This document shows positions 1 through 64,000 of a stretch of DNA of 64,000 nucleotides, piece by piece (position 1 is the stretch's first letter; each line of letters begins with the position of its first letter). Under the pieces are notes generated by a model. The model was not told where the DNA came from. It saw only the letters and a program-made list of their open reading frames with translations, and ran no database searches. This stretch comes from Novosphingobium kunmingense (GTDB lineage Bacteria > Pseudomonadota > Alphaproteobacteria > Sphingomonadales > Sphingomonadaceae): positions 310,001-374,000 of the forward strand of contig NZ_PHUF01000003.1 of NCBI RefSeq assembly GCF_002813245.1, given 5' to 3'. A program made the translations under genes and the position numbers.

Positions 1-420
1 TTCGGTGCGGCTGCGGTGCTGGCCGCCGCGCCGGCTGCGCTCCTCGCCTATGACCTCGTCACAGCCGGGCAGGCGTCACAATGGCCGGGCGCGCTTGTCG
101 CAGGGGCAATCGGGCTGTCGCTGGCGCTGGGTTTCATGACCGTGCCAAGCTACTTCCTGTCGATGGCGGCGAACCGCATGGCGCCTGTCATCGCAGGGAC
201 GCTCGCCAATCTCGCGCTGCAGCTTGGCCTTGGCGGCTTGGCCGGCGTCGGGCTGGGCTGGCAGGGCGCCTTGTGGCTGGTGGTCCTTGCCTATGCCGTG
301 TCGGCGCTGGTGCAGATGGGGCTGGCCTGGCGGCTGCTGGACTTTCCCCCGCTGCCGCATCGCACCGATCTGAGCGCGGCCTGGCTGCGCGCGCGCAGGG
401 CGATCGGTCGAAGCGGCTAG
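1..420 (+). CDS. Flippase-like polysaccharide membrane protein (C-terminal end, partial)
   Basis: The reading frame is open from base 1, so the true start lies before the window and only the last 139 residues are seen. They form about four hydrophobic segments separated by short polar loops and end in a basic tail. This is what the end of an oligosaccharide flippase of the Wzx/MATE-like (MVF) superfamily looks like. In the family such a protein moves lipid-linked repeat units across the inner membrane. The assignment rests on the membrane pattern plus its place at the edge of an exopolysaccharide cluster; no diagnostic motif is present in this fragment. Its TAG stop is shared, as the palindrome CTAG, with the stop of the convergent gene on the other strand. 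Confidence 0.55.
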   Translation, partial: FGAAAVLAAAPAALLAYDLVTAGQASQWPGALVAGAIGLSLALGFMTVPSYFLSMAANRMAPVIAGTLANLALQLGLGGLAGVGLGWQGALWLVVLAYAVSALVQMGLAWRLLDFPPLPHRTDLSAAWLRARRAIGRSG

Positions 421-1436
421 CCCTTGCGGCGCTTCATCCGCGCTTCCATCGTCCAGTGCGGCAGCAGGCGACGGGCGAGTGCGCGGAGCCGCTTCTTGAC
501 CGCGAACAAGGCTGACACCGCCGGTGACGCGCGTTCTGCCACGCGGCCGTCGATCAGTGCGATGCGGCTCGGCGGGACGCCGCGCGCCCGGATCGCGCCG
601 GCGGCCAGCGTCGCAAAGTGCGCGTTGTCCTGCCCGACGATCCCGCCGCAGGCCGAAAGCAGCGCGATATTCTTGTAGGCCGAGCGGGTTTCCTGCTCCG
701 CCAGGGCGGGATTATCGACCAGCATCTTGTGGTTGGCGTTGTTGAAGCGTTGTTCGTCGCGGTCGAAGATCAGCGCGACTCCAGGGGGGCATTCGATCTC
801 TGCCGCCGCATCGGGACTGTCGCTGGCAAGGAACAGCGCCTCGAACGGCCAGTCTTCTTGGATCCGGGCGATGTGCCGGTTCAGCTCGGCCGCCGGCACG
901 AAGGCGGTCTCGACCGCCTTGTCGCCGCGGCGCAGGTGCACGCCGAGGCAATGGCCGCCAACGCCAAGGCGCTCGCGCTCGCTCTCGCAAAAGGTCGCCA
1001 TGGCTAGGGTCGGACGAAGCCAGGCCAGCGCCGCGCCTTCCAGTGCGAGCCGATCCGGCACGGCGACAGCGAGTTTCGCCGAAACCAGCGGCAGCAGCAG
1101 CGCATCGTCGAAGGGAAGCGCGCGAGCGGCGTCATAGCACACCACCGAATCGTCCTGCGCCGCATCGAGCCGTGCCGGCACGACCGTGCCGACCGGGGCT
1201 GGAGCGGGTTCGCCGGCAAAGGTCTGCGCATACGGCGGATCGTCGCTGCGCAGAAACACGGGCCGCCGATCCAGCGCAAGCGCTAGCAGCAGGGTGTGGA
1301 CGCGCCCGCTGATCTGGCCGCCGAGGCCGCAGGGATAGGGGAGGAACACCACGGTGCGCGGGGCTTCGGCGACCAGACGGTCAAGCCGCGCGGCGACGGC
1401 CTGCACCAGATCGGCATCGGTCGGAGGGACGGTCAT
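417..1436 (-). CDS. Fucosyltransferase-like glycosyltransferase (GT23/O-FucT-type fold)
   Basis: The protein has 339 residues and no membrane segment. Residues about 165-173 read GVHLRRGDK, close to the HxRRxDK motif I that binds GDP-fucose in alpha-1,6-fucosyltransferases (NodZ, FUT8) and related families. Further on, FLASDS and a DNAHF segment fit the later donor-site motifs of that fold. From the family the role would be transfer of fucose (or a similar GDP- or NDP-sugar) to an exopolysaccharide or glycolipid acceptor; the actual sugar cannot be read from sequence. It begins with ATG overlapping the TGA of the SGNH gene upstream (ATGA), so the two are probably co-translated. No GDP-fucose synthesis genes are in the window. 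Confidence 0.6.
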   Translation of the reverse strand: MTVPPTDADLVQAVAARLDRLVAEAPRTVVFLPYPCGLGGQISGRVHTLLLALALDRRPVFLRSDDPPYAQTFAGEPAPAPVGTVVPARLDAAQDDSVVCYDAARALPFDDALLLPLVSAKLAVAVPDRLALEGAALAWLRPTLAMATFCESERERLGVGGHCLGVHLRRGDKAVETAFVPAAELNRHIARIQEDWPFEALFLASDSPDAAAEIECPPGVALIFDRDEQRFNNANHKMLVDNPALAEQETRSAYKNIALLSACGGIVGQDNAHFATLAAGAIRARGVPPSRIALIDGRVAERASPAVSALFAVKKRLRALARRLLPHWTMEARMKRRKG

Positions 1437-2272
1437 CGAACCGCGTCCGCGATGATCGCGGCAAGGACGGACGTTCCGGCCGCAGTGAGGTGCACGATGT
1501 CGGCATAGCAGGCATCGCCCCAGCGCGGGTCCGCGGCAAGGTCGACGATCCCGATCGAGCGGTCGTCCTGCCCGAGCGAGCGGGCATAAGCGACCAGGTC
1601 ATCCCGCCCGCAGCCGCCGCGATAGGGCAGGCAGACTAAGGTGACCGTGCCGGCAAAGGATCCGCCCAGCGCGGCGAAGCGCGTCCGGTTGGCCTCGCGC
1701 TGGTCGGGGGTGACGCCGGACTGCCGGACCGTTCGGGCGCCGAAGCGGCGGTAGAGCGTGCGCGCGGCGAGGAACGGTGCAAGCAAGGCAGGCTTCTGCG
1801 TCGGAAAGGACAAGGTGCTCTCCCCTTCGCCGATCGTGTCGAGGTCGCCGGGGTTGAGCAGCAGAATGAGATGGTCTGCCTTGCGCCACGCCGGCAAGGC
1901 TTCCAGTGCTCCCAGAGTGTTGGCCAGCGCCCAGCCGTGGCACGCAACCGGCCGCACCGGTTGCCCGGTTGCCGCGGCAAGGCGTTCGGCAAGGGTATCG
2001 GCCTGGGACAGTTGCAGGCCGCCGTCGACGACGCTGTCGCCGGCGATGACCGTGCTCCCCGACAGGTCGACATAGTCAGCATCGCTGCGCATCCCTGCGC
2101 CGTTGTAGCGCCAGGCGATCCGCCCACGGAACAGGCCCGACTGGTCGGGCGCCATGCGATAGACGCAGGCCGGATCGCGGCGGTACAGCGGAAAGGCGTC
2201 GAAGCCGGCGCGGCGCAGCACGATCTCCCCCGCCACCACCGCAACGATCACGATCAGGAGAAGGCTGGTCAC
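1433..2272 (-). CDS. Membrane-anchored SGNH/GDSL-like hydrolase of the EPS cluster
   Basis: The gene encodes 279 residues. The start is a GTG at the right end, forming a GTGA overlap with the TGA of the preceding glycosyltransferase. Residues about 2-16 are a hydrophobic N-terminal anchor. VIAGDSVVDGG (near residue 75) carries a GDS nucleophile-type motif, and DIVHLTAAG near the C-terminus gives the Asp-x-x-His pair of the SGNH fold. Such proteins in polysaccharide clusters often add or remove O-acyl groups on the polymer; here that is inference from context. A longer reading frame continues upstream, but that part only mirrors the neighbouring gene in another frame and was left out. Confidence 0.6.
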   Translation of the reverse strand: MTSLLLIVIVAVVAGEIVLRRAGFDAFPLYRRDPACVYRMAPDQSGLFRGRIAWRYNGAGMRSDADYVDLSGSTVIAGDSVVDGGLQLSQADTLAERLAAATGQPVRPVACHGWALANTLGALEALPAWRKADHLILLLNPGDLDTIGEGESTLSFPTQKPALLAPFLAARTLYRRFGARTVRQSGVTPDQREANRTRFAALGGSFAGTVTLVCLPYRGGCGRDDLVAYARSLGQDDRSIGIVDLAADPRWGDACYADIVHLTAAGTSVLAAIIADAVR

Positions 2273-3291
2273 GGGGCAAGTCCCAGCGCGGCCATCAGCC
2301 GCCGCACGCTTTCGGCGCCCTGGCTGCGGGCGGTCGCTGCCGCCGTGTCGGGCGGCTGGCGCCGCCCGATCGAGCCGAGCGGCAGGTTCGCCGGATTCCC
2401 GTCGTGGGTAAGGTGAACGAGCCCGCCCGAGAGGCAATGCCGTTCGATGAGAGTGCCCCGCCGCACGATAACCGGCACGCCGAGCTGGACCGCCCTCCCG
2501 AAGATGCCGGAGGCCTGGTCGTAATCGGGGGCATAGCTGCACCACACCGCATCGGCACAGGCATAGAGATCGCGCAGGCCCACCTCGTCGACGAAGACCG
2601 GCTCTGCAAGGCCGCCTGCGCGTTCGAACTGCGCCTGTTCTACGGCGATCTCGGGCGTGGTGCCGCCGCCGAAGGCGAACAGCCACTCGCCGTGCAAGTC
2701 GTCACGCGCGACATAGGTCTGGGCAAACTGGTCGAAGCCCTTGGACACGTCCTGGCGTCCGATCGCGCAGCAGATCCGCCGCGTGCCGGCTGCCGCGCGG
2801 ATCCTTGCTGCAAGGCCGCCCTGGGTGTGGGCGGCAAGCGGTTCGGGATAATGCAGGTCCCACAGCTGTGGGTCCCAGATCCAGTCCTTCGCCACCTCGG
2901 CAAACCGCGGCTCTAGGGCGAAGGGCAGGAGCGTGAAGGTCGTCACCCCGGGAACGCGCAGCAGCAGGCGCAGCATGGCCCGCTTCAGGCGCAGTTTCGG
3001 CGTGTCTGGATCGAGCACCGGCAACGGACGGAACAGCAGCCCAGCGGTCGGGCGGCCCAAGGCCGCGCGCGCCAGGGCCAACAGTACGTATCGCGGCATC
3101 GACGCCTCGAGCGCGCCGACCAGCACCGGCCTTCGGGTCAGCGCCGCCGTGAACCAGGAACCGGTCCGCTTCGCGCCGAGCAGCCGCGCAAAGAGCGCGT
3201 AATAGTCCAGCCGGTGACCTTCGTTGCCATCGTGCGAATCGTACAGGCAGACGCGCGGGCCGGACGGATCGTGTTGCGGTTGCGCGACCAT
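2269..3291 (-). CDS. Glycosyltransferase, GT4-like
   Basis: The protein has 340 residues. The C-terminal half resembles a GT-B nucleotide-sugar domain: GRQDVSKGFDQFAQ, FAFGGG, and a GIFGRAVQLGVPVIVRRG stretch corresponding to the E/G-rich donor-binding region of GT4 enzymes. However, the usual EX7E motif is degenerate, so the family assignment is moderate. The N-terminus has DSHDGNEGHRLDYY in place of the classic G-G loop. The ATG at the right end follows an AAGG about eight bases upstream. It is first of three tightly overlapping genes (glycosyltransferase, SGNH protein, fucosyltransferase-like) and is transcribed away from the phage-like pair. The likely role is addition of one sugar of the repeat unit. 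Confidence 0.55.
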   Translation of the reverse strand: MVAQPQHDPSGPRVCLYDSHDGNEGHRLDYYALFARLLGAKRTGSWFTAALTRRPVLVGALEASMPRYVLLALARAALGRPTAGLLFRPLPVLDPDTPKLRLKRAMLRLLLRVPGVTTFTLLPFALEPRFAEVAKDWIWDPQLWDLHYPEPLAAHTQGGLAARIRAAAGTRRICCAIGRQDVSKGFDQFAQTYVARDDLHGEWLFAFGGGTTPEIAVEQAQFERAGGLAEPVFVDEVGLRDLYACADAVWCSYAPDYDQASGIFGRAVQLGVPVIVRRGTLIERHCLSGGLVHLTHDGNPANLPLGSIGRRQPPDTAAATARSQGAESVRRLMAALGLAP

Positions 3292-3342
3292 GACCGCTGC
3301 CTTAGCCGCCTGCCGACACGATGCGCCAGCGTCGATCCTACT

Positions 3343-3410
3343 ATAACCATCCTAGAAATAAAACTTTCCTACAAATAACCATATTGGTTATCTGATGGTC
3401 GTACCATTGA
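3343..3410. promoter_or_regulatory. AT-rich divergent promoter region with two inverted repeats
   Basis: This stretch is far more A+T-rich than its surroundings and lies between a leftward glycosyltransferase operon and the rightward tail-spike-like pair. It contains the inverted repeats TAACC-ATATT-GGTTA (3376-3390) and ATGGT-CGT-ACCAT (3395-3407). These share the AACCAT/ATGGTT core, as does an earlier AACCAT. The layout is that of a divergent promoter with an operator; no regulator gene is adjacent and the binding protein is unknown. Confidence 0.4.
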
Positions 3411-3421
3411 TAGGAGCGCCC

Positions 3422-3847
3422 ATGCCGTCGACACCCATTCAGACTCCATCGAGTTACATTTCCAGCCACGCCGCAGCCTTTGCCGACGGCGAGGGCGCGG
3501 CGGTACTGGTCAGCGCCGCCAGCCCGCTTCCGGTTGCCTTCGGCGCCCCCGCTGCGACGCCGCTGGCCGGGTCGACCGCGGCCAGCGGGATCTTCGGTCC
3601 CTACGCCCCGGCGCTTGGCCGCGCGGTCATGCTGTCCCTTGGCGGCACCTGGACCGGGGCGGTCAAGGTCCTGCGCTCGGCCGATGGCGGGGCCACCAAG
3701 GTCCCGCTCACCCTTGGGGGGCAGCCGTGGGGCCAATTCACCGGCAATTGCTGCGAACCGGTCTGGGACGAAAGCGAAGGCGCCGCGCGCCTTTATCTCG
3801 ACATGGCGCTGAACTCGGGCACCTGCACCTACCGGTTCGCCCAATGA
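3422..3847 (+). CDS. Short phage-tail-type protein preceding the tail-spike-like gene
   Basis: The protein has 141 residues. The chosen ATG follows AGGAG (3412-3416) at good spacing; an in-frame upstream start would lie inside the AT-rich promoter. The protein is mostly beta-prone. Residues 58-140 (FGPYAPALGRAVMLSLGG, LRSADGG, then a C-terminal TCTYRFAQ) have the look of small proteins found next to tail fibre genes in sphingomonad prophages. That resemblance is from memory of such sequences, not from a search. There is no signal peptide or membrane segment. Its TGA overlaps the ATG of the next gene (ATGA), so both are probably made together. Function unknown; it may be a partner or adaptor of the spike protein. 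Confidence 0.5.
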   Translation: MPSTPIQTPSSYISSHAAAFADGEGAAVLVSAASPLPVAFGAPAATPLAGSTAASGIFGPYAPALGRAVMLSLGGTWTGAVKVLRSADGGATKVPLTLGGQPWGQFTGNCCEPVWDESEGAARLYLDMALNSGTCTYRFAQ

Positions 3848-5472
3848 GCGCCGACATCGTCGCGCGCGGCCTCGCGAAACAGGCCGCTTCGACCTCCACC
3901 GGCCGCACAGTCCAGGACAAGCTGAGCGAAACCGTCTCGGTGCTCGACTTCGGGGCCAAGGGTGATGGCGTGGCGGACGATACCGCCGCCATTCAGGCAG
4001 CGATCAATGCCGAACTGACGCCCAATGGCGGGGCCCTGTACTTTCCCGACGGGATCTACAGGATTACCGCCAAACTGGTCATTCCGTTCGCGACGGGGTG
4101 GCGGATCTACGGCCAGTCGCGCCGCGGGACGATCATCCGCCAGGCGACGTCGAACACGCGGATCTTCAGCCTCGAATCCGATCTGATCCACAGCTGGGAA
4201 ATCGGACACCTGTCCTTTCAGTGGGCGGTCAACCAACCGGCCAGCAACACCCAGGCCGTCGCGATCTTCCTGGGGACCGGAGCCGCCACATCGAGCGGCC
4301 TGTTCGATTGGCACGTTCACCACTGCGTCTTCCACAACGGCTTTCGCGGCGTGGCTTCGGACCCGTCGAACAGTCCGGCCGTGTGGGGCGCGACCGTCGA
4401 TCATTGTCAGCACCAGGGCACAATGTCCGGGGCCATGGTCTGCTTCGTGCCCACTCCGGCCGTCGGCCAGCCACGAATCACTGTTGCGGACAGCACCCTG
4501 ACGCTGACCAACGCGAGCGAAGCGGGCGTCAGGATATACTACGGCGACAACATCGTGCTGCGCAGCCTCGAATTGCTTGGCGGCACGGCGCCGATCCCGG
4601 TGATCGAAATCAGCGGCGCCTTCGTCTCGCTGATCGGATGCAAGGTCGAAAACTACAGCGCGGGCGCGTCGTCCACCGATCCGCTGATCAAGCTGGTCCA
4701 GAGCCAGGCGACGGTCATCAACTGTTCGTGCAACGGCCTCAGCGGCAGCGGCGGCGCGCCGCGCTTCATCCAGGGCGTCACCGGGACGCAACTCGCCATA
4801 ACCGGGCTGTGGTGCAGCGACAGCATGACCGGCGGCACGCCCATCGCCTATTGCGCCGATACCATCAGCCTGGTCGCCAACGTCCGGCTCCAGGGCCGGT
4901 TCACCGACAAGCTGCGATCCTACATCGGATCGGGCGCTCCGCTTCCGCGGCTGGATATCGACAAGCGCCAGAGCGATGCGGTGACCGAGATCGGCGATGC
5001 CTCCGTCACGCTGAACGCCGCGTCGGACCGGATCCAGTGCTTCACCGCAACCGTCACCGCGGCGCGTTCGGTCACCCTTCCCGGCAGCGGCGTCGCCTAC
5101 GACGGGATGGAATTCGAAGTGGTGCGTCGGGCATCGTCGCCCGGCGCCTTCGTGGTCCAGGTCATCGATCCGCTGTCCGGCCAGGATTTCTTCTTTCCCG
5201 CCAATTGCCGCGGCAGCATCCGTTATCGCTGCATCGGCGGCGGATCGTGGCGGATCATGCAGGCCAGCACGTTCCACGCCGCGGATACGGGGTGGACCGC
5301 ATCGACCGGCACCGCCAGCAAGGCCGCCTTTGCGGTCTACGCCGGTGCGACCCACACCGCGTCCTATGTCCAGGCCACGGTCCAGGCCCTCGACAACGCG
5401 GCGCGCGATACGGCCCGCCGCGTCAAGGCGATCGAGGACGCGCTGTTTGCGGGCGGCCTGATCAGGGCCTGA
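3844..5472 (+). CDS. Pectate-lyase-fold tail-spike-like protein (possible EPS depolymerase)
   Basis: The protein has 542 residues. Residues about 35-60 (VLDFGAKGDGVADDTAAI) are the classic opening of the pectate lyase superfamily 3 right-handed beta-helix, seen in phage tail spikes and some bacterial polysaccharide lyases. The centre is repetitive short-strand sequence as expected of a beta-helix. The last about 75 residues (from ADTGWT to a helical AARDTARRVKAIEDAL) resemble the C-terminal tail of phage fibre proteins. There is no signal peptide, so export by the usual Sec route is not evident. Location in the middle of an exopolysaccharide cluster suggests trimming or release of the polymer, comparable in role to the lyases of sphingan clusters; this is inference. 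No other phage genes are nearby. Confidence 0.65.
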   Translation: MSADIVARGLAKQAASTSTGRTVQDKLSETVSVLDFGAKGDGVADDTAAIQAAINAELTPNGGALYFPDGIYRITAKLVIPFATGWRIYGQSRRGTIIRQATSNTRIFSLESDLIHSWEIGHLSFQWAVNQPASNTQAVAIFLGTGAATSSGLFDWHVHHCVFHNGFRGVASDPSNSPAVWGATVDHCQHQGTMSGAMVCFVPTPAVGQPRITVADSTLTLTNASEAGVRIYYGDNIVLRSLELLGGTAPIPVIEISGAFVSLIGCKVENYSAGASSTDPLIKLVQSQATVINCSCNGLSGSGGAPRFIQGVTGTQLAITGLWCSDSMTGGTPIAYCADTISLVANVRLQGRFTDKLRSYIGSGAPLPRLDIDKRQSDAVTEIGDASVTLNAASDRIQCFTATVTAARSVTLPGSGVAYDGMEFEVVRRASSPGAFVVQVIDPLSGQDFFFPANCRGSIRYRCIGGGSWRIMQASTFHAADTGWTASTGTASKAAFAVYAGATHTASYVQATVQALDNAARDTARRVKAIEDALFAGGLIRA

Positions 5473-5492
5473 CGCCTCGGCCGGGTTGCGTT

Positions 5493-5527
5493 CGCCATGG
5501 CGCGCGTTATGCGTTCGCGCCATGGCG
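5493..5527. promoter_or_regulatory. Perfect 12-bp hairpin covering a start codon
   Basis: The arms CGCCATGGCGCG (5493-5504) and CGCGCCATGGCG (5516-5527) are exact reverse complements separated by 11 bases. The right arm contains the ATG at 5522 that best fits the next glycosyltransferase. There is no run of T after it, so a simple intrinsic terminator is unlikely. The structure could limit translation of the downstream gene or mark an mRNA end between the spike gene and the glycosyltransferase genes. Confidence 0.5.
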
Positions 5528-6775
5528 CACCTGCCCCAGCACCCGGACCCGTCAGGCCCGAGCCGAGCCGCGCGCCACAAGGCGGTCATCGCGGTGGTCT
5601 GGGCGCAGTTCGGTGCCTACCACGTCGATCGCTGCGAGGCGCTGGGCCGTCGTCTTTCCGGACACCGCGACGTGCTGGCGGTTGAGGTCGCGTCCGCTTC
5701 GACAAGCTATGCCTGGCAGCCATCGGGTGCCATTGCCGGCGGGGCGGAGAAGGTAACCCTGTTCCCGGGCCGCCGGTTCGAGGACATCCCGCAGATCAGC
5801 CGTCTGGTTGCGTTGACGCGGGTGCTTCGTCGCTGCGAAACGGTCTTTCTGGGGCTCGGATACGGCACCGTCGATGCGGTGATCCTGGCCTGGGTCCTTC
5901 GCCTTCTCGGGGTCAGGGTCGTGCTGATGACCGACTCCAAGGCCGAGGACCGCCCCCGCAACGTCGTGTTCGAAGCGATCAAGCGCGCGGCCCTGTGGCC
6001 GCATCGCGCCGCCATCGTCGCCGGACAGCGCCAGATCGATTACCTGCGCGGCCTCGGCTTTCGCCGGCGCCCGGTGCTGCCGGGCTATGACGGGGTCAGC
6101 GTGGCAAGGGTGCGGCTGGAAGCGGGATGCGAACCGGCGCCGGACGGCACCGCTTTCGCCGACCGACCGTTCCTGTTCGTCGGGCGCTTCGTCGAAAAGA
6201 AGAACATTCCCGTCCTGATCGACGCCTACGCCGCCTATATCGCCCGGGCAGGCACCGGCGCACGGCCGCTCCATCTTGCCGGATCCGGCCCGCTCGATGC
6301 CGCACTGAAGGCCAAGGTCGAGCGATTGGGGCTTGGCGACAAGATCCGCTTCCTGGGCTTTCTCGACAGCGCGGGGACCAGCCGGGCCATGGGCGGCGCG
6401 CTTGCCCTGATCCTGCCCAGCACGGTCGAGCAGTGGGGGCTTGTCGTGAACGAGGCCGTAGCCGTCGGGCTTCCCATCCTCGCGTCCTTTCCCGTCGGCG
6501 CGCGCGACTTGCTGGTTCGTGACGGCGTGAACGGCTTCTCGTTCGATCCCGCCGACCACCAGGCCATCGCGGCTGCGATGCACGCGCTGGCCGGCGACGA
6601 GGCGCTGTGGCGGCGCATGGCCACTGCGTCGCGCGATCTCGCCTGGCTGGGCGACTGCGACCGCCTGGTCGATGCGGTCGAAGTGCTGCTCGATCCGACG
6701 GCGAGCGCCGCACGGGCGGGCGTCGACCGGGTCCTCGCAGCCTTTCCCCCGGCGCAATCGTCGAGCGCCCGATGA
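5522..6775 (+). CDS. Glycosyltransferase family 4
   Basis: From the ATG chosen here the protein has 417 residues; an in-frame TTG at 5486 would add twelve residues. The C-terminal GT-B domain is clear: FLFVGRFVEKKNIPVLIDAY (about 208-227) is the nucleotide-sugar-binding entry, followed by LAGSGPL, IRFLGFL and PSTVEQWGLVVNEAVAVGLP, which holds the EX7E-type motif of GT4. The start lies inside a perfect hairpin, and no strong ribosome site is visible. The TGA overlaps the ATG of another GT4 gene (ATGA), making a two-gene unit. It probably adds one sugar to the lipid-linked repeat unit on the cytoplasmic face of the inner membrane; donor and acceptor are unknown. Confidence 0.8.
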   Translation: MAHLPQHPDPSGPSRAARHKAVIAVVWAQFGAYHVDRCEALGRRLSGHRDVLAVEVASASTSYAWQPSGAIAGGAEKVTLFPGRRFEDIPQISRLVALTRVLRRCETVFLGLGYGTVDAVILAWVLRLLGVRVVLMTDSKAEDRPRNVVFEAIKRAALWPHRAAIVAGQRQIDYLRGLGFRRRPVLPGYDGVSVARVRLEAGCEPAPDGTAFADRPFLFVGRFVEKKNIPVLIDAYAAYIARAGTGARPLHLAGSGPLDAALKAKVERLGLGDKIRFLGFLDSAGTSRAMGGALALILPSTVEQWGLVVNEAVAVGLPILASFPVGARDLLVRDGVNGFSFDPADHQAIAAAMHALAGDEALWRRMATASRDLAWLGDCDRLVDAVEVLLDPTASAARAGVDRVLAAFPPAQSSSAR

Positions 6776-7896
6776 CACGGCCGCTGCATGGCCGCACGAT
6801 CGGCTTGCTTTCGGCCTGGGCGTCGCGGCTTGGCGGCGGCGTGTTCGAGGCAGTGCTGGCCCAGGCGAAACTGATCGAGGCGCTGGGCGGAACCGCGCGC
6901 GTCTTCGCCCTTCACGACGCGTACAGCGACGCGGACCGGCCTCGGTTCGGCTCGGTCGCGGTCGAAACCTTTCCCATCGTCGGGCCTGAGCTGATCGGCT
7001 TTGCGCCAAGGCTGATCCCGGCGCTGCTCGATGCGCCGATCGACGCGCTCCACCTTCACGGGATCTGGAAATACCCCTCGCGGGCCGGTGCGATCTGGGC
7101 GCGCCGGACGGGGCGGCCCTACTTGATTTCGCCGCATGGGATGCTCGATCCCTGGATAACCTCGCGCGGGCGCTGGAAGAAGGCGCTGGCCCGCCGCGGC
7201 TACGAAAATGCCAGCTGGCGCGCGGCCTCGGCGTTCCACGCGCTGACCGGCGATGAAGCGGCGGACATCCTGCGCGAGACAGGCCGCGACACGGTCCATG
7301 TCATCGCCAATCCCGCCCCGCCGCCCGGTCCGCCGCCAAGCCTGGCTCGGCTGCCGCATGTTGTCGCGATCGGGCGGATCCACCCCAAGAAGAACCTCGG
7401 CGCGCTGGTGGCCGCTTGGCGCCAGGCCCGCCTGCCGGCTGGGGCACGGCTCATCCTGGCCGGCTGGGGCGATCCGGTTGACGTCGCCGCGCTCGAGGCT
7501 GTCGTCGCCGAAGCGGGGCCGGACGTCGATTTCATCAGGCCGGTCTATGGCGAGGACAAGGCCCGCCTTCTCGCCGGGGCGCGCTTCACCGTGCTACCCT
7601 CGTTCAGCGAGGGCCTGCCCATGGCGGCGATCGAAGGCTGGGCCGCCGGGACGCCAGCGATCCTGACGCCGGCCTGCCACCTGCCCGAAGGGGTCGAGGC
7701 CGGCGCCGCGCTGGCCTGCGGCACCGACCCCGCGTCGATTGCCCGCGCGCTCGAACAGGGACTGGGGCTGGAGCCGGGGCGATGGCTCGCCATGGCCCGG
7801 GCAGCCCAGGCGCTGGCGACCGGCCCGTTTTCCGAAACGGAGATCGCGGCGCGCTGGGCCGACGCCTATGGCGCCGCACTGGACGAGCCGCGCTAG
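6772..7896 (+). CDS. Glycosyltransferase family 4
   Basis: The protein has 374 residues, with its ATG overlapping the preceding stop. The N-terminal domain has LGGGVFEAVL (the glycine loop) and LHLHGIWKY. The C-terminal domain has VVAIGRIHPKKNLGALV, LAGWGD and PSFSEGLPMAAIEGWAAGTP with the EX7E-type donor motif, as in WcaI/colanic-acid-type GT4 enzymes. SPHGMLDPW near residue 120 is typical of this subgroup. The stop TAG is shared as palindromic CTAG with the convergent TPR-like gene. It is the second of a pair of GT4 genes that probably act one after the other in repeat-unit assembly. Confidence 0.8.
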   Translation: MTRPLHGRTIGLLSAWASRLGGGVFEAVLAQAKLIEALGGTARVFALHDAYSDADRPRFGSVAVETFPIVGPELIGFAPRLIPALLDAPIDALHLHGIWKYPSRAGAIWARRTGRPYLISPHGMLDPWITSRGRWKKALARRGYENASWRAASAFHALTGDEAADILRETGRDTVHVIANPAPPPGPPPSLARLPHVVAIGRIHPKKNLGALVAAWRQARLPAGARLILAGWGDPVDVAALEAVVAEAGPDVDFIRPVYGEDKARLLAGARFTVLPSFSEGLPMAAIEGWAAGTPAILTPACHLPEGVEAGAALACGTDPASIARALEQGLGLEPGRWLAMARAAQALATGPFSETEIAARWADAYGAALDEPR

Positions 7897-9071
7897 GGCA
7901 GGGCTTCGAGCCGCACCGCCCCCATTCGCACGCCGCTTGCGCCGGGGCGGGCGGCAAAGCCGATCCACCGGGCCGGGCAGGCCCCGTCCATCGTCACGGT
8001 CACGAACCAGCGCCTGGAGCGCGGGTCAAGCGCCGGTTCGATGAAGTCGCGGGTGGCGTTGGCACAGCTGAAGAAGGCCAGGGTCCGGTCGCTGGGCGAA
8101 CCGTCTCCGGACACGGCTTGCCACGACAGGCGATAGCTGCCCTGCGGGATGAAGACGAGCTGGCGCACGATCATCTCGGGCAGGCTCGCCGTGCTGTCGA
8201 TCGTAAGGGTCTGGCCCGGTCCATCGCTCGCCGGCGAGAGGACCGCGCTGGTCTGGCTGTTGCCGATGAAGAACCAGGCGAATTCGCTTTCGGTCTGATC
8301 GAGCCTGGCGGCGGCAAAGTCGCTGTCGTAGAGCAGACCCTTGCCCGCGCCCGGACAATGCGCGCGCCAAAGCTGCTCGGCCTCGGCCGGTTGGCCCGCG
8401 GCGATCAGGCGGGATACCGCCGCGCCGACCGGCTGGCAGCCGATCTGCGTGCCGCGCTGCGCCACGGCGAACAGGACGGCGACGCGCTGCGCAAGGCGGT
8501 CAGGCGGAAGACTGGCGAGGTCCATCGCATAGCGCCGCAGCCACGGGGCCTTCAGGCTCATCCGCTCGGCCAGCGCCACCCGGCCGACCGCGCTGCGCTC
8601 GAACGGGTCGAACAGCCGTCGATCGGCGAGGAGGGCAGGGTTCTGCCTGACCAGCGCATCGAGCCGCAGCGCGGCCATGCGCAGGTCGCCTTCCTCGAGC
8701 GCGCGGCCCATGACATAGAGCTGGGTGTATGGCACCCGCCAGCCAAGCCGGGCCGCGACGCGAAAGGCGCGATCGGCGGTGGGCGCATCACCGCGGGCCA
8801 GTCGCGCGGCGCCCAGCAGGGCCGTGCTTTGCGGATCGATCGGCGCGTCGTCCACGGCGCGCTCGCCAAGGGTCAGCGCAGCGGCACTGTCACCAGAGGC
8901 CAGGGCTGCCGCACCGGCGCTGCGCAGGGTCTGGGACTGCAGGAAAGCGGGCACCATCTGGCCCAGGTCGGGGTGCGTTTCGGCCGCCCGGTCAAGTCCG
9001 CTGGCCAGGGCCAGCGCCGCGTAGATGGCACAGGCCGCCACCGCCGCGACGGAGGCAACCCTGCGCGACAC
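7893..9071 (-). CDS. TPR-like exported protein of the EPS cluster
   Basis: The protein has 392 residues. An N-terminal hydrophobic segment (about 8-25) acts as signal anchor or signal peptide. Residues about 50-180 are alanine-rich paired helices of tetratricopeptide type (for example AAALASGDSAAALTLGERAV). The last about 150 residues are beta-prone with Trp/Phe-rich segments and several cysteines, and could be a carbohydrate-binding sandwich. Only two bases separate its ATG from the stop of the Wzc-like gene upstream, so they share a transcript. TPR proteins in such clusters often organise the periplasmic export machinery; that role is inferred from position only. Confidence 0.5.
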   Translation of the reverse strand: MSRRVASVAAVAACAIYAALALASGLDRAAETHPDLGQMVPAFLQSQTLRSAGAAALASGDSAAALTLGERAVDDAPIDPQSTALLGAARLARGDAPTADRAFRVAARLGWRVPYTQLYVMGRALEEGDLRMAALRLDALVRQNPALLADRRLFDPFERSAVGRVALAERMSLKAPWLRRYAMDLASLPPDRLAQRVAVLFAVAQRGTQIGCQPVGAAVSRLIAAGQPAEAEQLWRAHCPGAGKGLLYDSDFAAARLDQTESEFAWFFIGNSQTSAVLSPASDGPGQTLTIDSTASLPEMIVRQLVFIPQGSYRLSWQAVSGDGSPSDRTLAFFSCANATRDFIEPALDPRSRRWFVTVTMDGACPARWIGFAARPGASGVRMGAVRLEALP

Positions 9072-9073
9072 GG

Positions 9074-11296
9074 TCAGGCGTGATCCTTGCGGTCGGAACC
9101 GTATTGGTAATAGTCGTAGCCGTAGTATTCCGAATACCGGTTGCCTGCCTTGAGCGGATCGAACTTGGTCAGGACCGCGCCCAGCAGCAACGGCCGCATC
9201 GCGCGCAGTCGGCGAAGCGAGGTCTTCAGCGAGCCGCGCCGGTTACGATCGGCTTCGACCACGAAAACCACCCCGTCGACCAGGGCCGAGATCAGCGGCG
9301 CATCGGCCAGCCCGAGGATCGGCGGGCTGTCGATCACCACGACGTCGTAGGCCGCTGCCGCTTCCTCGAGGATCTGTTCGATCCGCGCGGTCGAAAGCAG
9401 CTCGGTCGGGCTGGGCGGAACCGGGCCGGCCATGAGGAAGGACAGATTGTCGTTGCCCGAAGGGACGATCGCGGCAGCCAGCGGTTCGTGCGAGGTCAGC
9501 AGGGTCGACAGCCCGCGGTCGCCGTCGATGCCAGTGCGCCGATGCAGCGACGGGCGGCGCATGTCGGCATCGATCAGCAGCACGCGCTTGCCCATTCTGG
9601 CGAAGCCTGCGGCAATTGCCTGGCTGCTGGTCGTCTTGCCTTCGGACGGCTGGGCGCTGGTGACCAGCATCACGCGCGGGAGGCCCTCGGTCGTCGAATA
9701 GAGCAGCGAGCCGCGCAGCGAGTTGTAGGCTTCCGACATCGGCGACTTGGGATCGGCAAGCGCCGTCTTGGGGTCGCCGTCCTGGGCCTTGGGAATCACG
9801 CCCAGGAGCGGCAGGGCGAGCTTGGTTTCGACGTCTTCGGGAACGCGGATCGAATCGTCGAACTGGTCGCGGACGAAGAGGAGCGCGCCGGCAAGGCCCA
9901 ATCCGACAATCAAGCCGATCAGCAGGTTCTTGAGCAATTTAGGCGACGATGGCCCATCCGGGGCTTCGGCCTTGTCGATGATGTTGACGTTGCTGAGGCT
10001 GACCCCGGCGACCGCGTTCAGCGTCTTGTACCGTTCGAGCAGCCCTTCGTAGAGCTGACGGTTGGTTTCCGCTTCGCGCGAAAGCAAGCTGTACTGGACG
10101 GTCTTGTCCTGTTCCGAAAGGGTCGCGTTCTTGAGCTGGCCGACCTGCGCGGTGAGCTGCTGTTCGGCTGCCAGAGCGGACTGGTATTCGCTGCGCACCG
10201 CGTTGCGTACGTTCTGCGCGGCCTGGGTCAGCTGGGCGGTGATCGCTGCCAGTTCCGATTCCTTTGCCCGCACCGATGGATAGTCCGACAGGTGGGTGGC
10301 GCGGTCCTGTTCGAGCGCTGCCTGGATCTGCGCCCGCTGCGCGACCAGCGCGGCAACCGACGGGTTGGCTATGACCTCGGTCGAGGCAAGCAGCGGCACG
10401 CCCGACACGGCACGCCAGCGCGCTTCCGCCTGGATGCGCCGCGCGATCGCGTCGTTCGCTGCGGCGTTGATCTGCAGCAGGCTCGAGGTCGTGACCGAGC
10501 CACCGCTGCCGCTGGTGTCCCCGCCTGAGCCGCTTGTCGAGGTGGGCTGGGTGCGGATCAGCCCGGCCGCGCGCGAGTAGTCGTTGAGCGCACGCTCCGA
10601 GGCTTCGAGCTTTCGGCGGCTTTCGTCGAGCTGCTGCGCAAGGAAGCCGCGCGCGTAGGACGAACTGTCGAACCGGCGCTGCAGGTTGGCCTGGATGAAC
10701 TCGTTGCCATAGGCGTTGGCGACCCGGGCGGCCATTTCCGGATCGGTGCTTTCGAAGCCGATCGTGACGATCCGCGAATCGCGCGGCAGTTCTATGGTCA
10801 GCCCGGCGATCAGCAGGCCGGCGGTCAGATTGCGCTGCTCCTCGGCGGTCAGCGCCGTCGGCGGCGTGTCGATACCCTGCGCCTTGTAGAACGCCGGATT
10901 GCCGATCAGCTTGAGGCTTTGCGCGACGCGCTGGGCCAGTCCGCGGCTGCGCAGGATCTCGGTCTGCGAATTGAGGAACCGTTCGGTATCCCAGCTGCTG
11001 CCGTTGGTCAGGTTGGTGCTGTCGTCACGGTTGCCCAGGACCCGTTCGCTCTGGTCGTTGATCTGGATCGTCGAGGTGGCGGTGTAACGTGGCGTCTGCA
11101 GCAGGGTGGCGACCAGCGCCAACGCAAGCGCAGCCGCGATCACGCCCAGGATCATCCAGATGTTGCTGCGCACCAGTGCCAGCAGGTAGCGCAGGTCGAA
11201 GGCGGCGCGGCTTGGACCGAACAGCGCTGCCGCGTCGGCCGGGTCGTGATGGCCGTGCGCGTGATGGAAGCTGTCGGCCGGAAGGTTTGTCGCCAC
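9074..11296 (-). CDS. Polysaccharide co-polymerase with BY-kinase domain (Wzc/GumC/ExoP type)
   Basis: The protein has 740 residues. A Wzz domain begins after residue 30 with a first membrane segment near 48-70. A long coiled-coil periplasmic region follows, and a second membrane segment lies near 460-480. The cytoplasmic kinase has Walker A SAQPSEGKTT (about 545), Walker A' VLLIDADMRRPS and Walker B VVIDSPP. The C-terminus is a tyrosine cluster (YSEYYGYDYYQY, seven Tyr), the usual autophosphorylation tail of bacterial tyrosine kinases. In the family it controls polymer length and export together with the Wza-like protein encoded just upstream. A His-rich patch (HHAHGHH) at residues 11-17 is unusual. 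Both functional halves are fused, as in Wzc, whereas many alphaproteobacterial systems separate them. Confidence 0.93.
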   Translation of the reverse strand: MATNLPADSFHHAHGHHDPADAAALFGPSRAAFDLRYLLALVRSNIWMILGVIAAALALALVATLLQTPRYTATSTIQINDQSERVLGNRDDSTNLTNGSSWDTERFLNSQTEILRSRGLAQRVAQSLKLIGNPAFYKAQGIDTPPTALTAEEQRNLTAGLLIAGLTIELPRDSRIVTIGFESTDPEMAARVANAYGNEFIQANLQRRFDSSSYARGFLAQQLDESRRKLEASERALNDYSRAAGLIRTQPTSTSGSGGDTSGSGGSVTTSSLLQINAAANDAIARRIQAEARWRAVSGVPLLASTEVIANPSVAALVAQRAQIQAALEQDRATHLSDYPSVRAKESELAAITAQLTQAAQNVRNAVRSEYQSALAAEQQLTAQVGQLKNATLSEQDKTVQYSLLSREAETNRQLYEGLLERYKTLNAVAGVSLSNVNIIDKAEAPDGPSSPKLLKNLLIGLIVGLGLAGALLFVRDQFDDSIRVPEDVETKLALPLLGVIPKAQDGDPKTALADPKSPMSEAYNSLRGSLLYSTTEGLPRVMLVTSAQPSEGKTTSSQAIAAGFARMGKRVLLIDADMRRPSLHRRTGIDGDRGLSTLLTSHEPLAAAIVPSGNDNLSFLMAGPVPPSPTELLSTARIEQILEEAAAAYDVVVIDSPPILGLADAPLISALVDGVVFVVEADRNRRGSLKTSLRRLRAMRPLLLGAVLTKFDPLKAGNRYSEYYGYDYYQYGSDRKDHA

Positions 11297-11306
11297 GAAG
11301 CTGTCC

Positions 11307-12002
11307 TCAGCGGAAGATGTAGAAGAGGTTGAACGCCGGTGCGGCCTGGAGGAATTCGCGCCAGGCGCCCTTCAATGCCGAATTGCCCACCACCACGGTG
11401 TCGCCGGCCAGGATCTGGGGGTCCGGGGCGTTGCCGCGGCGGATGTCCTTGAGATTGAACCGCGCGCCGGCCCGCTGGCCGTTGATGATGCGGAACACCA
11501 TCACCTCGTCGAGGCTGGCGGTTTCGGTCGGGCTCTTGGCCTGGGCGATCGCCGAAATCAGCGTAGTGGTTGGCGTGGCCTCGAACACGCCGGGTTCGCG
11601 CACGTTGCCTTCGACCGCGAAGGTGGTCTTGTTGCGCTCGGTCACGATGACGGCAACCTGCGGATTGCGGATGAAGCGCCTGCCCAGCCGGCGGGTCAGT
11701 TCCTCGCGCAGTTCGGCGGGACGAAGCCCGGCGGCGGGGATCTCGCCGGCAAGCGGAACCTGGACGTTGCCGCTGCCGTCGACCCGGTAGAGGTCGGAGG
11801 TCAGTTCCGGCTCGCCCAGCACGCGGATTGCCAGTCGGTCGCCCACGCGCAGGACCTCGTCCTCGGTGGCCGCCGCGGCGCGCACCGGAAACAGGTCGGC
11901 GGCGGCGGCACCGGTCGGCAGCAGGTTGGGCCCGCTGCGATCGCATCCGGACAGAACCAGTGCAGCCAGCGCTGCAAGGGCAAGAGCAGCCTTGCTCGTC
12001 AT
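11307..12002 (-). CDS. Polysaccharide export outer-membrane lipoprotein (Wza/GumB type)
   Basis: The protein has 231 residues. The signal peptide ends in lipobox LSGC with the acylated cysteine at residue 20. A poly-export domain follows (LRVGDRLAIRVLGEPEL, then VDGSGNVQVPLAGEIPAAG), then an SLBB-type segment (VEGNVREPGVFEATPTTTL). The length is short, like GumB, with a hydrophobic FNLFYIFR end. It should form the outer-membrane part of the export channel that meets the Wzc-like protein encoded directly downstream, ten bases away. Its ATG overlaps the TGA of the Wzy-like gene upstream, so polymerase, channel, co-polymerase and TPR protein form one leftward operon. Confidence 0.92.
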   Translation of the reverse strand: MTSKAALALAALAALVLSGCDRSGPNLLPTGAAAADLFPVRAAAATEDEVLRVGDRLAIRVLGEPELTSDLYRVDGSGNVQVPLAGEIPAAGLRPAELREELTRRLGRRFIRNPQVAVIVTERNKTTFAVEGNVREPGVFEATPTTTLISAIAQAKSPTETASLDEVMVFRIINGQRAGARFNLKDIRRGNAPDPQILAGDTVVVGNSALKGAWREFLQAAPAFNLFYIFR

Positions 12003-13387
12003 CGTTCTTCGTTACCTTTAATCGAGCGGACCGCCCGGAACCCCGAACCACGCGGCGGCAGCAGGAACCCCGCACAGGCTGCACCCGCGATCGCTAATGA
12101 CATGGAACGAAAAGGATAATCAACCAGCGAATGCAGGGCGAGCAGCGCCAGGCATGCGGCCCCGGCCAAGGCCAGCGCGCGCGCGTTTGCCGGTGCCACC
12201 GCGCGTGCCCGGTGGGCCGCGGTGACCAGCGCGGCCGCAATCACGCCCCAGACGATGAGGCCGATGGCTCCCGCCTCGACTGCCAGTTCAAGAATCTCGT
12301 TGTGAGCGCGGTTGGGCATCGTTTCGCGCACCACTTCGAGGCGTTCTCCCGCCAGCAGGGCGGGCACCAGATTGCCCATGCCATAGCCGACCGGAAATGC
12401 CTGCTGCGCGGTGAACAGGCTGTCGCGCCACAGGTCGGGGCGCATGTCGCGCCCCAGCGCAAAGCGCGCCTCGACACGGTCGAACACCTGGATACGTGTC
12501 GCGCCGATCACCGCGAGGCTTGCTGCCAGCGCAGCCGCGACGACGGAAATGGCCGCGGTCCGGCGGGTCAGGCCAAGCCACGGCTTCAGCAACACGGCGC
12601 AGGCGATCAGGGCCAGGGGCAGGAGCACGATGCCGGTGCGCGATGCTGTCAGGATCACCGCGATCGACAGCACCAGAGCGATGGCGCCCGACAGGCTCAG
12701 CACCACGCTGCGGCGATTGGGCAGACTGCCGCCGTGCAATGCGGCATCGCGAACCACGACGATCGCGGCGACAAGGGCGATCAGCAGGACGTCGGCCGTG
12801 CTGTTGTGGTTTGCCTGGAAGCCGTCGAGTGCAGCGGAATCCGGGATATAGAAGCGCATGGCTCCGCCGGCACCCTGCGACACCTGCGCCGCACCGACCA
12901 AGACCGTGGCAAGCCCGCCCAGCGCCAGTGCGCCGGCAACCCGGAAGCGCGCGGCCCGTCCCGAAGCAGCGACCATGACCAGGACGAGCGCGGCGGGGAT
13001 CACGGCAAGCAGGGCGGCCAGCGTCCGTGCCGGCGCAAGAGACAGCGCCCGCCATTCGTTTTCGCGCTCGACCAGGGCGAGAGCTTCGCGAGCCGTCTCC
13101 CGGCCGGGCAGGGCATGCCAGATCCCCGGGGGCAGGGGGATCAACTGCACCAACGGAACGGAGATCATCAGGCCGGCGAGGAGGATGGCAACCCGCGGCA
13201 CCGCGCGGGGGTTGTCATCGTCGCCCGACAGCCACCAGGCCAGCGCCAGCAGCGCCACGAGGACTTGAAGCAGGATTTCCGGGAAAGGTGCCGGAGAGCC
13301 GCCCCCGCCGAGCAGGATGGCGCCGAACACGGCGGCAGCGGTCAGCCAGCCCTGACGGGCCAATGACCTAAGTCCGGCAGCGTGCAT
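11999..13387 (-). CDS. O-antigen ligase/Wzy-type polymerase family membrane protein
   Basis: The protein has 462 residues and about ten or more hydrophobic segments. A large polar loop after the mid-region contains NRAHNEILELAVEAG, the conserved loop of the Wzy_C/O-antigen ligase family (PF04932), where the Arg/His are needed for glycan joining. Beside Wza- and Wzc-type genes it is most likely the repeat-unit polymerase rather than a lipid-A ligase. It is first in the leftward export operon. Upstream are about 160 bases with a strong terminator, so its own promoter should lie between 13388 and 13493, where no clear consensus is visible. Confidence 0.8.
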   Translation of the reverse strand: MHAAGLRSLARQGWLTAAAVFGAILLGGGGSPAPFPEILLQVLVALLALAWWLSGDDDNPRAVPRVAILLAGLMISVPLVQLIPLPPGIWHALPGRETAREALALVERENEWRALSLAPARTLAALLAVIPAALVLVMVAASGRAARFRVAGALALGGLATVLVGAAQVSQGAGGAMRFYIPDSAALDGFQANHNSTADVLLIALVAAIVVVRDAALHGGSLPNRRSVVLSLSGAIALVLSIAVILTASRTGIVLLPLALIACAVLLKPWLGLTRRTAAISVVAAALAASLAVIGATRIQVFDRVEARFALGRDMRPDLWRDSLFTAQQAFPVGYGMGNLVPALLAGERLEVVRETMPNRAHNEILELAVEAGAIGLIVWGVIAAALVTAAHRARAVAPANARALALAGAACLALLALHSLVDYPFRSMSLAIAGAACAGFLLPPRGSGFRAVRSIKGNEER

Positions 13388-13493
13388 GATGGCGTCCAGT
13401 CCCCGACCGCATTCTGTTGTCTCGATCCGGGACTCTGCAGATTTTCTGCGTCAGGCAAAGCGGCAATCGCTCGATGGTCGCGGTTTGGCGCAC

Positions 13494-13527
13494 AAAAAAG
13501 CCCGCAACGCGCGTTGCGGGCCTTTTT
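13494..13527. terminator. Bidirectional intrinsic terminator
   Basis: A perfect palindrome at 13500-13521 (arms GCCCGCAAC and GTTGCGGGC around GCGC) is flanked by AAAAAA on the left (13494-13499) and TTTTT on the right (13523-13527), so it works in either direction. Its main role is to end the leftward small exported-protein gene before the export operon begins. Confidence 0.9.
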
Positions 13528-13548
13528 AAGCGGATCGCGCGACGAGCC

Positions 13549-14016
13549 TCAGCCCTTCGAATCCTTGCTCAAGGCGACGGCCAGCCCGGCCGCACCCACG
13601 GCGCCGACGAGGACCGGAATGACGGCTCCGCTGCCGCCGCCCGAGGTCGCCGCCGTCGAAACGGCTTCACCCACGCCGGAGTTGGCGCCGGTCGACGAGG
13701 TCAGCGGCGCAGCGTCGCAGGTGCGTTCGCGCAGCAGGGCCTTGACGATTTCCTCTGCCGAGCCATTCGACGGGACGGGTCCGGTCGTGACAGTGCAGAC
13801 GCAAGCGCCGTCCGCCCCAACCGCGCGGCTTACGTCGGCAGCGCCAGGAGTGCCGGTGCGAACCACGTCGACCCGGCACACGTTGGCGGCCTGGCCGGCC
13901 CCGGCCATGGAGGTCATCATCGGCACGGCGTTCATCGCGCGGGTTTCGGCAGCGCCGGCAACGCCCGCCCCGATCAGTCCGAATGCGGCAAGTGCTGAAA
14001 CGATCTGCGTGCTCAC
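13549..14016 (-). CDS. Small exported cysteine-containing protein, function unknown
   Basis: The protein has 155 residues. An N-terminal signal peptide is clear (about residues 1-22, ending AGA-AE). The mature part has four cysteines (VCRVDV, ACVCTV, RTCDA), which could make two disulfides. A Gly/Ala/Ser-rich linker is followed by a hydrophobic C-terminal segment (about 130-148, AVIPVLVGAVGAAGLAVAL) and a short charged KDSKG tail. A Gly-rich spacer, membrane helix and basic end recall sorting signals such as PEP-CTERM, but no PEP motif is present. I do not recognise the family. It is a single gene ending in a strong terminator, between the priming transferase and the export operon. Confidence 0.65.
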   Translation of the reverse strand: MSTQIVSALAAFGLIGAGVAGAAETRAMNAVPMMTSMAGAGQAANVCRVDVVRTGTPGAADVSRAVGADGACVCTVTTGPVPSNGSAEEIVKALLRERTCDAAPLTSSTGANSGVGEAVSTAATSGGGSGAVIPVLVGAVGAAGLAVALSKDSKG

Positions 14017-14161
14017 GATGCGGTGACTCCGTCAATTCGAGCGGGGGCTAGCATAGGTAGCCATGCCTAGTCCACGCGAAACCGGATAAAGTGCCAAAAG
14101 TTCCGGATGTTGTGGCGGATTTGCCATCACCGGACGGTCTTTCGGCCCCGGTCGCGGCGGT

Positions 14162-15631
14162 TCAGTAAGCGTTGTGATGCCGCAGGACCGAAAGTGTCTG
14201 CAGGATGATCGCCACGTCGCGCAGCAGCGACCAGTCCCTGACGTATTCCAGATCGGCGTCGAGCCGGTCCTGCAGGTCGGCCTCGTGCGTGGTCGCGCCG
14301 CGCAGGCCCCGCACCTGGGCCAGTCCGGTGATGCCCGGCTTGAGGGCATGGCGCTGCCAGTATCGCCCGTCGACCTCCCAGAACAGCTTGTCCCCGGCCT
14401 GCGAACCGAGCGCGTGGGGGCGGGGGCCGACCATCGACATCCGGCCCATCAGGACGTGGAACAACTGCGGCAGTTCGTCGATGCTGGTGCGGCGGATGAA
14501 CCGGCCGACGCGGGTGATCCGCTCGTCCTCGCGGGTGGCGGAGCGCAGGCCGTGCGAATCGGTCGAACAGATGGTCATCGAGCGGAACTTGATCATGTCG
14601 AAGAAGCGGTTGCCGCGCCCGACCCGGCGCTGGACAAAGAACACCGGGCGCCCGTCCTCGATCAGGATCGCGGCAGCGACGACAAGGAGCAGCGGCATCA
14701 GCACAAGGATGCCGAAGGCCGAAACGGCGATGTCGAACAGACGCTTGGCCGCGCGGGCACGCAGACCCAGCGGTCCGACGGACACGCGCAACCAGCCTTG
14801 GCCGCCGGCAAGGCGTGCGCCGTTGGCGCCAAGCGCGGCGACCGCCTCGTCCAGAACCTCGCCCGAGACATTGGCGGAACGCAGCACCATGGCCCAGTCG
14901 AGACGCCGTTCGGGCCGGCAGCTCACGATCACGCGGTCGGCGGTCTGGATCGCTTGGGCGATGCGGTTCAACGCTGCCGGGTCGTCGAGGTCGGGCGAGA
15001 GACCCGCCTCGCGCGCGTCGAGGCAATGGGCGCCGGGCAGGGCCACCGCCGGGCCGCCGTCGCGGATGACAAGTTCGTTGACGATGCGCGGTCCGCAGCG
15101 CCAGCGCACGAAGGCGCGCATCTGCGTGCGCATCCACGTCAGGCTGAGCGCGGAAAGGATGACGCCGATGGTGAAGAGCACGCGCGAAAACTCGGTGCTC
15201 GACTTGGTGTAGAACGCGATGAACACGACCGCGCCCGCCGACAGCACCAGCGCGAGGATTGCCCGCCAGGACCCGCGTCGGGCCGATTCGAGCGCCGTCA
15301 TCGAATAGGCACCGTTGTACAGGGCAATGGTCAGGAAGACCGGGACCAGCAGTTGCGACAGCAGGCCCGCCTGTTCGATCCCACGCGGTCCGAGGTAAAG
15401 GAACCCGGCGGTGACGAAGCCGCCGAACAGGGCGACAAGGTCGGCGACGATCAGCGCAAGGTAGGCCTGGATGCGGCGGCGCTCTAGCGCGCGGGGCAGT
15501 ACCGGCGGTGCACGGCCGAGCGGTTCTGCCGCTGCGGCGAGGTTCGGCCCGGCGCGATCTAAGCGTTGCAGAACAGTTGGTTGGGTTGCTGGCATCGCGA
15601 CCGAAAATGCCCTTGTTGGCACCCGGCCCAT
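14162..15631 (-). CDS. Undecaprenyl-phosphate sugar-phosphate transferase (WbaP/GumD/SpsB type)
   Basis: The protein has 489 residues from the first ATG; an ATG twelve codons later (15595) is also possible, and neither has a strong ribosome site. Four to five N-terminal membrane segments (about 55-165) are followed by a cytoplasmic region. The C-terminal bacterial sugar transferase domain (about 290-485) has KRLFDIAVSAFGI with one membrane helix, then KFRSM and DELPQLFHVLMGRMSMVGPRP, the catalytic signature. It starts repeat-unit synthesis by transferring hexose-1-phosphate (glucose or galactose in this family) onto undecaprenyl phosphate, so it is the priming enzyme for the neighbouring glycosyltransferases. 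UDP-glucose could come from galU further right in the window. Confidence 0.92.
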   Translation of the reverse strand: MGRVPTRAFSVAMPATQPTVLQRLDRAGPNLAAAAEPLGRAPPVLPRALERRRIQAYLALIVADLVALFGGFVTAGFLYLGPRGIEQAGLLSQLLVPVFLTIALYNGAYSMTALESARRGSWRAILALVLSAGAVVFIAFYTKSSTEFSRVLFTIGVILSALSLTWMRTQMRAFVRWRCGPRIVNELVIRDGGPAVALPGAHCLDAREAGLSPDLDDPAALNRIAQAIQTADRVIVSCRPERRLDWAMVLRSANVSGEVLDEAVAALGANGARLAGGQGWLRVSVGPLGLRARAAKRLFDIAVSAFGILVLMPLLLVVAAAILIEDGRPVFFVQRRVGRGNRFFDMIKFRSMTICSTDSHGLRSATREDERITRVGRFIRRTSIDELPQLFHVLMGRMSMVGPRPHALGSQAGDKLFWEVDGRYWQRHALKPGITGLAQVRGLRGATTHEADLQDRLDADLEYVRDWSLLRDVAIILQTLSVLRHHNAY

Positions 15632-15709
15632 CGTCCAGGTTATCTACTTAAGGACAAATACTTAGCCGATGTCTCGCGTTGCGCAACGGGCAATCGACCG
15701 TTGCCTCGA

Positions 15710-16762
15710 TCAGTCGCGGCGTCTGGCCCCGCCTGGCCGTGCCGCGGCCGCCCGCGCAATGTCGGCAAGTCCCTGCGACAACAGCAGTTCGGCGTTCTGG
15801 CTGTTGGCCAGCAGCTGGCGATGAAGGTCGATCAGCCGGTCGACGAGGCGGGCCAGCTTTCGTCCGCGCCAGGCCTTCAATTGCGTGATGAGGTCGCGTT
15901 TGTCTTTCCAGAATACGCGGCGGGCCTGGCTTTCGGCATCGATCAGCTCGACCGGATTGCCCCTTGGTCCCAGCTTTGCGGCCAGCTGGACAAGCTGCGC
16001 GGCGCGGCGTTCGAAGGCCAGCAGCAGGCCAACCGGGTTCAGGCCCAGTTCGCGCATCCGGGCAAGCTCGCCCGGAACCTTGGCGGTTTCGCCCGCGAGG
16101 ACGGCGTTGACCAGGCTCATGAAGCCGTCGTCGTCGGTGCCGGCGGTCACCGCGTCGAGCGCCGCGTTGTCGGCGGTGCGCGGAGCCTCCTTGCTCGCGT
16201 CGAGGTAGAGCGCCAGCTTGGTCACTTCCGACTGGGCGAGGCGGCTGTCGAGCGCGACCGTGCGGGCGATGCGTTCGGCCTGTTCGCCGGTAAGGCGCAG
16301 GCCGGCGGCATCGCCCATGGTGCGAACCGTGTCGGCCATCGATCGCAGATCCGGCGGATAGAACATGGCGACCAGCGCATCGGGACGGTTTGCCAGCAGC
16401 TTTGCCGTGCGCGACTTGTCGGTGGCCGAGGAGGCGACGATCAGCACCGGACATGCCTCCGCTTCGCCCGCCAGCAACGTCTCGACCGCGTCGTGGACCT
16501 CGTCGCCGCTGGCGCGCACCCAGATGTGCCGGGCATCGCCGAACAGCGAGGTCGAGCGCGCCTCGTCGCCCAATCGCACGGGATCCTTGCGCAGGTCGCT
16601 GCCGGCCAGTTCAACCCGTTCACCCGCTTCGGGCAGCAGGCCGGCGATGGTTTCGGCGGCATCCTGCGCGCCCGAATCGTCAGGGCCGCAGAAGAAGAAC
16701 ACCCGCGCCTCGCGCGCGGCGCGCAGGGCAAGGCCCTTGAAGTCCTTCTGGGTGGCCTTCAT
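15710..16762 (-). CDS. holA: DNA polymerase III subunit delta
   Basis: The protein has 350 residues, normal for HolA. An N-terminal AAA-like region has FFFCGPDDSG in place of a true P-loop and VLIVAS in the Walker B position. An all-helical C-terminal collar domain contains LNPVGLLLAFERRAAQL. In the clamp loader it binds and opens the beta clamp. Its ATG overlaps the TGA of lptE (ATGA), and the order leuS-lptE-holA along the transcript is conserved in alphaproteobacteria, which strengthens the call. Confidence 0.92.
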   Translation of the reverse strand: MKATQKDFKGLALRAAREARVFFFCGPDDSGAQDAAETIAGLLPEAGERVELAGSDLRKDPVRLGDEARSTSLFGDARHIWVRASGDEVHDAVETLLAGEAEACPVLIVASSATDKSRTAKLLANRPDALVAMFYPPDLRSMADTVRTMGDAAGLRLTGEQAERIARTVALDSRLAQSEVTKLALYLDASKEAPRTADNAALDAVTAGTDDDGFMSLVNAVLAGETAKVPGELARMRELGLNPVGLLLAFERRAAQLVQLAAKLGPRGNPVELIDAESQARRVFWKDKRDLITQLKAWRGRKLARLVDRLIDLHRQLLANSQNAELLLSQGLADIARAAAARPGGARRRD

Positions 16763-17259
16763 CGGGCCGGGGCGGCCTCGCGCAGTTGCAGCGCGATGCG
16801 CGATACGATCCGGTCGGCGACCTGTTTGGACAGGTTTTCGAGCGCCGTCTGCTCGGCAGCGATGGTAGCGTATTCGCTGCTGACAACGTCGATTCCGGCG
16901 TCGGATCCGGCGGTCGCGTCCATCACGATTGCGCCGCTGGTGGTATCGACCAGCTGGTAGCGCGCACGCAGTGTGCGCCGCTCGCGCGAGACGGTGTCGT
17001 CGGACAGGATGCCGAGCCCCTCGAGCTTGTCGTCGAGCCGCACGTCGAGGCGGTAGCGCGCGGCGCCCGGAGTGCCGGCCGGGTGGAGCCGGTCGTTCAG
17101 CGCGTTGCGCATCAGCCAGCCGGCGCGTCCCTCGATCGGCGACACGCTGATCCCGGCCAGCCCCTGGGCCACCGCACCGCTACCGCCGCCGGCGTACATC
17201 GGCTGGAGGCCGCAGGCCGCCAGGGCCAGCGGCAAAACGATAGCGAACGCGCGCCTCAT
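16759..17259 (-). CDS. lptE: LPS-assembly lipoprotein LptE
   Basis: The protein has 166 residues. The start is set at the ATG overlapping the leuS stop; a longer frame upstream only mirrors leuS. The signal peptide ends LALAACG with a lipobox cysteine at residue 16. A small alpha/beta domain follows ([22 protein letters not shown], then [17 protein letters not shown]), as expected for LptE. LptE is an outer-membrane lipoprotein that plugs the LptD barrel and helps place LPS (or its functional substitute) in the outer leaflet. Sphingomonads largely replace LPS by glycosphingolipids, so presence of lptE in such a genome is notable. The flanking order leuS-lptE-holA supports the assignment. Confidence 0.9.
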
Positions 17260-19796
17260 GCGACGAGGTTGACCAGACGGTCGGGCACGACGATCACCTT
17301 TTTGATTTCCTTGCCATCGAGCGCACGCTGCACCTTGTCCGAAGCGAGGGCAAGCGCCTCGAGCTCGTCGCGCGGCAGGCCCTTGGCAACGGTGACGGTG
17401 TCGCGCAGCTTGCCCAGGACCTGGATCGCGATGGTCACCTCGTCTTCGACCAGCAATGCCGGATCGACCGGCGGCCACACCGCGTCGGCGGCGATGCCGG
17501 TCAGGCCCATGCTTGCATAGGCTTCCTCGGCCAGATGGGGCATCATCGGCGCGACCAGCAGCAGCAGGGTGCGGATCGCGGCCGAGCGGCTGGCCGTAGG
17601 CGCGGCCTTTTCGGTCGCGCTGGTCAGCTCGTAAATGCGCGCCACCGCCTTGTTGAAGCCCAGCGCCTCGATATCGGCGGCAACGGCTGCCACGGTCTGG
17701 TCGCGCTTACGGTCCAGCGCCTTGTCCTCACCGCTGGCGGCGGCATCATGTTGGCCGAACAGGCGCCACAGGCGCTGGACGAAGCGGGCGCAGCCTTCGA
17801 TCCCCGCTTCGGACCACGGCAGGTCGCGTTCGGGCGGGCTGTCGGACAGCATGAACCAGCGCACCGCATCGGCGCCGTACTGGGCGATGATGTCGTCGGG
17901 ATCGACAACGTTCTTTTTCGACTTGGACATCTTGATGACCTTGCCGATCTCGACCGGCTGGCCATCGGCCTTCAGCGTCGCGCCGTCCCCGCCGCGCACG
18001 ACCTCATCCGGGCTGAAATAGACCGGGCGACCGTCCTCGTCGCGCGAATAGGTTTCGTGCGTGACCATGCCTTGCGTGAACAGGCTGGCGAAGGGTTCCT
18101 TCACCTCGATCAGGCCGATGTGCGCCAAGGCGCGCGTCCAGAACCTGGCGTAAAGCAGGTGCAGGATCGCATGCTCGATCCCGCCGATGTACTGCTCGAC
18201 CGGCAGCCACTTCTTGACCACTTCGGGATCGAACGGGGCATCGCCGGGCTGGCTGGCAAAGCGCAGAAAGTACCATGACGAATCGGCGAACGTGTCGAGC
18301 GTATCGGTCTCGCGCTCAGCCGGCTCGCCGCACTTGGGACACGGCACGTGGCGCCAGGTCGGATGGCGGAGAAGCGGGTTGCCCGGAACCGAGAAATCGA
18401 CATCTTCGGGCAGCACCACCGGCAGCTGGCTCTTGGGCACGGGCACCACGCCGCAGGCACCGCAGTGGACGAAGGGAATGGGCGTGCCCCAGTAACGCTG
18501 GCGGCTCACGCCCCAGTCGCGCAGGCGGTACTGCGTTTCGGCCTGGCCCCAGCCGTCATGCTCGGCCTTGGCGATCACGTCGGCCTTGGCGGCATCGACG
18601 CTCATCCCGTCGAGCCATTCCGAATTCACGATGCGGCCCGGGCCGGTGTAGGCCTCGTCGCCGCGGAACGCCGCGCTGGTTTCGTCGCCTTCGGCCACCA
18701 CACGGGTGACGGGCAGGTCGTATTTGCGGGCAAAATCCAGGTCGCGCTGGTCGTGCGCGGGGCAGCCGAACACCGCGCCTGTGCCATAGTCCATCAGCAC
18801 GAAGTTGGCGACATAGACCGGCAGGTGCCACGCCTTCTTGAGCGGGTGTTCGACCGAATAGCCGGTAAAGAACCCTTTCTTTTCGGCGGTTTCCAGTTCC
18901 GCCGCGGTTGTCCCGCCCTGCTTGCAGTCAGCGATGAAAGCAGCCAGTTCGGGCGAGGTTGCGGCGATTTCCTGGGCAAAGGGATGGTCGGCCGCGATCG
19001 CGACGAAGCTGGCGCCGAATAGCGTATCGGGCCGGGTGGTATAGACCTCGATCCCGTCGCTGCTGTCGACGAAGCGGAAGGTGGCGCGCAGGCCCTGGCT
19101 CTTACCGATCCAGTTTTCCTGCATCAGCCGGACCTTTTCGGGCCAGGTATCCAGGCTGCCGAGCCCTTCGATCAGTTCGTCGGCAAACTGGGTAATCCTG
19201 AGGAACCACTGGTTCAGCTTGCGCTTTTCGACGACCGCGCCCGAGCGCCAGCCCTTGCCGTCGATCACCTGTTCGTTGGCCAGCACGGTCATGTCGACGG
19301 GGTCCCAGTTGACCGCCGATTCCTTGCGGTAGACCAGCCCCGCCTTGTACATGTCCAGGAACAGCGCCTGTTCGTGCCCGTAGTATTTGGGATCGCAGGT
19401 CGCGAGTTCGCGGCTCCAGTCGAGGGCGAAGCCGAGGCGCTTCAACTGTGCCTTCATGTTGGCGATGTTCTCGCGGGTCCAGCCGCCGGGGTGCACGCCC
19501 TTTTCCATCGCGGCGTTTTCGGCCGGCATGCCGAAAGCGTCCCAGCCCATCGGGTGCAGCACCTCGTGCCCGGTCATCCGCTTGTAGCGGGCCAGCACGT
19601 CGCCCATGGTGTAGTTGCGCACGTGGCCGATGTGGATGCGCCCCGACGGATAGGGAAACATCTCGAGCACGTAGCTTCGCGGCTTCGTGCTGGCATCGTC
19701 GGCACGAAACGACTGGCGCTCGTCCCACACCGCCTGCCAGCGCGGATCGGCGGCGGCGGGATCGAAACGGACGGGTACGGCAGGACTGTCGGTCAT
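17256..19796 (-). CDS. leuS: Leucyl-tRNA synthetase
   Basis: The protein has 846 residues, a normal bacterial length. The HIGH motif appears as [13 protein letters not shown] near residue 50 and the KMSKS loop as KMSKSKKNV near 610. An editing domain lies between (for example [10 protein letters not shown]). It charges tRNA-Leu in the cytoplasm. The gene is followed with a four-base overlap by lptE and preceded by the DUF3576 lipoprotein gene on the same strand. Confidence 0.98.
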
Positions 19797-19845
19797 GACC
19801 GTCCCTCTAGCTTTTCGGTGCTGCCACGCAAGCGTGGATCGGGAA

Positions 19846-20310
19846 TTAGCCGATGCCCGAGCGGCGCAGGTCGCGGGCCTTGGTCAGGATGACGTCTTCC
19901 AGCTTCTGGATCGTCGCGGCCTGAACCGGCGCATCGGTCCACTGGCCGCCCTGGTTGACCTGGCGGCTGGCGGCGACGCGCAGCGCGTCGGCGCGCAGGT
20001 CCTGGTCGAGGATCGTGACCGTGACCTTCATCCGCTCGTTCGGGTTATTGGGGTTCGCGTACCAGTCGGTGACGATGACGCCGCCGTTGCTGTCGGTCTG
20101 GAGCAGCGGCATGAAGCTCAGCGCTTCGAGGCTGGCGCGCCACAGGTACGAATTGACCCCGATGGTGGTGATCCGCGATGCAGCGAGATCGGCCTTGGGG
20201 CGATCCTTGTTGCCGCCGCAGGCCGCCAGCGACAGCGCGGCCAGGGCGACCAGACCGGCGCGGCCCAGGCGGGTTAGAGAGGTAGTGCCGGTAAGGGTGC
20301 TGCCGTTCAT
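19846..20310 (-). CDS. DUF3576 lipoprotein
   Basis: From the ATG chosen here the protein has 154 residues; a GTG seven codons earlier (20331) is also in frame, but AGGACCTGGA sits better before the ATG. The signal peptide ends LSLAACGG with a lipobox cysteine. The remainder ([20 protein letters not shown], then [20 protein letters not shown]) matches my memory of the DUF3576 family, usually found next to leuS in alphaproteobacteria. The function is unknown; outer-membrane or periplasmic location is predicted. A CCACGC-AA-GCGTGG hairpin (19824-19837) lies in the short gap before leuS. Confidence 0.82.
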
Positions 20311-20589
20311 CGTCGTTCCAGGTCCTGTCACAATAGTCGCCGCGAGGAGCGCCCGCGCATGTCGCAGCCTCTATAGACGAGGCGGCCGGTGCGGCAAGTG
20401 CGCTTTGCCGCTGGTAAAAGAGGTCCAGGGCGTGAACCGACCGTGAATGGCGCGGCGCCCGGTTCACGGGCAATTAACGCCGCGCCGGGCAGGACGAGCC
20501 GGCAGGCGGCGAAGATTGAGCTTGGCAAGCCGGGCCATCGCGCCGAAACTGCGTCGGACGATTCTGTCAGGACATGGTGGACCGCAAGA

Positions 20590-21354
20590 ATGAGGAGTGT
20601 GTCGGCCGTGGCCGAGACGAGCGATCAGGTCAGGAAGCGGGGCGGAGCGGCGGCGTTGCTGCTGGCCGGCACCGTGACGCTGCTCGCCCTGCCAAGCGCC
20701 GTGCTGGCCCTCTCGACGCGGCTCGATCTCCAGCCGGTCGTGGTCGAACCGGTGGTGCCGTCCGGGTTTCGCGCGGCCGAAGTCGATCCGCGGCTGGCAC
20801 GCTCGATCACTGTGCGCGCGCTGTCGCAGGGCCGCACATTCCGCTTCACGCCAGCGGCCACGCCGACCCGCATGGACCGGTCGCTGACCGTCGCGGTGCG
20901 CCTGTTCGCGCCAACCAATCGGCCGATCGTCGTGCGCGCGCCTTCGCCCGGCGCGGGCCAGGCCAGCGCGATCAGCATCGCGCCGGCAGCCTACAGCCTC
21001 AAGGCGACGCGCGGCTACAAGTCCTTCGCGCAGAACGGGGTCAGCGATGCAAGCCGGATCGATATGCCCGATCTTGCCGCCTACAGCATCCGCGGCGGAG
21101 CGGCGTCCGATCCGTCCCGGTTCGCGCCGCGGATCGAACTGGACGAAAAGGACCGTGCCGGCCGCAGTCCGCGCACGCTCGAAGGACAGGGCAGCGACCA
21201 GACCGTGGACCTTGGCGGCAGTTACCGCCTGTCGCGCAGCATGAACGTGACGGCGGGCGTGCGCTATTCTTCGGAACGCAACCGCATCGATCCGCTGGTC
21301 GACGGCAAGCAGGACAACCAGGCGGTCTACGTCGGCACGCAGATCAAGTTCTGA
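20590..21354 (+). CDS. Outer-membrane-like protein of unknown function
   Basis: The protein has 254 residues from the ATG at 20590; the frame is open further left but without signal-peptide character. A signal sequence or anchor lies near residues 22-42 (AALLLAGTVTLLALPSAVLAL). The C-terminal 60-90 residues alternate polar and hydrophobic (VDLGGSYRLSRSMNVTAGVRYSS) and the protein ends VGTQIKF, with phenylalanine last as in many outer-membrane beta-barrels. A full barrel is not evident; perhaps a few strands. It stands alone between a leftward lipoprotein gene and phaB. I do not recognise the family. Confidence 0.55.
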   Translation: MRSVSAVAETSDQVRKRGGAAALLLAGTVTLLALPSAVLALSTRLDLQPVVVEPVVPSGFRAAEVDPRLARSITVRALSQGRTFRFTPAATPTRMDRSLTVAVRLFAPTNRPIVVRAPSPGAGQASAISIAPAAYSLKATRGYKSFAQNGVSDASRIDMPDLAAYSIRGGAASDPSRFAPRIELDEKDRAGRSPRTLEGQGSDQTVDLGGSYRLSRSMNVTAGVRYSSERNRIDPLVDGKQDNQAVYVGTQIKF

Positions 21355-21457
21355 TCAACGCGGCAGCATTGGACTATTTTCGTATGCGCGGCGCTTGCCG
21401 CGGCACTTTGCGCTGCTTAGAGTTCCTTTACGGAATCACCGGTGGGAGAGGACTGAC

Positions 21458-22180
21458 ATGGCGCGAGTGGCGATTGTAACCGGGGGCACCCGCGGTATCG
21501 GCGAGGCGATCTGCCTGCGCCTGCAACGCCAGGGGCACCAGGTTGTCGCAAATTACGGCGGGAACGATGAAAAGGCGCGCGCCTTCACCGAACGCACGGG
21601 TATTCCCGCCGTGCGCTGGGACGTCGGCGACCACGAGGCCTGCATCCACAATTGCAACGACATCGCTGCCGAGTACGGACCGATCGACATCGTGATCAAC
21701 AACGCCGGCGTCACGCGCGACGGCGTGCTCCACAAGATGAGCTTCGACGACTGGAACGAGGTCATGCGGATCAACCTTGGCGGCTGCTTCAACATGGCCA
21801 AGGCGACCTTCCCGGGCATGCGTGAACGCGGCTGGGGCCGGATCGTCAACATCGGCTCGATCAACGGGCAGGCCGGCCAGTACGGCCAGGTCAACTATGC
21901 CGCCGCCAAGTCGGGCATCCACGGCTTCACCAAGGCTCTGGCGCAGGAAGGCGCCAAGTACGGCGTCACGGTCAACGCGATCGCGCCCGGCTATATCGAT
22001 ACCGATATGGTCGCGGCCGTGCCCGCCCCGGTCCTGGATAAGATCGTCGCCAAGATCCCGGTCGGGCGGCTTGGCCAGGCCGAGGAAATCGCCCGCGGCG
22101 TCGCTTTCCTGACGAGCGAGAACGGCGCCTTCGTGACCGGCTCCACGATGAGCATCAACGGCGGCCAGCACATGTATTGA
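21458..22180 (+). CDS. phaB: Acetoacetyl-CoA reductase
   Basis: The protein has 240 residues. The ATG follows a strong GGGAGAGGA. The short-chain dehydrogenase fold is complete: TGGTRGIGEA (NADPH-binding loop), NNAGVTRDGVLHKM, catalytic Ser in NIGSINGQAGQYGQ and Tyr-x-x-x-Lys in NYAAAKSG. FDDWNEVMRINLGGCFNM and the C-terminal GGQHMY are characteristic of PhaB, which reduces acetoacetyl-CoA to (R)-3-hydroxybutyryl-CoA for polyhydroxybutyrate. No phaA or phaC is adjacent in the window. Confidence 0.92.
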   Translation: MARVAIVTGGTRGIGEAICLRLQRQGHQVVANYGGNDEKARAFTERTGIPAVRWDVGDHEACIHNCNDIAAEYGPIDIVINNAGVTRDGVLHKMSFDDWNEVMRINLGGCFNMAKATFPGMRERGWGRIVNIGSINGQAGQYGQVNYAAAKSGIHGFTKALAQEGAKYGVTVNAIAPGYIDTDMVAAVPAPVLDKIVAKIPVGRLGQAEEIARGVAFLTSENGAFVTGSTMSINGGQHMY

Positions 22181-22278
22181 GGCGGGCCGAGGCGCCGATC
22201 GCCACCGTTCGCCGATCGCGTCTGACGTCACGGCGGCGGCTTTGCCGTCGCCAGCCTCTCGGCTAAAGGGAGGGCACC

Positions 22279-22521
22279 ATGACCACGCCCTACCACCCCC
22301 CGCGCAAGCGCTCGGTCGAAATCGCCGGACACAAGACCTCGATCAGCCTTGAGCCGCTGTTCTGGGAATTGCTCAAGCAGGCGGCAGCGGTCGAAAACGT
22401 GCCGATCAACGCGCTGGTCGCGCGGATCGATGCGGAGCGGATCAAGGCGCCGGTTCCGCCGGGCCTCGCGAGCGCGGTACGGCTGTGGCTCGTCGGGTGG
22501 CTCGCCGCCAGGTTCGCCTAG
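22279..22521 (+). CDS. Ribbon-helix-helix domain protein
   Basis: The protein has 80 residues with a strong AAGGGAGG ribosome site. [20 protein letters not shown] is the beta strand and first helix of the RHH_4 family (PF13467), small proteins assumed to bind DNA as dimers. A hydrophobic C-terminal segment ([15 protein letters not shown]) is unusual for a simple DNA-binding protein. The gene ends in a CTAG shared with the convergent murA. No toxin partner is adjacent, so an antitoxin role is not supported. Confidence 0.7.
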
Positions 22522-23801
22522 TCGCCCCCAACCCGCTCGATCTGCGCGCCGACCAGGGCGAGCTTTTCTTCGAGCCGTTCGTAGCCGCGATCGAGGTGGT
22601 AGAGGCGATGGACCTGCGTTTCGCCTTCGGCGGCAAGACCGGCGATGACCAGGCTCATCGAGGCGCGCAGGTCGGTCGCCATGACTTCGGCGCCGGTCAG
22701 CTTGCTCACCCCGTGGACGATGGCGGTGCGGCCCGAGGTTTCGATATGCGCGCCCATGCGGTTCAGTTCGGGGACGTGCATGTAGCGGTTTTCGAAGATG
22801 GTCTCGGTCAGCACCGATGTGCCTTCGGCAAGGCACAGCATGGCCATCAGCTGCGCCTGCATGTCGGTGGCAAAGCCGGGGTAGGGCGCCGTCGAGACGT
22901 TGACCGCCTTGAGCTTGCCATCGGCGGCGAAGTGGACGCCGTCGTTCCTCGCTTCGACCTGCACGCCCGCGTTGCGCAGGGCGTGGACGGTCGCATCCAT
23001 TTCCCCGATCACGGCGTGCTTCAGGAACACCTCGCCCCCGGTGATCGCCGCGGCGCAGGCATAGGAGCCGGCTTCGATCCGGTCGCTCATCACGCGGTAG
23101 GTGGCGCCGTGAAGGCGCGGCACGCCGTGGATGACGAGGTCGCTCGATCCGATGCCCTCGATCTGCGCGCCCATCGCGACCAGCAGGTTGCACAGGTCGA
23201 CGATCTCGGGTTCGCGCGCGGCGTTGTGCAGCACGGTGCGGCCCTTGCACAGCACGGCCGTCATCAGCGCGTTCTCGGTCGCGCCGACCGAGACGACCGG
23301 GAACGAATAGTCGCCGCCGGGCAGGCCGCCGTCGGGGGCGATCGCCTTCACGTAGCCAGCCGCCAGTTCGATCGTGGCGCCCATCGCTTCCAAGGCCTTC
23401 AGGTGCAGGTCGATTGGGCGGTTGCCGATCGCGCAGCCGCCGGGCAGCGACACGGTCGCCTCGCCCATCCGGGCCAGCATCGGGCCCAGCACCAGGATCG
23501 AGGCGCGCATCTTGCGCACCAGCTCATAAGGCGCGACCGTGCTGGTGATGCGCGGCGCTTCGAGCGTCATTACCCGGCCGAAATCGGACGGGCGCGATCC
23601 GGCGATGGTGGTCGAGATGCCGAACTGGTTCATCAGGTGCTGAAAGCCGTCGATATCGGCGAGCCGCGGCAGGTTCCTGAGGGTCAGCGGTTCATCCGTC
23701 AGAAGCGCGCAGGGCAACAGGGTCAGGGCAGCGTTCTTCGCGCCCGAGATGGGAATGGTGCCCGAAAGGCGCTTGCCGCCCGCGATGATGATCTTGTCCA
23801 T
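22518..23801 (-). CDS. murA: UDP-N-acetylglucosamine 1-carboxyvinyltransferase
   Basis: The protein has 427 residues. [16 protein letters not shown] near the N-terminus carries the substrate-binding lysine, and [17 protein letters not shown] holds the catalytic cysteine (Cys115 of E. coli numbering). It transfers enolpyruvate from PEP to UDP-GlcNAc in the first committed step of peptidoglycan synthesis. The Cys, rather than Asp, predicts fosfomycin sensitivity of this enzyme. It is a single gene, divergent from galU. Confidence 0.97.
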
Positions 23802-23904
23802 TTCAGCCGTGTAGCGCGATTTTGCGCCGCTTCAACCGAACGTTGCGCGCGGTGGTGGAAACCGCTTTAACCACGCTGCAACACGACCGCTCTAAGGGCT
23901 GCGC

Positions 23905-24789
23905 ATGACCGCCACGACTACCCGCAAGCCGATCCGCAAGGCCGTTTTTCCGGTGGCGGGAATGGGCACGCGCTTCCTTCCCGCCACCAAGGCGATCCCG
24001 AAGGAAATGCTGCCGATCATCGACCGTCCCTTGATCCAGTACGCGGTCGACGAGGCGCGCGAAGCGGGTATCGATCAGCTGATCTTCGTGACCGGGCGCG
24101 GCAAGACCGCCCTCGTCGAGCACTTCGACCATGCCTACGAGCTGGAGGCGACCATGGCCGGGCGCGACAAGTCGCTTGCCATCCTCGAGCCGACCAGGAT
24201 CGAGCCAGGCAATCTCGTCGCGGTGCGCCAGCAGGTTCCTCTGGGCCTCGGCCACGCGATCTGGTGCGCGCGGGCGATCGTCGGCGACGAACCTTTCGCC
24301 ATCTTCCTTCCCGACGAACTGATGATCGGCAAGCCCGGCTGCATGAAGCAGATGGTCGAAGCCTATGACGAGGTGGGCGGCAACCTGATCTCGGTCCTCG
24401 AAGTGCCGCCCGAGGAGGTGTCGTCCTATGGGGTGATCGATCCCGGCGCGCGTCGCGGTTCGCTGACCGAGGTCAGAGGCCTGGTCGAAAAGCCCCCGCG
24501 CGAAGAGGCGCCGTCGAACCTGATCATCTCGGGCCGCTACATCCTGCAGCCCGAAGTCATGCGCGTGCTGGAAGGCCAGGCGGCGGGCGCCGGCGGAGAG
24601 ATCCAGCTGACCGACGCGATGGCCCGGATGATCGGCCAGCAGCCTTTCCACGCGGTAACCTTTGCCGGCAAGCGTTACGATTGCGGCAGCAAGACCGGCT
24701 TCATCGAGGCGACGCTGGCCATTGCGCTCGAGCGCGAGGACTTGGCCGACGAGGTGCGCAGCATTGCCCGGCGCCTTCTAGGAGATTGA
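23905..24789 (+). CDS. galU: UTP-glucose-1-phosphate uridylyltransferase
   Basis: The protein has 294 residues. The nucleotidyltransferase signature GMGTRFLPATKAIPKEMLP lies near residue 20. Further GalU blocks are present: VEKPPREEAPSN, GRYILQPEV and KRYDCGSKTGFIEA. It makes UDP-glucose from UTP and glucose-1-phosphate. In this window it would feed the WbaP-type priming enzyme and the glycosyltransferases of the exopolysaccharide cluster. It is divergent from murA, with about 100 bases between the two. Confidence 0.97.
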   Translation: MTATTTRKPIRKAVFPVAGMGTRFLPATKAIPKEMLPIIDRPLIQYAVDEAREAGIDQLIFVTGRGKTALVEHFDHAYELEATMAGRDKSLAILEPTRIEPGNLVAVRQQVPLGLGHAIWCARAIVGDEPFAIFLPDELMIGKPGCMKQMVEAYDEVGGNLISVLEVPPEEVSSYGVIDPGARRGSLTEVRGLVEKPPREEAPSNLIISGRYILQPEVMRVLEGQAAGAGGEIQLTDAMARMIGQQPFHAVTFAGKRYDCGSKTGFIEATLAIALEREDLADEVRSIARRLLGD

Positions 24790-25057
24790 ACGATCCGGCC
24801 GGGCCTGAAGACGCCCCGCCGACGAGGCGTTGCAGAATCGCGGCGTTCCGTCACGTGGGCGATGGGAGAGATAAACGGCAGTTGAACCAACCCTTTCTGC
24901 CCGATTAACCAAGGCAGTTCGTCCGTATAACTTCCGAAAACTGCGAGTGAAATAAAGTAACAGGCGATCTCAACTCGTCGAAGGAAGAGCCTCGGCTGGT
25001 CCCAAAAGGCACGTGTCAAGATGGAACGGTTCGGCCGAGTCGAACATTTTGGACGGC

Positions 25058-26047
25058 ATGACGAAGACCAACATCAAGCACTCGCCCCGGGCCTTCGCCG
25101 CGATTGTTGCGGCCCTCGCCCTCGCTCCACTTCCCGCGCTGGCGCAAGACGCCGCGCCGGCCGATCCGGCCCCGGCCGTGGCTCCTGCACCGACTGTGGT
25201 ATCGGAACCGGTCGTCCAGTCCGCTCCGATCGTTCTCCCTGACGAAGCGCCTGCCACGGCCGCTCCGGTCGCCACGACGGCCACGACCTCTGCTCCTTCG
25301 TCGCGCTCTGCTCCGGCAGCAGCGCCCCGTGCGGCTCCGGTGGCCCGAACGACCGCCGCCGCCGCTCCTGTCGCGTCCAGCCCTGTGCAGACCCTCCCTC
25401 CCCCGAGCGCAGGGCCGGACGCGGCAACCGGGATCGCACCGGCCATTGCCGCCGCTCCAGTTGCGGCGCCGGTTGCGTCGGATCCGATGCCTGCCGCGCA
25501 GCCCGATACTGGACGCGGTCTCGAGGCGCTTGCGCTGGGCGGCATGCTGGCCGCGCTTGGTGCCGGCGGCCTGTTCCTGCTCACCCGCCGCCGCCGTCGC
25601 ACCGCAATCGTAGACGAGCGCGCCTACGAACCTGAATATCGTGCTCCGGTCCCGCCGCGTCCGGTCCGCCCGGCTGTGGCCGGCCCGGCGGCAACGACCG
25701 CGGTTGCCGACCGCCCGGTGATGACCTTTGCGACCCCCACCGCGGGTGCCGCCATGGTCGCCGAACGGTCGGCCGCCCAGCGGGCCGAGCCGGTAGCCCA
25801 GGCAAGCCTGGCGGATGGCCCGGTACCCAGTGGCTCGGACCGCCACAAGCTGGTCGAAGAGATGGTTGCGGCGCAGCCTGACTCGGCCAACCCGTTCCGG
25901 ACGGCCAAGGCGCGACGCCGCCGTGCCCGTCTGATCCTCCAGGGTCGCGAACAGCGCTTGCAGGAAAAGGCCGGTCAGCCGTTCGATTTCCGCCAGTATC
26001 GTCCGTCGCAGAATGCGGACACGGGTCGCGAACCCGCCTTCGCCTGA
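25058..26047 (+). CDS. Pro/Ala/Val-rich single-pass membrane protein
   Basis: The protein has 329 residues from the ATG chosen. The signal peptide is clear (AAIVAALALAPLPALAQ). A long low-complexity segment of Pro, Ala and Val (about residues 28-150) follows. A membrane helix at about 155-175 (GLEALALGGMLAALGAGG) is followed by a strongly basic stop-transfer RRRRR, and the rest is cytoplasmic. The C-terminal segment (ANPFRTAKARRRRARLILQ, then FDFRQYR) is conserved-looking and basic. The extended segment may reach across the periplasm. I do not recognise a function. The 268-base region before it contains no evident gene. Confidence 0.65.
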   Translation: MTKTNIKHSPRAFAAIVAALALAPLPALAQDAAPADPAPAVAPAPTVVSEPVVQSAPIVLPDEAPATAAPVATTATTSAPSSRSAPAAAPRAAPVARTTAAAAPVASSPVQTLPPPSAGPDAATGIAPAIAAAPVAAPVASDPMPAAQPDTGRGLEALALGGMLAALGAGGLFLLTRRRRRTAIVDERAYEPEYRAPVPPRPVRPAVAGPAATTAVADRPVMTFATPTAGAAMVAERSAAQRAEPVAQASLADGPVPSGSDRHKLVEEMVAAQPDSANPFRTAKARRRRARLILQGREQRLQEKAGQPFDFRQYRPSQNADTGREPAFA

Positions 26048-26070
26048 CAGCTGGCGAAGGTTTATCAGAG

Positions 26071-26100
26071 GCGCCGCCGCCTTTCGGGGCGGCGGCGCTT
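26071..26100. terminator. GC-rich hairpin between convergent genes
   Basis: The arms GCGCCGCCGCC (26071-26081) and GGCGGCGGCGC (26088-26098) pair perfectly around TTTCGG. No long T-run follows on either side, so it may be a weak or Rho-assisted terminator between the Pro/Ala-rich protein gene and the P450 gene. Confidence 0.55.
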
Positions 26101-26107
26101 CGCCGTA

Positions 26108-27403
26108 TCAGCACGCGGAAAAGCGCAGCGGCAGTGTCTTAAGCCCGCCGACGAAAGTGCTCTTGGCGCGGCGCGGTTCACCGGCAAGCTCGACGCTGTC
26201 GATGCGGTCGAGCAGGGCCTCGAACAGCAGCCGCATTTCCAGCCGGGCAAGGTGCAGGCCAAGGCACTGGTGCGCGCCGGCCCCGAAGGCGATGTGGCGG
26301 TTCGCCTCGCGCGTTGCGTCGAACTTGCGCGGGTTGTCGAACTGCGCCGGATCATGATTGGCCGCGACATAGTTGATCATCAGCCAGTCGCCGGCCTTGA
26401 TCGTGACGTCGCCGATCTGGGTATCTTCGGTCGCGGTGCGCATGAAGTGCTGGACGGGGGTGGTCCAGCGGATCGCTTCCTCGACGATCCCCGGGACCAG
26501 GCTGCGGTCGGCCTTGACCTTGGCGAACTGCTCGGGATCCCTGGCCAGCGCCAGCATGGCGCCCGCAGTCGATGCGCTGGTGGTGTCGTGTCCGGCGGCG
26601 GCAACGATGATGTAGTATCCGGCCCTGTCGCGCGCCGAAATGTCGGCGTTGGCGAGCAGCGTCGCCACGTCTGTCGTCGGATGTTCGCGGCGCTGGGCGG
26701 CCAGGCCCTCGAAATAGGCCTCGAAATCGGCAACGGCGCCGGTCACGATCTGGAAGATCTGCTCGGGACTGAGGTTGGCCAGGCCCGACTTGTTCAGCTC
26801 CTCGTCCTGTCCGCCGAACATCTGCTGGGTCAGGAAGAGCATCCGCGGCTCGTCTTCTTCGGGCACGCCCAGGATCTGCATCACCACGTGGAGCGGATAG
26901 GGTGCGGCAACAAGCGGAACGAAATCCGCCTCGGGCCCGGCCGCGACGAACCGGTCCGCGGTCTTGGCCGCCAGTTCGCGCACGGCCGCCTCGATCGTGC
27001 GCAGGTTCTTGGGCATGAACCATTCCTGCGTCAGGCGGCGCAGCTGTGGGTGCTTGGGCGCGTCGAGCGCGACGAGTGATGAGACGAGGTTGGGGCTTTC
27101 ATCACCCTGCGCGCGGGTGATCTGCCGGGCGAATTCCTCGCCCTGCTTGCTGGTGAAGACGCTCGGCCGCGGGGCGTTCAGGAAGTGGGCGTTGTCCTTC
27201 GACACGCGCATGGCATCCTCGTACCGGGTCAGCAGCCAGAAGGAATCGAACTCGCCGTCAGGGCTGTCGATCCGGACGACAGGCGTGTCGCGGCGCAGAC
27301 GGTCGAAGGTGTCGAGCGCCTTGTCCCAGTCCGCATAGGAGTTGGGGTCGATGACGGCCAGCGCATCCTCGCGGCTGGCGACGGGTACGGTCGTCGTGGT
27401 CAT
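26108..27403 (-). CDS. Cytochrome P450
   Basis: The protein has 431 residues and is soluble. The heme motif FGAGAHQCLGLHLARLE places the axial cysteine near residue 382. The I-helix oxygen-activation motif is AAAGHDTTSAS, and the K-helix ExxR is EEAIRW. The overall style is that of class I bacterial P450s of the CYP107/CYP125/linalool-hydroxylase sort, which need a ferredoxin and reductase; neither is adjacent. The ATG overlaps the TGA of the acyl-CoA synthetase gene upstream, so the oxygenase and ligase probably act on one substrate, perhaps a terpenoid or steroid side chain (inference). Confidence 0.93.
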   Translation of the reverse strand: MTTTTVPVASREDALAVIDPNSYADWDKALDTFDRLRRDTPVVRIDSPDGEFDSFWLLTRYEDAMRVSKDNAHFLNAPRPSVFTSKQGEEFARQITRAQGDESPNLVSSLVALDAPKHPQLRRLTQEWFMPKNLRTIEAAVRELAAKTADRFVAAGPEADFVPLVAAPYPLHVVMQILGVPEEDEPRMLFLTQQMFGGQDEELNKSGLANLSPEQIFQIVTGAVADFEAYFEGLAAQRREHPTTDVATLLANADISARDRAGYYIIVAAAGHDTTSASTAGAMLALARDPEQFAKVKADRSLVPGIVEEAIRWTTPVQHFMRTATEDTQIGDVTIKAGDWLMINYVAANHDPAQFDNPRKFDATREANRHIAFGAGAHQCLGLHLARLEMRLLFEALLDRIDSVELAGEPRRAKSTFVGGLKTLPLRFSAC

Positions 27404-28959
27404 GCGGAAGCTCCCACCTGGGCCTGTTCATAGGCGGCCTTGTATTCGTCGCGCAGCAGCCGCTTGTAGAGCTTGCCGGTCAATTCGCGCGGCAGCTGCT
27501 CGCGAAAATCGATCTGGCGCGGCATCTTTACCCCGCTGAGCTGGCCGCGCAGGTAGTCGGTCAGCTCGGCGGCGAGGGTCGGCCCGGCCTCGGCAATGTC
27601 GAGCGGCTGAACCACGGCGACCACACGTTCGCCCATGTCGGGATCGGGCGCTCCGATGACGGCGGCGTCGGCCACCCTGGGATGGGTCACGAGGAGGTTC
27701 TCGATCTCCTGCGGGTAGATGTTGACCCCGCCCGAGATGATCATGAAACTCTTGCGATCAGTCAGGAACAGGTAACCGTCCTCGTCCATGTAGCCGACGT
27801 CGCCCAGGCTCGACCAGCCGTGCTTGTTGCGGCTTTCGGCGGTCTTCACCGGATCGTTGTGGTATTCGAAGACCGGCAGGGTGGGATCACTCGGTTCGAA
27901 GAAGACCTGGCCTTCGGTCCCGCGCGGTACCTCGTCGCCGTTCTCGTCGCAGATGTGCAGCACGCCCGACAGCGCACGGCCGACCGATCCGGGCTTGGCC
28001 AGCCATTCCTGGCTGGTGATGAAGGTCGATCCGTTGCCTTCGGTCCCGGCGTAGTATTCGTAGAGGACCGGTCCCCACCAGTCGATCATCGCCTGCTTGA
28101 CCGGTACCGGGATCGGAGCGGCGGCGTGGATCGCGCACTTGAGCGAGGAAACGTCGTACTTCGCACGCACTTCCTCGGGCAGCTTGAGCATCCGCACGAA
28201 GTGGGTCGGCACGAACTGGCTGTCGGTGATCTTGTACTTCTCGATCGCGGCGAGCGCGGCTTCCGGGTCGAACTTCTCCATCACCACCACGGTGCCGCCG
28301 ATCTTGTGCACGGTCATCGACCAGCGCAGCGGCGCGGCGTGATAGAGCGGGGCAGGGGACAGATAGACCGCATCCGGGCCGATCCCGTAGGCCGCCATGG
28401 CCAGCTGGACGAGGACGTTGGTCTGGTCGATCGCCGGATCGTCGGGCAGCGGGATCTTGACCCCCTTGGGCCGGCCGGTGGTGCCCGAGGAATAGAGCAT
28501 GTCGACCCCGGCGCGCTCGTCGGCGATCGGCGTGGCGGGCATGGCGGCCAGGGCGTCCTCGGCACTGAGCGGTCCGGGGGAATCGAGCCGCAATTGCGGG
28601 ACATCTGGTGCAATGCGCGCCACCTCGTCGAGGACGGCGGCGCCGTGGGCCGATCCGAACAGCAGCTTGGTGCCGCTGTCCTCGAGGATATAGGCGATCT
28701 CCGGTGCGGTCAGCCGGCTCGAAATGCCCACGTAATGGACCCCGGCGCGCTGGAAGCCCCAGGCAAGGCAGAAGAACCAGGGATGGTTTTCAAGGCACAT
28801 CGCCACCGTATCGCCCACGCCGATACCGCGCGCGCGGAGAAGTTGCGCGACCTGGTTGGATCGGCGGTCGAGCTCGCCATAGGTCACCACCTCGCCGCTA
28901 CCGGCCATGATGATGGCGGGTTTGTCGGGATTGGTCCTGGCGTGGCTGGCTGGATGCAT
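27400..28959 (-). CDS. Acyl-CoA synthetase (AMP-forming)
   Basis: The protein has 519 residues from the ATG chosen, which has GGAGAG (28968-28973) in front; upstream in-frame ATGs lack this. The motifs are LYSSGTTGRPKGVK (AMP-binding P-loop), YYAGTEGNG, SLGDVGYMDEDGYLFLTDR, and RELTGKLYKRLLR with the catalytic lysine near the end. It activates a carboxylic acid to its CoA thioester. It forms a two-gene operon with the P450. A TTAATCG-type palindrome sits 45 bases upstream. The substrate is unknown; the pairing with a P450 suggests a terpenoid or sterol-derived acid. Confidence 0.9.
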   Translation of the reverse strand: MHPASHARTNPDKPAIIMAGSGEVVTYGELDRRSNQVAQLLRARGIGVGDTVAMCLENHPWFFCLAWGFQRAGVHYVGISSRLTAPEIAYILEDSGTKLLFGSAHGAAVLDEVARIAPDVPQLRLDSPGPLSAEDALAAMPATPIADERAGVDMLYSSGTTGRPKGVKIPLPDDPAIDQTNVLVQLAMAAYGIGPDAVYLSPAPLYHAAPLRWSMTVHKIGGTVVVMEKFDPEAALAAIEKYKITDSQFVPTHFVRMLKLPEEVRAKYDVSSLKCAIHAAAPIPVPVKQAMIDWWGPVLYEYYAGTEGNGSTFITSQEWLAKPGSVGRALSGVLHICDENGDEVPRGTEGQVFFEPSDPTLPVFEYHNDPVKTAESRNKHGWSSLGDVGYMDEDGYLFLTDRKSFMIISGGVNIYPQEIENLLVTHPRVADAAVIGAPDPDMGERVVAVVQPLDIAEAGPTLAAELTDYLRGQLSGVKMPRQIDFREQLPRELTGKLYKRLLRDEYKAAYEQAQVGASA

Positions 28960-29003
28960 GAACGGTCTCTCCACCGCGGCCATCGTGCCGCTTGCGGAGC
29001 GTT

Positions 29004-29019
29004 TTAACCAATCGATTAA
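29004..29019. promoter_or_regulatory. 7-2-7 palindrome, putative operator of the acyl-CoA synthetase/P450 operon
   Basis: Read on the minus strand this is TTAATCG-AT-TGGTTAA, with one perfect half-site and one with five of seven matches. It has the same half-site and spacing as the sites at 34109 and 59370. Such A+T-rich palindromes of about 16 bases are typical TetR-family targets; the protein is not encoded in the window. Confidence 0.5.
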
Positions 29020-29084
29020 ATGCCCGCAAAGAGAAAACGCAGGGCGGGGAGAGAAAGTTTGCCCGGGGGCGTGTCGTGGCAACG

Positions 29085-29114
29085 AAAAAAGGGGCAGCGC
29101 TTTTGCGCCGCCCC
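29085..29114 (-). terminator. Intrinsic terminator of the M23 peptidase gene
   Basis: On the minus strand the stem GGGGC-GCGC pairs across AAAA with GCGC-GCCCC with one mismatch, followed by TTTTTT (complement of 29085-29090). It lies about 75 bases after the stop of the M23 gene. Confidence 0.75.
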
Positions 29115-29186
29115 CTCTTTCAGCACTCTCCCGAAGCTGAAACCGCTCCGGGTCTGTGCCCGGTCGCGGACATTGACCGAGAAATC

Positions 29187-29969
29187 TTATTCTTCGCCGT
29201 CGCCCATCGGGCCGCGATCGGTGATCGCGAGTTGCGGGGCGGGCTGGCCATCGCCCTGCAGATAGGGAACCGGGTTCACCGAGAGGCCGTTGACGCGGAC
29301 TTCGTAATGCAGATGCGGGCCGGTCGAGCGGCCGGTCGAACCGACGTAGCCGATCACGTCGCCCTTGCGGACCTGCTGGCCAGCGCCGACCGCGATGCGC
29401 GAAAGGTGGCCGTAACGGGTCTGGATTTCGCCGCCGTGTTCGAGCGCGACGTAGAGGCCATAGCTGGAGAAGCGTTCGGCCTTGCTGACGACGGCGTCGG
29501 CAGTGGCATAGACCGGGGTGCCGGTCGGCATGGCGAGGTCGATGCCGTTGTGCGCGCGGCGACCGCCAAGAACCGGGTGGATGCGCATGCCATAGGAGCT
29601 GGTCAGGGCCGCGCCCATGACCGGCATCCGCGACGGAACCGAAACGCCGCGCGGACGGAAGCTGGTGGCGGCAGCCGCGGTCACCGCGGTGACGCTGGCC
29701 TTGTCCAGCGACTTCCAGTTCGAGAAGAGGCGGCGGAATTCGTCATCGCCCTGGGCCTGCGGCTTGGCCGGCTGGGCGGCGCGCAGCGTGGCGTTGACAT
29801 CGGCTGCAGCGCTGCTGTTGGCCAGCGCCGGGGTTGTGAAAGCCATGGTGGCAAGAGCGGCGAATGCGCCAGCAACGTTGCGAGCCTTGGCAAGAATTGA
29901 AGTGGCGACCACTAACACTACCTTGTTCTCGTGCGCCCGAAAGGTCGTAGAGCCTTCCAGTACCGGCAC
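29187..29969 (-). CDS. M23 family metallopeptidase (peptidoglycan endopeptidase type)
   Basis: Up to 260 residues. The first ATG is used, but a GTG about 20 codons later, preceded by AAGG, would give a cleaner signal peptide (AGAFAALATMAFTTPALAN). The LytM/M23 domain fills the second half: HNGIDLA (zinc His and Asp), GHLSRI and HLHYEV (catalytic and zinc His), all intact. It probably cleaves peptidoglycan cross-bridges in the periplasm, or acts as an amidase activator. It is a single gene with its own terminator. Confidence 0.88.
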   Translation of the reverse strand: MPVLEGSTTFRAHENKVVLVVATSILAKARNVAGAFAALATMAFTTPALANSSAAADVNATLRAAQPAKPQAQGDDEFRRLFSNWKSLDKASVTAVTAAAATSFRPRGVSVPSRMPVMGAALTSSYGMRIHPVLGGRRAHNGIDLAMPTGTPVYATADAVVSKAERFSSYGLYVALEHGGEIQTRYGHLSRIAVGAGQQVRKGDVIGYVGSTGRSTGPHLHYEVRVNGLSVNPVPYLQGDGQPAPQLAITDRGPMGDGEE

Positions 29970-30056
29970 GCCAAAAGGCGCGTCGGTGCGTTTGTTTTTG
30001 AGATGGTCGGACCCCCCGCCGTCTCGTGTGAGTTCGGTCTGACCCCTAAAGGTTAA

Positions 30057-30845
30057 TCAGGCAACCCCGGCGTACCAATCGCGCGACAAACCGGCTGCAA
30101 GGCGCGCCGAGTCGTTGAACGGTGGCTTAATGGCGCCGCCAAAATGCGCGCGGACAAGTGATTTCCATAGGTTTTCTGCGGATTCGCGGCGAATGGAACT
30201 GATTGCGGCGAAATGTGTTGCTCCCAGCCGAACGTGACGGATTTCGTCGTCAAGGATTCTCTGCAGGATTCGCGCACCGCTTTCGTCGCCGGCCGCGCGC
30301 GCCCGTTCGAGGGTCGGCGGGGTCACGTCGAGCCCGCGCGCTTCGAGCACCATCGGCACCACCGCCAGCCGTGCCGCGACGTCGTGGGCGGTGTTCCGCG
30401 CCGCCTCCCACAAGCCGCCATGGGCCGGAAGGGCGCCGTAATGGCTGCCGAGCGTGCGCAGCTTGCGGTCGAGCAGCGCGAAATGCATCGCTTCGTCCGC
30501 CGCCACGCCGAGGAAGTCGGCGACGAAGGCCCGGCCCTGCTCGGCCCCGAAACGTCCCGCCATGTCGAGCGCGAGGTCGATCGCGACGAATTCGATATGG
30601 GCCAGCGCGTGCCACAACGCGATTCGCGCGCGATCCGACCCGAACTTGCCGCGCTTGGGCATACGGCCGGGCGGGAGCAGCTCGGGCCGGGCGGGCCGTC
30701 CCGGTTCGTCCGGCATGGCGACATTGAAGACGAAGGGCAGAGCGCCGGACGCGAAATCGCGCGCCACCGCCCGGGCGGCAAAGACCTTGGCCCTGGGATC
30801 GGTCTCGAGAAGGGCGGCGCGGATCGCCGCAGCGACGCTGGTCAC
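30057..30845 (-). CDS. Ferritin-like DUF455 protein
   Basis: The protein has 262 residues. The start is a GTG overlapping the TGA of bcp (GTGA). The helical-bundle metal ligands are visible as HIEFVAIDL, ADEAMHF and DDEIRHV, the ExxH-type pairs of the ferritin-like superfamily, matching the DUF455/COG2833 family. Members are assumed to bind a di-iron centre. Co-location with the peroxiredoxin gene bcp suggests a role in peroxide or iron stress, or in tRNA modification as in the related MiaE; neither is proven. Confidence 0.82.
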   Translation of the reverse strand: MTSVAAAIRAALLETDPRAKVFAARAVARDFASGALPFVFNVAMPDEPGRPARPELLPPGRMPKRGKFGSDRARIALWHALAHIEFVAIDLALDMAGRFGAEQGRAFVADFLGVAADEAMHFALLDRKLRTLGSHYGALPAHGGLWEAARNTAHDVAARLAVVPMVLEARGLDVTPPTLERARAAGDESGARILQRILDDEIRHVRLGATHFAAISSIRRESAENLWKSLVRAHFGGAIKPPFNDSARLAAGLSRDWYAGVA

Positions 30846-31315
30846 AGGGCGCGCGCGGCCTCGAGCACCTGGGTGGCGTGGTCCTTGACCTTCACCTTGT
30901 TCCAGACCCGGGCGATGCGGCCGTCCGGCCCGACCAGGTAGGTCGTGCGCACCATGCCCATGTAGGTGCGGCCATAGTTCTGCTTCTCGGTCCAGATCCC
31001 CAGCGCATCCGACAGGCCGCCCGTTTCCGCGTCCGAGGCGAGCGGCGCGACTAGGCCGTGCTTGGCGATGAACTTCTGGTGCCGCGCGGGGGAATCCTTG
31101 CTCACGCCGAGCAGCGCCGTGCCCGTCCGCGCGAAATCGGCGGCCAGCGCGGTAAAGTCCCGGTTCTCGGTCGTGCAGCCGGGCGTGTCGTCCTTGGGAT
31201 AGAAGAACAGCACCAGCTTCTGCCCGGCAAAATCGGAGGGCCGGACCGTGCCGCCATCGGGCGTGGTCAGGGGCAGGTCGGGCATGGGATCGCCCGCTTG
31301 GGGATAGGCGTTCAT
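30842..31315 (-). CDS. bcp: Thiol peroxidase / bacterioferritin comigratory protein
   Basis: The protein has 157 residues. FFYPKDDTPGCTTENRDF contains the peroxidatic cysteine (about residue 46) in the usual DxPGCTxE context; VSKDSPARHQKF follows. The cysteine five residues after the peroxidatic one, found in E. coli Bcp, is absent, suggesting a 1-Cys or atypical mechanism. It reduces peroxides with thioredoxin as electron donor. The ATG overlaps the glnE stop and the bcp stop overlaps the DUF455 start, so the three genes are translationally linked. Confidence 0.92.
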   Translation of the reverse strand: MNAYPQAGDPMPDLPLTTPDGGTVRPSDFAGQKLVLFFYPKDDTPGCTTENRDFTALAADFARTGTALLGVSKDSPARHQKFIAKHGLVAPLASDAETGGLSDALGIWTEKQNYGRTYMGMVRTTYLVGPDGRIARVWNKVKVKDHATQVLEAARAL

Positions 31316-34026
31316 CGATCGGACTCCATCGGTGTGCCGAACACGTCGGCCCAGGTCGCCGTCACGGTGCGGCGCGCCTGGGCCAAGGCTTCGACCAGCT
31401 CGTCCCAATCGTCGCATTGGCATGCCTTGGCAAGCACGGCGCGCGCCGCGGGCGGCGGCAGGGCGCCATCGGGCGCCAGCAGGCGCGCAGCGATGAGGAA
31501 GCGGGCCAACCGCGCATGGCCCGGGCGGATCGCCTCGGGCAGCAGACCGGCCTCGACCAGTCGGGCCAGCGCGGTCGGCAGGTGGGGCGCCAGTCCGCGC
31601 CCCTCGCGCAGTTGCAGGTAGTGGGTGATGAACTCCACATCGACCAGTCCGCCGCGCGCCAGTTTGACGTCGAGCGGGCCCTTGGCGGGCTTGTGGCGGG
31701 CCATTTCGGCGCGCATCGCCAGCACGTCCTCGCGCAGCTTTTCGGGATCGCGCGGCATGGTCAGCACGCCTTGCACTATTTCGTCCAGCGCCGCTCGATC
31801 TTCGGGTGTGCCCAAAAGGAGTCGCGCCCGCGCCAGCGCCATGTGTTCCCAGGTCCAGGCCGATTCGCGTTGGTAACGGGCAAAGCTGTCGAGGCTGACG
31901 GCCAGCGGCCCCTGCGCGCCCGAGGGCCGCAGCCGGGTGTCGACCTCGTACAGCGCGCCTTCGGCGGTCGGAACCGACAGCGCGCCGGTCACGCGCTGGG
32001 CGAGGCGATTGAAGTAGAGCGTGGTGCCGATCGGCCGCGCTCCGTCGCTTTCGCCATCGGTCCCGCCGCTGAACAGGAAGACGAGGTCGAGGTCCGAGGC
32101 GTGCGTCAGGACTCCGCCGCCGAGGCGGCCGTACCCCATGGCCAGCAGGCGGCTGCCCGGCACATGGCCGTGAACGCGGGCGAACTCCGCCTCCGCCGCC
32201 TTGGCCAGCACGGCCAGCGCGGCTTCGGCCACGCGCGACAGCGCGGCGCCGATCTCCAGCGGATCGCGCACCCCTTCGATCAGCTGCACGCCAAGGAGAA
32301 AGCGCTGTTCGCCGACCGTGCGCCGCACCCGGTCGAGCCGACCTTCGTAATCGTCCTCCTCCTCGCCCAGGGCCAGTTGCGCGGCCAGATCCTCGACCGT
32401 TCCCGGCAGGTCGAAGGCGCTGGCGTCGATCAGCGGGTCGAGCAGGTCGGCGCGCCGCGCCAGGGCATCGGCGAGCGGCGGCGCCAGGCTGAGGATGCGG
32501 ACAAGGAGGTCGATCAGCGCCGGGCGCGCTTCCAGCAGGCGGAACAAATTCACCGCGCTGGGCAGGCCGGCAAGCAGCTGCTCCCAGCGCAGCAGCGCGC
32601 GTTCTGGCTCGGGCGCGGCGGCGAGCCCGCCCATCAGCGGTTGCCGGATCGCCTCGAAGGCGGTGCGGGCGGCATCGCTGCGCAGCGCGCGCAGCTTGCC
32701 CGATTGCCACCCGGCGATGCGTGCGGTGAGCGCGGCGGGATCGGCAAAGCCCAGCCCGGCGAGTTCCGCCTCCAGCGCCGCACCTTCGGCGGCAGGCACC
32801 GTAACGCCGCTTCCCGGCTCGGCGCCGTGCTGGGCGATCAGGCAATCATAGCGGCTGCCGACCGCCTCGGTGATGCCCGCCAGTTCGGCGACCAGCGCCG
32901 CGCCATCGGGCAGGCCGTCGAGCCGCGCCACGGCGTCGAGCGCGGCAGGATCGGCGGGCAGGGCATGGGTCTGCTGGTCGGCCACCATCTGCAGGCGGTG
33001 CTCGATGGCGCGCAACCGGTCGTAGCTTTCCCCGAGCACATGGGCGTCGAGAGGATCGATCAGCCCGGCTCCGGCGAGCGCGTCGAGGCTTGCGCGAGTG
33101 CCGCGCAGGCGCAGCGCGGGGTTGCGCCCACCGTGGATCAGCTGGTGGGTCTGCGAGTAGAATTCCACTTCACGGATGCCGCCGCGCCCCTTCTTGAGGT
33201 CGAAGCCCGGACCGGGCCGGGCGGCGCCGGCATGGCTAGCGCGAATGCGCTGGGTCAGCCGGCCGATCTCGGCAATAGCACCGAAATCGAGGCTCTTGCG
33301 CCACACGAAGGGCCGGATTGCGGCCAGAAAGGCTTCGCCCGCGGCGACGTCACCGGCGCAGGCGCGCGCGCGGATGAAGGCGGCGCGTTCCCAGGCGAGT
33401 GCGGAGCTTTCGTAATGGGTAAGCGCGCCTTCAACCGGGATCGCCAGCGGGCTGACCTCCGCTGCCGGGCGCAGGCGCAGGTCGACCCGGAAGACATAGC
33501 CTTCGGCATCGACGTGGCTCATCGTCTGCATCAGCGTGCGGGCCACGCGCTGCGCAGCTTCGCCCGGCTCGTCGCGCGAGCGCCTGGGCAGCAGCGCGGG
33601 ATCGTAGAGCAGGATCGGGTCGATGTCGGAGCTGTAGTTCAGCTCCTGAGCGCCGTGCTTGCCCAGCGCGAGGGCGAGGAACCCGGCCGGTTCTGCGTCA
33701 GGCACGCGGGCACGGATCGCGTCGGCGATAGCTGCATCGAGGGCGCGGTCGGCAAAGTCCGAAAGTTCGCGCGTCACCTGCAGCAGCGGCAAGGCTCCGG
33801 CAAGATCGCCGATGGCGAGCGCGATGGCGAGGGCAAGCTTTTCCCGGCGGAGGGCGGTGGGCACATCCGGCGCGCTGTTGCCCGCGGCCCTCGCCCAGGC
33901 AAGCGCCTCCTCGATCCGGCCCTCTCCCAGCAGTGCTTCGAGCGCGGGGAGGCGGTCGAGCCCGCGACACAGGAACGGCGCGTTATCGCGCGCGCGGGTC
34001 AGCGCTCCGGTCCAGTCGGCAGTCAT
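31312..34026 (-). CDS. glnE: Bifunctional glutamine synthetase adenylyltransferase/adenylyl-removing enzyme
   Basis: The protein has 904 residues from the ATG at 34026, close to the usual length. The first nucleotidyltransferase domain has ALGKHGAQELNYSSDIDPILLYD (Gly then DxD) and the second AMGYGRLGGGVLTHASDLDLVFLF. Each is followed by its helical domain. It attaches AMP to or removes it from glutamine synthetase in response to PII and glutamine. The open frame runs on for another 665 codons to the right, but that part lies antisense to the M28 gene and is not real. Confidence 0.96.
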   Translation of the reverse strand: MTADWTGALTRARDNAPFLCRGLDRLPALEALLGEGRIEEALAWARAAGNSAPDVPTALRREKLALAIALAIGDLAGALPLLQVTRELSDFADRALDAAIADAIRARVPDAEPAGFLALALGKHGAQELNYSSDIDPILLYDPALLPRRSRDEPGEAAQRVARTLMQTMSHVDAEGYVFRVDLRLRPAAEVSPLAIPVEGALTHYESSALAWERAAFIRARACAGDVAAGEAFLAAIRPFVWRKSLDFGAIAEIGRLTQRIRASHAGAARPGPGFDLKKGRGGIREVEFYSQTHQLIHGGRNPALRLRGTRASLDALAGAGLIDPLDAHVLGESYDRLRAIEHRLQMVADQQTHALPADPAALDAVARLDGLPDGAALVAELAGITEAVGSRYDCLIAQHGAEPGSGVTVPAAEGAALEAELAGLGFADPAALTARIAGWQSGKLRALRSDAARTAFEAIRQPLMGGLAAAPEPERALLRWEQLLAGLPSAVNLFRLLEARPALIDLLVRILSLAPPLADALARRADLLDPLIDASAFDLPGTVEDLAAQLALGEEEDDYEGRLDRVRRTVGEQRFLLGVQLIEGVRDPLEIGAALSRVAEAALAVLAKAAEAEFARVHGHVPGSRLLAMGYGRLGGGVLTHASDLDLVFLFSGGTDGESDGARPIGTTLYFNRLAQRVTGALSVPTAEGALYEVDTRLRPSGAQGPLAVSLDSFARYQRESAWTWEHMALARARLLLGTPEDRAALDEIVQGVLTMPRDPEKLREDVLAMRAEMARHKPAKGPLDVKLARGGLVDVEFITHYLQLREGRGLAPHLPTALARLVEAGLLPEAIRPGHARLARFLIAARLLAPDGALPPPAARAVLAKACQCDDWDELVEALAQARRTVTATWADVFGTPMESDR

Positions 34027-34108
34027 CGGATGGGCGATGCCCGCTTGCGGCTTTCCGATCAAGCGCAACGCGGCTTGCGAGGTGCGCGGCGCTCTGCCAC
34101 ATCGCCGG

Positions 34109-34124
34109 TTAATCGATCGATTGC
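34109..34124. promoter_or_regulatory. 7-2-7 palindrome upstream of the M28 peptidase gene
   Basis: TTAATCG-AT-CGATTGC has one perfect half-site and one with five of seven matches; the inner AATCGATCGATT is a perfect palindrome. It lies 16 bases before the M28 ATG and 82 bases from the divergent glnE start. It matches the half-site and spacing of the sites at 29004 and 59370. Confidence 0.45.
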
Positions 34125-34140
34125 CAAAGGGCCGCACGAC

Positions 34141-35796
34141 ATGACCAAGACCCGCCTGATTGCCGCGCTTTGCGCGCCGACCCTCCTTGCCGCCTGCGCC
34201 ACCATGGCGCCGACCCCGGCTGAGCCCGAGATTTCGCAGGCGACGCTGAAGGACGTGACCCGGACGCTCGCCTCCGATGCTTTCGAAGGGCGCGGTCCCG
34301 GCACGCCCGGCGAGGAAAAGTCGGTCGCCTATATCATCGAGCGCTTCAAGGCGGCCGGCCTGCAGCCCGGCAACAAGGGCCAGTGGACCCAGGACGTGCC
34401 GACCGTGATCATCGAGGCACAGAACGAAAGCCCGCTGACCGTCAAGGCGGCCGGGCAGACGCTGAACTTCGCCTATGCCACCGACTATGTTGCCGGATCC
34501 TATCGCGTCGCGCCGAAGACCGTGCTGGCCGACGCGCCGCTGGTCTTCGTCGGCTACGGCGTCAACGCGCCGGAGCTCGGCTGGAACGACTATGCCGGCA
34601 TCGACATGAAGGGGAAGATCGCGGTCATCCTGATCAACGATCCCGATTTCGAGATGAACGACGAAAGCGGCCCGTTCAAGGGGCGCCGGATGACCTATTA
34701 CGGACGCTGGCGCTACAAGTTCGAGGAGGCGGCCCGCCAGGGCGCGGCAGGTGCCCTCATCGTGCATGAAACCTTCCCCGCGGCCTATGGCTGGCAGGTC
34801 GTCCAGTCGAGCTGGACCGGCAAGCAGAAGTACGTCGCCAGCGCAAACGACGGGATGGACCAGACCATCGCCAACGGCTGGATGCAGAAGCCGGTCGCCG
34901 AGGCGATCATGAAGGCCGCCGGGCAGGACTTTGCGGCGCTGAGCGCCGCCGCCAAGCAGAAGGGCTTCAAGCCGGTGCCGCTCGGCGCGACGGCAAGCCT
35001 GTCGTTCGACAACGCGATCGAGCGGGCCACCTCGCGCAACGTGGTCGGGATCCAGCCGGGCAAGACGCGCCCCGATGAATATGTGCTCTACAGCGCGCAC
35101 TGGGACCACCTCGGCCGGTGCAAGCCCGACGCGAGCGGCGACGACATCTGCAACGGCGCGGTCGACAACGCGACGGGCGTGGCCGGCCTTGTCGCGATCG
35201 CCGAAGCCAACCGTAAGGCCGGCCCTGCCGCGCGGAGCCAGGTCTACCTGGCCGTGACGCTGGAGGAATCGGGACTGCTCGGCAGCGAGTTCTACGCCGC
35301 GAACCCGATCTATCCGCTGGCCCGGACGGTTGGCGGGGTGAACATGGATGCCCTGAAGCCCGGCAGCGCGGCGCGCGACGTCACCGTCGTCGGCGGCGAC
35401 AAGTCGGACCTCTCCGACGTGCTGGCCGGGGTCGCCTCGGCGATGAGCATGGCCGTGGTGCAGGAAGAGCATCCCGAGCGCGGGTACTATTACCGCTCGG
35501 ACCATTTCAGCATGGCCAAGCGCGGCGTGCCGATGTTCTACGTGGCGCGGGGCACCGACTGGATCGTCGGCGGCACCGAGGCAGGGCGTGCGGCGGAAAA
35601 GGCCTACACCGATGTCGACTATCACCAGCCGAGCGACGAGTTCAACGAGGCCTGGGACTGGTCGGGCCCGGCGCAGGACGTGACGCTGTATTACCGTCTC
35701 GGCCGCGCGCTGGCGAGCGGCACGGCCTGGCCCAACTGGTACGCGAACGACGAATTCCGCCTGATCCGCGACAAGAGCCGCGCCGGAGCGAAGTGA
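34141..35796 (+). CDS. M28 family metallopeptidase lipoprotein
   Basis: The protein has 551 residues. The signal peptide ends LLAACA with the lipobox cysteine at residue 19. The zinc ligands of the M28 fold are all visible: SAHWDHLG, GAVDNATG, LEESGLLGS, NMDAL and HQPSDE. A PA-type insert domain (PLVFVGYGVNAPELGWNDY, KGKIAVILINDPD) lies between the N-terminus and the catalytic part, as in large bacterial aminopeptidases. It probably trims peptides at the outer membrane or in the periplasm. Eight bases separate it from the agmatine deiminase gene. Confidence 0.93.
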   Translation: MTKTRLIAALCAPTLLAACATMAPTPAEPEISQATLKDVTRTLASDAFEGRGPGTPGEEKSVAYIIERFKAAGLQPGNKGQWTQDVPTVIIEAQNESPLTVKAAGQTLNFAYATDYVAGSYRVAPKTVLADAPLVFVGYGVNAPELGWNDYAGIDMKGKIAVILINDPDFEMNDESGPFKGRRMTYYGRWRYKFEEAARQGAAGALIVHETFPAAYGWQVVQSSWTGKQKYVASANDGMDQTIANGWMQKPVAEAIMKAAGQDFAALSAAAKQKGFKPVPLGATASLSFDNAIERATSRNVVGIQPGKTRPDEYVLYSAHWDHLGRCKPDASGDDICNGAVDNATGVAGLVAIAEANRKAGPAARSQVYLAVTLEESGLLGSEFYAANPIYPLARTVGGVNMDALKPGSAARDVTVVGGDKSDLSDVLAGVASAMSMAVVQEEHPERGYYYRSDHFSMAKRGVPMFYVARGTDWIVGGTEAGRAAEKAYTDVDYHQPSDEFNEAWDWSGPAQDVTLYYRLGRALASGTAWPNWYANDEFRLIRDKSRAGAK

Positions 35797-35803
35797 CCGG
35801 CCG

Positions 35804-36784
35804 ATGACCGTTTCGATGCCGCCCGAATGGCACCCGCAGCGTTGGCTATGGATCGGCTTTCCCCACGATGCGGAGGAATGGCCCGGCTTCCTGCCGCGCG
35901 CGCAGGAACAGATCGCTGCCTTCGCCTCGGCCGTGGCGGACAGCGGGCAGGACGTGCGCCTGATCGTCCGCGACGAAGCCAATGCGGCGCGGGCCCGGTC
36001 GCTCTGTTCGGCGGCGGTCACACTGGATCAGCGCCGCTACGGGGACGTGTGGCTGCGCGATACGGGGCCGCTCGTGGTCAGTCGCGACGGGCGCGCGATC
36101 GGCCAGCGCTTCGGCTTCAACGGCTGGGGCGGCAAGTACCTCATGGACGGCGACCAGGAGATCGGCGCGGACCTCGCGCAGAGCGCCGGCCTGCCTGTCG
36201 CAACCGCGGACTGGATCCTGGAAGGCGGCGCGCTCGACACCGATGGTACGGGCCTTGTGGCGACGACCGAGCAGTGCCTGCTCAACCCCAACCGCAACCC
36301 GGCGCTGTCGCGCGGCGACATCGAGGCGCGGCTGGCCCGCGACCTGGGGTTCGACCGCGTGCTGTGGCTGGGCGACGGGCTGATCAACGATCACACCGAC
36401 GGCCATGTGGACAACCTTGCGCGGTTCGTCGCACCAGGCGTACTCGCGCTGCCGCGGGCGACCGGCACCGACGATCCCAACGCGGCGATCTATGCCGACG
36501 CGAAGGCGCGGGCCGAAGCCTTCGGCGTCACGGTGCGCGAGGTGCCCTCGCCCGGGCGGGTCGAAAGCGCCGGCGGGCGGATCGAGCCGGCCAGCTACAT
36601 GAACTTTGCCGTGACCTCGAAGCTGGTGGTCGTGCCGACCTATGGCACGGCGCACGATGGCGATGGCGTGGCGGCGATCCAGGACCTGTTTCCCGATCGG
36701 CCGGTGGTCGGAATCCTTGCCGATGCGGTGCTGGCCGGCGGTGGCAGCTTCCATTGCGCCAGCCAGCAGATGCCGGTGCTGTGA
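35804..36784 (+). CDS. aguA: Agmatine deiminase family protein
   Basis: The protein has 326 residues. The pentein-fold motifs are WLRDTGPLVV, FNGWGGKY, NDHTDGHVDNLARF (catalytic His and Asp) and the C-terminal GGGSFHCASQQMP with the nucleophilic cysteine. In the family, agmatine is converted to N-carbamoylputrescine plus ammonia, part of putrescine synthesis; closely related enzymes act on peptidyl-arginine, so the substrate is not certain. The stop overlaps the GTG of the deacetylase gene. Confidence 0.9.
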   Translation: MTVSMPPEWHPQRWLWIGFPHDAEEWPGFLPRAQEQIAAFASAVADSGQDVRLIVRDEANAARARSLCSAAVTLDQRRYGDVWLRDTGPLVVSRDGRAIGQRFGFNGWGGKYLMDGDQEIGADLAQSAGLPVATADWILEGGALDTDGTGLVATTEQCLLNPNRNPALSRGDIEARLARDLGFDRVLWLGDGLINDHTDGHVDNLARFVAPGVLALPRATGTDDPNAAIYADAKARAEAFGVTVREVPSPGRVESAGGRIEPASYMNFAVTSKLVVVPTYGTAHDGDGVAAIQDLFPDRPVVGILADAVLAGGGSFHCASQQMPVL

Positions 36785-37521
36785 CCAAGCGGCTGCTTGC
36801 CTCGATCCACGATGTCGGCCCGCGTTTCGAGCGCGAGGTCGACCAGCTGGCCGGGCAGCTTTCGCGCATTCTCGGCGGGCCGAAATTCGCCATGCTGGTG
36901 GTCGCCGACCACTGGGGCGCGGCGCCTCTGGCAGAGTCCAAGGCCTTCCATGTGCGGCTGCGCCAATGGTCCGATGCCGGGGTCGAAATGTTCGTCCATG
37001 GCTGGTTCCACAAGGATGTGGCCAGGCACAGCGGCGCTGCCTCGTTCAAGGCGCGGCACATGACCGCCGGCGAGGGCGAGTTCCTGGGATTGAGCGAGGC
37101 CGAAGCGGCGCAGCGCATGGCTGACGGCAAAGCCCTGGTCGAGGATATCATCGGCCGCCCGGCCGCCGGCTTCATCGCGCCGGCCTGGCTCTACGGTCCG
37201 GGCGCGCAGGCGGCGCTCGCCAACAGCGGCTTTGCCCTGGCCGAAGACCATTTCCGCGTGTGGCAGCCGGCGAGCGGCCGGGTCCTCGCCCGGGGTCCGG
37301 TGATCACCTGGGCCAGCCGCACCCGGGGTAGGCAGCTGTCCTCGCGGCTGGTTGCGGGGCTGGCGCGATACGGGCTCCACGCGGCAGAGACCGTGAGGGT
37401 TGCCGTGCATCCCGGCGATACCACCGTTCCCGCACTGATCGAATCGATCGAGGCTACCTTCGGCGCCTTCGCCCGCCGGCGACCCGCGGGGCGCTACGCC
37501 GATCTGCTCGCCGCCGCCTAG
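36781..37521 (+). CDS. DUF2334 polysaccharide-deacetylase-like protein
   Basis: The protein has 246 residues, starting with GTG in a GTGA overlap with the preceding stop. LLASIHDVGPRFE at the N-terminus gives the metal-binding Asp of the NodB-like fold; MFVHGWFHK supplies the His pair, and FIAPAWLYG is a further typical block of DUF2334. There is no signal peptide. Related proteins remove N-acetyl groups from glycans or glycolipids. It ends at a CTAG shared with the convergent GT2 gene, which begins a set of envelope-glycan genes. Confidence 0.8.
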   Translation: MTKRLLASIHDVGPRFEREVDQLAGQLSRILGGPKFAMLVVADHWGAAPLAESKAFHVRLRQWSDAGVEMFVHGWFHKDVARHSGAASFKARHMTAGEGEFLGLSEAEAAQRMADGKALVEDIIGRPAAGFIAPAWLYGPGAQAALANSGFALAEDHFRVWQPASGRVLARGPVITWASRTRGRQLSSRLVAGLARYGLHAAETVRVAVHPGDTTVPALIESIEATFGAFARRRPAGRYADLLAAA

Positions 37522-38318
37522 CGGGTGCGCAGATTGACGTTGGCAAGCCGCCGCGCGGCGAAGCGGCGGTAGAGGAAGCGGTACCAGAACCAGTCCATCG
37601 CTGCGCCGGGCAGGGCGATGTAGAGAAACCGCTCCCACCCGTTCCAGTTGACCGTTTCGCGGCTGTCGCGGCGCGGGGCGGGCATGCAGTAGTGCGAACT
37701 GGCATAGACCTGCCCACCTTCGCGGCGCACGCGGTTGACGATTTCGTGGTCCTCGAGAACGAAGGGCCATTTCTCGGAATCGAACCCGCCAGCGCGGTGG
37801 AATGCCGCGGTGCGGTAAGCCTGGCCGCAGCCCCCGGCATGGCACTTCGCCGGCGTCAGCCAGGCCAGCAGGCACACCCCCTTGCGCCGCAGCCGGTCGG
37901 CAAGGCTTGCCGGATCGGTATAGACGTCGAGCGCCATGACCATCGCCGCATCCTGCCGCCGCGCAAACCCCGCGTGGATCTGCGCGACATAACCGGGGGG
38001 ATAGATCGTATCGGCGTCGAGTGTTGCGAACAGCGGGGTATCGACCAACGACAGCCCGCGCTCGAGCGCGTGGATCTTGCCTGGTCGATCCTCGGCCACG
38101 ATCTGCCAGGTTCCTTCGTCCCACCCCGCAAGCGCGGCGCGGGCGAGATCGGAGGAACCGTCGGTCGAGGCGTTGTCGATCAGCACCAGGCGAAAGTCGC
38201 GATCGGTCTGCGCGGCCAGGCTGGCCAGCGTCGCGGGCAGGTAATCGGCCTCGTTGTAATAGGGGACCAGCAGGGTCAGCGTCGGGCCGGGCGCCATCGT
38301 GATCGTGTTTTCCGTCAT
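37518..38318 (-). CDS. Glycosyltransferase family 2
   Basis: The protein has 266 residues from the ATG used; an earlier in-frame start (38372) adds a basic tail of lower quality. The GT-A signature is clear: LLVPYYNEADYLPATLASL, LIDNASTDGS and TLDADTIYPPGYV with the metal-binding DAD, then ECH-like FVLEDHEIVNRV. The C-terminus is aromatic and basic, suggesting membrane association. It probably transfers a single sugar to a lipid or glycan acceptor. It is divergent from the membrane-protein gene. Confidence 0.85.
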   Translation of the reverse strand: MTENTITMAPGPTLTLLVPYYNEADYLPATLASLAAQTDRDFRLVLIDNASTDGSSDLARAALAGWDEGTWQIVAEDRPGKIHALERGLSLVDTPLFATLDADTIYPPGYVAQIHAGFARRQDAAMVMALDVYTDPASLADRLRRKGVCLLAWLTPAKCHAGGCGQAYRTAAFHRAGGFDSEKWPFVLEDHEIVNRVRREGGQVYASSHYCMPAPRRDSRETVNWNGWERFLYIALPGAAMDWFWYRFLYRRFAARRLANVNLRTR

Positions 38319-38400
38319 CTTGGTGCGCCGGGCGCGACAGGTGTCTCGCCTCTTGCCACCTTGCCGCGACAAAGGCTAGGCACCGCGCCACCGCGATTGC

Positions 38401-39351
38401 ATGGATGCTGGCCCAATTCCGATGGAACAAACCCGTGCCGCAACGGATCGTGAGGACGACCTGCCGGTCTCCATCATCCCGTCCGACAAGCCGCGATCGC
38501 AGCTGTATGCCCGCATTTTCAGCGCGCTGATCTCGGGCGCGATGATCGTCGCCGTGCTGCGCGAAGTGTGGCAGCTCGACTTTTCGCAGGTGGCCGAACT
38601 GTTCCCGTCGAGCGCCCTGTTCTGGACGCTGTTCGTGCTGACCTATCTGTCGGGCCCGTTCGGCGACTGGCTGATCTACCGCTATGTCTGGACGCTGCCT
38701 ATCACCGCCTTCGGGGCCTGCGTGCGCAAGGTAATTAGCAACGAATTGCTGCTCGGCTATCTTGGCGAAGTGCAGTTCTACAGCTGGGCGCGGGCGCGGC
38801 TGTCGATGGTTGCCGCCCCGTTCGGCGCGATCAAGGACGCGACGATCCTCTCGGCGCTGACCGGCAACGCGGTGACCGCGGTCATGCTCGTCTTCGCCTG
38901 GCCGCTGGTGTCGTCCGGGCAACTGGGCGTCGGGCTGCGCGATGCCTACCTTTCGCTGGGCGTGGTGCTGGTCACCTCGATCGCCATCGTGCTGTTCCGG
39001 CGGCGTTTGTTCAGCTTGCCGAAACACCAACTCTACATAATCACGCTGATCCATGTTGGGCGGATCATCATCACCCTGACGATGTCGGCCTTGCTGTGGC
39101 ACCTGGTCCTGCCGGCCGTGCCGGTCACCCTGTGGTTGGTCCTGGCCACGCTGAGAATGCTGATTTCGCGGTTGCCGCTGCTGCCCAACAAGGATGTCGT
39201 CTTTGCGGGAATCACCGTCTTCCTGCTTGGACACGAAAACGAGGTTGCCAGCCTGATCACGCTGATGACCGGGCTGCAACTGGCCAGCCACCTGGTGGCG
39301 GGAACGGTTTTCGGCCTTCTGGATGTCGTGAATGCGAGGAAAATGAAATGA
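38401..39351 (+). CDS. Multi-pass membrane protein, possibly flippase-like
   Basis: The protein has 316 residues. About eight hydrophobic segments are visible, the first near 38-55 and the last near 290-308, after a polar N-terminus. The short polar motif NELLLGYLGEVQFYSW and the general pattern recall lysylphosphatidylglycerol-synthetase-type transmembrane (UPF0104/flippase-like) proteins, but the resemblance is weak. It sits between a GT2 gene and the DUF2141/GT4 genes, so it may handle a glycolipid. Its TGA overlaps the ATG of the DUF2141 gene. Confidence 0.5.
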   Translation: MDAGPIPMEQTRAATDREDDLPVSIIPSDKPRSQLYARIFSALISGAMIVAVLREVWQLDFSQVAELFPSSALFWTLFVLTYLSGPFGDWLIYRYVWTLPITAFGACVRKVISNELLLGYLGEVQFYSWARARLSMVAAPFGAIKDATILSALTGNAVTAVMLVFAWPLVSSGQLGVGLRDAYLSLGVVLVTSIAIVLFRRRLFSLPKHQLYIITLIHVGRIIITLTMSALLWHLVLPAVPVTLWLVLATLRMLISRLPLLPNKDVVFAGITVFLLGHENEVASLITLMTGLQLASHLVAGTVFGLLDVVNARKMK

Positions 39352-39881
39352 CGTTGCGTTTCGCCCTGCCCCTTCTTGCCGCCGCGCCGCTCCTGGCGGC
39401 GGCAGCGCCGGCGCTGAAGTCGTCGCCCGAACTCGGCAAGGCCGAGGGGCGCTGCCGCGCCGGGGAAACGGGGCCGGCCTTCCTGGTCTCGGTCGCGGGG
39501 ATGAAGGATCGGACCGGCAACCTCAAGCTTGAGGTCTATCCGGCAACCGACGCCGATTTCCTGGCCGACGACAACATCCTCCTCAACGCGGGCAAGACCT
39601 TCCGCCGGGTCGAGGTGCCGGTGCCGGCGGGCGACACGCCCGAACTGTGCGTCCGCATTCCCGGCCCCGGCCGCTATGCCGTGACCGTGCTGCACGACCG
39701 CGACACCAACCGAAAGTTCGGCTGGACGGTCGACGGGATCGGCTTTTCCGCCAATCCCAAGCTCGGCTGGTCCAAGCCCAAGGCGGCCAAGGCCAGCATT
39801 GCTGCCGGTGCTGGACTGACCCGAATTTCCGTCGTGATGAACTATCGGCGCGGGCTGGGCGTGGCGCCGCTGAGGCAGTAA
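39348..39881 (+). CDS. DUF2141 exported protein
   Basis: The protein has 177 residues. The signal peptide ends AAAAPALK. The body is beta-rich: TGNLKLEVYPATDADFL, FRRVEVPVPAGDTPELCVRI, RYAVTVLHDRDTNRKF and GWTVDGIGFSANP. This is the DUF2141 pattern (YAVxxxHDxxxNxKxD then GIPxEGxGFSN) with small changes. Function unknown; periplasmic location expected. It starts in an ATGA overlap with the membrane protein gene, and the pair is followed at 30 bases by the GT4 gene. Confidence 0.82.
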   Translation: MTLRFALPLLAAAPLLAAAAPALKSSPELGKAEGRCRAGETGPAFLVSVAGMKDRTGNLKLEVYPATDADFLADDNILLNAGKTFRRVEVPVPAGDTPELCVRIPGPGRYAVTVLHDRDTNRKFGWTVDGIGFSANPKLGWSKPKAAKASIAAGAGLTRISVVMNYRRGLGVAPLRQ

Positions 39882-39911
39882 GGCGGGAAGGAAGCAAGGG
39901 GGGGCACGCCT

Positions 39912-41072
39912 GTGCGCATCGTCGATGTCTGCGCCTTCTATTCCCCGCAGGGCGGTGGGGTGAAGACCTATGTCGAACAAAAGCTGCGCCTTGGCCCCGA
40001 ACTGGGGCACGAGATCGTCATCCTTGCCCCCGGCGACAAGCGCGAGGTGATCGAGCGCGGGCCCGGCGCGCGGATCGTCACCCTTCCGAGCCCGCGTTTC
40101 CCGCTCGACCGCAAGTACTGGTATTTCGACGACGAACACGCCTTGCATGCCGAACTGGATGCGCTGGCACCCGATTTCGTCGAGGCGTCCTCGCCCTGGC
40201 GCAGCCCCTCGTTCGTGGCGCGCTGGCCATCGTCGGTGCCGCGCGCGCTGGTGATGCACGCCGATCCGCTGTCGGCCTATGCCTATCGCTGGTTCGAGCC
40301 GCTGTTCAGCCGCGAGCTGATCGACCGCCAGTTCAAGACCTTCTGGGAACACATCCGCGAACTGGGCGACCGGTATGATCGCGTGGTCTGCGCCAGCCGG
40401 GAACTGCAGGAGCGGCTGCGCGATGGCGGGGTCGCCAACACCGTGCTGCACCCGATGGGGGTCGAGGAAGGGCTGTTCTCGAAGGAGCGCCGCGACAGGC
40501 AGGTCCGCCGCCACCTGCTCGAACTGTGCGACCTGCCCGAGGACGCCACGCTGCTGATCGGGGTCGGACGGCTATCGGCGGAAAAGCGCTGGCCGCTGGT
40601 CGTCGATGCGGTGATGGCGGCCAGCAACCGCCACCCGATCGGGCTCGTCATCCTGGGCGACGGCAACAAGCGCAGCCGCATCGTCAAGCAGCTGTTCGGC
40701 AACCCGCATATCCGCCTGCTGACCCCCGAGCGCGACCGCGGCCGCTTCGCCACGATCCTGGCCAGTGCCGACGCGCTGATCCACGGCGGCGAGGCGGAGA
40801 CCTTTTGCCTCGGCGCGGCCGAAGCGCGGGCCAGTGGCATTCCCGTGATAGTGCCCGACCGCGGCGGCGCGGCCGATCACGCTGCCGACGGGGCGGGGCT
40901 GACCTATGCGGCGGGCAGTGCCGAATCGGCTGCCGAAGCGATCCTGCGCCTGATCGAGGGCCCGCCCCTGCCGCTCGACGAGGTCCCGCCGAGCGAGACC
41001 ATGCGGGGCCATTTCGCCAAGCTTTTCGCCGATTACGCCGGCCTCGTCGAAGGCCGGCGCGCCGTCGCCTGA
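39912..41072 (+). CDS. Glycosyltransferase family 4
   Basis: The protein has 386 residues, beginning with GTG after a strong AAGGGGGG. SPQGGGVKTYVEQKL is the N-terminal glycine loop. LLIGVGRLSAEKRWPLVVDA, LVILGDGNKR and SADALIHGGEAETFCLGAAE, with the EX7E-type donor site, make the C-terminal domain. It is of the PimB/mannosyltransferase style of GT4. As the last gene of a GT2/membrane protein/DUF2141/GT4 set, it may build a glycolipid, for instance a glycosphingolipid headgroup in a sphingomonad; this is inference. Confidence 0.85.
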   Translation: MRIVDVCAFYSPQGGGVKTYVEQKLRLGPELGHEIVILAPGDKREVIERGPGARIVTLPSPRFPLDRKYWYFDDEHALHAELDALAPDFVEASSPWRSPSFVARWPSSVPRALVMHADPLSAYAYRWFEPLFSRELIDRQFKTFWEHIRELGDRYDRVVCASRELQERLRDGGVANTVLHPMGVEEGLFSKERRDRQVRRHLLELCDLPEDATLLIGVGRLSAEKRWPLVVDAVMAASNRHPIGLVILGDGNKRSRIVKQLFGNPHIRLLTPERDRGRFATILASADALIHGGEAETFCLGAAEARASGIPVIVPDRGGAADHAADGAGLTYAAGSAESAAEAILRLIEGPPLPLDEVPPSETMRGHFAKLFADYAGLVEGRRAVA

Positions 41073-41085
41073 GCGGGCGACAAAC

Positions 41086-41128
41086 TTGACAGAATGGCCC
41101 TGACGATTTAGTTACACGTGAAACCAAA
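41086..41128 (+). promoter_or_regulatory. hppD promoter with overlapping palindromic operator
   Basis: A perfect -35 hexamer TTGACA lies at 41086-41091; no good -10 hexamer is visible at the usual spacing. An almost perfect palindrome occupies 41107-41128: its core GTTaCACGTGaAAC (41111-41124) matches at all positions but one pair, and TTT/AAA flanks extend it to nine of eleven pairs. A MarR- or Lrp-type repressor could bind here, 19 bases before the start codon. Confidence 0.55.
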
Positions 41129-41147
41129 TTGTGTGGAGCGCGTGACC

Positions 41148-42248
41148 ATGGCCGACCTGTTCGACAATCCGCTGGGCCTCGACGGGTTCGAGTTCATCGA
41201 GTTCTGCGCGCCGGAGAAGGGCGTGCTCGAACCGGTCTTCACCGCCATGGGTTTCACCGAGATTGCCCGCCACCGGTCCAAGGACGTGACGCTGTGGCGG
41301 CAGGGCGCGATCAACCTCATCGCCAATTACGAGAAGCACAGCCCGGCGTGGTACTTCGCTCAAGAGCACGGCCCTTCGTGCTGCGGCATGGGCTGGCGCG
41401 TACGCGATGCGGCCAGGGCCTATGACGAGGCGATCGCCCGCGGCGCCGAACCGGTCGAGGGCCGCACCGGGGTAATGGAGCTGCGCCTGCCGGCCTTCCG
41501 CGGGATCGGCGGCTCGATGATCTACCTGATCGACCGCTATGGCTCCAAGGAATCCGGGGACCTGTCGATCTACGACATCGATTTCGTCTATCACCCGGGC
41601 GTCGACCGCCACCCCGTCGGCACCGGGCTCGACCTGATCGACCACCTGACCCACAACGTCTACGGCGGGCGCATGGCGCACTGGGCGTCGTTCTACGAAC
41701 GCATCGCCGGCTTCCGCGAGATCCGCTATTTCGACATCAAGGGCGAATACACCGGCCTTACCTCCAAGGCGATGACCGCGCCCGACGGCAAGATCCGCAT
41801 TCCCCTCAACGAGGAAGGCGCCGGCGGCGGCGGGCAGATCGAGGAATACCTGCGCGCCTACAACGGCGAGGGGATCCAGCACATCGCCTTTGCCTGCGAC
41901 GATCTTTATGCGGTGTGGGATCGGCTTGCCGCACTCGGCACGCCCTTCGCCCCCGCGCCGCCGGCGACCTATTACGAGATGCTGGACGAGCGGCTGCCCG
42001 GTCACGGCGAACCGGTGGCCGAGCTGCAGAGCCGGGGCATCCTGCTCGACGGGTCGACCGAGGACGGCGATCCGCGCCTGCTGCTGCAGATCTTCAGTCA
42101 GACCATGATCGGCCCGGTGTTCTTCGAATTCATCCAGCGCAAGAAGGACGAAGGCTTCGGCGAAGGCAACTTCACCGCGCTGTTCAAGTCGATCGAGGCC
42201 GACCAGATCCGCCGCGGCGCGCTGGCCGTCGAAGGGGCCGGGCAGTGA
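41148..42248 (+). CDS. hppD: 4-hydroxyphenylpyruvate dioxygenase
   Basis: The protein has 366 residues from the ATG, with GGAG nine bases upstream; a GTG at 41118 is also in frame. The iron ligands are visible as His in [10 protein letters not shown], His in GIQHIAF and Glu in [31 protein letters not shown] is a typical block. It converts 4-hydroxyphenylpyruvate to homogentisate in tyrosine catabolism. It is followed by a VOC-family gene with a GTGA overlap, so the small protein is probably linked to the same pathway. Confidence 0.97.
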
Positions 42249-42802
42249 GCGCGCACCCGGTCAAGCTGGGCGGCATCCACCACGCCGCCTATCGCTGCAA
42301 GGACGCGGCCGAAACCGTCGAATGGTATGGCCGCGTGCTGGGCATGGATTACACCACCGCCTTTGCCGAAGATCACGTGCCTTCGACCGGGGAGTTCGAT
42401 CCCTACATGCACGTGTTCCTAGAAGCCGGGAACGGCAACGTCCTGGCCTTCTTCGAACTGCCCGGACAGCCCGCGATGGGCCGCGACGAGGCGACCCCGG
42501 CCTGGGTCCAGCACCTGGCCTTCCGCGTGCCCGACATGGCCGCGCTGCTCGCCGCCAAGGCGCATATCGAAGCACAGGGCATCGACGTGCTGGGGCCGAC
42601 GCACCACGGCATCTTCCAGTCGATCTACTTCTTCGATCCCAACGGTCACCGCATCGAGCTGGCGTGCGATATCGGCACGGCCGAGCAATACGCCGAACTG
42701 AAGCGTGTCGCCGCGCCGATGCTGGACGAGTGGAGCCGCACAAAGCGCGCGCCGCGCCACGCCGCCTGGCTGCACGAAGGCGCGCAGGCGCCGAACGAAT
42801 AG
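42245..42802 (+). CDS. VOC-family (glyoxalase/extradiol-like) protein
   Basis: The protein has 185 residues, starting with GTG overlapping the hppD stop. Two beta-alpha-beta-beta-beta modules of the vicinal-oxygen-chelate fold are visible: [20 protein letters not shown] and [19 protein letters not shown]. The metal-ligand candidates are the His in HHAAY, His in QHLAF and Glu in [10 protein letters not shown]. The segment [12 protein letters not shown] is the usual end of the fold. The reaction is unknown; position suggests aromatic or tyrosine degradation. Confidence 0.85.
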
Positions 42803-42806
42803 CGGA

Positions 42807-44297
42807 TCAGGCTTCGCCCGGCGCCGTGACCCTCGTCATGGCGAGGGCGGCGAGCACCAGACTGCCGGCGGCAAAGGCCATGGTCCAGATCGGCTCGCCC
42901 GGGAAGAAAGCCTTCATGATCGATCCCATCACGGTTGCGACCAGCAATTGCGGAATCACCACGAAGACGTTGAAGAGGCCCATGTAGATGCCGAGCTTGG
43001 CCTGCGGCAGGCTGGAGGCGAGGATGGCGTAGGGCATCGCCAGGATAGAGGCCCAGGCAATGCCCACACCGATCTCGCTGGCGATCAGCCACTGCGGGTC
43101 CTTGATCACGAAGAAACTGGCATAGCCGGCAGCGCCCGCCAGCAGGCACAGCATGTGCGTCTTCGCCTTGCCCAGGCGGCGCGACAGCAGCGGCAGCAGC
43201 GCCAGCGCGGCGACGGCGGCGACGCCGTTGTAGACCGAGAACAGCACACCGACCCAGTTGCCCGCTTCCTGGTAGGCGGCGCTGTCCGGATCGGCCGAGC
43301 CGAAGAAGTCCTGCGCCACGATCGGCGTCGTGTTGATCCACATGATGAACAGCGCCGACCAGCTGAAGAACTGAACTACGGCCAGCCGTTTCATGATCGG
43401 CGGCATGCCCGAAAAATCGCCGACGATGCTGGCCAGCATGCCCTGGCTGCGCCCGGCGCGGGCGAGGCGGATGGCGATATAGCTCAAGAGGCCGTACCCG
43501 ATCAGCAGGGCGGCCAGCAGGTAGACCTCCTTTTCCAGACCGAACTGCTCGGTAATCACGGTCAAGAGCGCACCGGCCGCGATCCACCAGAACGATGGCC
43601 CGCTGCCGCGCGCGGCAAGCGCGGCGCTGGTATCGGCGTGCGCTTCGGCGCCTTCCCCGAAGGCGGCTTGTTCCTCCGGCGAATATTCGCGCGTCGACAG
43701 CACGGTCCACATCACCGCGGCGAACAGCGCCAGCCCGCCCGCCCAGAACGAATAACGCACCGTATCGGGAATGCCCCCGCCCGGCGCTTCGTTGGCGACG
43801 CCAAGGTGATCGAGCAGATAGGGGAACAGCGATCCGACCACTGCGCCAAGGCCGATGAAGGCGGTCTGCACCGCGTAACCCGACGTGTGCTGGTCCTTGC
43901 GCAGCATGTCGCCGACAAAGGCGCGAAACGGCTCCATCGAGACGTTGAGGCTGGCGTCGAGCAGCCACAGCAGCATGGCGGCGGCGAGCAGTACCGGGCT
44001 CAGCGGCATCAGCAGCAACGACAGCGCGGCGAGCACCGCACCGGCCACGAAGTAGGGACGCCGGCGGCCCAGGCGTCCCAGCCAGGTGCGGTCCGACATA
44101 TGGCCGATCACCGGCTGGACGAGCAGGCCCGTCAGCGGCGCCGCGACCCACAGCGCGGGAAGATCGTCGAGACTGGCGCCGAGCGACTGGAAAACGCGGC
44201 TCATGTTCGCGTTCTGCAGGGCAAACCCGATCTGGATGCCGAAGAAGCCGAAGCTGATATTGGCCAGCCCGGCCCAGCTCTGCCGTGGTTTTTCCAT
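42807..44297 (-). CDS. MFS sugar transporter (SLC45-like)
   Basis: The protein has 496 residues with twelve predicted membrane helices. The loop after helix 2 reads GHMSDRTWLGRLGRRRPYF, typical of the SLC45/sucrose-maltose type of major facilitator, which couples sugar uptake to protons. A large central cytoplasmic loop follows helix 6. Within an alpha-glucan locus it should import maltose or maltodextrins released by the neighbouring GH13/GH97 enzymes. A copy of the LacI-type motif lies 61 bases upstream of its ATG. Confidence 0.88.
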   Translation of the reverse strand: MEKPRQSWAGLANISFGFFGIQIGFALQNANMSRVFQSLGASLDDLPALWVAAPLTGLLVQPVIGHMSDRTWLGRLGRRRPYFVAGAVLAALSLLLMPLSPVLLAAAMLLWLLDASLNVSMEPFRAFVGDMLRKDQHTSGYAVQTAFIGLGAVVGSLFPYLLDHLGVANEAPGGGIPDTVRYSFWAGGLALFAAVMWTVLSTREYSPEEQAAFGEGAEAHADTSAALAARGSGPSFWWIAAGALLTVITEQFGLEKEVYLLAALLIGYGLLSYIAIRLARAGRSQGMLASIVGDFSGMPPIMKRLAVVQFFSWSALFIMWINTTPIVAQDFFGSADPDSAAYQEAGNWVGVLFSVYNGVAAVAALALLPLLSRRLGKAKTHMLCLLAGAAGYASFFVIKDPQWLIASEIGVGIAWASILAMPYAILASSLPQAKLGIYMGLFNVFVVIPQLLVATVMGSIMKAFFPGEPIWTMAFAAGSLVLAALAMTRVTAPGEA

Positions 44298-44357
44298 GCG
44301 GTTACATCTCTCCCTTGTGCCTGCGGGCTGGCACGAAGGCCGCGCGCATACAATTGC

Positions 44358-44370
44358 GCATACGAATACG
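44358..44370. promoter_or_regulatory. LacI-type operator motif upstream of the MFS transporter
   Basis: GCATACGAATACG matches the motif GCATACGTATACG found (on the other strand) upstream of the TonB receptor in 12 of 13 positions. It lies between the end of the LacI gene and the transporter start. Regulation of both transcripts by the adjacent LacI protein is inferred. Confidence 0.6.
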
Positions 44371-45405
44371 TCAGCCGGACGTGCTGCGCCGGACGATCAG
44401 TTGCGCCGGAATCGCGCGGTTGGGGATCGGACGGTCCTCGATCTGGGCGAGCAGAGTTTCGACCAGCAGTTCGCCCGCCTGTCGCAGGTCCTGCATCACG
44501 GTGGTCAGCGGCGGATTGGTCATGCTGGCAGCAGGCTGGTTGTCGAAGCCGACAACTGCGACGTCGCCGGGCACGCGCAGGCCCGCAGCGGCAAGCGCGC
44601 GCATCGCGCCGATGGCGATCAGGTCGCTCGCCGCGAAGATCGCATCGAACGCCGTGCCCTTGGCCAGCAGGTCTTCGACCGCCCTCTGGCCGTCATCCTC
44701 GAAACTTACCCCGCCGCGCACCAGCGTCGGATCGGCCGCCAGGCCCGCTGCCTCGAGCGCCTCGCTGAGCCCGCGGTAGCGATCGGCAAACTCGGGGTAA
44801 TGCTCGTCGGCCTGGCCGATGAAGGCGATGCGGCGGCGGCCGAGGCCCAGCAGGTGCTCGCCCGCGCTGCGCCCGGCGCCGACATTGTCCGAACCGACCG
44901 TGGCGCCGATCGCATCCTCGCTTACAGAACCCCAGCGCACGAAATGCGTGTCCTGGCCGACCAGCGTTGCGAGCCGGCTCTTGTAGAGCGTGTAGTCGCC
45001 ATACCCCAGCAGGATCAGCCCGTCGGCACGGTGGCTGTCCTGGTAGCGCATGTGCCAGTCGTCCTCCATCTTCTGGAACGAGATCAGCAGATCGAAGCCG
45101 CGGCTGGCGCAGGCGCGGGTAATCGATCCCAGCATCGACAGAAAGAAGGGGTTGATCTTGGAATCGTCGGGGGTCTGCTCTTCGAAGAACAGCAGTGCGA
45201 TGGTGTTCGAGCGTTGCGAGCGCAGCGACGAGGCGTTCTTGTCGACCGAGTAGTTCAGCTCGCGCGCGATTGCCTCGATCCGCTGGCGCGTGGCGAGGCT
45301 GACCGAGCGCGAGCCGCGCAGCGCCCGGCTGACGGTCGGCTGCGATACGCCCGCGATATAGGCGATGTCGAAGCTTGTCGGCTTGTTGGACCGCTTGCGA
45401 CCCAT
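44371..45405 (-). CDS. LacI-family transcriptional regulator of the alpha-glucan locus
   Basis: The protein has 344 residues; the ATG is preceded by AAGGAG at good spacing. The N-terminal helix-turn-helix is FDIAYIAGVSQPTVSRALRG with hinge NYSVDKNASSLRS. A periplasmic-binding-like effector domain follows (TIALLFFEEQTP, LLGLGRRRIAFIGQ, VVGFDNQPAASMTNPPLTTV). It probably represses the transporter and receptor genes in the absence of maltose or maltodextrin, since its likely operator motif precedes both. Confidence 0.92.
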   Translation of the reverse strand: MGRKRSNKPTSFDIAYIAGVSQPTVSRALRGSRSVSLATRQRIEAIARELNYSVDKNASSLRSQRSNTIALLFFEEQTPDDSKINPFFLSMLGSITRACASRGFDLLISFQKMEDDWHMRYQDSHRADGLILLGYGDYTLYKSRLATLVGQDTHFVRWGSVSEDAIGATVGSDNVGAGRSAGEHLLGLGRRRIAFIGQADEHYPEFADRYRGLSEALEAAGLAADPTLVRGGVSFEDDGQRAVEDLLAKGTAFDAIFAASDLIAIGAMRALAAAGLRVPGDVAVVGFDNQPAASMTNPPLTTVMQDLRQAGELLVETLLAQIEDRPIPNRAIPAQLIVRRSTSG

Positions 45406-45463
45406 CGCATCTCCTTGCCGCCCGTGACGGCACCCGTGTCCGCCGCGCAACAGGGCAGCGCCT

Positions 45464-45486
45464 GCATACTATGCGTATACGTATGC
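45464..45486. promoter_or_regulatory. LacI-type operator between the regulator and TonB receptor genes
   Basis: The stretch has outer inverted arms GCATAC (45464-45469) and GTATGC (45481-45486). On the minus strand it contains GCATACGTATACG (45474-45486), nearly identical to the motif at 44358. It could serve the LacI gene (start 45405) and the receptor gene (start 45619) at once. Confidence 0.6.
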
Positions 45487-45618
45487 CATCTTTCGGGCAT
45501 ACCGCAAGCCGACGTAATGCACCCTCGATAGCGCAGCAATCCTTTGCATTGCGCGTGAGTTTTGGGTCGTACCGCCGGGACCCGGGGACAAGCCGGCGAG
45601 GTTTTGGGAGAGTTCACT

Positions 45619-48336
45619 GTGGCACTTCGCACCCGTTTCAACGGACGCCTCGGCGCGTCCGCCATCGCATTGACCGTATCGGCTTTTGCGCTGCCTGCCG
45701 TCGCTTCGGCGCAGGACGCGAACGCGCCTGCCGACGAGGGCGCCGCCGACAGCCAGGAAATCGTCGTCACCGGCTTCCGCGCCTCGTTGCAGAACGCGGT
45801 CAACGTCAAGAAGCGCGCCGAAACCATCGTGGAATCGGTTTCGGCCGAGGACATCGGCAAGCTGCCCGACGCCTCGATCGGTGAATCGATCGCCCGCCTG
45901 CCTGGCCTGACCTCGCAGCGCCTGGCTGGCCGTGCCAACTCGGTGGCGATCCGCGGCCTCGGTCCGGACCTGTCGTCGACCACGATGAACGGCCGTCCGC
46001 AGACCTCGACCGGCGAACAGCGCAACGTCGAATTCGACCAGTATCCGTCGGAAACGGTCAGCCGGGTCGACGTCTACAAGACGCCGATGGCCAGTCTGAT
46101 CCACCAGGGCCTGGTCGGCACCGTCGACATCCGCACCATCCGTCCGCTCGAAATCCGCGACCGCGTGCTCTCGTTCGGCGCGCGCGGCACCTATGTCGAC
46201 ACCGGCAAGGTCAACGCCGAATCGCGCGACAAGGGCTTCCGCGTGACTGGAACCTATGCCGACAAGTTCGCCAACGACACGATCGGCGTGGCGCTTTCGG
46301 CCGCCTATACCGACGATCCTTACCAGTCGACCGAGTTCGAGGCCTGGGGCTACAACCAGGTCAACGGCAACTACGTGGTGGCGGGAATCAAGCCCTTCGG
46401 CGTGTCGTCGCGGGTCAAGCGCGCCGCCTTCCAGGGCACGCTGCAGTGGCAACCGACCGACACCCTGACGCTCACGGCCGACGGGTTCTACTCGCACTTC
46501 ACCGACAAGCAGATCAAGCGCGGCATCGAATTCCCGCTGGCCGCCGGCCTGGGCTGGAGCGCGGTCACGCTGACGCCGACCGGCACCGAGGGCAACCTGG
46601 TAACCAGCGGCACTTTCGGCAACATCGGCGCGGTGGTGAACAACCACGGCTACGAGCGCAATTCGGACATCTTCAGCGGCGGCTTCAACGCCAAGTACGA
46701 TGGCGACGACGGCTGGTCGGCGATGTTCGACTTCGGCTATTCGCGCACCGACCGCAACGAGCTGAGCCTTGAAACCAACGCCGGCACGCCGAACGTGGCG
46801 GGCAAGGTGCTCGACACGCTGAACTTCGTCAGCGGTCCGAACGGCACCAGCTTCACCAGCAACCGCCTGAACTATGCCGATCCCAACCTGATCGTGCTGA
46901 CCGACCCGCTGGGCTGGGGCGGCGGCGCGCCGACCGGTCACCAGGAAGGCTACTACAACGACCGCATCATCGACGACGAGATCAAGAGCTTCCAGACCCA
47001 GGTCGCGCGCGAATTCGAGGACGGCTTCGTTTCCAAGGTCAGCGTGGGCCTCGCCTATACCGACCGCAAGAAGTCCAAGACCCCGGTCGAGAACTACCTC
47101 AACCTGGCGAACGGCGCGCGCACGCTGGTGCTGCCCACCCAGTACCGCCTGCCCGACACGAACCTGGCGTTCGTCGGCGCGGGCCCGATGCTGAGCTACG
47201 ATCCGTTCCAGCTGCTGGCCGACGGCGTCTATGTCGCCGTGCCCAACATCAGCAAGGACATCCCGGCCAAGGCCTATCAGGTAACCGAACAGCTGATGAG
47301 CATGTACCTGCAGGCTGATCTGCGCGGCAGCGTTGGCGACGCCGACCTGACCGGCAACGTGGGTGTCCTCGCCACCAACACGGCGCAGCGCTCGCGCGGG
47401 ATCGTGAATCTCGCCACCTTCCCCTCGACCCAGGAATACCGCACCGAGGGCGCGGATTACTGGGATGTGCTGCCCAGCCTCAACCTCGCGCTGCGCTTCC
47501 CCAGCGATTTCGTGGTCCGCTTTGCCGCGGCGCGCGAGATCCAGCGTCCGCGCCTCGACGACCTCAAGGTCAGCCGCGAGTACAGCTACAGCACCACCAA
47601 CTTCAAGATTTCGGGCAGCGGCGGCAATCCGCAGGTGCGTCCGTACCGCGCGTGGGCGGCCGACCTCAACTTCGAGAAGTACTTCGCCGCCAAGGGCTAT
47701 CTGGGGCTGCAGCTGTTCTACAAGAAGTTCGACAGCTTCATCTACCGTGCGCCCGAAGCGTTCGATTACAGCGGCCTGCCGATCACCGTTCCGCCGGGCC
47801 TTCCGGTCGACTACAACGGCACGATCACCCAGCCGACCAATGTCAGCAACGGTTCGCTCTACGGGGCGGAACTGGCCGGCACGCTGCCGTTCGAAATCTT
47901 CACCTCGGCGCTCGAAGGGTTCGGCATCACCGGCGGCGTGGGCTATACCGAGACCAGCATCACGGCCAAGGCCGGTGGCACCTCGGAAGACATCCCCGAC
48001 TATTCGAAGTGGGTCGCCAACGCGACGGTGTTCTTCGAAAAGGCCGGCTTCAACGCCCGCGGTTCGGTGCGCTACCGTTCCGACTTCCTGGGCAAGTTCG
48101 TCGGCTTCGGCGGCGAGCTTGAGGACCGCCGCGTGCTGGCCGAAACAGTCATCGACGCGCAGGTCGGATACGACTTCCAGCCGGGCAGCGTGCTTGAAGG
48201 TCTGTCGCTCTATCTCCAGGGCCAGAACCTGACCAACGAGCCGCAGGTGTCGGTGCTGACCGCCGGACCGATGCAGGTGAAGAACTACTTCAGCTACGGT
48301 CGTCGCTACATGGCGGGCTTCACCTACAAGTTCTGA
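45619..48336 (+). CDS. TonB-dependent receptor (alpha-glucan/maltodextrin uptake)
   Basis: The protein has 905 residues starting with a GTG preceded by GGGAGAG. The signal peptide ends ASAQ. The TonB-interacting segment is SQEIVVTGFRASLQNAVNVK, followed by the plug domain (EDIGKLPDASIGESIARLPG, VAIRGLGPDLSSTTMNGR). A long 22-stranded-type barrel ends in GRRYMAGFTYKF. This subfamily (plug starting GFRASL) is frequent in sphingomonad and Caulobacter carbohydrate loci. With the adjacent GH13 and GH97 enzymes, maltodextrin or a starch fragment is the likely ligand. A 7-bp inverted repeat lies just after its stop. Confidence 0.93.
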   Translation: MALRTRFNGRLGASAIALTVSAFALPAVASAQDANAPADEGAADSQEIVVTGFRASLQNAVNVKKRAETIVESVSAEDIGKLPDASIGESIARLPGLTSQRLAGRANSVAIRGLGPDLSSTTMNGRPQTSTGEQRNVEFDQYPSETVSRVDVYKTPMASLIHQGLVGTVDIRTIRPLEIRDRVLSFGARGTYVDTGKVNAESRDKGFRVTGTYADKFANDTIGVALSAAYTDDPYQSTEFEAWGYNQVNGNYVVAGIKPFGVSSRVKRAAFQGTLQWQPTDTLTLTADGFYSHFTDKQIKRGIEFPLAAGLGWSAVTLTPTGTEGNLVTSGTFGNIGAVVNNHGYERNSDIFSGGFNAKYDGDDGWSAMFDFGYSRTDRNELSLETNAGTPNVAGKVLDTLNFVSGPNGTSFTSNRLNYADPNLIVLTDPLGWGGGAPTGHQEGYYNDRIIDDEIKSFQTQVAREFEDGFVSKVSVGLAYTDRKKSKTPVENYLNLANGARTLVLPTQYRLPDTNLAFVGAGPMLSYDPFQLLADGVYVAVPNISKDIPAKAYQVTEQLMSMYLQADLRGSVGDADLTGNVGVLATNTAQRSRGIVNLATFPSTQEYRTEGADYWDVLPSLNLALRFPSDFVVRFAAAREIQRPRLDDLKVSREYSYSTTNFKISGSGGNPQVRPYRAWAADLNFEKYFAAKGYLGLQLFYKKFDSFIYRAPEAFDYSGLPITVPPGLPVDYNGTITQPTNVSNGSLYGAELAGTLPFEIFTSALEGFGITGGVGYTETSITAKAGGTSEDIPDYSKWVANATVFFEKAGFNARGSVRYRSDFLGKFVGFGGELEDRRVLAETVIDAQVGYDFQPGSVLEGLSLYLQGQNLTNEPQVSVLTAGPMQVKNYFSYGRRYMAGFTYKF

Positions 48337-48352
48337 CGCAAAGGCGGTATTC

Positions 48353-48376
48353 GGGGTTCTGCGGATGCGGAACCCC
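48353..48376 (+). terminator. Hairpin between TonB receptor and halogenase genes
   Basis: The arms GGGGTTC (48353-48359) and GAACCCC (48370-48376) are separated by ten bases. No T-run follows, so it could act as an RNA-stability or attenuation element that makes receptor mRNA more abundant than the downstream enzymes. Confidence 0.4.
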
Positions 48377-48406
48377 ACCCATACCCGGCCCCAGCGGAGA
48401 CCTTGC

Positions 48407-49927
48407 ATGAACGGTGACACAGCCAGGCGGATCGTGATCGTGGGCGGCGGGACATCCGGATGGATGACCGCTGCCGCGCTGGGGCGCTTCCTCGGCCCGC
48501 CCTGGCAGGTCACGCTGGTCGAAAGCGAAGAGATCGGCACCGTCGGGGTGGGCGAAGCCACGATCCCTATGATCCGCAACTTCAACCTTGCGCTGGGCAT
48601 CGACGAGGCCGAGTTCCTCGCCGCCACGCAGGGCACCTACAAGCTGGGCATCCAGTTCGAAGGATGGGGCGGATTCGGGCAGACCTACATGCATGCCTTC
48701 GGCATGGTCGGGCGTAGCCTGGGCCTGCTGCCGTTCCACCAGTACTGGCTGCGCGGGCGGGCCGAAGGACTTGCCGGGCCGCTGGGGGACTATGTCCTGA
48801 ACGCGGTGATCGCCGGACAGAACCGCTTCGCCCATGTCGAGCGCCGGCCCGGCAGCCCGCTGCCGGCGGTGCCCTACGCCTACCATTTCGACGCTTCGCT
48901 CTATGCGCGGTTCCTGCGCCGCTTTGCCGAACTGCGCGGCGTCACCCGGCGCGAAGGCCGAATTGCCGAAGTCGCCCGCCACGGCGAAAACGGCGATGTC
49001 GCGGCCGTGATCCTTACCGATGGAACGCGGATCGAGGGCGATTTGTTCGTCGACTGCTCGGGTTTTCGCGCACTGCTGTTGGGCGAGGCGCTAGGCGTGC
49101 CTTACGTCTCGTGGGCCAAGTGGCTCGCCTGCGACCGCGCCGTGGCCGTGCCCAGCCGCCGCTGTGATCCGCTGGTGCCCTATACCCGCTCGATCGCGGA
49201 GCCGGCTGGCTGGCGCTGGCGCATCCCGCTGCAGCACCGCACCGGCAACGGCCACGTGTGGTGTTCGGACCATATGGGCGAGGACGAGGCGACGACGCGG
49301 CTGCTGGCCGGCCTCGATGCCGAGCCGTTGGCCGATCCGCGCGTGCTGCGCTTTACCGCCGGTCGACGCGAGCGCTTCTGGGAACGCAATGTCGTTGCCA
49401 TCGGCCTTGCTTCGGGCTTCATCGAGCCGCTCGAATCGACCTCGATCCATCTTGTCCAGACGGCGATCAACCGCCTGCTCGACTTCCTCCCCAGCGGCGC
49501 GGTGGCGGCTGCCGATCGCGACGGATTCAACCGCCTGGCGGTGTGGGAAATCGAACGCATCCGCGATTTCGTTGTCGCGCATTACGTCTGCAACGGCCGC
49601 GCCGGCGAGCCGTTCTGGGATTACCTGCGCACGGTCGACCTTCCGGAGACCCTGGCAGAACGGATCGCGATGTTCCGCGCCACGGGGCGGATCGTGCGCG
49701 AAGGCGACGAACTGTTCGACGTGGTAGGCTGGGCCCAGGTGCTGATCGGGCAGGGCGTCATCCCTGATGCCTGGCACCCGCTGGCCGACCAGCCCGACCG
49801 CGACCAGCTTGCCGGCTTTTTGGACACGCTGACCACCGCCTACCTCCGCGATGCCGAGCGGATGCCCGCCCATGCCGATCACGTCGCCCGGTTCTGCCCG
49901 GCAGGAGACATCGATGTTGCTGCGTAA
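48407..49927 (+). CDS. Flavin-dependent tryptophan-halogenase family protein
   Basis: The protein has 506 residues, with GGAGA before the ATG. The FAD loop is VGGGTSGWM. VGVGEATIP follows, and the catalytic lysine falls exactly at Lys79 (GTYKLGIQF), as in PrnA/RebH. The halogenase-specific WxWxIP is WRWRIP at 269-274, and Glu343 in PLESTS fits the second catalytic residue. The machinery for halide oxidation therefore looks complete. However, the gene sits between a TonB receptor and alpha-amylase genes with no partner flavin reductase, and the substrate is unknown. Its 3' end overlaps the amylase gene by 14 bases. Homologues in TonB-receptor loci are common and poorly understood. Confidence 0.9.
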   Translation: MNGDTARRIVIVGGGTSGWMTAAALGRFLGPPWQVTLVESEEIGTVGVGEATIPMIRNFNLALGIDEAEFLAATQGTYKLGIQFEGWGGFGQTYMHAFGMVGRSLGLLPFHQYWLRGRAEGLAGPLGDYVLNAVIAGQNRFAHVERRPGSPLPAVPYAYHFDASLYARFLRRFAELRGVTRREGRIAEVARHGENGDVAAVILTDGTRIEGDLFVDCSGFRALLLGEALGVPYVSWAKWLACDRAVAVPSRRCDPLVPYTRSIAEPAGWRWRIPLQHRTGNGHVWCSDHMGEDEATTRLLAGLDAEPLADPRVLRFTAGRRERFWERNVVAIGLASGFIEPLESTSIHLVQTAINRLLDFLPSGAVAAADRDGFNRLAVWEIERIRDFVVAHYVCNGRAGEPFWDYLRTVDLPETLAERIAMFRATGRIVREGDELFDVVGWAQVLIGQGVIPDAWHPLADQPDRDQLAGFLDTLTTAYLRDAERMPAHADHVARFCPAGDIDVAA

Positions 49928-51725
49928 AGTCCTTTTCGCTGCCCTGCTGGCGGCACCCCTGCCGTTGGCGGCTCAGCCGGCCGCGGCCGATTTCCGCGCC
50001 CGCACGCCCGAGCAGGAGGTCGTCTATTTCGTCCTGCCCGACCGCTTCGAGAACGCCGATCGCAAGAACGACAAGGGCGGGATCAAGGGTGACCGGCTGA
50101 AGACAGGTTTCGATCCGGCGCACAAGGGGTTCTATCATGGGGGCGACCTCAAGGGCCTGACCAGGCGGCTGGATTATATCCAGGGCCTCGGCGCGAGCGC
50201 GATCTGGGTCGGGCCGGTGTTCAAGAACAAGCCGGTGCAAGGCCCGCCCGGACAGGAAACCGCGGGGTACCACGGCTACTGGATCACCGATTTCAGCCAG
50301 GTCGACCCGCACCTTGGCAGCAATGCCGATTTCAAGGCGCTGGTCGATGCCGCCCACGCGCGGGGGATGAAGGTCTACATGGACATCATCGCCAACCACA
50401 CCGCGGACGTGATCCAGTACCGCGAGGTCGGGCCGCAAGGCTATCCCTATCGCGGCAAGGCCGACTATCCGTATTCGCGCCGTGGCGGCGTTGGCGGGGC
50501 GCCGATCAACCCGGGCTTTGCCGGCGATCACGATGCAGCACCTGCCAACTGGGCGAAACTGACCGATCCGGCCTTCGCCTATACGCCCTATGTCCCAAAG
50601 GGCGAGGAGAAGGCCAAGACCCCGGCCTGGCTCAACGATCCGGTCTGGTACCACAATCGCGGCAACACCGACTGGAAGGGCGAAAGCGCGCAGTACGGCG
50701 ATTTCGTCGGCCTTGATGACCTTGCGACCGAGAACCCGCGCGTCATCGCCGGCATGATCGAGATCTATGGCGACTGGATCGATCGCTTTGGGATCGACGG
50801 CTTCCGCATCGATACCGCCAAGCACGTCAATCCCGAGTTCTGGCGCGCCTTCGTGCCCGCCATGCTCGAACGGGCGAAGGCCCGGGGTATTCCCAACTTC
50901 CACATCTTCGGCGAGGTGGCGACCGGCGACGTCGATCCGGCATTGCTGGCCGGCTGGACGCGCAACGCGGGCCTTCCCGCGAACCTCGATTTCGCCTTTG
51001 CTCGAGCCACGGTCGACGCGTCGAGCGGCAAGACCGGGACCGACATCCTTGCCCGCCTGTTCGACGACGACGTACTTTATGAAGGGGGCAAGGCGGCCGC
51101 GCTGCGTCTGCCGACGTTCCTGGGCAACCACGATGCCGGTCGCTTCGCCTATTTCCTCAAACAGGCCAAACCGTCGATCGCGGCAGACGAATGGCTGGCC
51201 AGGACCAAATTGGGCCACGCGATGATGCTGACCCTGCGGGGCGTTCCGGTAGTCTACTACGGGGACGAACAGGGTTTTGCCGGGATCGGCGGAGACCAGT
51301 CTTCGCGCCAGGACATGTTCGCCAGCAAGGTTGCCGAATACAACGCCGAACCGCTGGTCGGGACGGCGGCGACCACGGCCAGCGCCAATTTCGAACCCGG
51401 CCACCCGCTTTACCGTTTCATCGCCGACCTTGCCAGGCTCCGGCTGGCCACCCCGGCCTTGACCGGCGGGGCGACAACGGTGCGCGCCAGTTCGGACAAG
51501 CCCGGACTGCTGGCCGTGTCGCGGTTCGATCCGGTTACGGGGCGCGAGGTGGTGATCGCCTTCAACACCTCGACCGCGCCGCTGACGAATAGGATTGCAG
51601 TCGATCCGGCCAGCCTTGCCTTCACATCGCTGGCCGGTCAGTGTCCGGTGTCTGCGGACGCCCCGGGCAGCTTGAGCCTTACCCTTCCCCCCCTTGGCTT
51701 CGCCGTCTGCGCGGCGGGCCAGTGA
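49914..51725 (+). CDS. Exported GH13 alpha-amylase/cyclomaltodextrinase-like enzyme
   Basis: The protein has 603 residues from the ATG that follows AGGAGA. The signal peptide ends LAAQPAA. The catalytic triad of GH13 is intact: nucleophile Asp in DGFRIDTAKH, acid Glu in FHIFGEV and Asp in FLGNHDAGRF. DIIANHTAD is the first conserved region. Unusually long inserts lie in the B domain (HDAAPANW, KGEEKAKTP). It should cut alpha-1,4-glucans in the periplasm. The gene overlaps the halogenase end by 14 bases and the next GH13 gene by four. Confidence 0.93.
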   Translation: MLLRKVLFAALLAAPLPLAAQPAAADFRARTPEQEVVYFVLPDRFENADRKNDKGGIKGDRLKTGFDPAHKGFYHGGDLKGLTRRLDYIQGLGASAIWVGPVFKNKPVQGPPGQETAGYHGYWITDFSQVDPHLGSNADFKALVDAAHARGMKVYMDIIANHTADVIQYREVGPQGYPYRGKADYPYSRRGGVGGAPINPGFAGDHDAAPANWAKLTDPAFAYTPYVPKGEEKAKTPAWLNDPVWYHNRGNTDWKGESAQYGDFVGLDDLATENPRVIAGMIEIYGDWIDRFGIDGFRIDTAKHVNPEFWRAFVPAMLERAKARGIPNFHIFGEVATGDVDPALLAGWTRNAGLPANLDFAFARATVDASSGKTGTDILARLFDDDVLYEGGKAAALRLPTFLGNHDAGRFAYFLKQAKPSIAADEWLARTKLGHAMMLTLRGVPVVYYGDEQGFAGIGGDQSSRQDMFASKVAEYNAEPLVGTAATTASANFEPGHPLYRFIADLARLRLATPALTGGATTVRASSDKPGLLAVSRFDPVTGREVVIAFNTSTAPLTNRIAVDPASLAFTSLAGQCPVSADAPGSLSLTLPPLGFAVCAAGQ

Positions 51726-53374
51726 ACGCGACCGATTGTGCGATGAACAGATTGTCTCCCATTCCGACCGCTGCGTCCGACACTGCCGCGCACCCATGGT
51801 GGCGTGGCGCGGTGATCTACCAGATCTATCCGCGCAGCTATGCCGATTCCAACGGTGACGGCATCGGCGACCTGCCAGGCGTGACCGCGCGGCTCGATCA
51901 CATCGCCCGGCTGGGCGTCGACGCGATCTGGCTGTCGCCGTTCTTCACCAGTCCGATGAAGGACTTCGGTTATGACGTTGCCGATTACTGCGACGTCGAT
52001 CCGATTTTCGGCACGCTGGCCGATTTCGACGCGCTGGTCGCGCGGGCGCATGCGCTCGGCCTCAAGGTGATGATCGACCAGGTCTATGCCCACACCTCGG
52101 ACCAGCACGCCTGGTTCGCCGAAAGCCGGCAGAGTCGCATCAACCCCAAGGCCGATTGGTACATCTGGGCCGACGCCAAGCCCGAAGGCTCGCCGCCGTC
52201 CAACTGGCAGTCGGTCTTCGGCGGACCGGCCTGGACCTGGGACGCGCGACGCGGGCAGTATTACCTGCACAACTTCCTGTCGAGCCAGCCACAGCTCAAC
52301 GGCCACAACCCGGACGTGCAACAGGCGCTGCTCGACGTGGCAGGGTTCTGGCTGGACCGGGGCGTCGACGGGTTCCGGCTCGACGCGCTGAACTTTGCCA
52401 TGCACGATCCGGCGCTGACCGATAATCCGCCCGCGCCCGACGACGGCAAGCCGCGCACCCGCCCGTTCGATTTCCAGCTGCGCAAGTTCAACCAGAGCCA
52501 CGCCGACATTCCCGCCTTCATCGAACGGATCCGCAAGCTGACCGACAGCTACGATGCGGTGTTCACCATGGCCGAAGTCGGCGGTGAAGAGGCGCTCAGC
52601 GAAATGCGGCTCTACACCCAGGGCAGCACGCGGCTGAATAGCGCCTACGGCTTCGACTTTCTCTATGCCGATGCGCTCGATCCCAAGACCGTGGCCGAGG
52701 CCCAGTCCGACTGGCCCGACGCCAAGGGCACCGGCTGGCCAAGCTGGGCCTTCGAGAACCACGACGCGCCGCGCGCCCTCTCGCGCTGGTGCGCGCCGCG
52801 GGACCGCGACGTCTTCGCCCGGCTCAAGATGCTGCTGTTCATGTGCCTGCGTGGCAACGTGATCCTGTACCAGGGCGAGGAACTGGGCCTGACCCAGGTC
52901 GACATCCCGTTCGAGCAGCTCCAGGATCCCGAGGCGATCGCCAACTGGCCGCTGACCCTGTCGCGTGACGGCGCGCGCACGCCGATGCCGTGGACCGCGC
53001 AGGACGAACACGGCGGCTTCACCGACAGCCAGCCGTGGCTGCCGCTCGGCAAAGACAACCTGTCCCGCGCCACCGACCGGCAGGAGTGCGACCCCGCCTC
53101 GCTGCTCAACCTCACGCGCGACCTCGTGGCCCTGCGCAAGGCCGATCCGGCGCTGCGCGAGGGCACGTTCGAGACGCTCCTCGCCGATGACAGCGTGCTG
53201 GCTTTCCGCCGCCGCGCCGAGGGACGCTCGCTCCTGTGCGCCTTCAACCTGTCAGCCCAGCCGCAAGCCTGGCCGGTAAAGGCGCCCGGCACCGTGCTGA
53301 TCGCCGTCAACGGGGCGCAGCCCGGCAGTCATTTGCCCGCCTTCGGCGGGATCGTGATCGAAGAGGAAGCCTGA
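51722..53374 (+). CDS. GH13 alpha-glucosidase
   Basis: The protein has 550 residues with a GTG overlapping the previous stop (GTGA); an ATG seven codons on (51743) is an alternative. There is no signal peptide, so it is cytoplasmic. WWRGAVIYQIYPRSYADSNG is the typical N-terminus of oligo-1,6-glucosidase/alpha-glucosidases (GH13 subfamilies 17/23/30). The triad is Asp in DGFRLDALNF, Glu in FTMAEVGG and Asp in FENHDAPRA. It should hydrolyse imported maltose or maltodextrin to glucose, taking over after uptake by the MFS carrier. Confidence 0.94.
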   Translation: MNATDCAMNRLSPIPTAASDTAAHPWWRGAVIYQIYPRSYADSNGDGIGDLPGVTARLDHIARLGVDAIWLSPFFTSPMKDFGYDVADYCDVDPIFGTLADFDALVARAHALGLKVMIDQVYAHTSDQHAWFAESRQSRINPKADWYIWADAKPEGSPPSNWQSVFGGPAWTWDARRGQYYLHNFLSSQPQLNGHNPDVQQALLDVAGFWLDRGVDGFRLDALNFAMHDPALTDNPPAPDDGKPRTRPFDFQLRKFNQSHADIPAFIERIRKLTDSYDAVFTMAEVGGEEALSEMRLYTQGSTRLNSAYGFDFLYADALDPKTVAEAQSDWPDAKGTGWPSWAFENHDAPRALSRWCAPRDRDVFARLKMLLFMCLRGNVILYQGEELGLTQVDIPFEQLQDPEAIANWPLTLSRDGARTPMPWTAQDEHGGFTDSQPWLPLGKDNLSRATDRQECDPASLLNLTRDLVALRKADPALREGTFETLLADDSVLAFRRRAEGRSLLCAFNLSAQPQAWPVKAPGTVLIAVNGAQPGSHLPAFGGIVIEEEA

Positions 53375-55410
53375 TGCGCTATCTTTACCGCTCCATCGCG
53401 CTGCTGGCGCTGGGAATCTCCGCACCGGCCCTGGCCCAGGCCACCGCGCCCGTGACCGCGACCTCGCCCAACGGCTCGATCGTGGTCGAGGTCAAGACGG
53501 TCGAGGACGGCCGGCTGGCCTATACTGTCACGCGCAAGGGCAAGCCGATCCTGGCCCCCTCGCGGCTGGGGTTCCTGTTCACGGATGCCGAAAAGATCGA
53601 CCGCAGCCTTGCGATCACCGGCACGGAGCGCGCCGACAAGGACGAGACTTGGCAGCAGCCGTGGGGCGAATGGCGCCAAATCCGCAATCAGTACCGTGAA
53701 CTGACCGTCCACGTCGCCGAAACCCAGCGCAACAAGCGACGCTTCGACGTACGGTTTCGCATCTACGACGACGGTGTCGGCTTCCGCTATGAAGTTCCGG
53801 CGCAGGCACAGCTGGCCCGCGCCAACATTGCCGAGGAACTGACAGAATTCGCCTTCGCCAGCGATGGCACGGCCTGGTGGAAGCCAGCGTTCCTGTGGAA
53901 CCGCGAGGAATACCTCTACAACAAAACGCCGCTTTCGGCGCTCGGCACCGCCGACACCCCGGTCACGATCAAGCTTGAAGACGGAACCCACGTCGCGCTC
54001 CACGAAGCGGCGCTGGTCGACTATTCGGGCATGGCCGTGGCACGCAGCGGCGGCACCACGCTGCGCGCGGCGCTGACGCCGGGCGCGGGCGCGGCCAAGG
54101 TGGTCAAGAACGGGGCGTGGACCACGCCGTGGCGCACCCTGATCGTCGCCGACGATGCCGCCGGTATCTATTCCAGCCACCTGATGCTGAACCTCAACGA
54201 ACCCAACAAGCTGGGGGACGTAAGCTGGTTCAAGCCGGGCAAGTTCGCTGGCGTGTGGTGGAACATGATCAAGGGCGAATGGTCGTGGGCGCGCGGACCC
54301 AAGCACGGCGCCACCACTGCCAACGTCAAGCGCTACATCGACTTTGCCGCCGCCAACGGCATTCCCAACGTTCTGGTCGAAGGCTGGAACGTGGGCTGGG
54401 ACGGCGACTGGTTCGGCAACGGCTGGGCGATGGACTTTGCCCAGCCGACCGAGGATTTCGACGCCGGCGTGCTGGCCGCCTATGCGAAAAAGAAGGGCGT
54501 GCAGCTGGTCGGCCACCATGAGACCGGCGGCGCTGCCAGCCATTACGAGAACCAGTTCGACAAGGCGTTCAAGTTCGCCGCCGATCACAACATCACGGTG
54601 GTCAAGACCGGCTATGTCACCGATGCCGGGCAGATCGAGCGGGTCGACGCCGACGGCACCAAGTACCGCGAGTGGCACGAGGGCCAGTGGATGAGCAACC
54701 ACTTCGTCCGCGTCGCCGAAGCCGCAGCGAAGTACAAGGTTGCCTTCGACAGCCACGAACCGATCAAGGGCACCGGGCTGCACCGCACCTATCCCAACTG
54801 GGTGTCCCGCGAAGGGTCGCGCGGGATGGAGTACAATTCCTGGGCCGGCAAGAACCCTCCCGAGCACGAAGCCAATCTGGTCTTCACCCGAATGCTCGAA
54901 GGGCCGATGGACTTTACCCCCGGCGTGCTCAGCCTGACGGGGGAGAATGGCAGCGCGATCCTGTCGACCGAGGCCAAGCAGCTTGCGCTTTACGTCGTCC
55001 TCTATTCGCCGGTGGTCATGGCCGCTGACACGCCCGAAAACTATGCCAGGCACATGGACACCTTCAAGTTCATCCGCGACGTGCCGACCGACTGGGAGGA
55101 TACCCGCGTGCTCAATGGCGAGGTGGGCGACTATGTCACCATCGCGCGGCAGGTGCGCGGCGGCAAGGACTGGTACATCGGCGGCATCACCGACGAGGAG
55201 GCGCGCAGCGTCAGCTTCGACCTCTCGTTCCTGAAGCCAGGCGTGACTTACACCGCCGAGATCTACCGCGACGGGGACGATGCCGACTACCGCACCGACA
55301 AGCGCCACAGCGTCGCGATCGAGAAGCGCGTCCTCAGATCGACGGACAAGCTGTCCCTGCGCATGGCACCGGGCGGCGGCTTTGCCATCCGCCTCAAGGC
55401 CGGGAAATAG
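53374..55410 (+). CDS. GH97 SusB-like alpha-glucosidase
   Basis: The protein has 678 residues, its ATG overlapping the previous stop by one base (TGATG). The signal peptide ends ALAQ. The N-terminal beta-sandwich (SPNGSIVVEVKTVEDGRLAY) is followed by a TIM barrel with GHHETGG, SHEPIKGTGLHRTYPNW and SRGMEYNSW, whose Glu residues match the calcium and acid/base glutamates of inverting SusB-type enzymes; the Asp nucleophile of retaining GH97 members is not seen. It should remove glucose from maltodextrins in the periplasm. This is the last gene of the locus; a nine-base gap separates it from the convergent Lrp gene. Confidence 0.93.
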   Translation: MRYLYRSIALLALGISAPALAQATAPVTATSPNGSIVVEVKTVEDGRLAYTVTRKGKPILAPSRLGFLFTDAEKIDRSLAITGTERADKDETWQQPWGEWRQIRNQYRELTVHVAETQRNKRRFDVRFRIYDDGVGFRYEVPAQAQLARANIAEELTEFAFASDGTAWWKPAFLWNREEYLYNKTPLSALGTADTPVTIKLEDGTHVALHEAALVDYSGMAVARSGGTTLRAALTPGAGAAKVVKNGAWTTPWRTLIVADDAAGIYSSHLMLNLNEPNKLGDVSWFKPGKFAGVWWNMIKGEWSWARGPKHGATTANVKRYIDFAAANGIPNVLVEGWNVGWDGDWFGNGWAMDFAQPTEDFDAGVLAAYAKKKGVQLVGHHETGGAASHYENQFDKAFKFAADHNITVVKTGYVTDAGQIERVDADGTKYREWHEGQWMSNHFVRVAEAAAKYKVAFDSHEPIKGTGLHRTYPNWVSREGSRGMEYNSWAGKNPPEHEANLVFTRMLEGPMDFTPGVLSLTGENGSAILSTEAKQLALYVVLYSPVVMAADTPENYARHMDTFKFIRDVPTDWEDTRVLNGEVGDYVTIARQVRGGKDWYIGGITDEEARSVSFDLSFLKPGVTYTAEIYRDGDDADYRTDKRHSVAIEKRVLRSTDKLSLRMAPGGGFAIRLKAGK

Positions 55411-55419
55411 CGCGCCGCG

Positions 55420-55896
55420 TCAGCTCGGACGGTGCAGGGCCGTGCTGGCCTTCATCCGCTCCATCGAGAAGCTGGAGCTGACGTCGGCAAAGTCGGGCAC
55501 GGCGGCGATCAGCTTGCGGTAGATCCGGTCGTAGTGGGCGATGTCGCGCACCGCGAGCTTGAGCAGGTAATCGACGTCCCCGGCCATGCGATGGCATTCG
55601 GCAATTTCGTCGATCCCGGCGACCGCGCGCGAAAAGGCGTCGAGCCAGACCGGATCGTGGCGGTTGGTGCGGATCGCGACGAAGACCGTGGTGCCAAGGC
55701 CGACCTTGTCGGGATCGAGTAGCGCCACCCTGCGGGCAATCACGCCGCTGTCCTCGAGCCGCCGGATACGGCGCCAGCAGGCGTTGTGCGACAGGCCGAC
55801 CCGCTCGCCGATCGCCTGGACCGATTGCGAGGCATCGCCCTGCAATTCGCGCAGGATTGCCCAATCCAGCAAATCCATCCTGATTTCATCGCTCAT
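55420..55896 (-). CDS. Lrp/AsnC-family transcriptional regulator
   Basis: The protein has 158 residues. The N-terminal winged helix-turn-helix is LDWAILRELQGDASQSVQAI then GLSHNACWRRIRRLEDSGVI; the C-terminal RAM domain is LKLAVRDIAHYDRIYRKL. GLSHNACWRRIRRL is the AsnC type often linked to amino-acid metabolism. It is divergent from the DUF6356 gene across a 102-base region with an A+T-rich inverted repeat, so it may control both itself and that gene. Confidence 0.93.
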   Translation of the reverse strand: MSDEIRMDLLDWAILRELQGDASQSVQAIGERVGLSHNACWRRIRRLEDSGVIARRVALLDPDKVGLGTTVFVAIRTNRHDPVWLDAFSRAVAGIDEIAECHRMAGDVDYLLKLAVRDIAHYDRIYRKLIAAVPDFADVSSSFSMERMKASTALHRPS

Positions 55897-55901
55897 AGGT
55901 T

Positions 55902-55923
55902 GATAAGATTACCCTATTTTATC
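55902..55923. promoter_or_regulatory. Putative Lrp operator in the divergent intergenic region
   Basis: The arms GATAA (55902-55906) and TTATC (55919-55923) frame an A+T-rich centre directly upstream of the Lrp start, the usual form of an Lrp/AsnC autoregulatory site. An effect on the rightward DUF6356 gene is possible. Confidence 0.4.
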
Positions 55924-55998
55924 GAAATTGCCAGAGAATAGGCGAAGAAATTGCGCTCGCACGGTGGCATCATCCCCTTACACAACAGGAGCTGCCCC

Positions 55999-56244
55999 AT
56001 GCCGATCGCCAAGCTGTTTACCGACCACCCCGCCAGCGTCGGCGAAACCTATGGCGAGCATCTGGCGATGGCGACCGGCTTTGGCCTGCGCATGGTGCTG
56101 GGTGGCCTCGCCTGCATGGTACACGGCCTGCTGCCGTTCCTGTTCGTCAAGACCGGCAGCAAGCAGATTACCACACTGCATTCGACCATGGTGGCCAACC
56201 GCAACCGCAAGGCGATGTCGGCAATCCTGGATTTCGTGATCTGA
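55999..56244 (+). CDS. DUF6356 small membrane protein
   Basis: The protein has 81 residues. ACAGGAGC stands before the ATG. LFTDHPASVGETYGEHLAMA is followed by one hydrophobic segment (VLGGLACMVHGLLPFLF) and a basic C-terminus (VANRNRKAM). The combination matches the DUF6356 family of sphingomonads, of unknown function. It is a single gene ending in an intrinsic terminator and transcribed away from the Lrp gene. Confidence 0.8.
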   Translation: MPIAKLFTDHPASVGETYGEHLAMATGFGLRMVLGGLACMVHGLLPFLFVKTGSKQITTLHSTMVANRNRKAMSAILDFVI

Positions 56245-56250
56245 CGACAA

Positions 56251-56283
56251 GGGGCGCGGAACCCACGTTCCGCGCCCCCTTTT
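56251..56283 (+). terminator. Intrinsic terminator after the DUF6356 gene
   Basis: The arms GGGGCGCGGAA (56251-56261) and TTCCGCGCCCC (56268-56278) pair perfectly around CCCACG, followed by CTTTT. It separates this gene from the convergent PQQ dehydrogenase gene. Confidence 0.88.
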
Positions 56284-56305
56284 ACTGCCAACCGGCGGTT
56301 CTGCG

Positions 56306-58414
56306 TCAGTTGCCGCCCAGCGCCTTGTCCTCGTTGGCGCGCTTGATCACCCAGAGGCGGATTTCCTCGATCTGCTGAGGAGTGAACTGGCCCTTCCAGG
56401 CGACCATGCCGTTGTCCTTCAACAGGCCGTCGTGGACGATCTCCTGCCACAGCTTGGGATTGCCCAGCGCGGTCGAATGGCGCAGGTCGGGGTTGAGCGC
56501 ACCGGCCACTGCGCCGCTGCCGTGGCAGACCGAGCACGAGTTGGAATAGTACTTCATCCCCGCGGCGAACTGCTGTTCGGTGCCGGTGGTCGGCGGCGGA
56601 TCGAGCACCCGCTTGGCGCTGGGCGGCATGGCCGGCAGCGCCCCCTTGGCGCCGATCTTGAACACCAACAGGCGGCTGATGTTGGGGGTGATCTTCTTGC
56701 TGACCTGGGCGCCGGCCGAGACGTCCCAAACCCCGCCCCATCCGGCAAGGACCGCGACGTACTGTTCGCCGTCGATCATGTAGGTCATCGGCGCGGCGAG
56801 CACGCCGCTCTGCGTGCCGAACGACCACAGCTTCTTGCCGGCGTCGGCGGAATAGGCGTTGAACTCGCCCGTTGCGGTGCCCTGGAACACCAGGTTGCCG
56901 GCCGTCGCCAGCGTGCCGCCATTGGTCGGCATCGGATAGGGCACCTTCCACTTCACCTTGCCCGCCACCGGATCGAAAGCGACCAGCGCGCCGTTGATCG
57001 CCTCGACAGTCGCGGCGCGAACCGCCTTGTCGGGGGGCAGGTTGCCGGCGCTGACATCGAGGCCGAGCTGGAAGCCTGTCGTGCCCGGCTTCCAGTCGGG
57101 ATCGGGCGCATAGAGCTGCGGCGTGTTGTTGGTCGGGATATAGACCAGCCCGGTCCTCGGGCTGAAGCTCATCGGGGTCCAGCTGTGCGCGCCGACCGCG
57201 CCCGGCGATCCGACGAAGGGCTTGCCGGTGATCTCGTACTTGGCTTCCGGGTTGACGTTGGGCTTGCCGGTCACCGGATCGAGCCCGCTCGCCCAGTTGA
57301 TTCCGTCGACGAAAGGCTTGCCCGAGATGAACTTGCCGGTCTTCGCGTCCAGCACATAGAAGAACCCGTTCTTGGGCGCGTGCATGATCACGTGCTGGAC
57401 CTGGCCGTCGATGGTGAGGTCCGCGACGGTGATCTGCTGGTTGCTGTCGAAGTCCCAGCGGTCCTCCGGGGTTTCCTGGAAGTGCCAGGCATATTCGCCG
57501 GTGTCGGCGTTCACCGCGACGATCGAGGCGGTGTAAAGGCTGTCGCCGGCGCCGCCGGTGTTACGATAGGCCGGGTTCCACGGCTCGGCATTGGCGGTGC
57601 CGAAGTAGACCAGGTTGGTGACGGGATCGTAGGTGATCGAATCCCACACCGTTCCGCCGCCGCCCAGCTTCCAGAAATCGCCGCTCCAGGTCTTGAGCGC
57701 CGCATCGAGATGTTTGCCCTCCTGGGCCTTCGACGGATCGCCGGGCACGGTGTAGAATCGCCACGCCTCGTCTCCGGTCTGGGCATCGAAGGCAGCAAGG
57801 TAGCCGCGGGTGAAGTATTCCGAGCCAGCCGAGCCGATCAGGACCTTGCCCTTGACGATCCGCGGCGCGCCGGTGATCGCCATCTTGCTGCCTTCGGGAA
57901 TGGTCGGCTTGTCCCACACGACCTTGCCGGTCTTCTGGTCGAGTGCGATCAGCCGACCGTCGAGCGTGCCGACATAGACCTTGTCGCCATAAAGCGCGAC
58001 GCCGCGGTTGACCGCATCGCAGCACACATCGACCAGCTTGGCGCGGGGTACCTGCGGATCGTAGGACCATTTGAGCGCGCCGGTCTTGGCGTCAAAGGCC
58101 TTCACCATCGACCAGGCGGTCGAGATGTAGAGCGTGCCGTCGTGCATCAGCGGGGTCGCTTCCTGGCCGCGCGCGGTGTCGAGATCGGCGAACCACGCCA
58201 GGCCCATCTGCCCGACATTGGCATCGCTGATCTGGGTCAGCGGGGAAAAGCGCTGCTCGGCATAGTCGCGCCCGTAGCTCAGCCATTCGCCCTCCGCCGC
58301 GCCGGCGATCATGGCGTCGGTCACCCCGCTGGTGGCCGCAGGCGACGGTTCCTTGGCGGTGTTGCAGGCTGCCAGTGCCAAGACGGCCAGGCCGGCCAGT
58401 ATTCTGCGGTGCAT
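56306..58414 (-). CDS. PQQ-dependent quinohemoprotein alcohol dehydrogenase, lipoprotein
   Basis: The protein has 702 residues. The signal peptide ends LALAAC with a lipobox, which is uncommon for this family and predicts anchoring to a membrane. The eight-bladed propeller has W-docking repeats and the vicinal disulfide VDVCCDAVNRG; a PQQ/Ca site is expected around GGGGTVWDSITYDP. A cytochrome c domain at the C-terminus has CSVCH and the heme Met in NGMVAW. This is the type II ADH architecture: it oxidises alcohols in the periplasm and passes electrons to the respiratory chain. PQQ synthesis genes are not in the window. Confidence 0.93.
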   Translation of the reverse strand: MHRRILAGLAVLALAACNTAKEPSPAATSGVTDAMIAGAAEGEWLSYGRDYAEQRFSPLTQISDANVGQMGLAWFADLDTARGQEATPLMHDGTLYISTAWSMVKAFDAKTGALKWSYDPQVPRAKLVDVCCDAVNRGVALYGDKVYVGTLDGRLIALDQKTGKVVWDKPTIPEGSKMAITGAPRIVKGKVLIGSAGSEYFTRGYLAAFDAQTGDEAWRFYTVPGDPSKAQEGKHLDAALKTWSGDFWKLGGGGTVWDSITYDPVTNLVYFGTANAEPWNPAYRNTGGAGDSLYTASIVAVNADTGEYAWHFQETPEDRWDFDSNQQITVADLTIDGQVQHVIMHAPKNGFFYVLDAKTGKFISGKPFVDGINWASGLDPVTGKPNVNPEAKYEITGKPFVGSPGAVGAHSWTPMSFSPRTGLVYIPTNNTPQLYAPDPDWKPGTTGFQLGLDVSAGNLPPDKAVRAATVEAINGALVAFDPVAGKVKWKVPYPMPTNGGTLATAGNLVFQGTATGEFNAYSADAGKKLWSFGTQSGVLAAPMTYMIDGEQYVAVLAGWGGVWDVSAGAQVSKKITPNISRLLVFKIGAKGALPAMPPSAKRVLDPPPTTGTEQQFAAGMKYYSNSCSVCHGSGAVAGALNPDLRHSTALGNPKLWQEIVHDGLLKDNGMVAWKGQFTPQQIEEIRLWVIKRANEDKALGGN

Positions 58415-58518
58415 GCTCAGTTCCCTCTCCGCTCGATGCCCACCTTGGCCGGTGGGTCAGTCGTGATGTTTCGCCGCAATAGCGGCCCGATTGCAACTTT
58501 AATCGCCGGCTTAGTTTC

Positions 58519-59355
58519 TCAGAGGATGAAGTGGTCCCCCGCCGCGCGGATGGTGATGTCGCCAAGCGAGACGCCCCACGGCTGGTCGATCGCGGTGATG
58601 ATCGCATCGGCAATATGCTCTGGTGCAAGCGAGGCATAGGCGATCCCTTCGGGGTCGAGCCGGTCGGCGGGAAAGGTCCCGGCCTGCATGGCCTCGATCA
58701 TCGCGCCGAAATCCCCCGCGTTCTGGCCGAGTATGCCGACGCTTGCGGCAGGGTTGATGACGCTGCCCGACAGACCCGTGGCGGGAACGCCCGTGGGCTT
58801 GACGATCGTCACCTTGATCTTGCCGCGCGCTTCGACGCGCAGGCTTTCCGACAGGAAGTTCACCGCCGCCTTGGTGGCGCCATAGACCGCCGCTCCGGTG
58901 ACGGGGAAATTGCCGTAGATCGACGACACGTTGATCACGTGCCCGCGGCCCTGGGCAATCATCGCGTCATAGGCGGCGACCTGGCCGTTGAGCACGCCCT
59001 TGATGTTGATATCGATGCAGCGCAGCCACGCGGCGTGGGCAGCTTCGTGATCGGCAAAGAACGCCAGCGGCATGATACCGGCGTTGTTGATCATCACGTC
59101 GACCGCCCCGAAGGCATCGTTTGCCGCGGCCACCAAAGCCTTCATCGCGGCGATATCGGTCACATCGACGCCGATCGCCTGCGCTTCGCCGCCATGATCG
59201 CGAATCTGGCCTGCGACAGCTTCGGCGGCGTCACAGTCGATGTCCCCCAAGGTCACGCGGGCTCCCCTGGCGGCAGCCTTCTGCGCAACCAGCCGGCCAA
59301 ATCCGCCGCCGCCGCCTGTTATGACGATCGACTTTCCGCGCACGTGATCGGACAT
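58519..59355 (-). CDS. Short-chain dehydrogenase/reductase
   Basis: The protein has 278 residues. TGGGGGFGRLVAQ is the nucleotide loop, with an Asp (LGDIDCDAA) that favours NAD over NADP. NNAGIMPLAFF and the catalytic SSIYGNFPVTGAAVYGATKAA (Ser, Tyr, Lys) are intact. The substrate is not evident. A perfect TTAATCG-N2-CGATTAA palindrome lies 14 bases before the start, so it is probably under a TetR-type repressor, perhaps with the P450 operon. It may pass products on to the neighbouring alcohol dehydrogenase pathway. Confidence 0.88.
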   Translation of the reverse strand: MSDHVRGKSIVITGGGGGFGRLVAQKAAARGARVTLGDIDCDAAEAVAGQIRDHGGEAQAIGVDVTDIAAMKALVAAANDAFGAVDVMINNAGIMPLAFFADHEAAHAAWLRCIDINIKGVLNGQVAAYDAMIAQGRGHVINVSSIYGNFPVTGAAVYGATKAAVNFLSESLRVEARGKIKVTIVKPTGVPATGLSGSVINPAASVGILGQNAGDFGAMIEAMQAGTFPADRLDPEGIAYASLAPEHIADAIITAIDQPWGVSLGDITIRAAGDHFIL

Positions 59356-59369
59356 GACCTCTCCTTCGT

Positions 59370-59385
59370 TTAATCGTCCGATTAA
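59370..59385. promoter_or_regulatory. Perfect 7-2-7 palindrome upstream of the SDR gene
   Basis: TTAATCG-TC-CGATTAA is an exact inverted repeat with two central bases, 14 bases before the SDR start codon. It is the best of three similar sites in the window and is A+T-rich relative to its surroundings. A TetR-family operator is the likely interpretation. Confidence 0.6.
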
Positions 59386-59485
59386 CTTAGCGTCTGAGGC
59401 GGGACCGTCCAGTCACAATCGCGAAGGACTGGACCTGCGCGAAGGCGCGGCTATCGTGGCGGCTTCGGGGATGATGGAGCGTCGA

Positions 59486-60355
59486 ATGTGCGATGATACG
59501 ACCGTGCCGCAGGAAGAAGCGGCGCTTTCCCGCCTTGGTTTCAACCGCCGCCAGTTCGCGGCCGCCGGCGCGGCCAGCATGGCCGCGGCCTGTGCGGATG
59601 CGCGGGTAATGGACAAGGGCAGCCTCACCGAGCAGATGGTCAAGGTTGCGACGCCCGATGGCACGGCCGACGCGTTCTTCGTGCGCCCGGCGCGCGGGAC
59701 CTTTCCCGCCGTGATCGTCTGGCCCGACATCGCCGGCCTGCGCGACGCTTACAAGGAAATGGGCCGCCGCTTGGCGCGCGAGGGCTACGCCGTGCTGGTG
59801 GTCAACCACTACTATCGCTCTTCGCCCGCGCCGGTGGTCGCCTCGATGGCCGAATGGCGCACGCCCGAAGGCCAGGCCAAGCTGAAGCCGATGATCGCCG
59901 CGCTGTCGCCCGCCGGGACGATGCGCGATGCCAGGGCCTTTGTCGCCTGGCTCGACAAGCAGCGCAGCGTCGATACGAAGAAGGGTGTCGGGACCAGCGG
60001 CTATTGCATGGGCGGGCCCTTTACGGTGCGCACTGCCTATGCCGTGCCGGGCCGCGTGCGCGCGGCGGCCTCATTCCACGGCGGCGGCCTTGTCACCGAC
60101 GCAGCCGACAGCCCGCACCGGCTGCTCGCCGCGACCAAGGCCGGCTATCTTTTCGCCGTGGCCAGGAATGACGATGCCAAGGCCCCCGGCGACAAGGACG
60201 CGCTGCGTGCGGCGGCCGCGGCCGCCGGTCGCCCGGCGGAGATCGAGGTCTACAATGCCGACCACGGCTGGTGCACGCTCGACGCGCCGGTCTACAACGA
60301 GGCCGAAGCCAACCGCGCTTGGGGCCGGATGCTGGCGCTGTTCAAGACGTTATGA
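59486..60355 (+). CDS. Dienelactone hydrolase family protein with Tat signal
   Basis: The protein has 289 residues from the ATG at 59486, with GGAG upstream; earlier in-frame ATGs (59471, 59474) are possible. FNRRQFAAAGAASMAAACA is a twin-arginine-type signal and may also hold a lipobox cysteine. The alpha/beta hydrolase has Cys nucleophile in GYCMGG, and the catalytic His in ADHGW near the end, as in dienelactone hydrolases. The substrate is unknown; export is unusual for this family, most members being cytoplasmic. Its stop overlaps the ATG of the serine hydrolase gene. Confidence 0.85.
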   Translation: MCDDTTVPQEEAALSRLGFNRRQFAAAGAASMAAACADARVMDKGSLTEQMVKVATPDGTADAFFVRPARGTFPAVIVWPDIAGLRDAYKEMGRRLAREGYAVLVVNHYYRSSPAPVVASMAEWRTPEGQAKLKPMIAALSPAGTMRDARAFVAWLDKQRSVDTKKGVGTSGYCMGGPFTVRTAYAVPGRVRAAASFHGGGLVTDAADSPHRLLAATKAGYLFAVARNDDAKAPGDKDALRAAAAAAGRPAEIEVYNADHGWCTLDAPVYNEAEANRAWGRMLALFKTL

Positions 60356-61635
60356 TCGCGAGGCGGGGAGGGCTGACGGCAATCGCCCTGGCTCTGGCGA
60401 CTGCCGCCGGCTTTCCGGCCCAGGTCGCGGCCAGACCGGCCGAGGTCGCTTCGGTGCGCCTCGACACGCGGCGGATCGAACGGGCCGTGTCCGCAATGGT
60501 CGCGCAGGACCGGACCGTCGGCGCTTCGGTTCTGGTCTGGCAGGGCGGGCGCGAACGCCTGTTTTTCGTCGCCGGCCAGTCCGACCGCGAACGGGGCGTG
60601 CCTTTTACCCGCGACACGCTGGTGCAGATTTTCTCGATGACCAAGCCGGTCACCGGCGTCGCGCTGATGCAGCTGTGGGAGCAGGGGCGCTTCCGGCTCG
60701 ACGATCCGCTGGCGCTCTACCTGCCTCAGTTTGCGAACGCCCGGGTCTATCTCGGCGACGATGCCGCCGGAAATCCGCTCACGCGCCCCGCATCGCGCCC
60801 GATCCTGGTACGCGACGTGGTGCGGCACACCGCGGGGTTCGTCTATGGTGAAGGGCCGGGCGGTCTGGGAAGGCTGATCGAGCGGGTCGATCACCTCTCA
60901 TCCGACAACACGCTGGCCCAGCTTGGCGACAAGCTGGCGACTATCCCGCTGATCGACGATCCGGGCCGGCAGTGGTCCTACAGCGCGGCGGTCGATGTGC
61001 AGGCGCTGCTGGTGCAGACGCTGTCCGGCCAGCCGTTCGACGAATACGTCCGCGACCACATCTTTCTGCCGCTGGGCATGACGGACAGCGCGTGGAAGCG
61101 CAGCGCGGCCGACCGTGCGCGGCTGGCACGGATCTACGAAGCGAAGGACGGCGAGTTGCAGCCCATGGCGGAGGCGCAATGGCTCGAGGCCAATTTCATT
61201 GGCAAGCCGATGGTCATGGGCGGATCGGGGATCGTCTCGACTATCGACGACTACATGCGTTTCGCGCGCATGCTGCTGGGCAAGGGCAGTCTTGACGGGG
61301 TGCAGGTGATCAAGCCGCAGACCCTGGCTGTGATGACAGACGATATGCTCGATCCGGCAATCACCAAACGCTCGTTCCTGCCGGGCAAGGGTGCGCTCGG
61401 CTTCGGCGTCGATTTCGCGGTGCGGACCGCGCCGCCGCAGACGCCGGAGGAAAACCGCGGCGCCGTGGGCGAGTTTTTCTGGGACGGGATGCCCTCGATG
61501 CTGTTCTGGGTCGATCCGGTGAACGATATGGCGGTGGTCTTCGCCACGCAGAAGGTCCCCTTCGACGGCACCCTGCACCGCGATATCCGCGCCGCCGTCT
61601 ATGGCCGCGACTATCTCGGCCCGCCGGCCCGGTGA
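60352..61635 (+). CDS. Exported serine hydrolase, beta-lactamase/EstB family
   Basis: The protein has 427 residues, ATG overlapping the previous stop. The signal peptide ends AAGFPAQVAA. The SxxK motif is SMTKPV and the second motif Tyr-x-x is YSAA, as in class C beta-lactamase-like esterases; a WxG-type third motif lies in the C-terminal half (FWDGMPSMLFW). Members are mainly esterases or peptidases; beta-lactamase activity cannot be claimed. The pair with the dienelactone hydrolase suggests joint hydrolysis of an ester or lactone in the periplasm. Confidence 0.88.
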   Translation: MIARRGGLTAIALALATAAGFPAQVAARPAEVASVRLDTRRIERAVSAMVAQDRTVGASVLVWQGGRERLFFVAGQSDRERGVPFTRDTLVQIFSMTKPVTGVALMQLWEQGRFRLDDPLALYLPQFANARVYLGDDAAGNPLTRPASRPILVRDVVRHTAGFVYGEGPGGLGRLIERVDHLSSDNTLAQLGDKLATIPLIDDPGRQWSYSAAVDVQALLVQTLSGQPFDEYVRDHIFLPLGMTDSAWKRSAADRARLARIYEAKDGELQPMAEAQWLEANFIGKPMVMGGSGIVSTIDDYMRFARMLLGKGSLDGVQVIKPQTLAVMTDDMLDPAITKRSFLPGKGALGFGVDFAVRTAPPQTPEENRGAVGEFFWDGMPSMLFWVDPVNDMAVVFATQKVPFDGTLHRDIRAAVYGRDYLGPPAR

Positions 61636-61676
61636 CGCTGTTGGCCTGAGCCGCGTTTGCCGCTAGGGGCGCGAGG

Positions 61677-63296
61677 ATGATCCGCCTTTCCGGCCTTACC
61701 CTCCCGCTCGACCATCCGGCCGAAGCGCTTGCTGAGGCTATTTGCGCGCGCCTCGGCATCGCGCCCGATGCCCTGCGTGGCTGGTCGCTGTTCAAGCGCG
61801 GCAACGACGCGCGCCGCAAGTCGGCGATCCTGCTGGTCTATACCGTCGATGTCGACGTGGCGGACGAGGCAGGGGTGTTGGAACGGTTCGCGGACGACAA
61901 GGACGTGCGCCCCACGCCCGACATGACCTGGCACCCGCCGGTCCACGCGCCAGAAGGATGGAGCGGCAAGCGTCCGGTGGTGATCGGCGCCGGGCCCTGC
62001 GGCCTTTTTGCCGGACTGGTTCTGGCGCAGATGGGGCTCAAACCCATCATCCTCGACCGCGGCAAGGTGGTGCGCCAGCGCACCAAGGACACCTGGGGCC
62101 TGTGGCGGCGCAGCGAGCTCAATCCCGACAGCAACGTCCAGTTCGGCGAAGGCGGGGCGGGGACCTTCTCCGACGGCAAGCTCTATTGCCGGGTGAAGGA
62201 CCCGCGCTTCCTTGGCCGCAAGGTGCTGGAAGAGTTCGTCAGGGCCGGCGCCCCCGACGACATTCTGTGGGAAGCGCATCCGCACATCGGCACCTTCCGT
62301 CTCGTCACGATGGTCGAGAGCTTACGCGAAACGATTGAAGGCCTGGGCGGCGAATACCGCTGGCAGACGCGGGTCGACGATCTGGAGCTGGAACGGCGCG
62401 GCGATGGCTTTGCCCTGCGCGGCCTGCACCTGCACGATGGCACCTTTCTGGAAGCAGACCACGTGGTCATGGCCGTGGGCCACTCGGCGCGCCCGACCTT
62501 CGAAATGCTCCATGCCCGGGGCGTGCATATCGAGGCCAAGCCGTTCTCGGTCGGCGTGCGGATCGAGCACCCGCAAAGCTGGATCGACGAAGCGCGCTAT
62601 GGCCGTTTCGCCAAGCATCCGGATCTTGGAGCGGCGGCCTACAGCCTGGTCCACCATGCCAGCAACGGGCGCACGGTCTATTCGTTCTGCATGTGCCCGG
62701 GCGGGCGCGTGGTGGCCGCGACCAGCGAGGAAGGCCGCGTCGTCACCAACGGGATGAGCCAGTACTCCCGCGCCGAATTCAACGCAAATTCGGGCTTCGT
62801 CGTCGGCATCGATCCGGCGCGCGATTACCCGGACGGGCCGCTGGCGGGCATCGCCTTCCAGCGCAAGTGGGAAAGCCTGGCCTTCGAGGCCGGCGGCGGC
62901 GGCTACCGCGCGCCGGGGCAGCGGGTGGAGGATTTCCTCGCTGGGCGGCCATCGGCCGCGCTCGGTGCGGTCGTGCCCAGCTACAAGCCCGGTGTCACGC
63001 CGACCGATCTTGCTGCCTGCCTCCCCGATTTCGCGGTGGAAGCGATGCGCGAGGCGATCCCGGTGTTCGGCCGCCAGATCCGCCGCTACGACGATCCCGA
63101 CGTGGTCATGACCGGGGTCGAGACCCGCACGTCCAGCCCGGTGCGCATCACCCGCGGCAAGGATTTCCAGTCGCTCAACGTTGCCGGGCTCTTCCCGGCG
63201 GGTGAGGGCGCCGGATATGCCGGCGGGATCCTTTCGGCCGCGATCGACGGGATCAAGGTGGGCGAAGCGATGGCCGCGTCCATCGTCAAGGGATGA
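61677..63296 (+). CDS. FAD-dependent dehydrogenase family protein (COG2509)
   Basis: The protein has 539 residues. After an N-terminal about 100-residue module, VVIGAGPCGLFAGLVLAQMG is the FAD Rossmann loop. EGGAGTFSDGKLYCR and the C-terminal GLFPAGEGAGYAGGILSAA are typical of the COG2509 flavoproteins, which resemble geranylgeranyl-reductase-type oxidoreductases. The function is not established. Its TGA overlaps the ATG of the next flavoprotein gene. Confidence 0.85.
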   Translation: MIRLSGLTLPLDHPAEALAEAICARLGIAPDALRGWSLFKRGNDARRKSAILLVYTVDVDVADEAGVLERFADDKDVRPTPDMTWHPPVHAPEGWSGKRPVVIGAGPCGLFAGLVLAQMGLKPIILDRGKVVRQRTKDTWGLWRRSELNPDSNVQFGEGGAGTFSDGKLYCRVKDPRFLGRKVLEEFVRAGAPDDILWEAHPHIGTFRLVTMVESLRETIEGLGGEYRWQTRVDDLELERRGDGFALRGLHLHDGTFLEADHVVMAVGHSARPTFEMLHARGVHIEAKPFSVGVRIEHPQSWIDEARYGRFAKHPDLGAAAYSLVHHASNGRTVYSFCMCPGGRVVAATSEEGRVVTNGMSQYSRAEFNANSGFVVGIDPARDYPDGPLAGIAFQRKWESLAFEAGGGGYRAPGQRVEDFLAGRPSAALGAVVPSYKPGVTPTDLAACLPDFAVEAMREAIPVFGRQIRRYDDPDVVMTGVETRTSSPVRITRGKDFQSLNVAGLFPAGEGAGYAGGILSAAIDGIKVGEAMAASIVKG

Positions 63297-64000
63297 ACGG
63301 TCAAGCCTTCGATGCGATCGTGCTGGGCGCGGGCGCGGCCGGCCTGATGGCCGCCGCCGTGGCCGGCCAGCGCGGCAAGCGCGTTTTGCTCGTCGATCAC
63401 AATCCCGAAGCCGGGCGCAAGATCCTGATTTCGGGTGGCGGGCGCTGCAATTTCACCAACCTCGGCACCGCGCCCGACCGCTACTTGTCGGACAACCTGC
63501 ATTTCGCCAAGTCGGCGCTGAGCCGGTATACCCCGCGCGATTTTATCGACCTGGTCGAAGCCCATGGCATCGCCTGGCACGAAAAGACGCTGGGGCAACT
63601 GTTCTGCGACGGCTCGGCCCGGCAGATCGTCGCGCTGCTGCTCGAGGAATGCGCCAAGGGCCAGGTCCGCCTCGCATTCGGCGAGCCGGTGTCCCACATC
63701 GACTACGGCGATGGCCTCTACCGCGTCATGATGGCCGGCACGCGACACACCGCGCCGGTGCTGGTCATCGCCACCGGCGGTCCGTCGATCCCCAAGCTTG
63801 GCGCAAGCGGATTTGCCTACGATCTGGCCCGCCGCTTCGACCTTGGCGTGATCCAGCCGCGCCCGGCTCTGGTGCCTTTCACCCTGGGCGAGGACGAAGC
63901 CCTGTTTCGCGAGTTGTCGGGAGTCTCAACCGAAGTTGAGGTTCATTGGAAAAAGGCGCATTTCCGCGAGGCCGCACTGTTCACCCACCGCGGGTTGTCG
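63293..64000 (+). CDS. NAD(P)/FAD-dependent oxidoreductase, YhiN/HI0933 family (partial)
   Basis: The start is at ATG in an ATGA overlap; 236 codons are seen before the window ends, and the true stop lies outside. AIVLGAGAAGLMAAAVAGQRG is the FAD loop, followed by NPEAGRKILISGGGRCNFTN, the family signature of HI0933-like proteins, and VIATGGPSIPKLG. Members are flavoproteins of unknown reaction, sometimes proposed to be aminoacetone or FAD-dependent oxidoreductases. It is paired with the COG2509 gene before it. Confidence 0.9.
   Translation, partial: MNGQAFDAIVLGAGAAGLMAAAVAGQRGKRVLLVDHNPEAGRKILISGGGRCNFTNLGTAPDRYLSDNLHFAKSALSRYTPRDFIDLVEAHGIAWHEKTLGQLFCDGSARQIVALLLEECAKGQVRLAFGEPVSHIDYGDGLYRVMMAGTRHTAPVLVIATGGPSIPKLGASGFAYDLARRFDLGVIQPRPALVPFTLGEDEALFRELSGVSTEVEVHWKKAHFREAALFTHRGLS

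Follow-up and report, generated by a model that had tools for sequence, protein, structure and literature searches.

What does a phage tail-spike-type gene pair do inside an exopolysaccharide (EPS) locus of Novosphingobium kunmingense? In the window, a 64,000-nucleotide stretch of contig NZ_PHUF01000003.1, a 141-amino acid protein (P0001) and a 542-amino acid protein (P0002) are encoded with an ATGA overlap of four bases (Table 1). Since codon-trained gene calling picks both and P0001 has full-length homologues in relatives (identity up to 60%), they are real genes rather than chance open reading frames; their GC3 values are 0.82 and 0.85, respectively. The initial annotation, made from the letters alone, had described an overlapping spike pair between glycosyltransferases behind an AT-rich divergent promoter, and this description was borne out. 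The intergenic region 3292-3421 has a G+C content of 49% (34% in 3338-3405) against 67% for the window, the upstream gene is divergent, and EPS-type genes flank the pair on both sides with no phage gene recognised among the called neighbours. The pair is located on contig C2 (locus L139 of our locus set), outside any prophage and outside the main cluster for the gene transfer agent (GTA), the virus-like particle by which the cell transfers DNA.

Table 1. Position of the gene pair, its putative promoter elements and its neighbours in the window.
Feature	Position	Strand	Basis or remark
Divergent upstream gene, glycosyltransferase-like	2269..3291	-	Gene call and cluster cl18
TTTCCTAC box of the putative promoter of the pair	3365..3372	+	Found at 37/42 non-prophage adaptor loci
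Perfect palindrome TAACC-ATATT-GGTTA	3376..3390	.	Putative operator, also at the GTA cluster
AGGAG, probable ribosome-binding site for the adaptor	3412..3416	+	Read from the sequence
Adaptor P0001 (P1), 141 aa	3422..3847	+	Family alignment A1 and AlphaFold2 model
Spike N-terminal anchor peptide MSADIVARGLAKQA	3844..3885	+	Motif type D-x2/3-A-R-[GA]
Spike P0002 (P2), 542 aa	3844..5472	+	Beta-helix ~30-300; gp26-like C-terminus 478-540
Downstream glycosyltransferase	5522..6775	+	PF00534, 2.5e-26 (L139:3523-4773)
Second downstream glycosyltransferase-type gene	6772..7896	+	Gene call and cluster cl13

P0001, which we refer to as the adaptor, matched nothing in Pfam, PHROG or NCBIfam at E ≤ 1. Its AlphaFold2 model (pLDDT 77, pTM 0.64) predicts a C-terminal beta-sandwich (residues ~45-141) preceded by an N-terminal tag (residues ~1-40) modelled with low confidence. 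A profile of the adaptor family (alignment A1, 28 rows, with the window protein counted twice as P0001 and L139) found no PDB chain under E 0.24 in a searched set that may lack the Rcc01079 chain, and Foldseek with the adaptor model returned nothing at E ≤ 0.001. Structural proteins of phages and viruses, along with other proteins, made up the best VIA-align rows, including YomS (Z 10.4, rmsd 3.8, 103 aligned), the KP1 baseplate (Z 9.3, rmsd 2.0, 86 aligned) and the KHP40 cement protein (Z 8.2, rmsd 4.0, 99 aligned), all of them near the range of common arrangements; the RcGTA base was absent among the matches listed by Foldseek and VIA-align. A search of IMG/VR with the window adaptor gave 25 pattern stretches and no relatives. 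Relatives of the adaptor are present in prophage-like regions (6 loci), and the prophage version retrieved 11 loci on IMG/VR viral contigs, with one locus for another version.

The spike P0002 contains a pectate-lyase-like domain (PF12708, residues 31-116, E 1e-17). Among the 25 listed of 41 matching PHROG families, those of tail type are confined to residues ~8-111, and residues 478-540 match one tail-needle family (2e-10); this latter segment also matches the C-terminal part of the P22-type tail needle gp26 (PDB 4zkp, 1e-8). The protein therefore resembles PF12708-type phage tailspikes in its beta-helix start and P22 gp26 in its C-terminus, but unlike these it has no prophage context, and none of 285 matching phage records covers 80% of P0002. 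A structural comparison, of the kind proposed in the initial annotation, led with Foldseek to tailspikes, alginate epimerases, RbmB and WceF (6tgf, 6.4e-4), from an AlphaFold2 model with a mean pLDDT of only 50.5 that was built on a three-sequence alignment (blocks of residues 31-300 at 47-86, the remainder mostly below 50) and is poor past residue 300. By eye, no Tat or Sec signal is apparent at the spike N-terminus (MSADIVARGLAKQAASTSTG). A role in defence was also considered and rejected, with PADLOC matching neither protein at E ≤ 0.01.

Within the family, 45 of 298 genomes, belonging to 21 of 96 genera, had adaptor matches, and 17 of these loci were inspected. Together with 25 loci of the genus, the window included, these 17 (from 42 other-genus genomes, mostly higher-scoring) make up a set of 42 non-prophage adaptor loci, from which the prophage-like loci L131-L134, L136 and L137, the contig-end locus L135, G351, lone tagged proteins and one internal partial match in G010 were left out. 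EPS-type genes lie within approximately four genes of the adaptor in 38 of the 42 loci, a count that covers all called neighbours of at least 90 amino acids and rests on profiles built from clusters of the same genus loci, which favours matches in the genus part, rather than on Pfam scans of chosen neighbours (59/97 and 62/66 proteins covered). A sugar-transferase family is the sole EPS-type match in seven genus loci and in L363. EPS-type neighbours were found at none of 6 prophage adaptors, 9 lone tagged-protein loci and 6 GTA clusters. The pattern named in the initial annotation as refuting its view, with homologues mostly in complete prophages and missing from the EPS loci of relatives, did not emerge: 38 of the 42 loci have EPS-type neighbours, and among 50,697 phage records the window adaptor had no match at E ≤ 0.01.

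A second gene follows within 200 bp of the adaptor in 39 of 42 loci; second open reading frames were found mechanically in 40, and the one of L130, antisense to a called gene, was dropped. The D-x2/3-A-R-[GA]-type motif occurs near the N-terminus of 30 of the 40 second reading frames, while the rest of the protein varies, with PF12708 (8), Beta_helix (5) and Lipase_GDSL_2 (8) bodies among the 39, counts that may overlap. Three relatives (L368, L370 and L371) start with MSAL, after which Leu/Ile alternate with small residues. Genome G016 has an adaptor without a spike, and the adaptor of G056 carries a TGA. Across these relatives, the pair is conserved, is linked to EPS genes and exchanges its spike body, which is of beta-helix or SGNH esterase form.

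The putative promoter elements of the pair point to GTA genes. Of the 42 non-prophage loci, 37 carry the TTTCCTAC box no more than 150 bp ahead of the adaptor start, versus 1 of 524 other gene starts drawn from the same loci. In the 3.5-Mb host genome, a perfect TAACC-N5-GGTTA occurs in only two places (about 0.85 expected from base composition), the promoter of the pair and that of the RcGTA-like cluster. With up to one mismatch, the palindrome was found in 20 of 42 adaptor promoters versus 12 of 524 controls. Of 23 promoters of GTA clusters, 12 have it, in each case directly before TTGACA; these 23 remain of 24 stretches examined after removal of L391, which has no terminase, and G015, G021, G026, G027, G028 and G039, with their best palindrome elsewhere, were scored as misses. 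The combination TTTCCTAC-N0-20-ACC-N5-GG has two sites in the host genome, one at the pair and one before an ectopic Phage_lysozyme gene (PF00959, 2.6e-32), versus three matches for its reversed control, and AACC-N5-GGTTA gives 11 strand matches versus 3 for the reversed pattern. Since reversed patterns also match, the weight of these host motifs rests on the positions of the sites and not on their number.

A stricter combined pattern gave 66 sites across 98 genomes versus 4 for its reversed control. Among 43 sites inspected, 19 lie ahead of a protein that proved in 19 of 19 cases to be GTA_holin_3TM; at 23 of the 43, no GTA gene was recognised with certainty behind the site. The genomes G016, G034, G036 and G058, scored as negative for the GTA marker DUF2460, likewise have GTA holins preceded by the motif. 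Five loci that lie between lptA and a sugar transferase gene (L148, L150, L154, L157 and L158) keep the TTTCCTAC box and miss the palindrome. By their sequence, the promoter elements of the pair are common to the GTA cluster and lysis genes. The GafY element reported for Caulobacter lies far upstream and differs in sequence from the TAACC-N5-GGTTA palindrome (PMC11150451), and for GafA the available text gives a 50-bp probe and no motif (PMC6363796).

The host RcGTA-like cluster is located on contig C4 at ~301.6-315.5 kb and encodes a terminase (PF03237/PF17289), portal (PF04860), capsid (PF05065), Rcc01698_C (PF23666) and DUF2793. Because PF13547 (GTA_TIM) failed as a marker, with matches in 0 of 98 genomes and a positive Caulobacter control, we used DUF2460, which was found in 59 of 98 genomes and is a single, imperfect marker that also occurs in prophage-like regions (second host copy at C2:684-685 kb). 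Co-occurrence with this marker across genomes is weak. Among genomes of the genus, 20 of 42 with DUF2460 and 6 of 17 without it have a non-prophage adaptor (p 0.56); for adaptors without an in-frame stop and with a second reading frame in complete genomes, the figures are 14 of 30 versus 2 of 13 (p 0.086), all from tallies made by hand from tables. G008 and G048 (99-100% complete) contain the pair and lack the marker.

This persistence without the marker, like the EPS linkage and the Foldseek matches to WceF and RbmB, would suit a captured, cell-owned EPS enzyme that takes part in EPS production by trimming or releasing the polymer, the small protein serving as chaperone or adaptor and no particle being involved. 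WceF of Pantoea stewartii is a precedent, being encoded in the stewartan cluster and reported to hydrolyse stewartan (PMC7949094). WceF, a glycosidase, resembles P0002 as a tailspike-like beta-helix protein of an EPS cluster; unlike the pair, in which no such signal is apparent by eye, it is Tat-exported, and the available text on it mentions neither an adaptor partner nor a GTA promoter (PMC7949094). A cell-owned enzyme also leaves unexplained both the kinship of the adaptor with prophage proteins and the promoter elements common to the GTA cluster, the lysozyme and GTA holins. On the promoter evidence we set it aside as the leading idea and regard it as rather unlikely. The initial annotation had offered a captured depolymerase or a particle-like system; the tie between spike pair and EPS locus stands, and the promoter evidence points to a GTA as the particle.

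We consider it probable, since the promoter evidence points to GTA, that the pair, consisting of an adaptor and an EPS-acting spike, forms an ectopic module accessory to the RcGTA-like GTA of the host. Once the GTA programme starts, a regulator reading TAACC-N5-GGTTA would activate the pair along with the structural cluster and lysis genes. The beta-sandwich adaptor would then dock on the particle, at an end that may be either head or tail, and grip the spike through its short conserved N-terminus. Loaded particles would be freed by cell lysis and not by secretion. The absence of a secretion signal at the N-termini, noted as unexpected in the initial annotation, holds by eye, and the puzzle falls away if GTA release is by lysis, because the spike would then need no signal. 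The spike body would bind, and in the beta-helix form probably cleave, the EPS made by the neighbouring genes, and in other lineages SGNH bodies may de-esterify it. In this way the particle could locate and gain access to cells coated with the same polymer. Sharing its putative on-switch with the GTA, the pair probably lets particles recognise and cut the polymer of its neighbouring genes.

The RcGTA head spikes and the tailspike TspA may serve as precedents for such a module. The RcGTA head spike is described as a jellyroll base with an N-terminally anchored fibre (PMC7296036) that binds the capsule of its own cell (PMC7296036, PMC10218006, PMC6209664), and the locus tags suggest that the Rhodobacter capsulatus fibre gene rcc01080 is next to the capsule genes rcc01081-01086 (PMC10218006). 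The head spike (Rcc01079 and Rcc01080) comprises two proteins, a small base and a fibre held N-terminally, encoded outside the main GTA cluster and, going by locus tags, beside capsule genes; the pair likewise lies outside the GTA cluster and beside EPS genes, and its predicted two-protein build would be similar. In contrast, spike bodies here are beta-helices or SGNH proteins, the anchor has a D-x-x-A-R-G motif instead of the IALGLGLGL of the RcGTA fibre, though L368, L370 and L371 start in the MSAL manner given above, and the adaptor profile reaches no PDB chain below E 0.24 by sequence. TspA (Rcc02623) is reported as a detachable, GafA-bound tailspike of RcGTA and an ectopic beta-helix depolymerase, missing from GTA-bearing Alphaproteobacteria outside Rhodobacterales (PMC13420450). 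What it has in common with the putative role of the pair is a beta-helix spike that is encoded ectopically, is regulated with the GTA and targets biofilm polysaccharide (PMC13420450). However, TspA is a single protein, encoded beside lysS, whose beta-helix follows an N-terminal beta-sandwich of ~180 residues, whereas here separate genes of an EPS cluster encode the beta-sandwich and the beta-helix, and PF12708 begins at residue 31 of P0002.

The same promoter evidence would fit a GTA-co-regulated soluble depolymerase that is freed by GTA lysis and clears the matrix without being particle-bound, and TspA is reported to be held loosely and perhaps to be set free as well (PMC13420450). The adaptor is constant, and the spike N-terminus mostly so, while the bodies change; this suggests that a conserved partner is docked to and makes the soluble form highly unlikely. 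A sphingomonad prophage remnant or moron that landed in EPS loci, with a motif from a phage-type regulator and no present function, would accommodate the adaptor relatives in prophage-like loci and viral contigs and the defects in G016 and G056, but it is very improbable given the spread over the family, the conserved promoter and position and the lack of window adaptor matches at E ≤ 0.01 in the 50,697 phage records; it was rejected with no phage neighbours recognised and with prophage adaptors sitting elsewhere, away from EPS genes.

A GTA module in an EPS locus bears on a wider problem. Because GTAs kill the donor cell, their persistence is hard to explain if delivery is not limited to kin, and one proposal is that polysaccharide receptors set this limit (PMC10883770). 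Searches of an open-access library gave no published account of a GTA spike pair in EPS loci. The pair physically links a protein expected to act on the receptor to the genes of receptor synthesis, in many genera and with a cheap sequence signature. It yields GTA regulon predictions for a group reported to lack TspA, the depolymerase of Rhodobacterales, as well as enzyme candidates paired with the adjacent EPS, and it offers a direct way to test genetically whether DNA transfer is aimed at kin. An evenly poised extension of the GTA module reading is that Sphingomonadaceae keep the receptor-binding or depolymerase specificity of the GTA in the receptor-making locus, as a kin-recognition cassette with a constant docking adaptor and anchor and an exchangeable EPS-acting head of beta-helix or SGNH type. 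If this is true, the head would be inherited and exchanged together with the EPS genes, and suicidal DNA donation would be confined to cells with the same polymer.

The adaptor and spike ORFs share the sequence ATGA, confirming the four-base overlap noted in the initial annotation, and the pair is flanked on both sides by glycosyltransferase-type genes, as had also been described. The adaptor produced no family matches in Pfam, PHROG or NCBIfam at E ≤ 1, and its model is a small predicted β-sandwich with a poorly ordered N-terminus. The spike carries a pectate-lyase-like domain (PF12708, residues 31-116, 1e-17 in a Pfam search), and, among the 25 of 41 PHROG families listed, its residues ~1-110 match tailspikes and other tail proteins; its predicted model is weak (mean pLDDT 50.5). 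Spike residues 478-540 (window 5275-5463) match the C-terminal portion of gp26, the tail needle of P22; a β-helix spike would not be expected to end this way.

Coordinates of the pair, its promoter motif and other motif-led genes
Feature	Location	Strand	Remark
Adaptor gene	3422-3847	+	141 aa
Spike gene	3844-5472	+	542 aa
TTTCCTAC and TAACC-N5-GGTTA of the pair promoter	window 3365-3390		read from upstream comparison
Lone phage lysozyme gene (host genome)	L247:890-1348 (G000:C2 ~576.6-577.1 kb)		pair's promoter motif upstream
GTA_holin_3TM genes behind the motif	L315-L354 (19 genomes), e.g. L318:2617-3027		

The pair is real and widespread. The host genome has one match for each protein. Searching with the adaptor itself gave matches in 27 of 98 related genomes, every one within the genus, whereas a 28-row adaptor profile matched 36 of the 98, the added ones being weak matches to the N-terminal tag. 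Across the family, this profile matched 45 of 298 genomes (21 of 96 genera). The spike body is much less conserved, and only one relative (G010) matches over most of its length (42%). We inspected 42 non-prophage adaptor loci, 25 from the genus including the window and 17 from elsewhere. In 40 of them a second ORF begins no more than 200 bp from the adaptor, and in one case it runs antisense to a called gene. Of these 40 ORFs, 22 have the 4-bp overlap and 30 open with an N-terminal motif of the MSADIVARGLA type. The 39 second-gene bodies scanned include PF12708 (8 proteins), Beta_helix (5) and Lipase_GDSL_2 (8). The bodies thus differ: a changing polysaccharide-type head is carried by an adaptor that stays constant and an anchor that mostly does. 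Three second-gene N-termini, MSALALPALGLA (L368), MSALGLSALGLA (L370) and MSALAIPALALA (L371), recall the fibre anchor IALGLGLGL of RcGTA, the gene transfer agent (GTA) of Rhodobacter capsulatus.

Using EPS gene-family profiles, at least one EPS-type gene was found within about four genes in 38 of the 42 adaptor loci, a call that depends solely on the sugar-transferase family in eight of them. The same profiles gave no EPS-type neighbours in six prophage adaptor loci, nine loci of lone tagged proteins (proteins with the adaptor's N-terminal tag) or six GTA clusters. Several genus pairs have lptC-lptA on one side and a bacterial sugar transferase gene on the other, with genes that we take to be holA, lptE and leuS after it; the remaining genus pairs lie amid glycosyltransferases, GDP-mannose dehydratase and polymerase-type genes.

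Side-by-side comparison of upstream regions revealed TTTCCTAC followed by the palindrome TAACC-N5-GGTTA, ~45-60 bp upstream of the adaptor start. TTTCCTAC is present within 150 bp upstream of 37 of 42 adaptors versus one of 524 other gene starts in the same loci, and the palindrome (≤1 mismatch) upstream of 20 of 42 versus 12 of 524. Five lptA-type loci keep TTTCCTAC and have no palindrome, which counts against a GTA link. In the host genome, AACC-N5-GGTTA occurs at nine places and the perfect palindrome at only two, the pair promoter and, on another contig, that of the RcGTA-like structural cluster, directly 5' of TTGACA. About 0.85 perfect palindromes are expected from base composition, and the half-open pattern gave 11 strand hits versus three for the reversed control, so the weight rests on where the perfect palindromes lie. 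The combined pattern TTTCCTAC-N0-20-ACC-N5-GG also has two host places (three reversed-control hits), making site position rather than number the evidence: the pair promoter and an isolated phage lysozyme gene (152 aa) 264 kb away on the same contig. No further phage genes were called within the 3 kb examined around the lysozyme gene, a candidate GTA endolysin. A separate prophage-like region (G000:C2:660-697 kb; L194, L195) has its own DUF2460 and Phage-tail_3 proteins, and neither the adaptor query nor its profile matched there.

Among 23 GTA clusters, 12 have the palindrome (≤1 mismatch), always directly 5' of TTGACA; five (G003, G011, G033, G037, G047) retain its left half in that position, with 2-3 mismatches, and none was found there in six. 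A stricter combined pattern ending in GGTTA gave 66 sites in 38 of the 98 genomes (reversed control, 4), of which 13 precede adaptors and 8 lone tagged proteins. Another 43 were inspected, accounting for 64 of 66. Nineteen of these, spread over 19 genomes, all stand before a GTA_holin_3TM gene, in several cases beside a presumably aroQ-like gene; one precedes a tagged protein (L341), and 23 precede no surely recognised GTA gene, although these include three HTH-like proteins and what is probably a fragment of a holin (L312). At L314, L339 and L353 the motif precedes a ~190-320-aa protein with an HTH/small-terminase-like stretch (QAARxIGAS). Six sites with TTTCCTAC and the palindrome in G001 (L327-L332) all lie on the + strand of their contig with no clear GTA gene downstream, and at L333 (G052:C18) the motif precedes 135-aa and 347-aa phage-like-looking genes, possibly another accessory type.

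The lone tagged proteins (~325-430 aa; L230-L236, L239, L240 and L341, in other genus genomes) have the adaptor tag MPNPPIxFPAxF...PLPV with TTTCCTAC upstream. They are located away from EPS genes, near a gene that we assume to be argG-like in five of ten loci, and are perhaps a second GTA surface protein.

Co-occurrence with the GTA marker DUF2460 is weak, with adaptors in 20 of 42 marker-positive versus 6 of 17 marker-negative genomes, and pairs in 14 of 30 versus 2 of 13 complete genomes (p 0.086). G008 and G048 are two clear exceptions, and motif-led holins also occur in four marker-negative genomes (G016, G034, G036, G058).

The R. capsulatus head spike has a jellyroll base protein, and its fibre is held through the fibre's own N-terminal residues (PMC7296036); the RcGTA main cluster excludes the head spike, tail fibre and lysis genes, which are encoded outside (PMC6209664). 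Locus tags run on without a gap from the fibre gene rcc01080 to capsule genes rcc01081-01086 (PMC10218006). GafA binds the promoters of GTA and lysis genes (PMC6363796) as well as that of tspA, encoding a detachable tailspike (PMC13420450). The pair resembles the head spike in combining a small predicted β-sandwich protein with a partner bearing a constant N-terminal peptide, in its ectopic position adjoining surface-polysaccharide genes, and in sharing promoter elements with GTA and lysis genes. It was not classed as a homologue of Rcc01079/01080 or TspA, because the sequence and structure comparisons made did not reveal homology and the pair comprises two genes, in contrast to the one-protein layout of TspA. 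The Caulobacter GafY element (PMC11150451) differs in sequence from the palindrome, which may thus be read by another protein.

A cell-owned enzyme like WceF, an EPS enzyme of Pantoea stewartii, is possible, but WceF has a Tat signal (PMC7949094). We consider it likely that the pair is instead an adaptor-plus-spike module of EPS loci with a link to the GTA; as far as our searches of the open-access literature go, no such module has been described for this group. The adaptor would dock on the GTA particle and carry the spike. Lysis would release the pair with no need for secretion, which would explain the absence of a secretion signal, and the spike head should then act on the local EPS.
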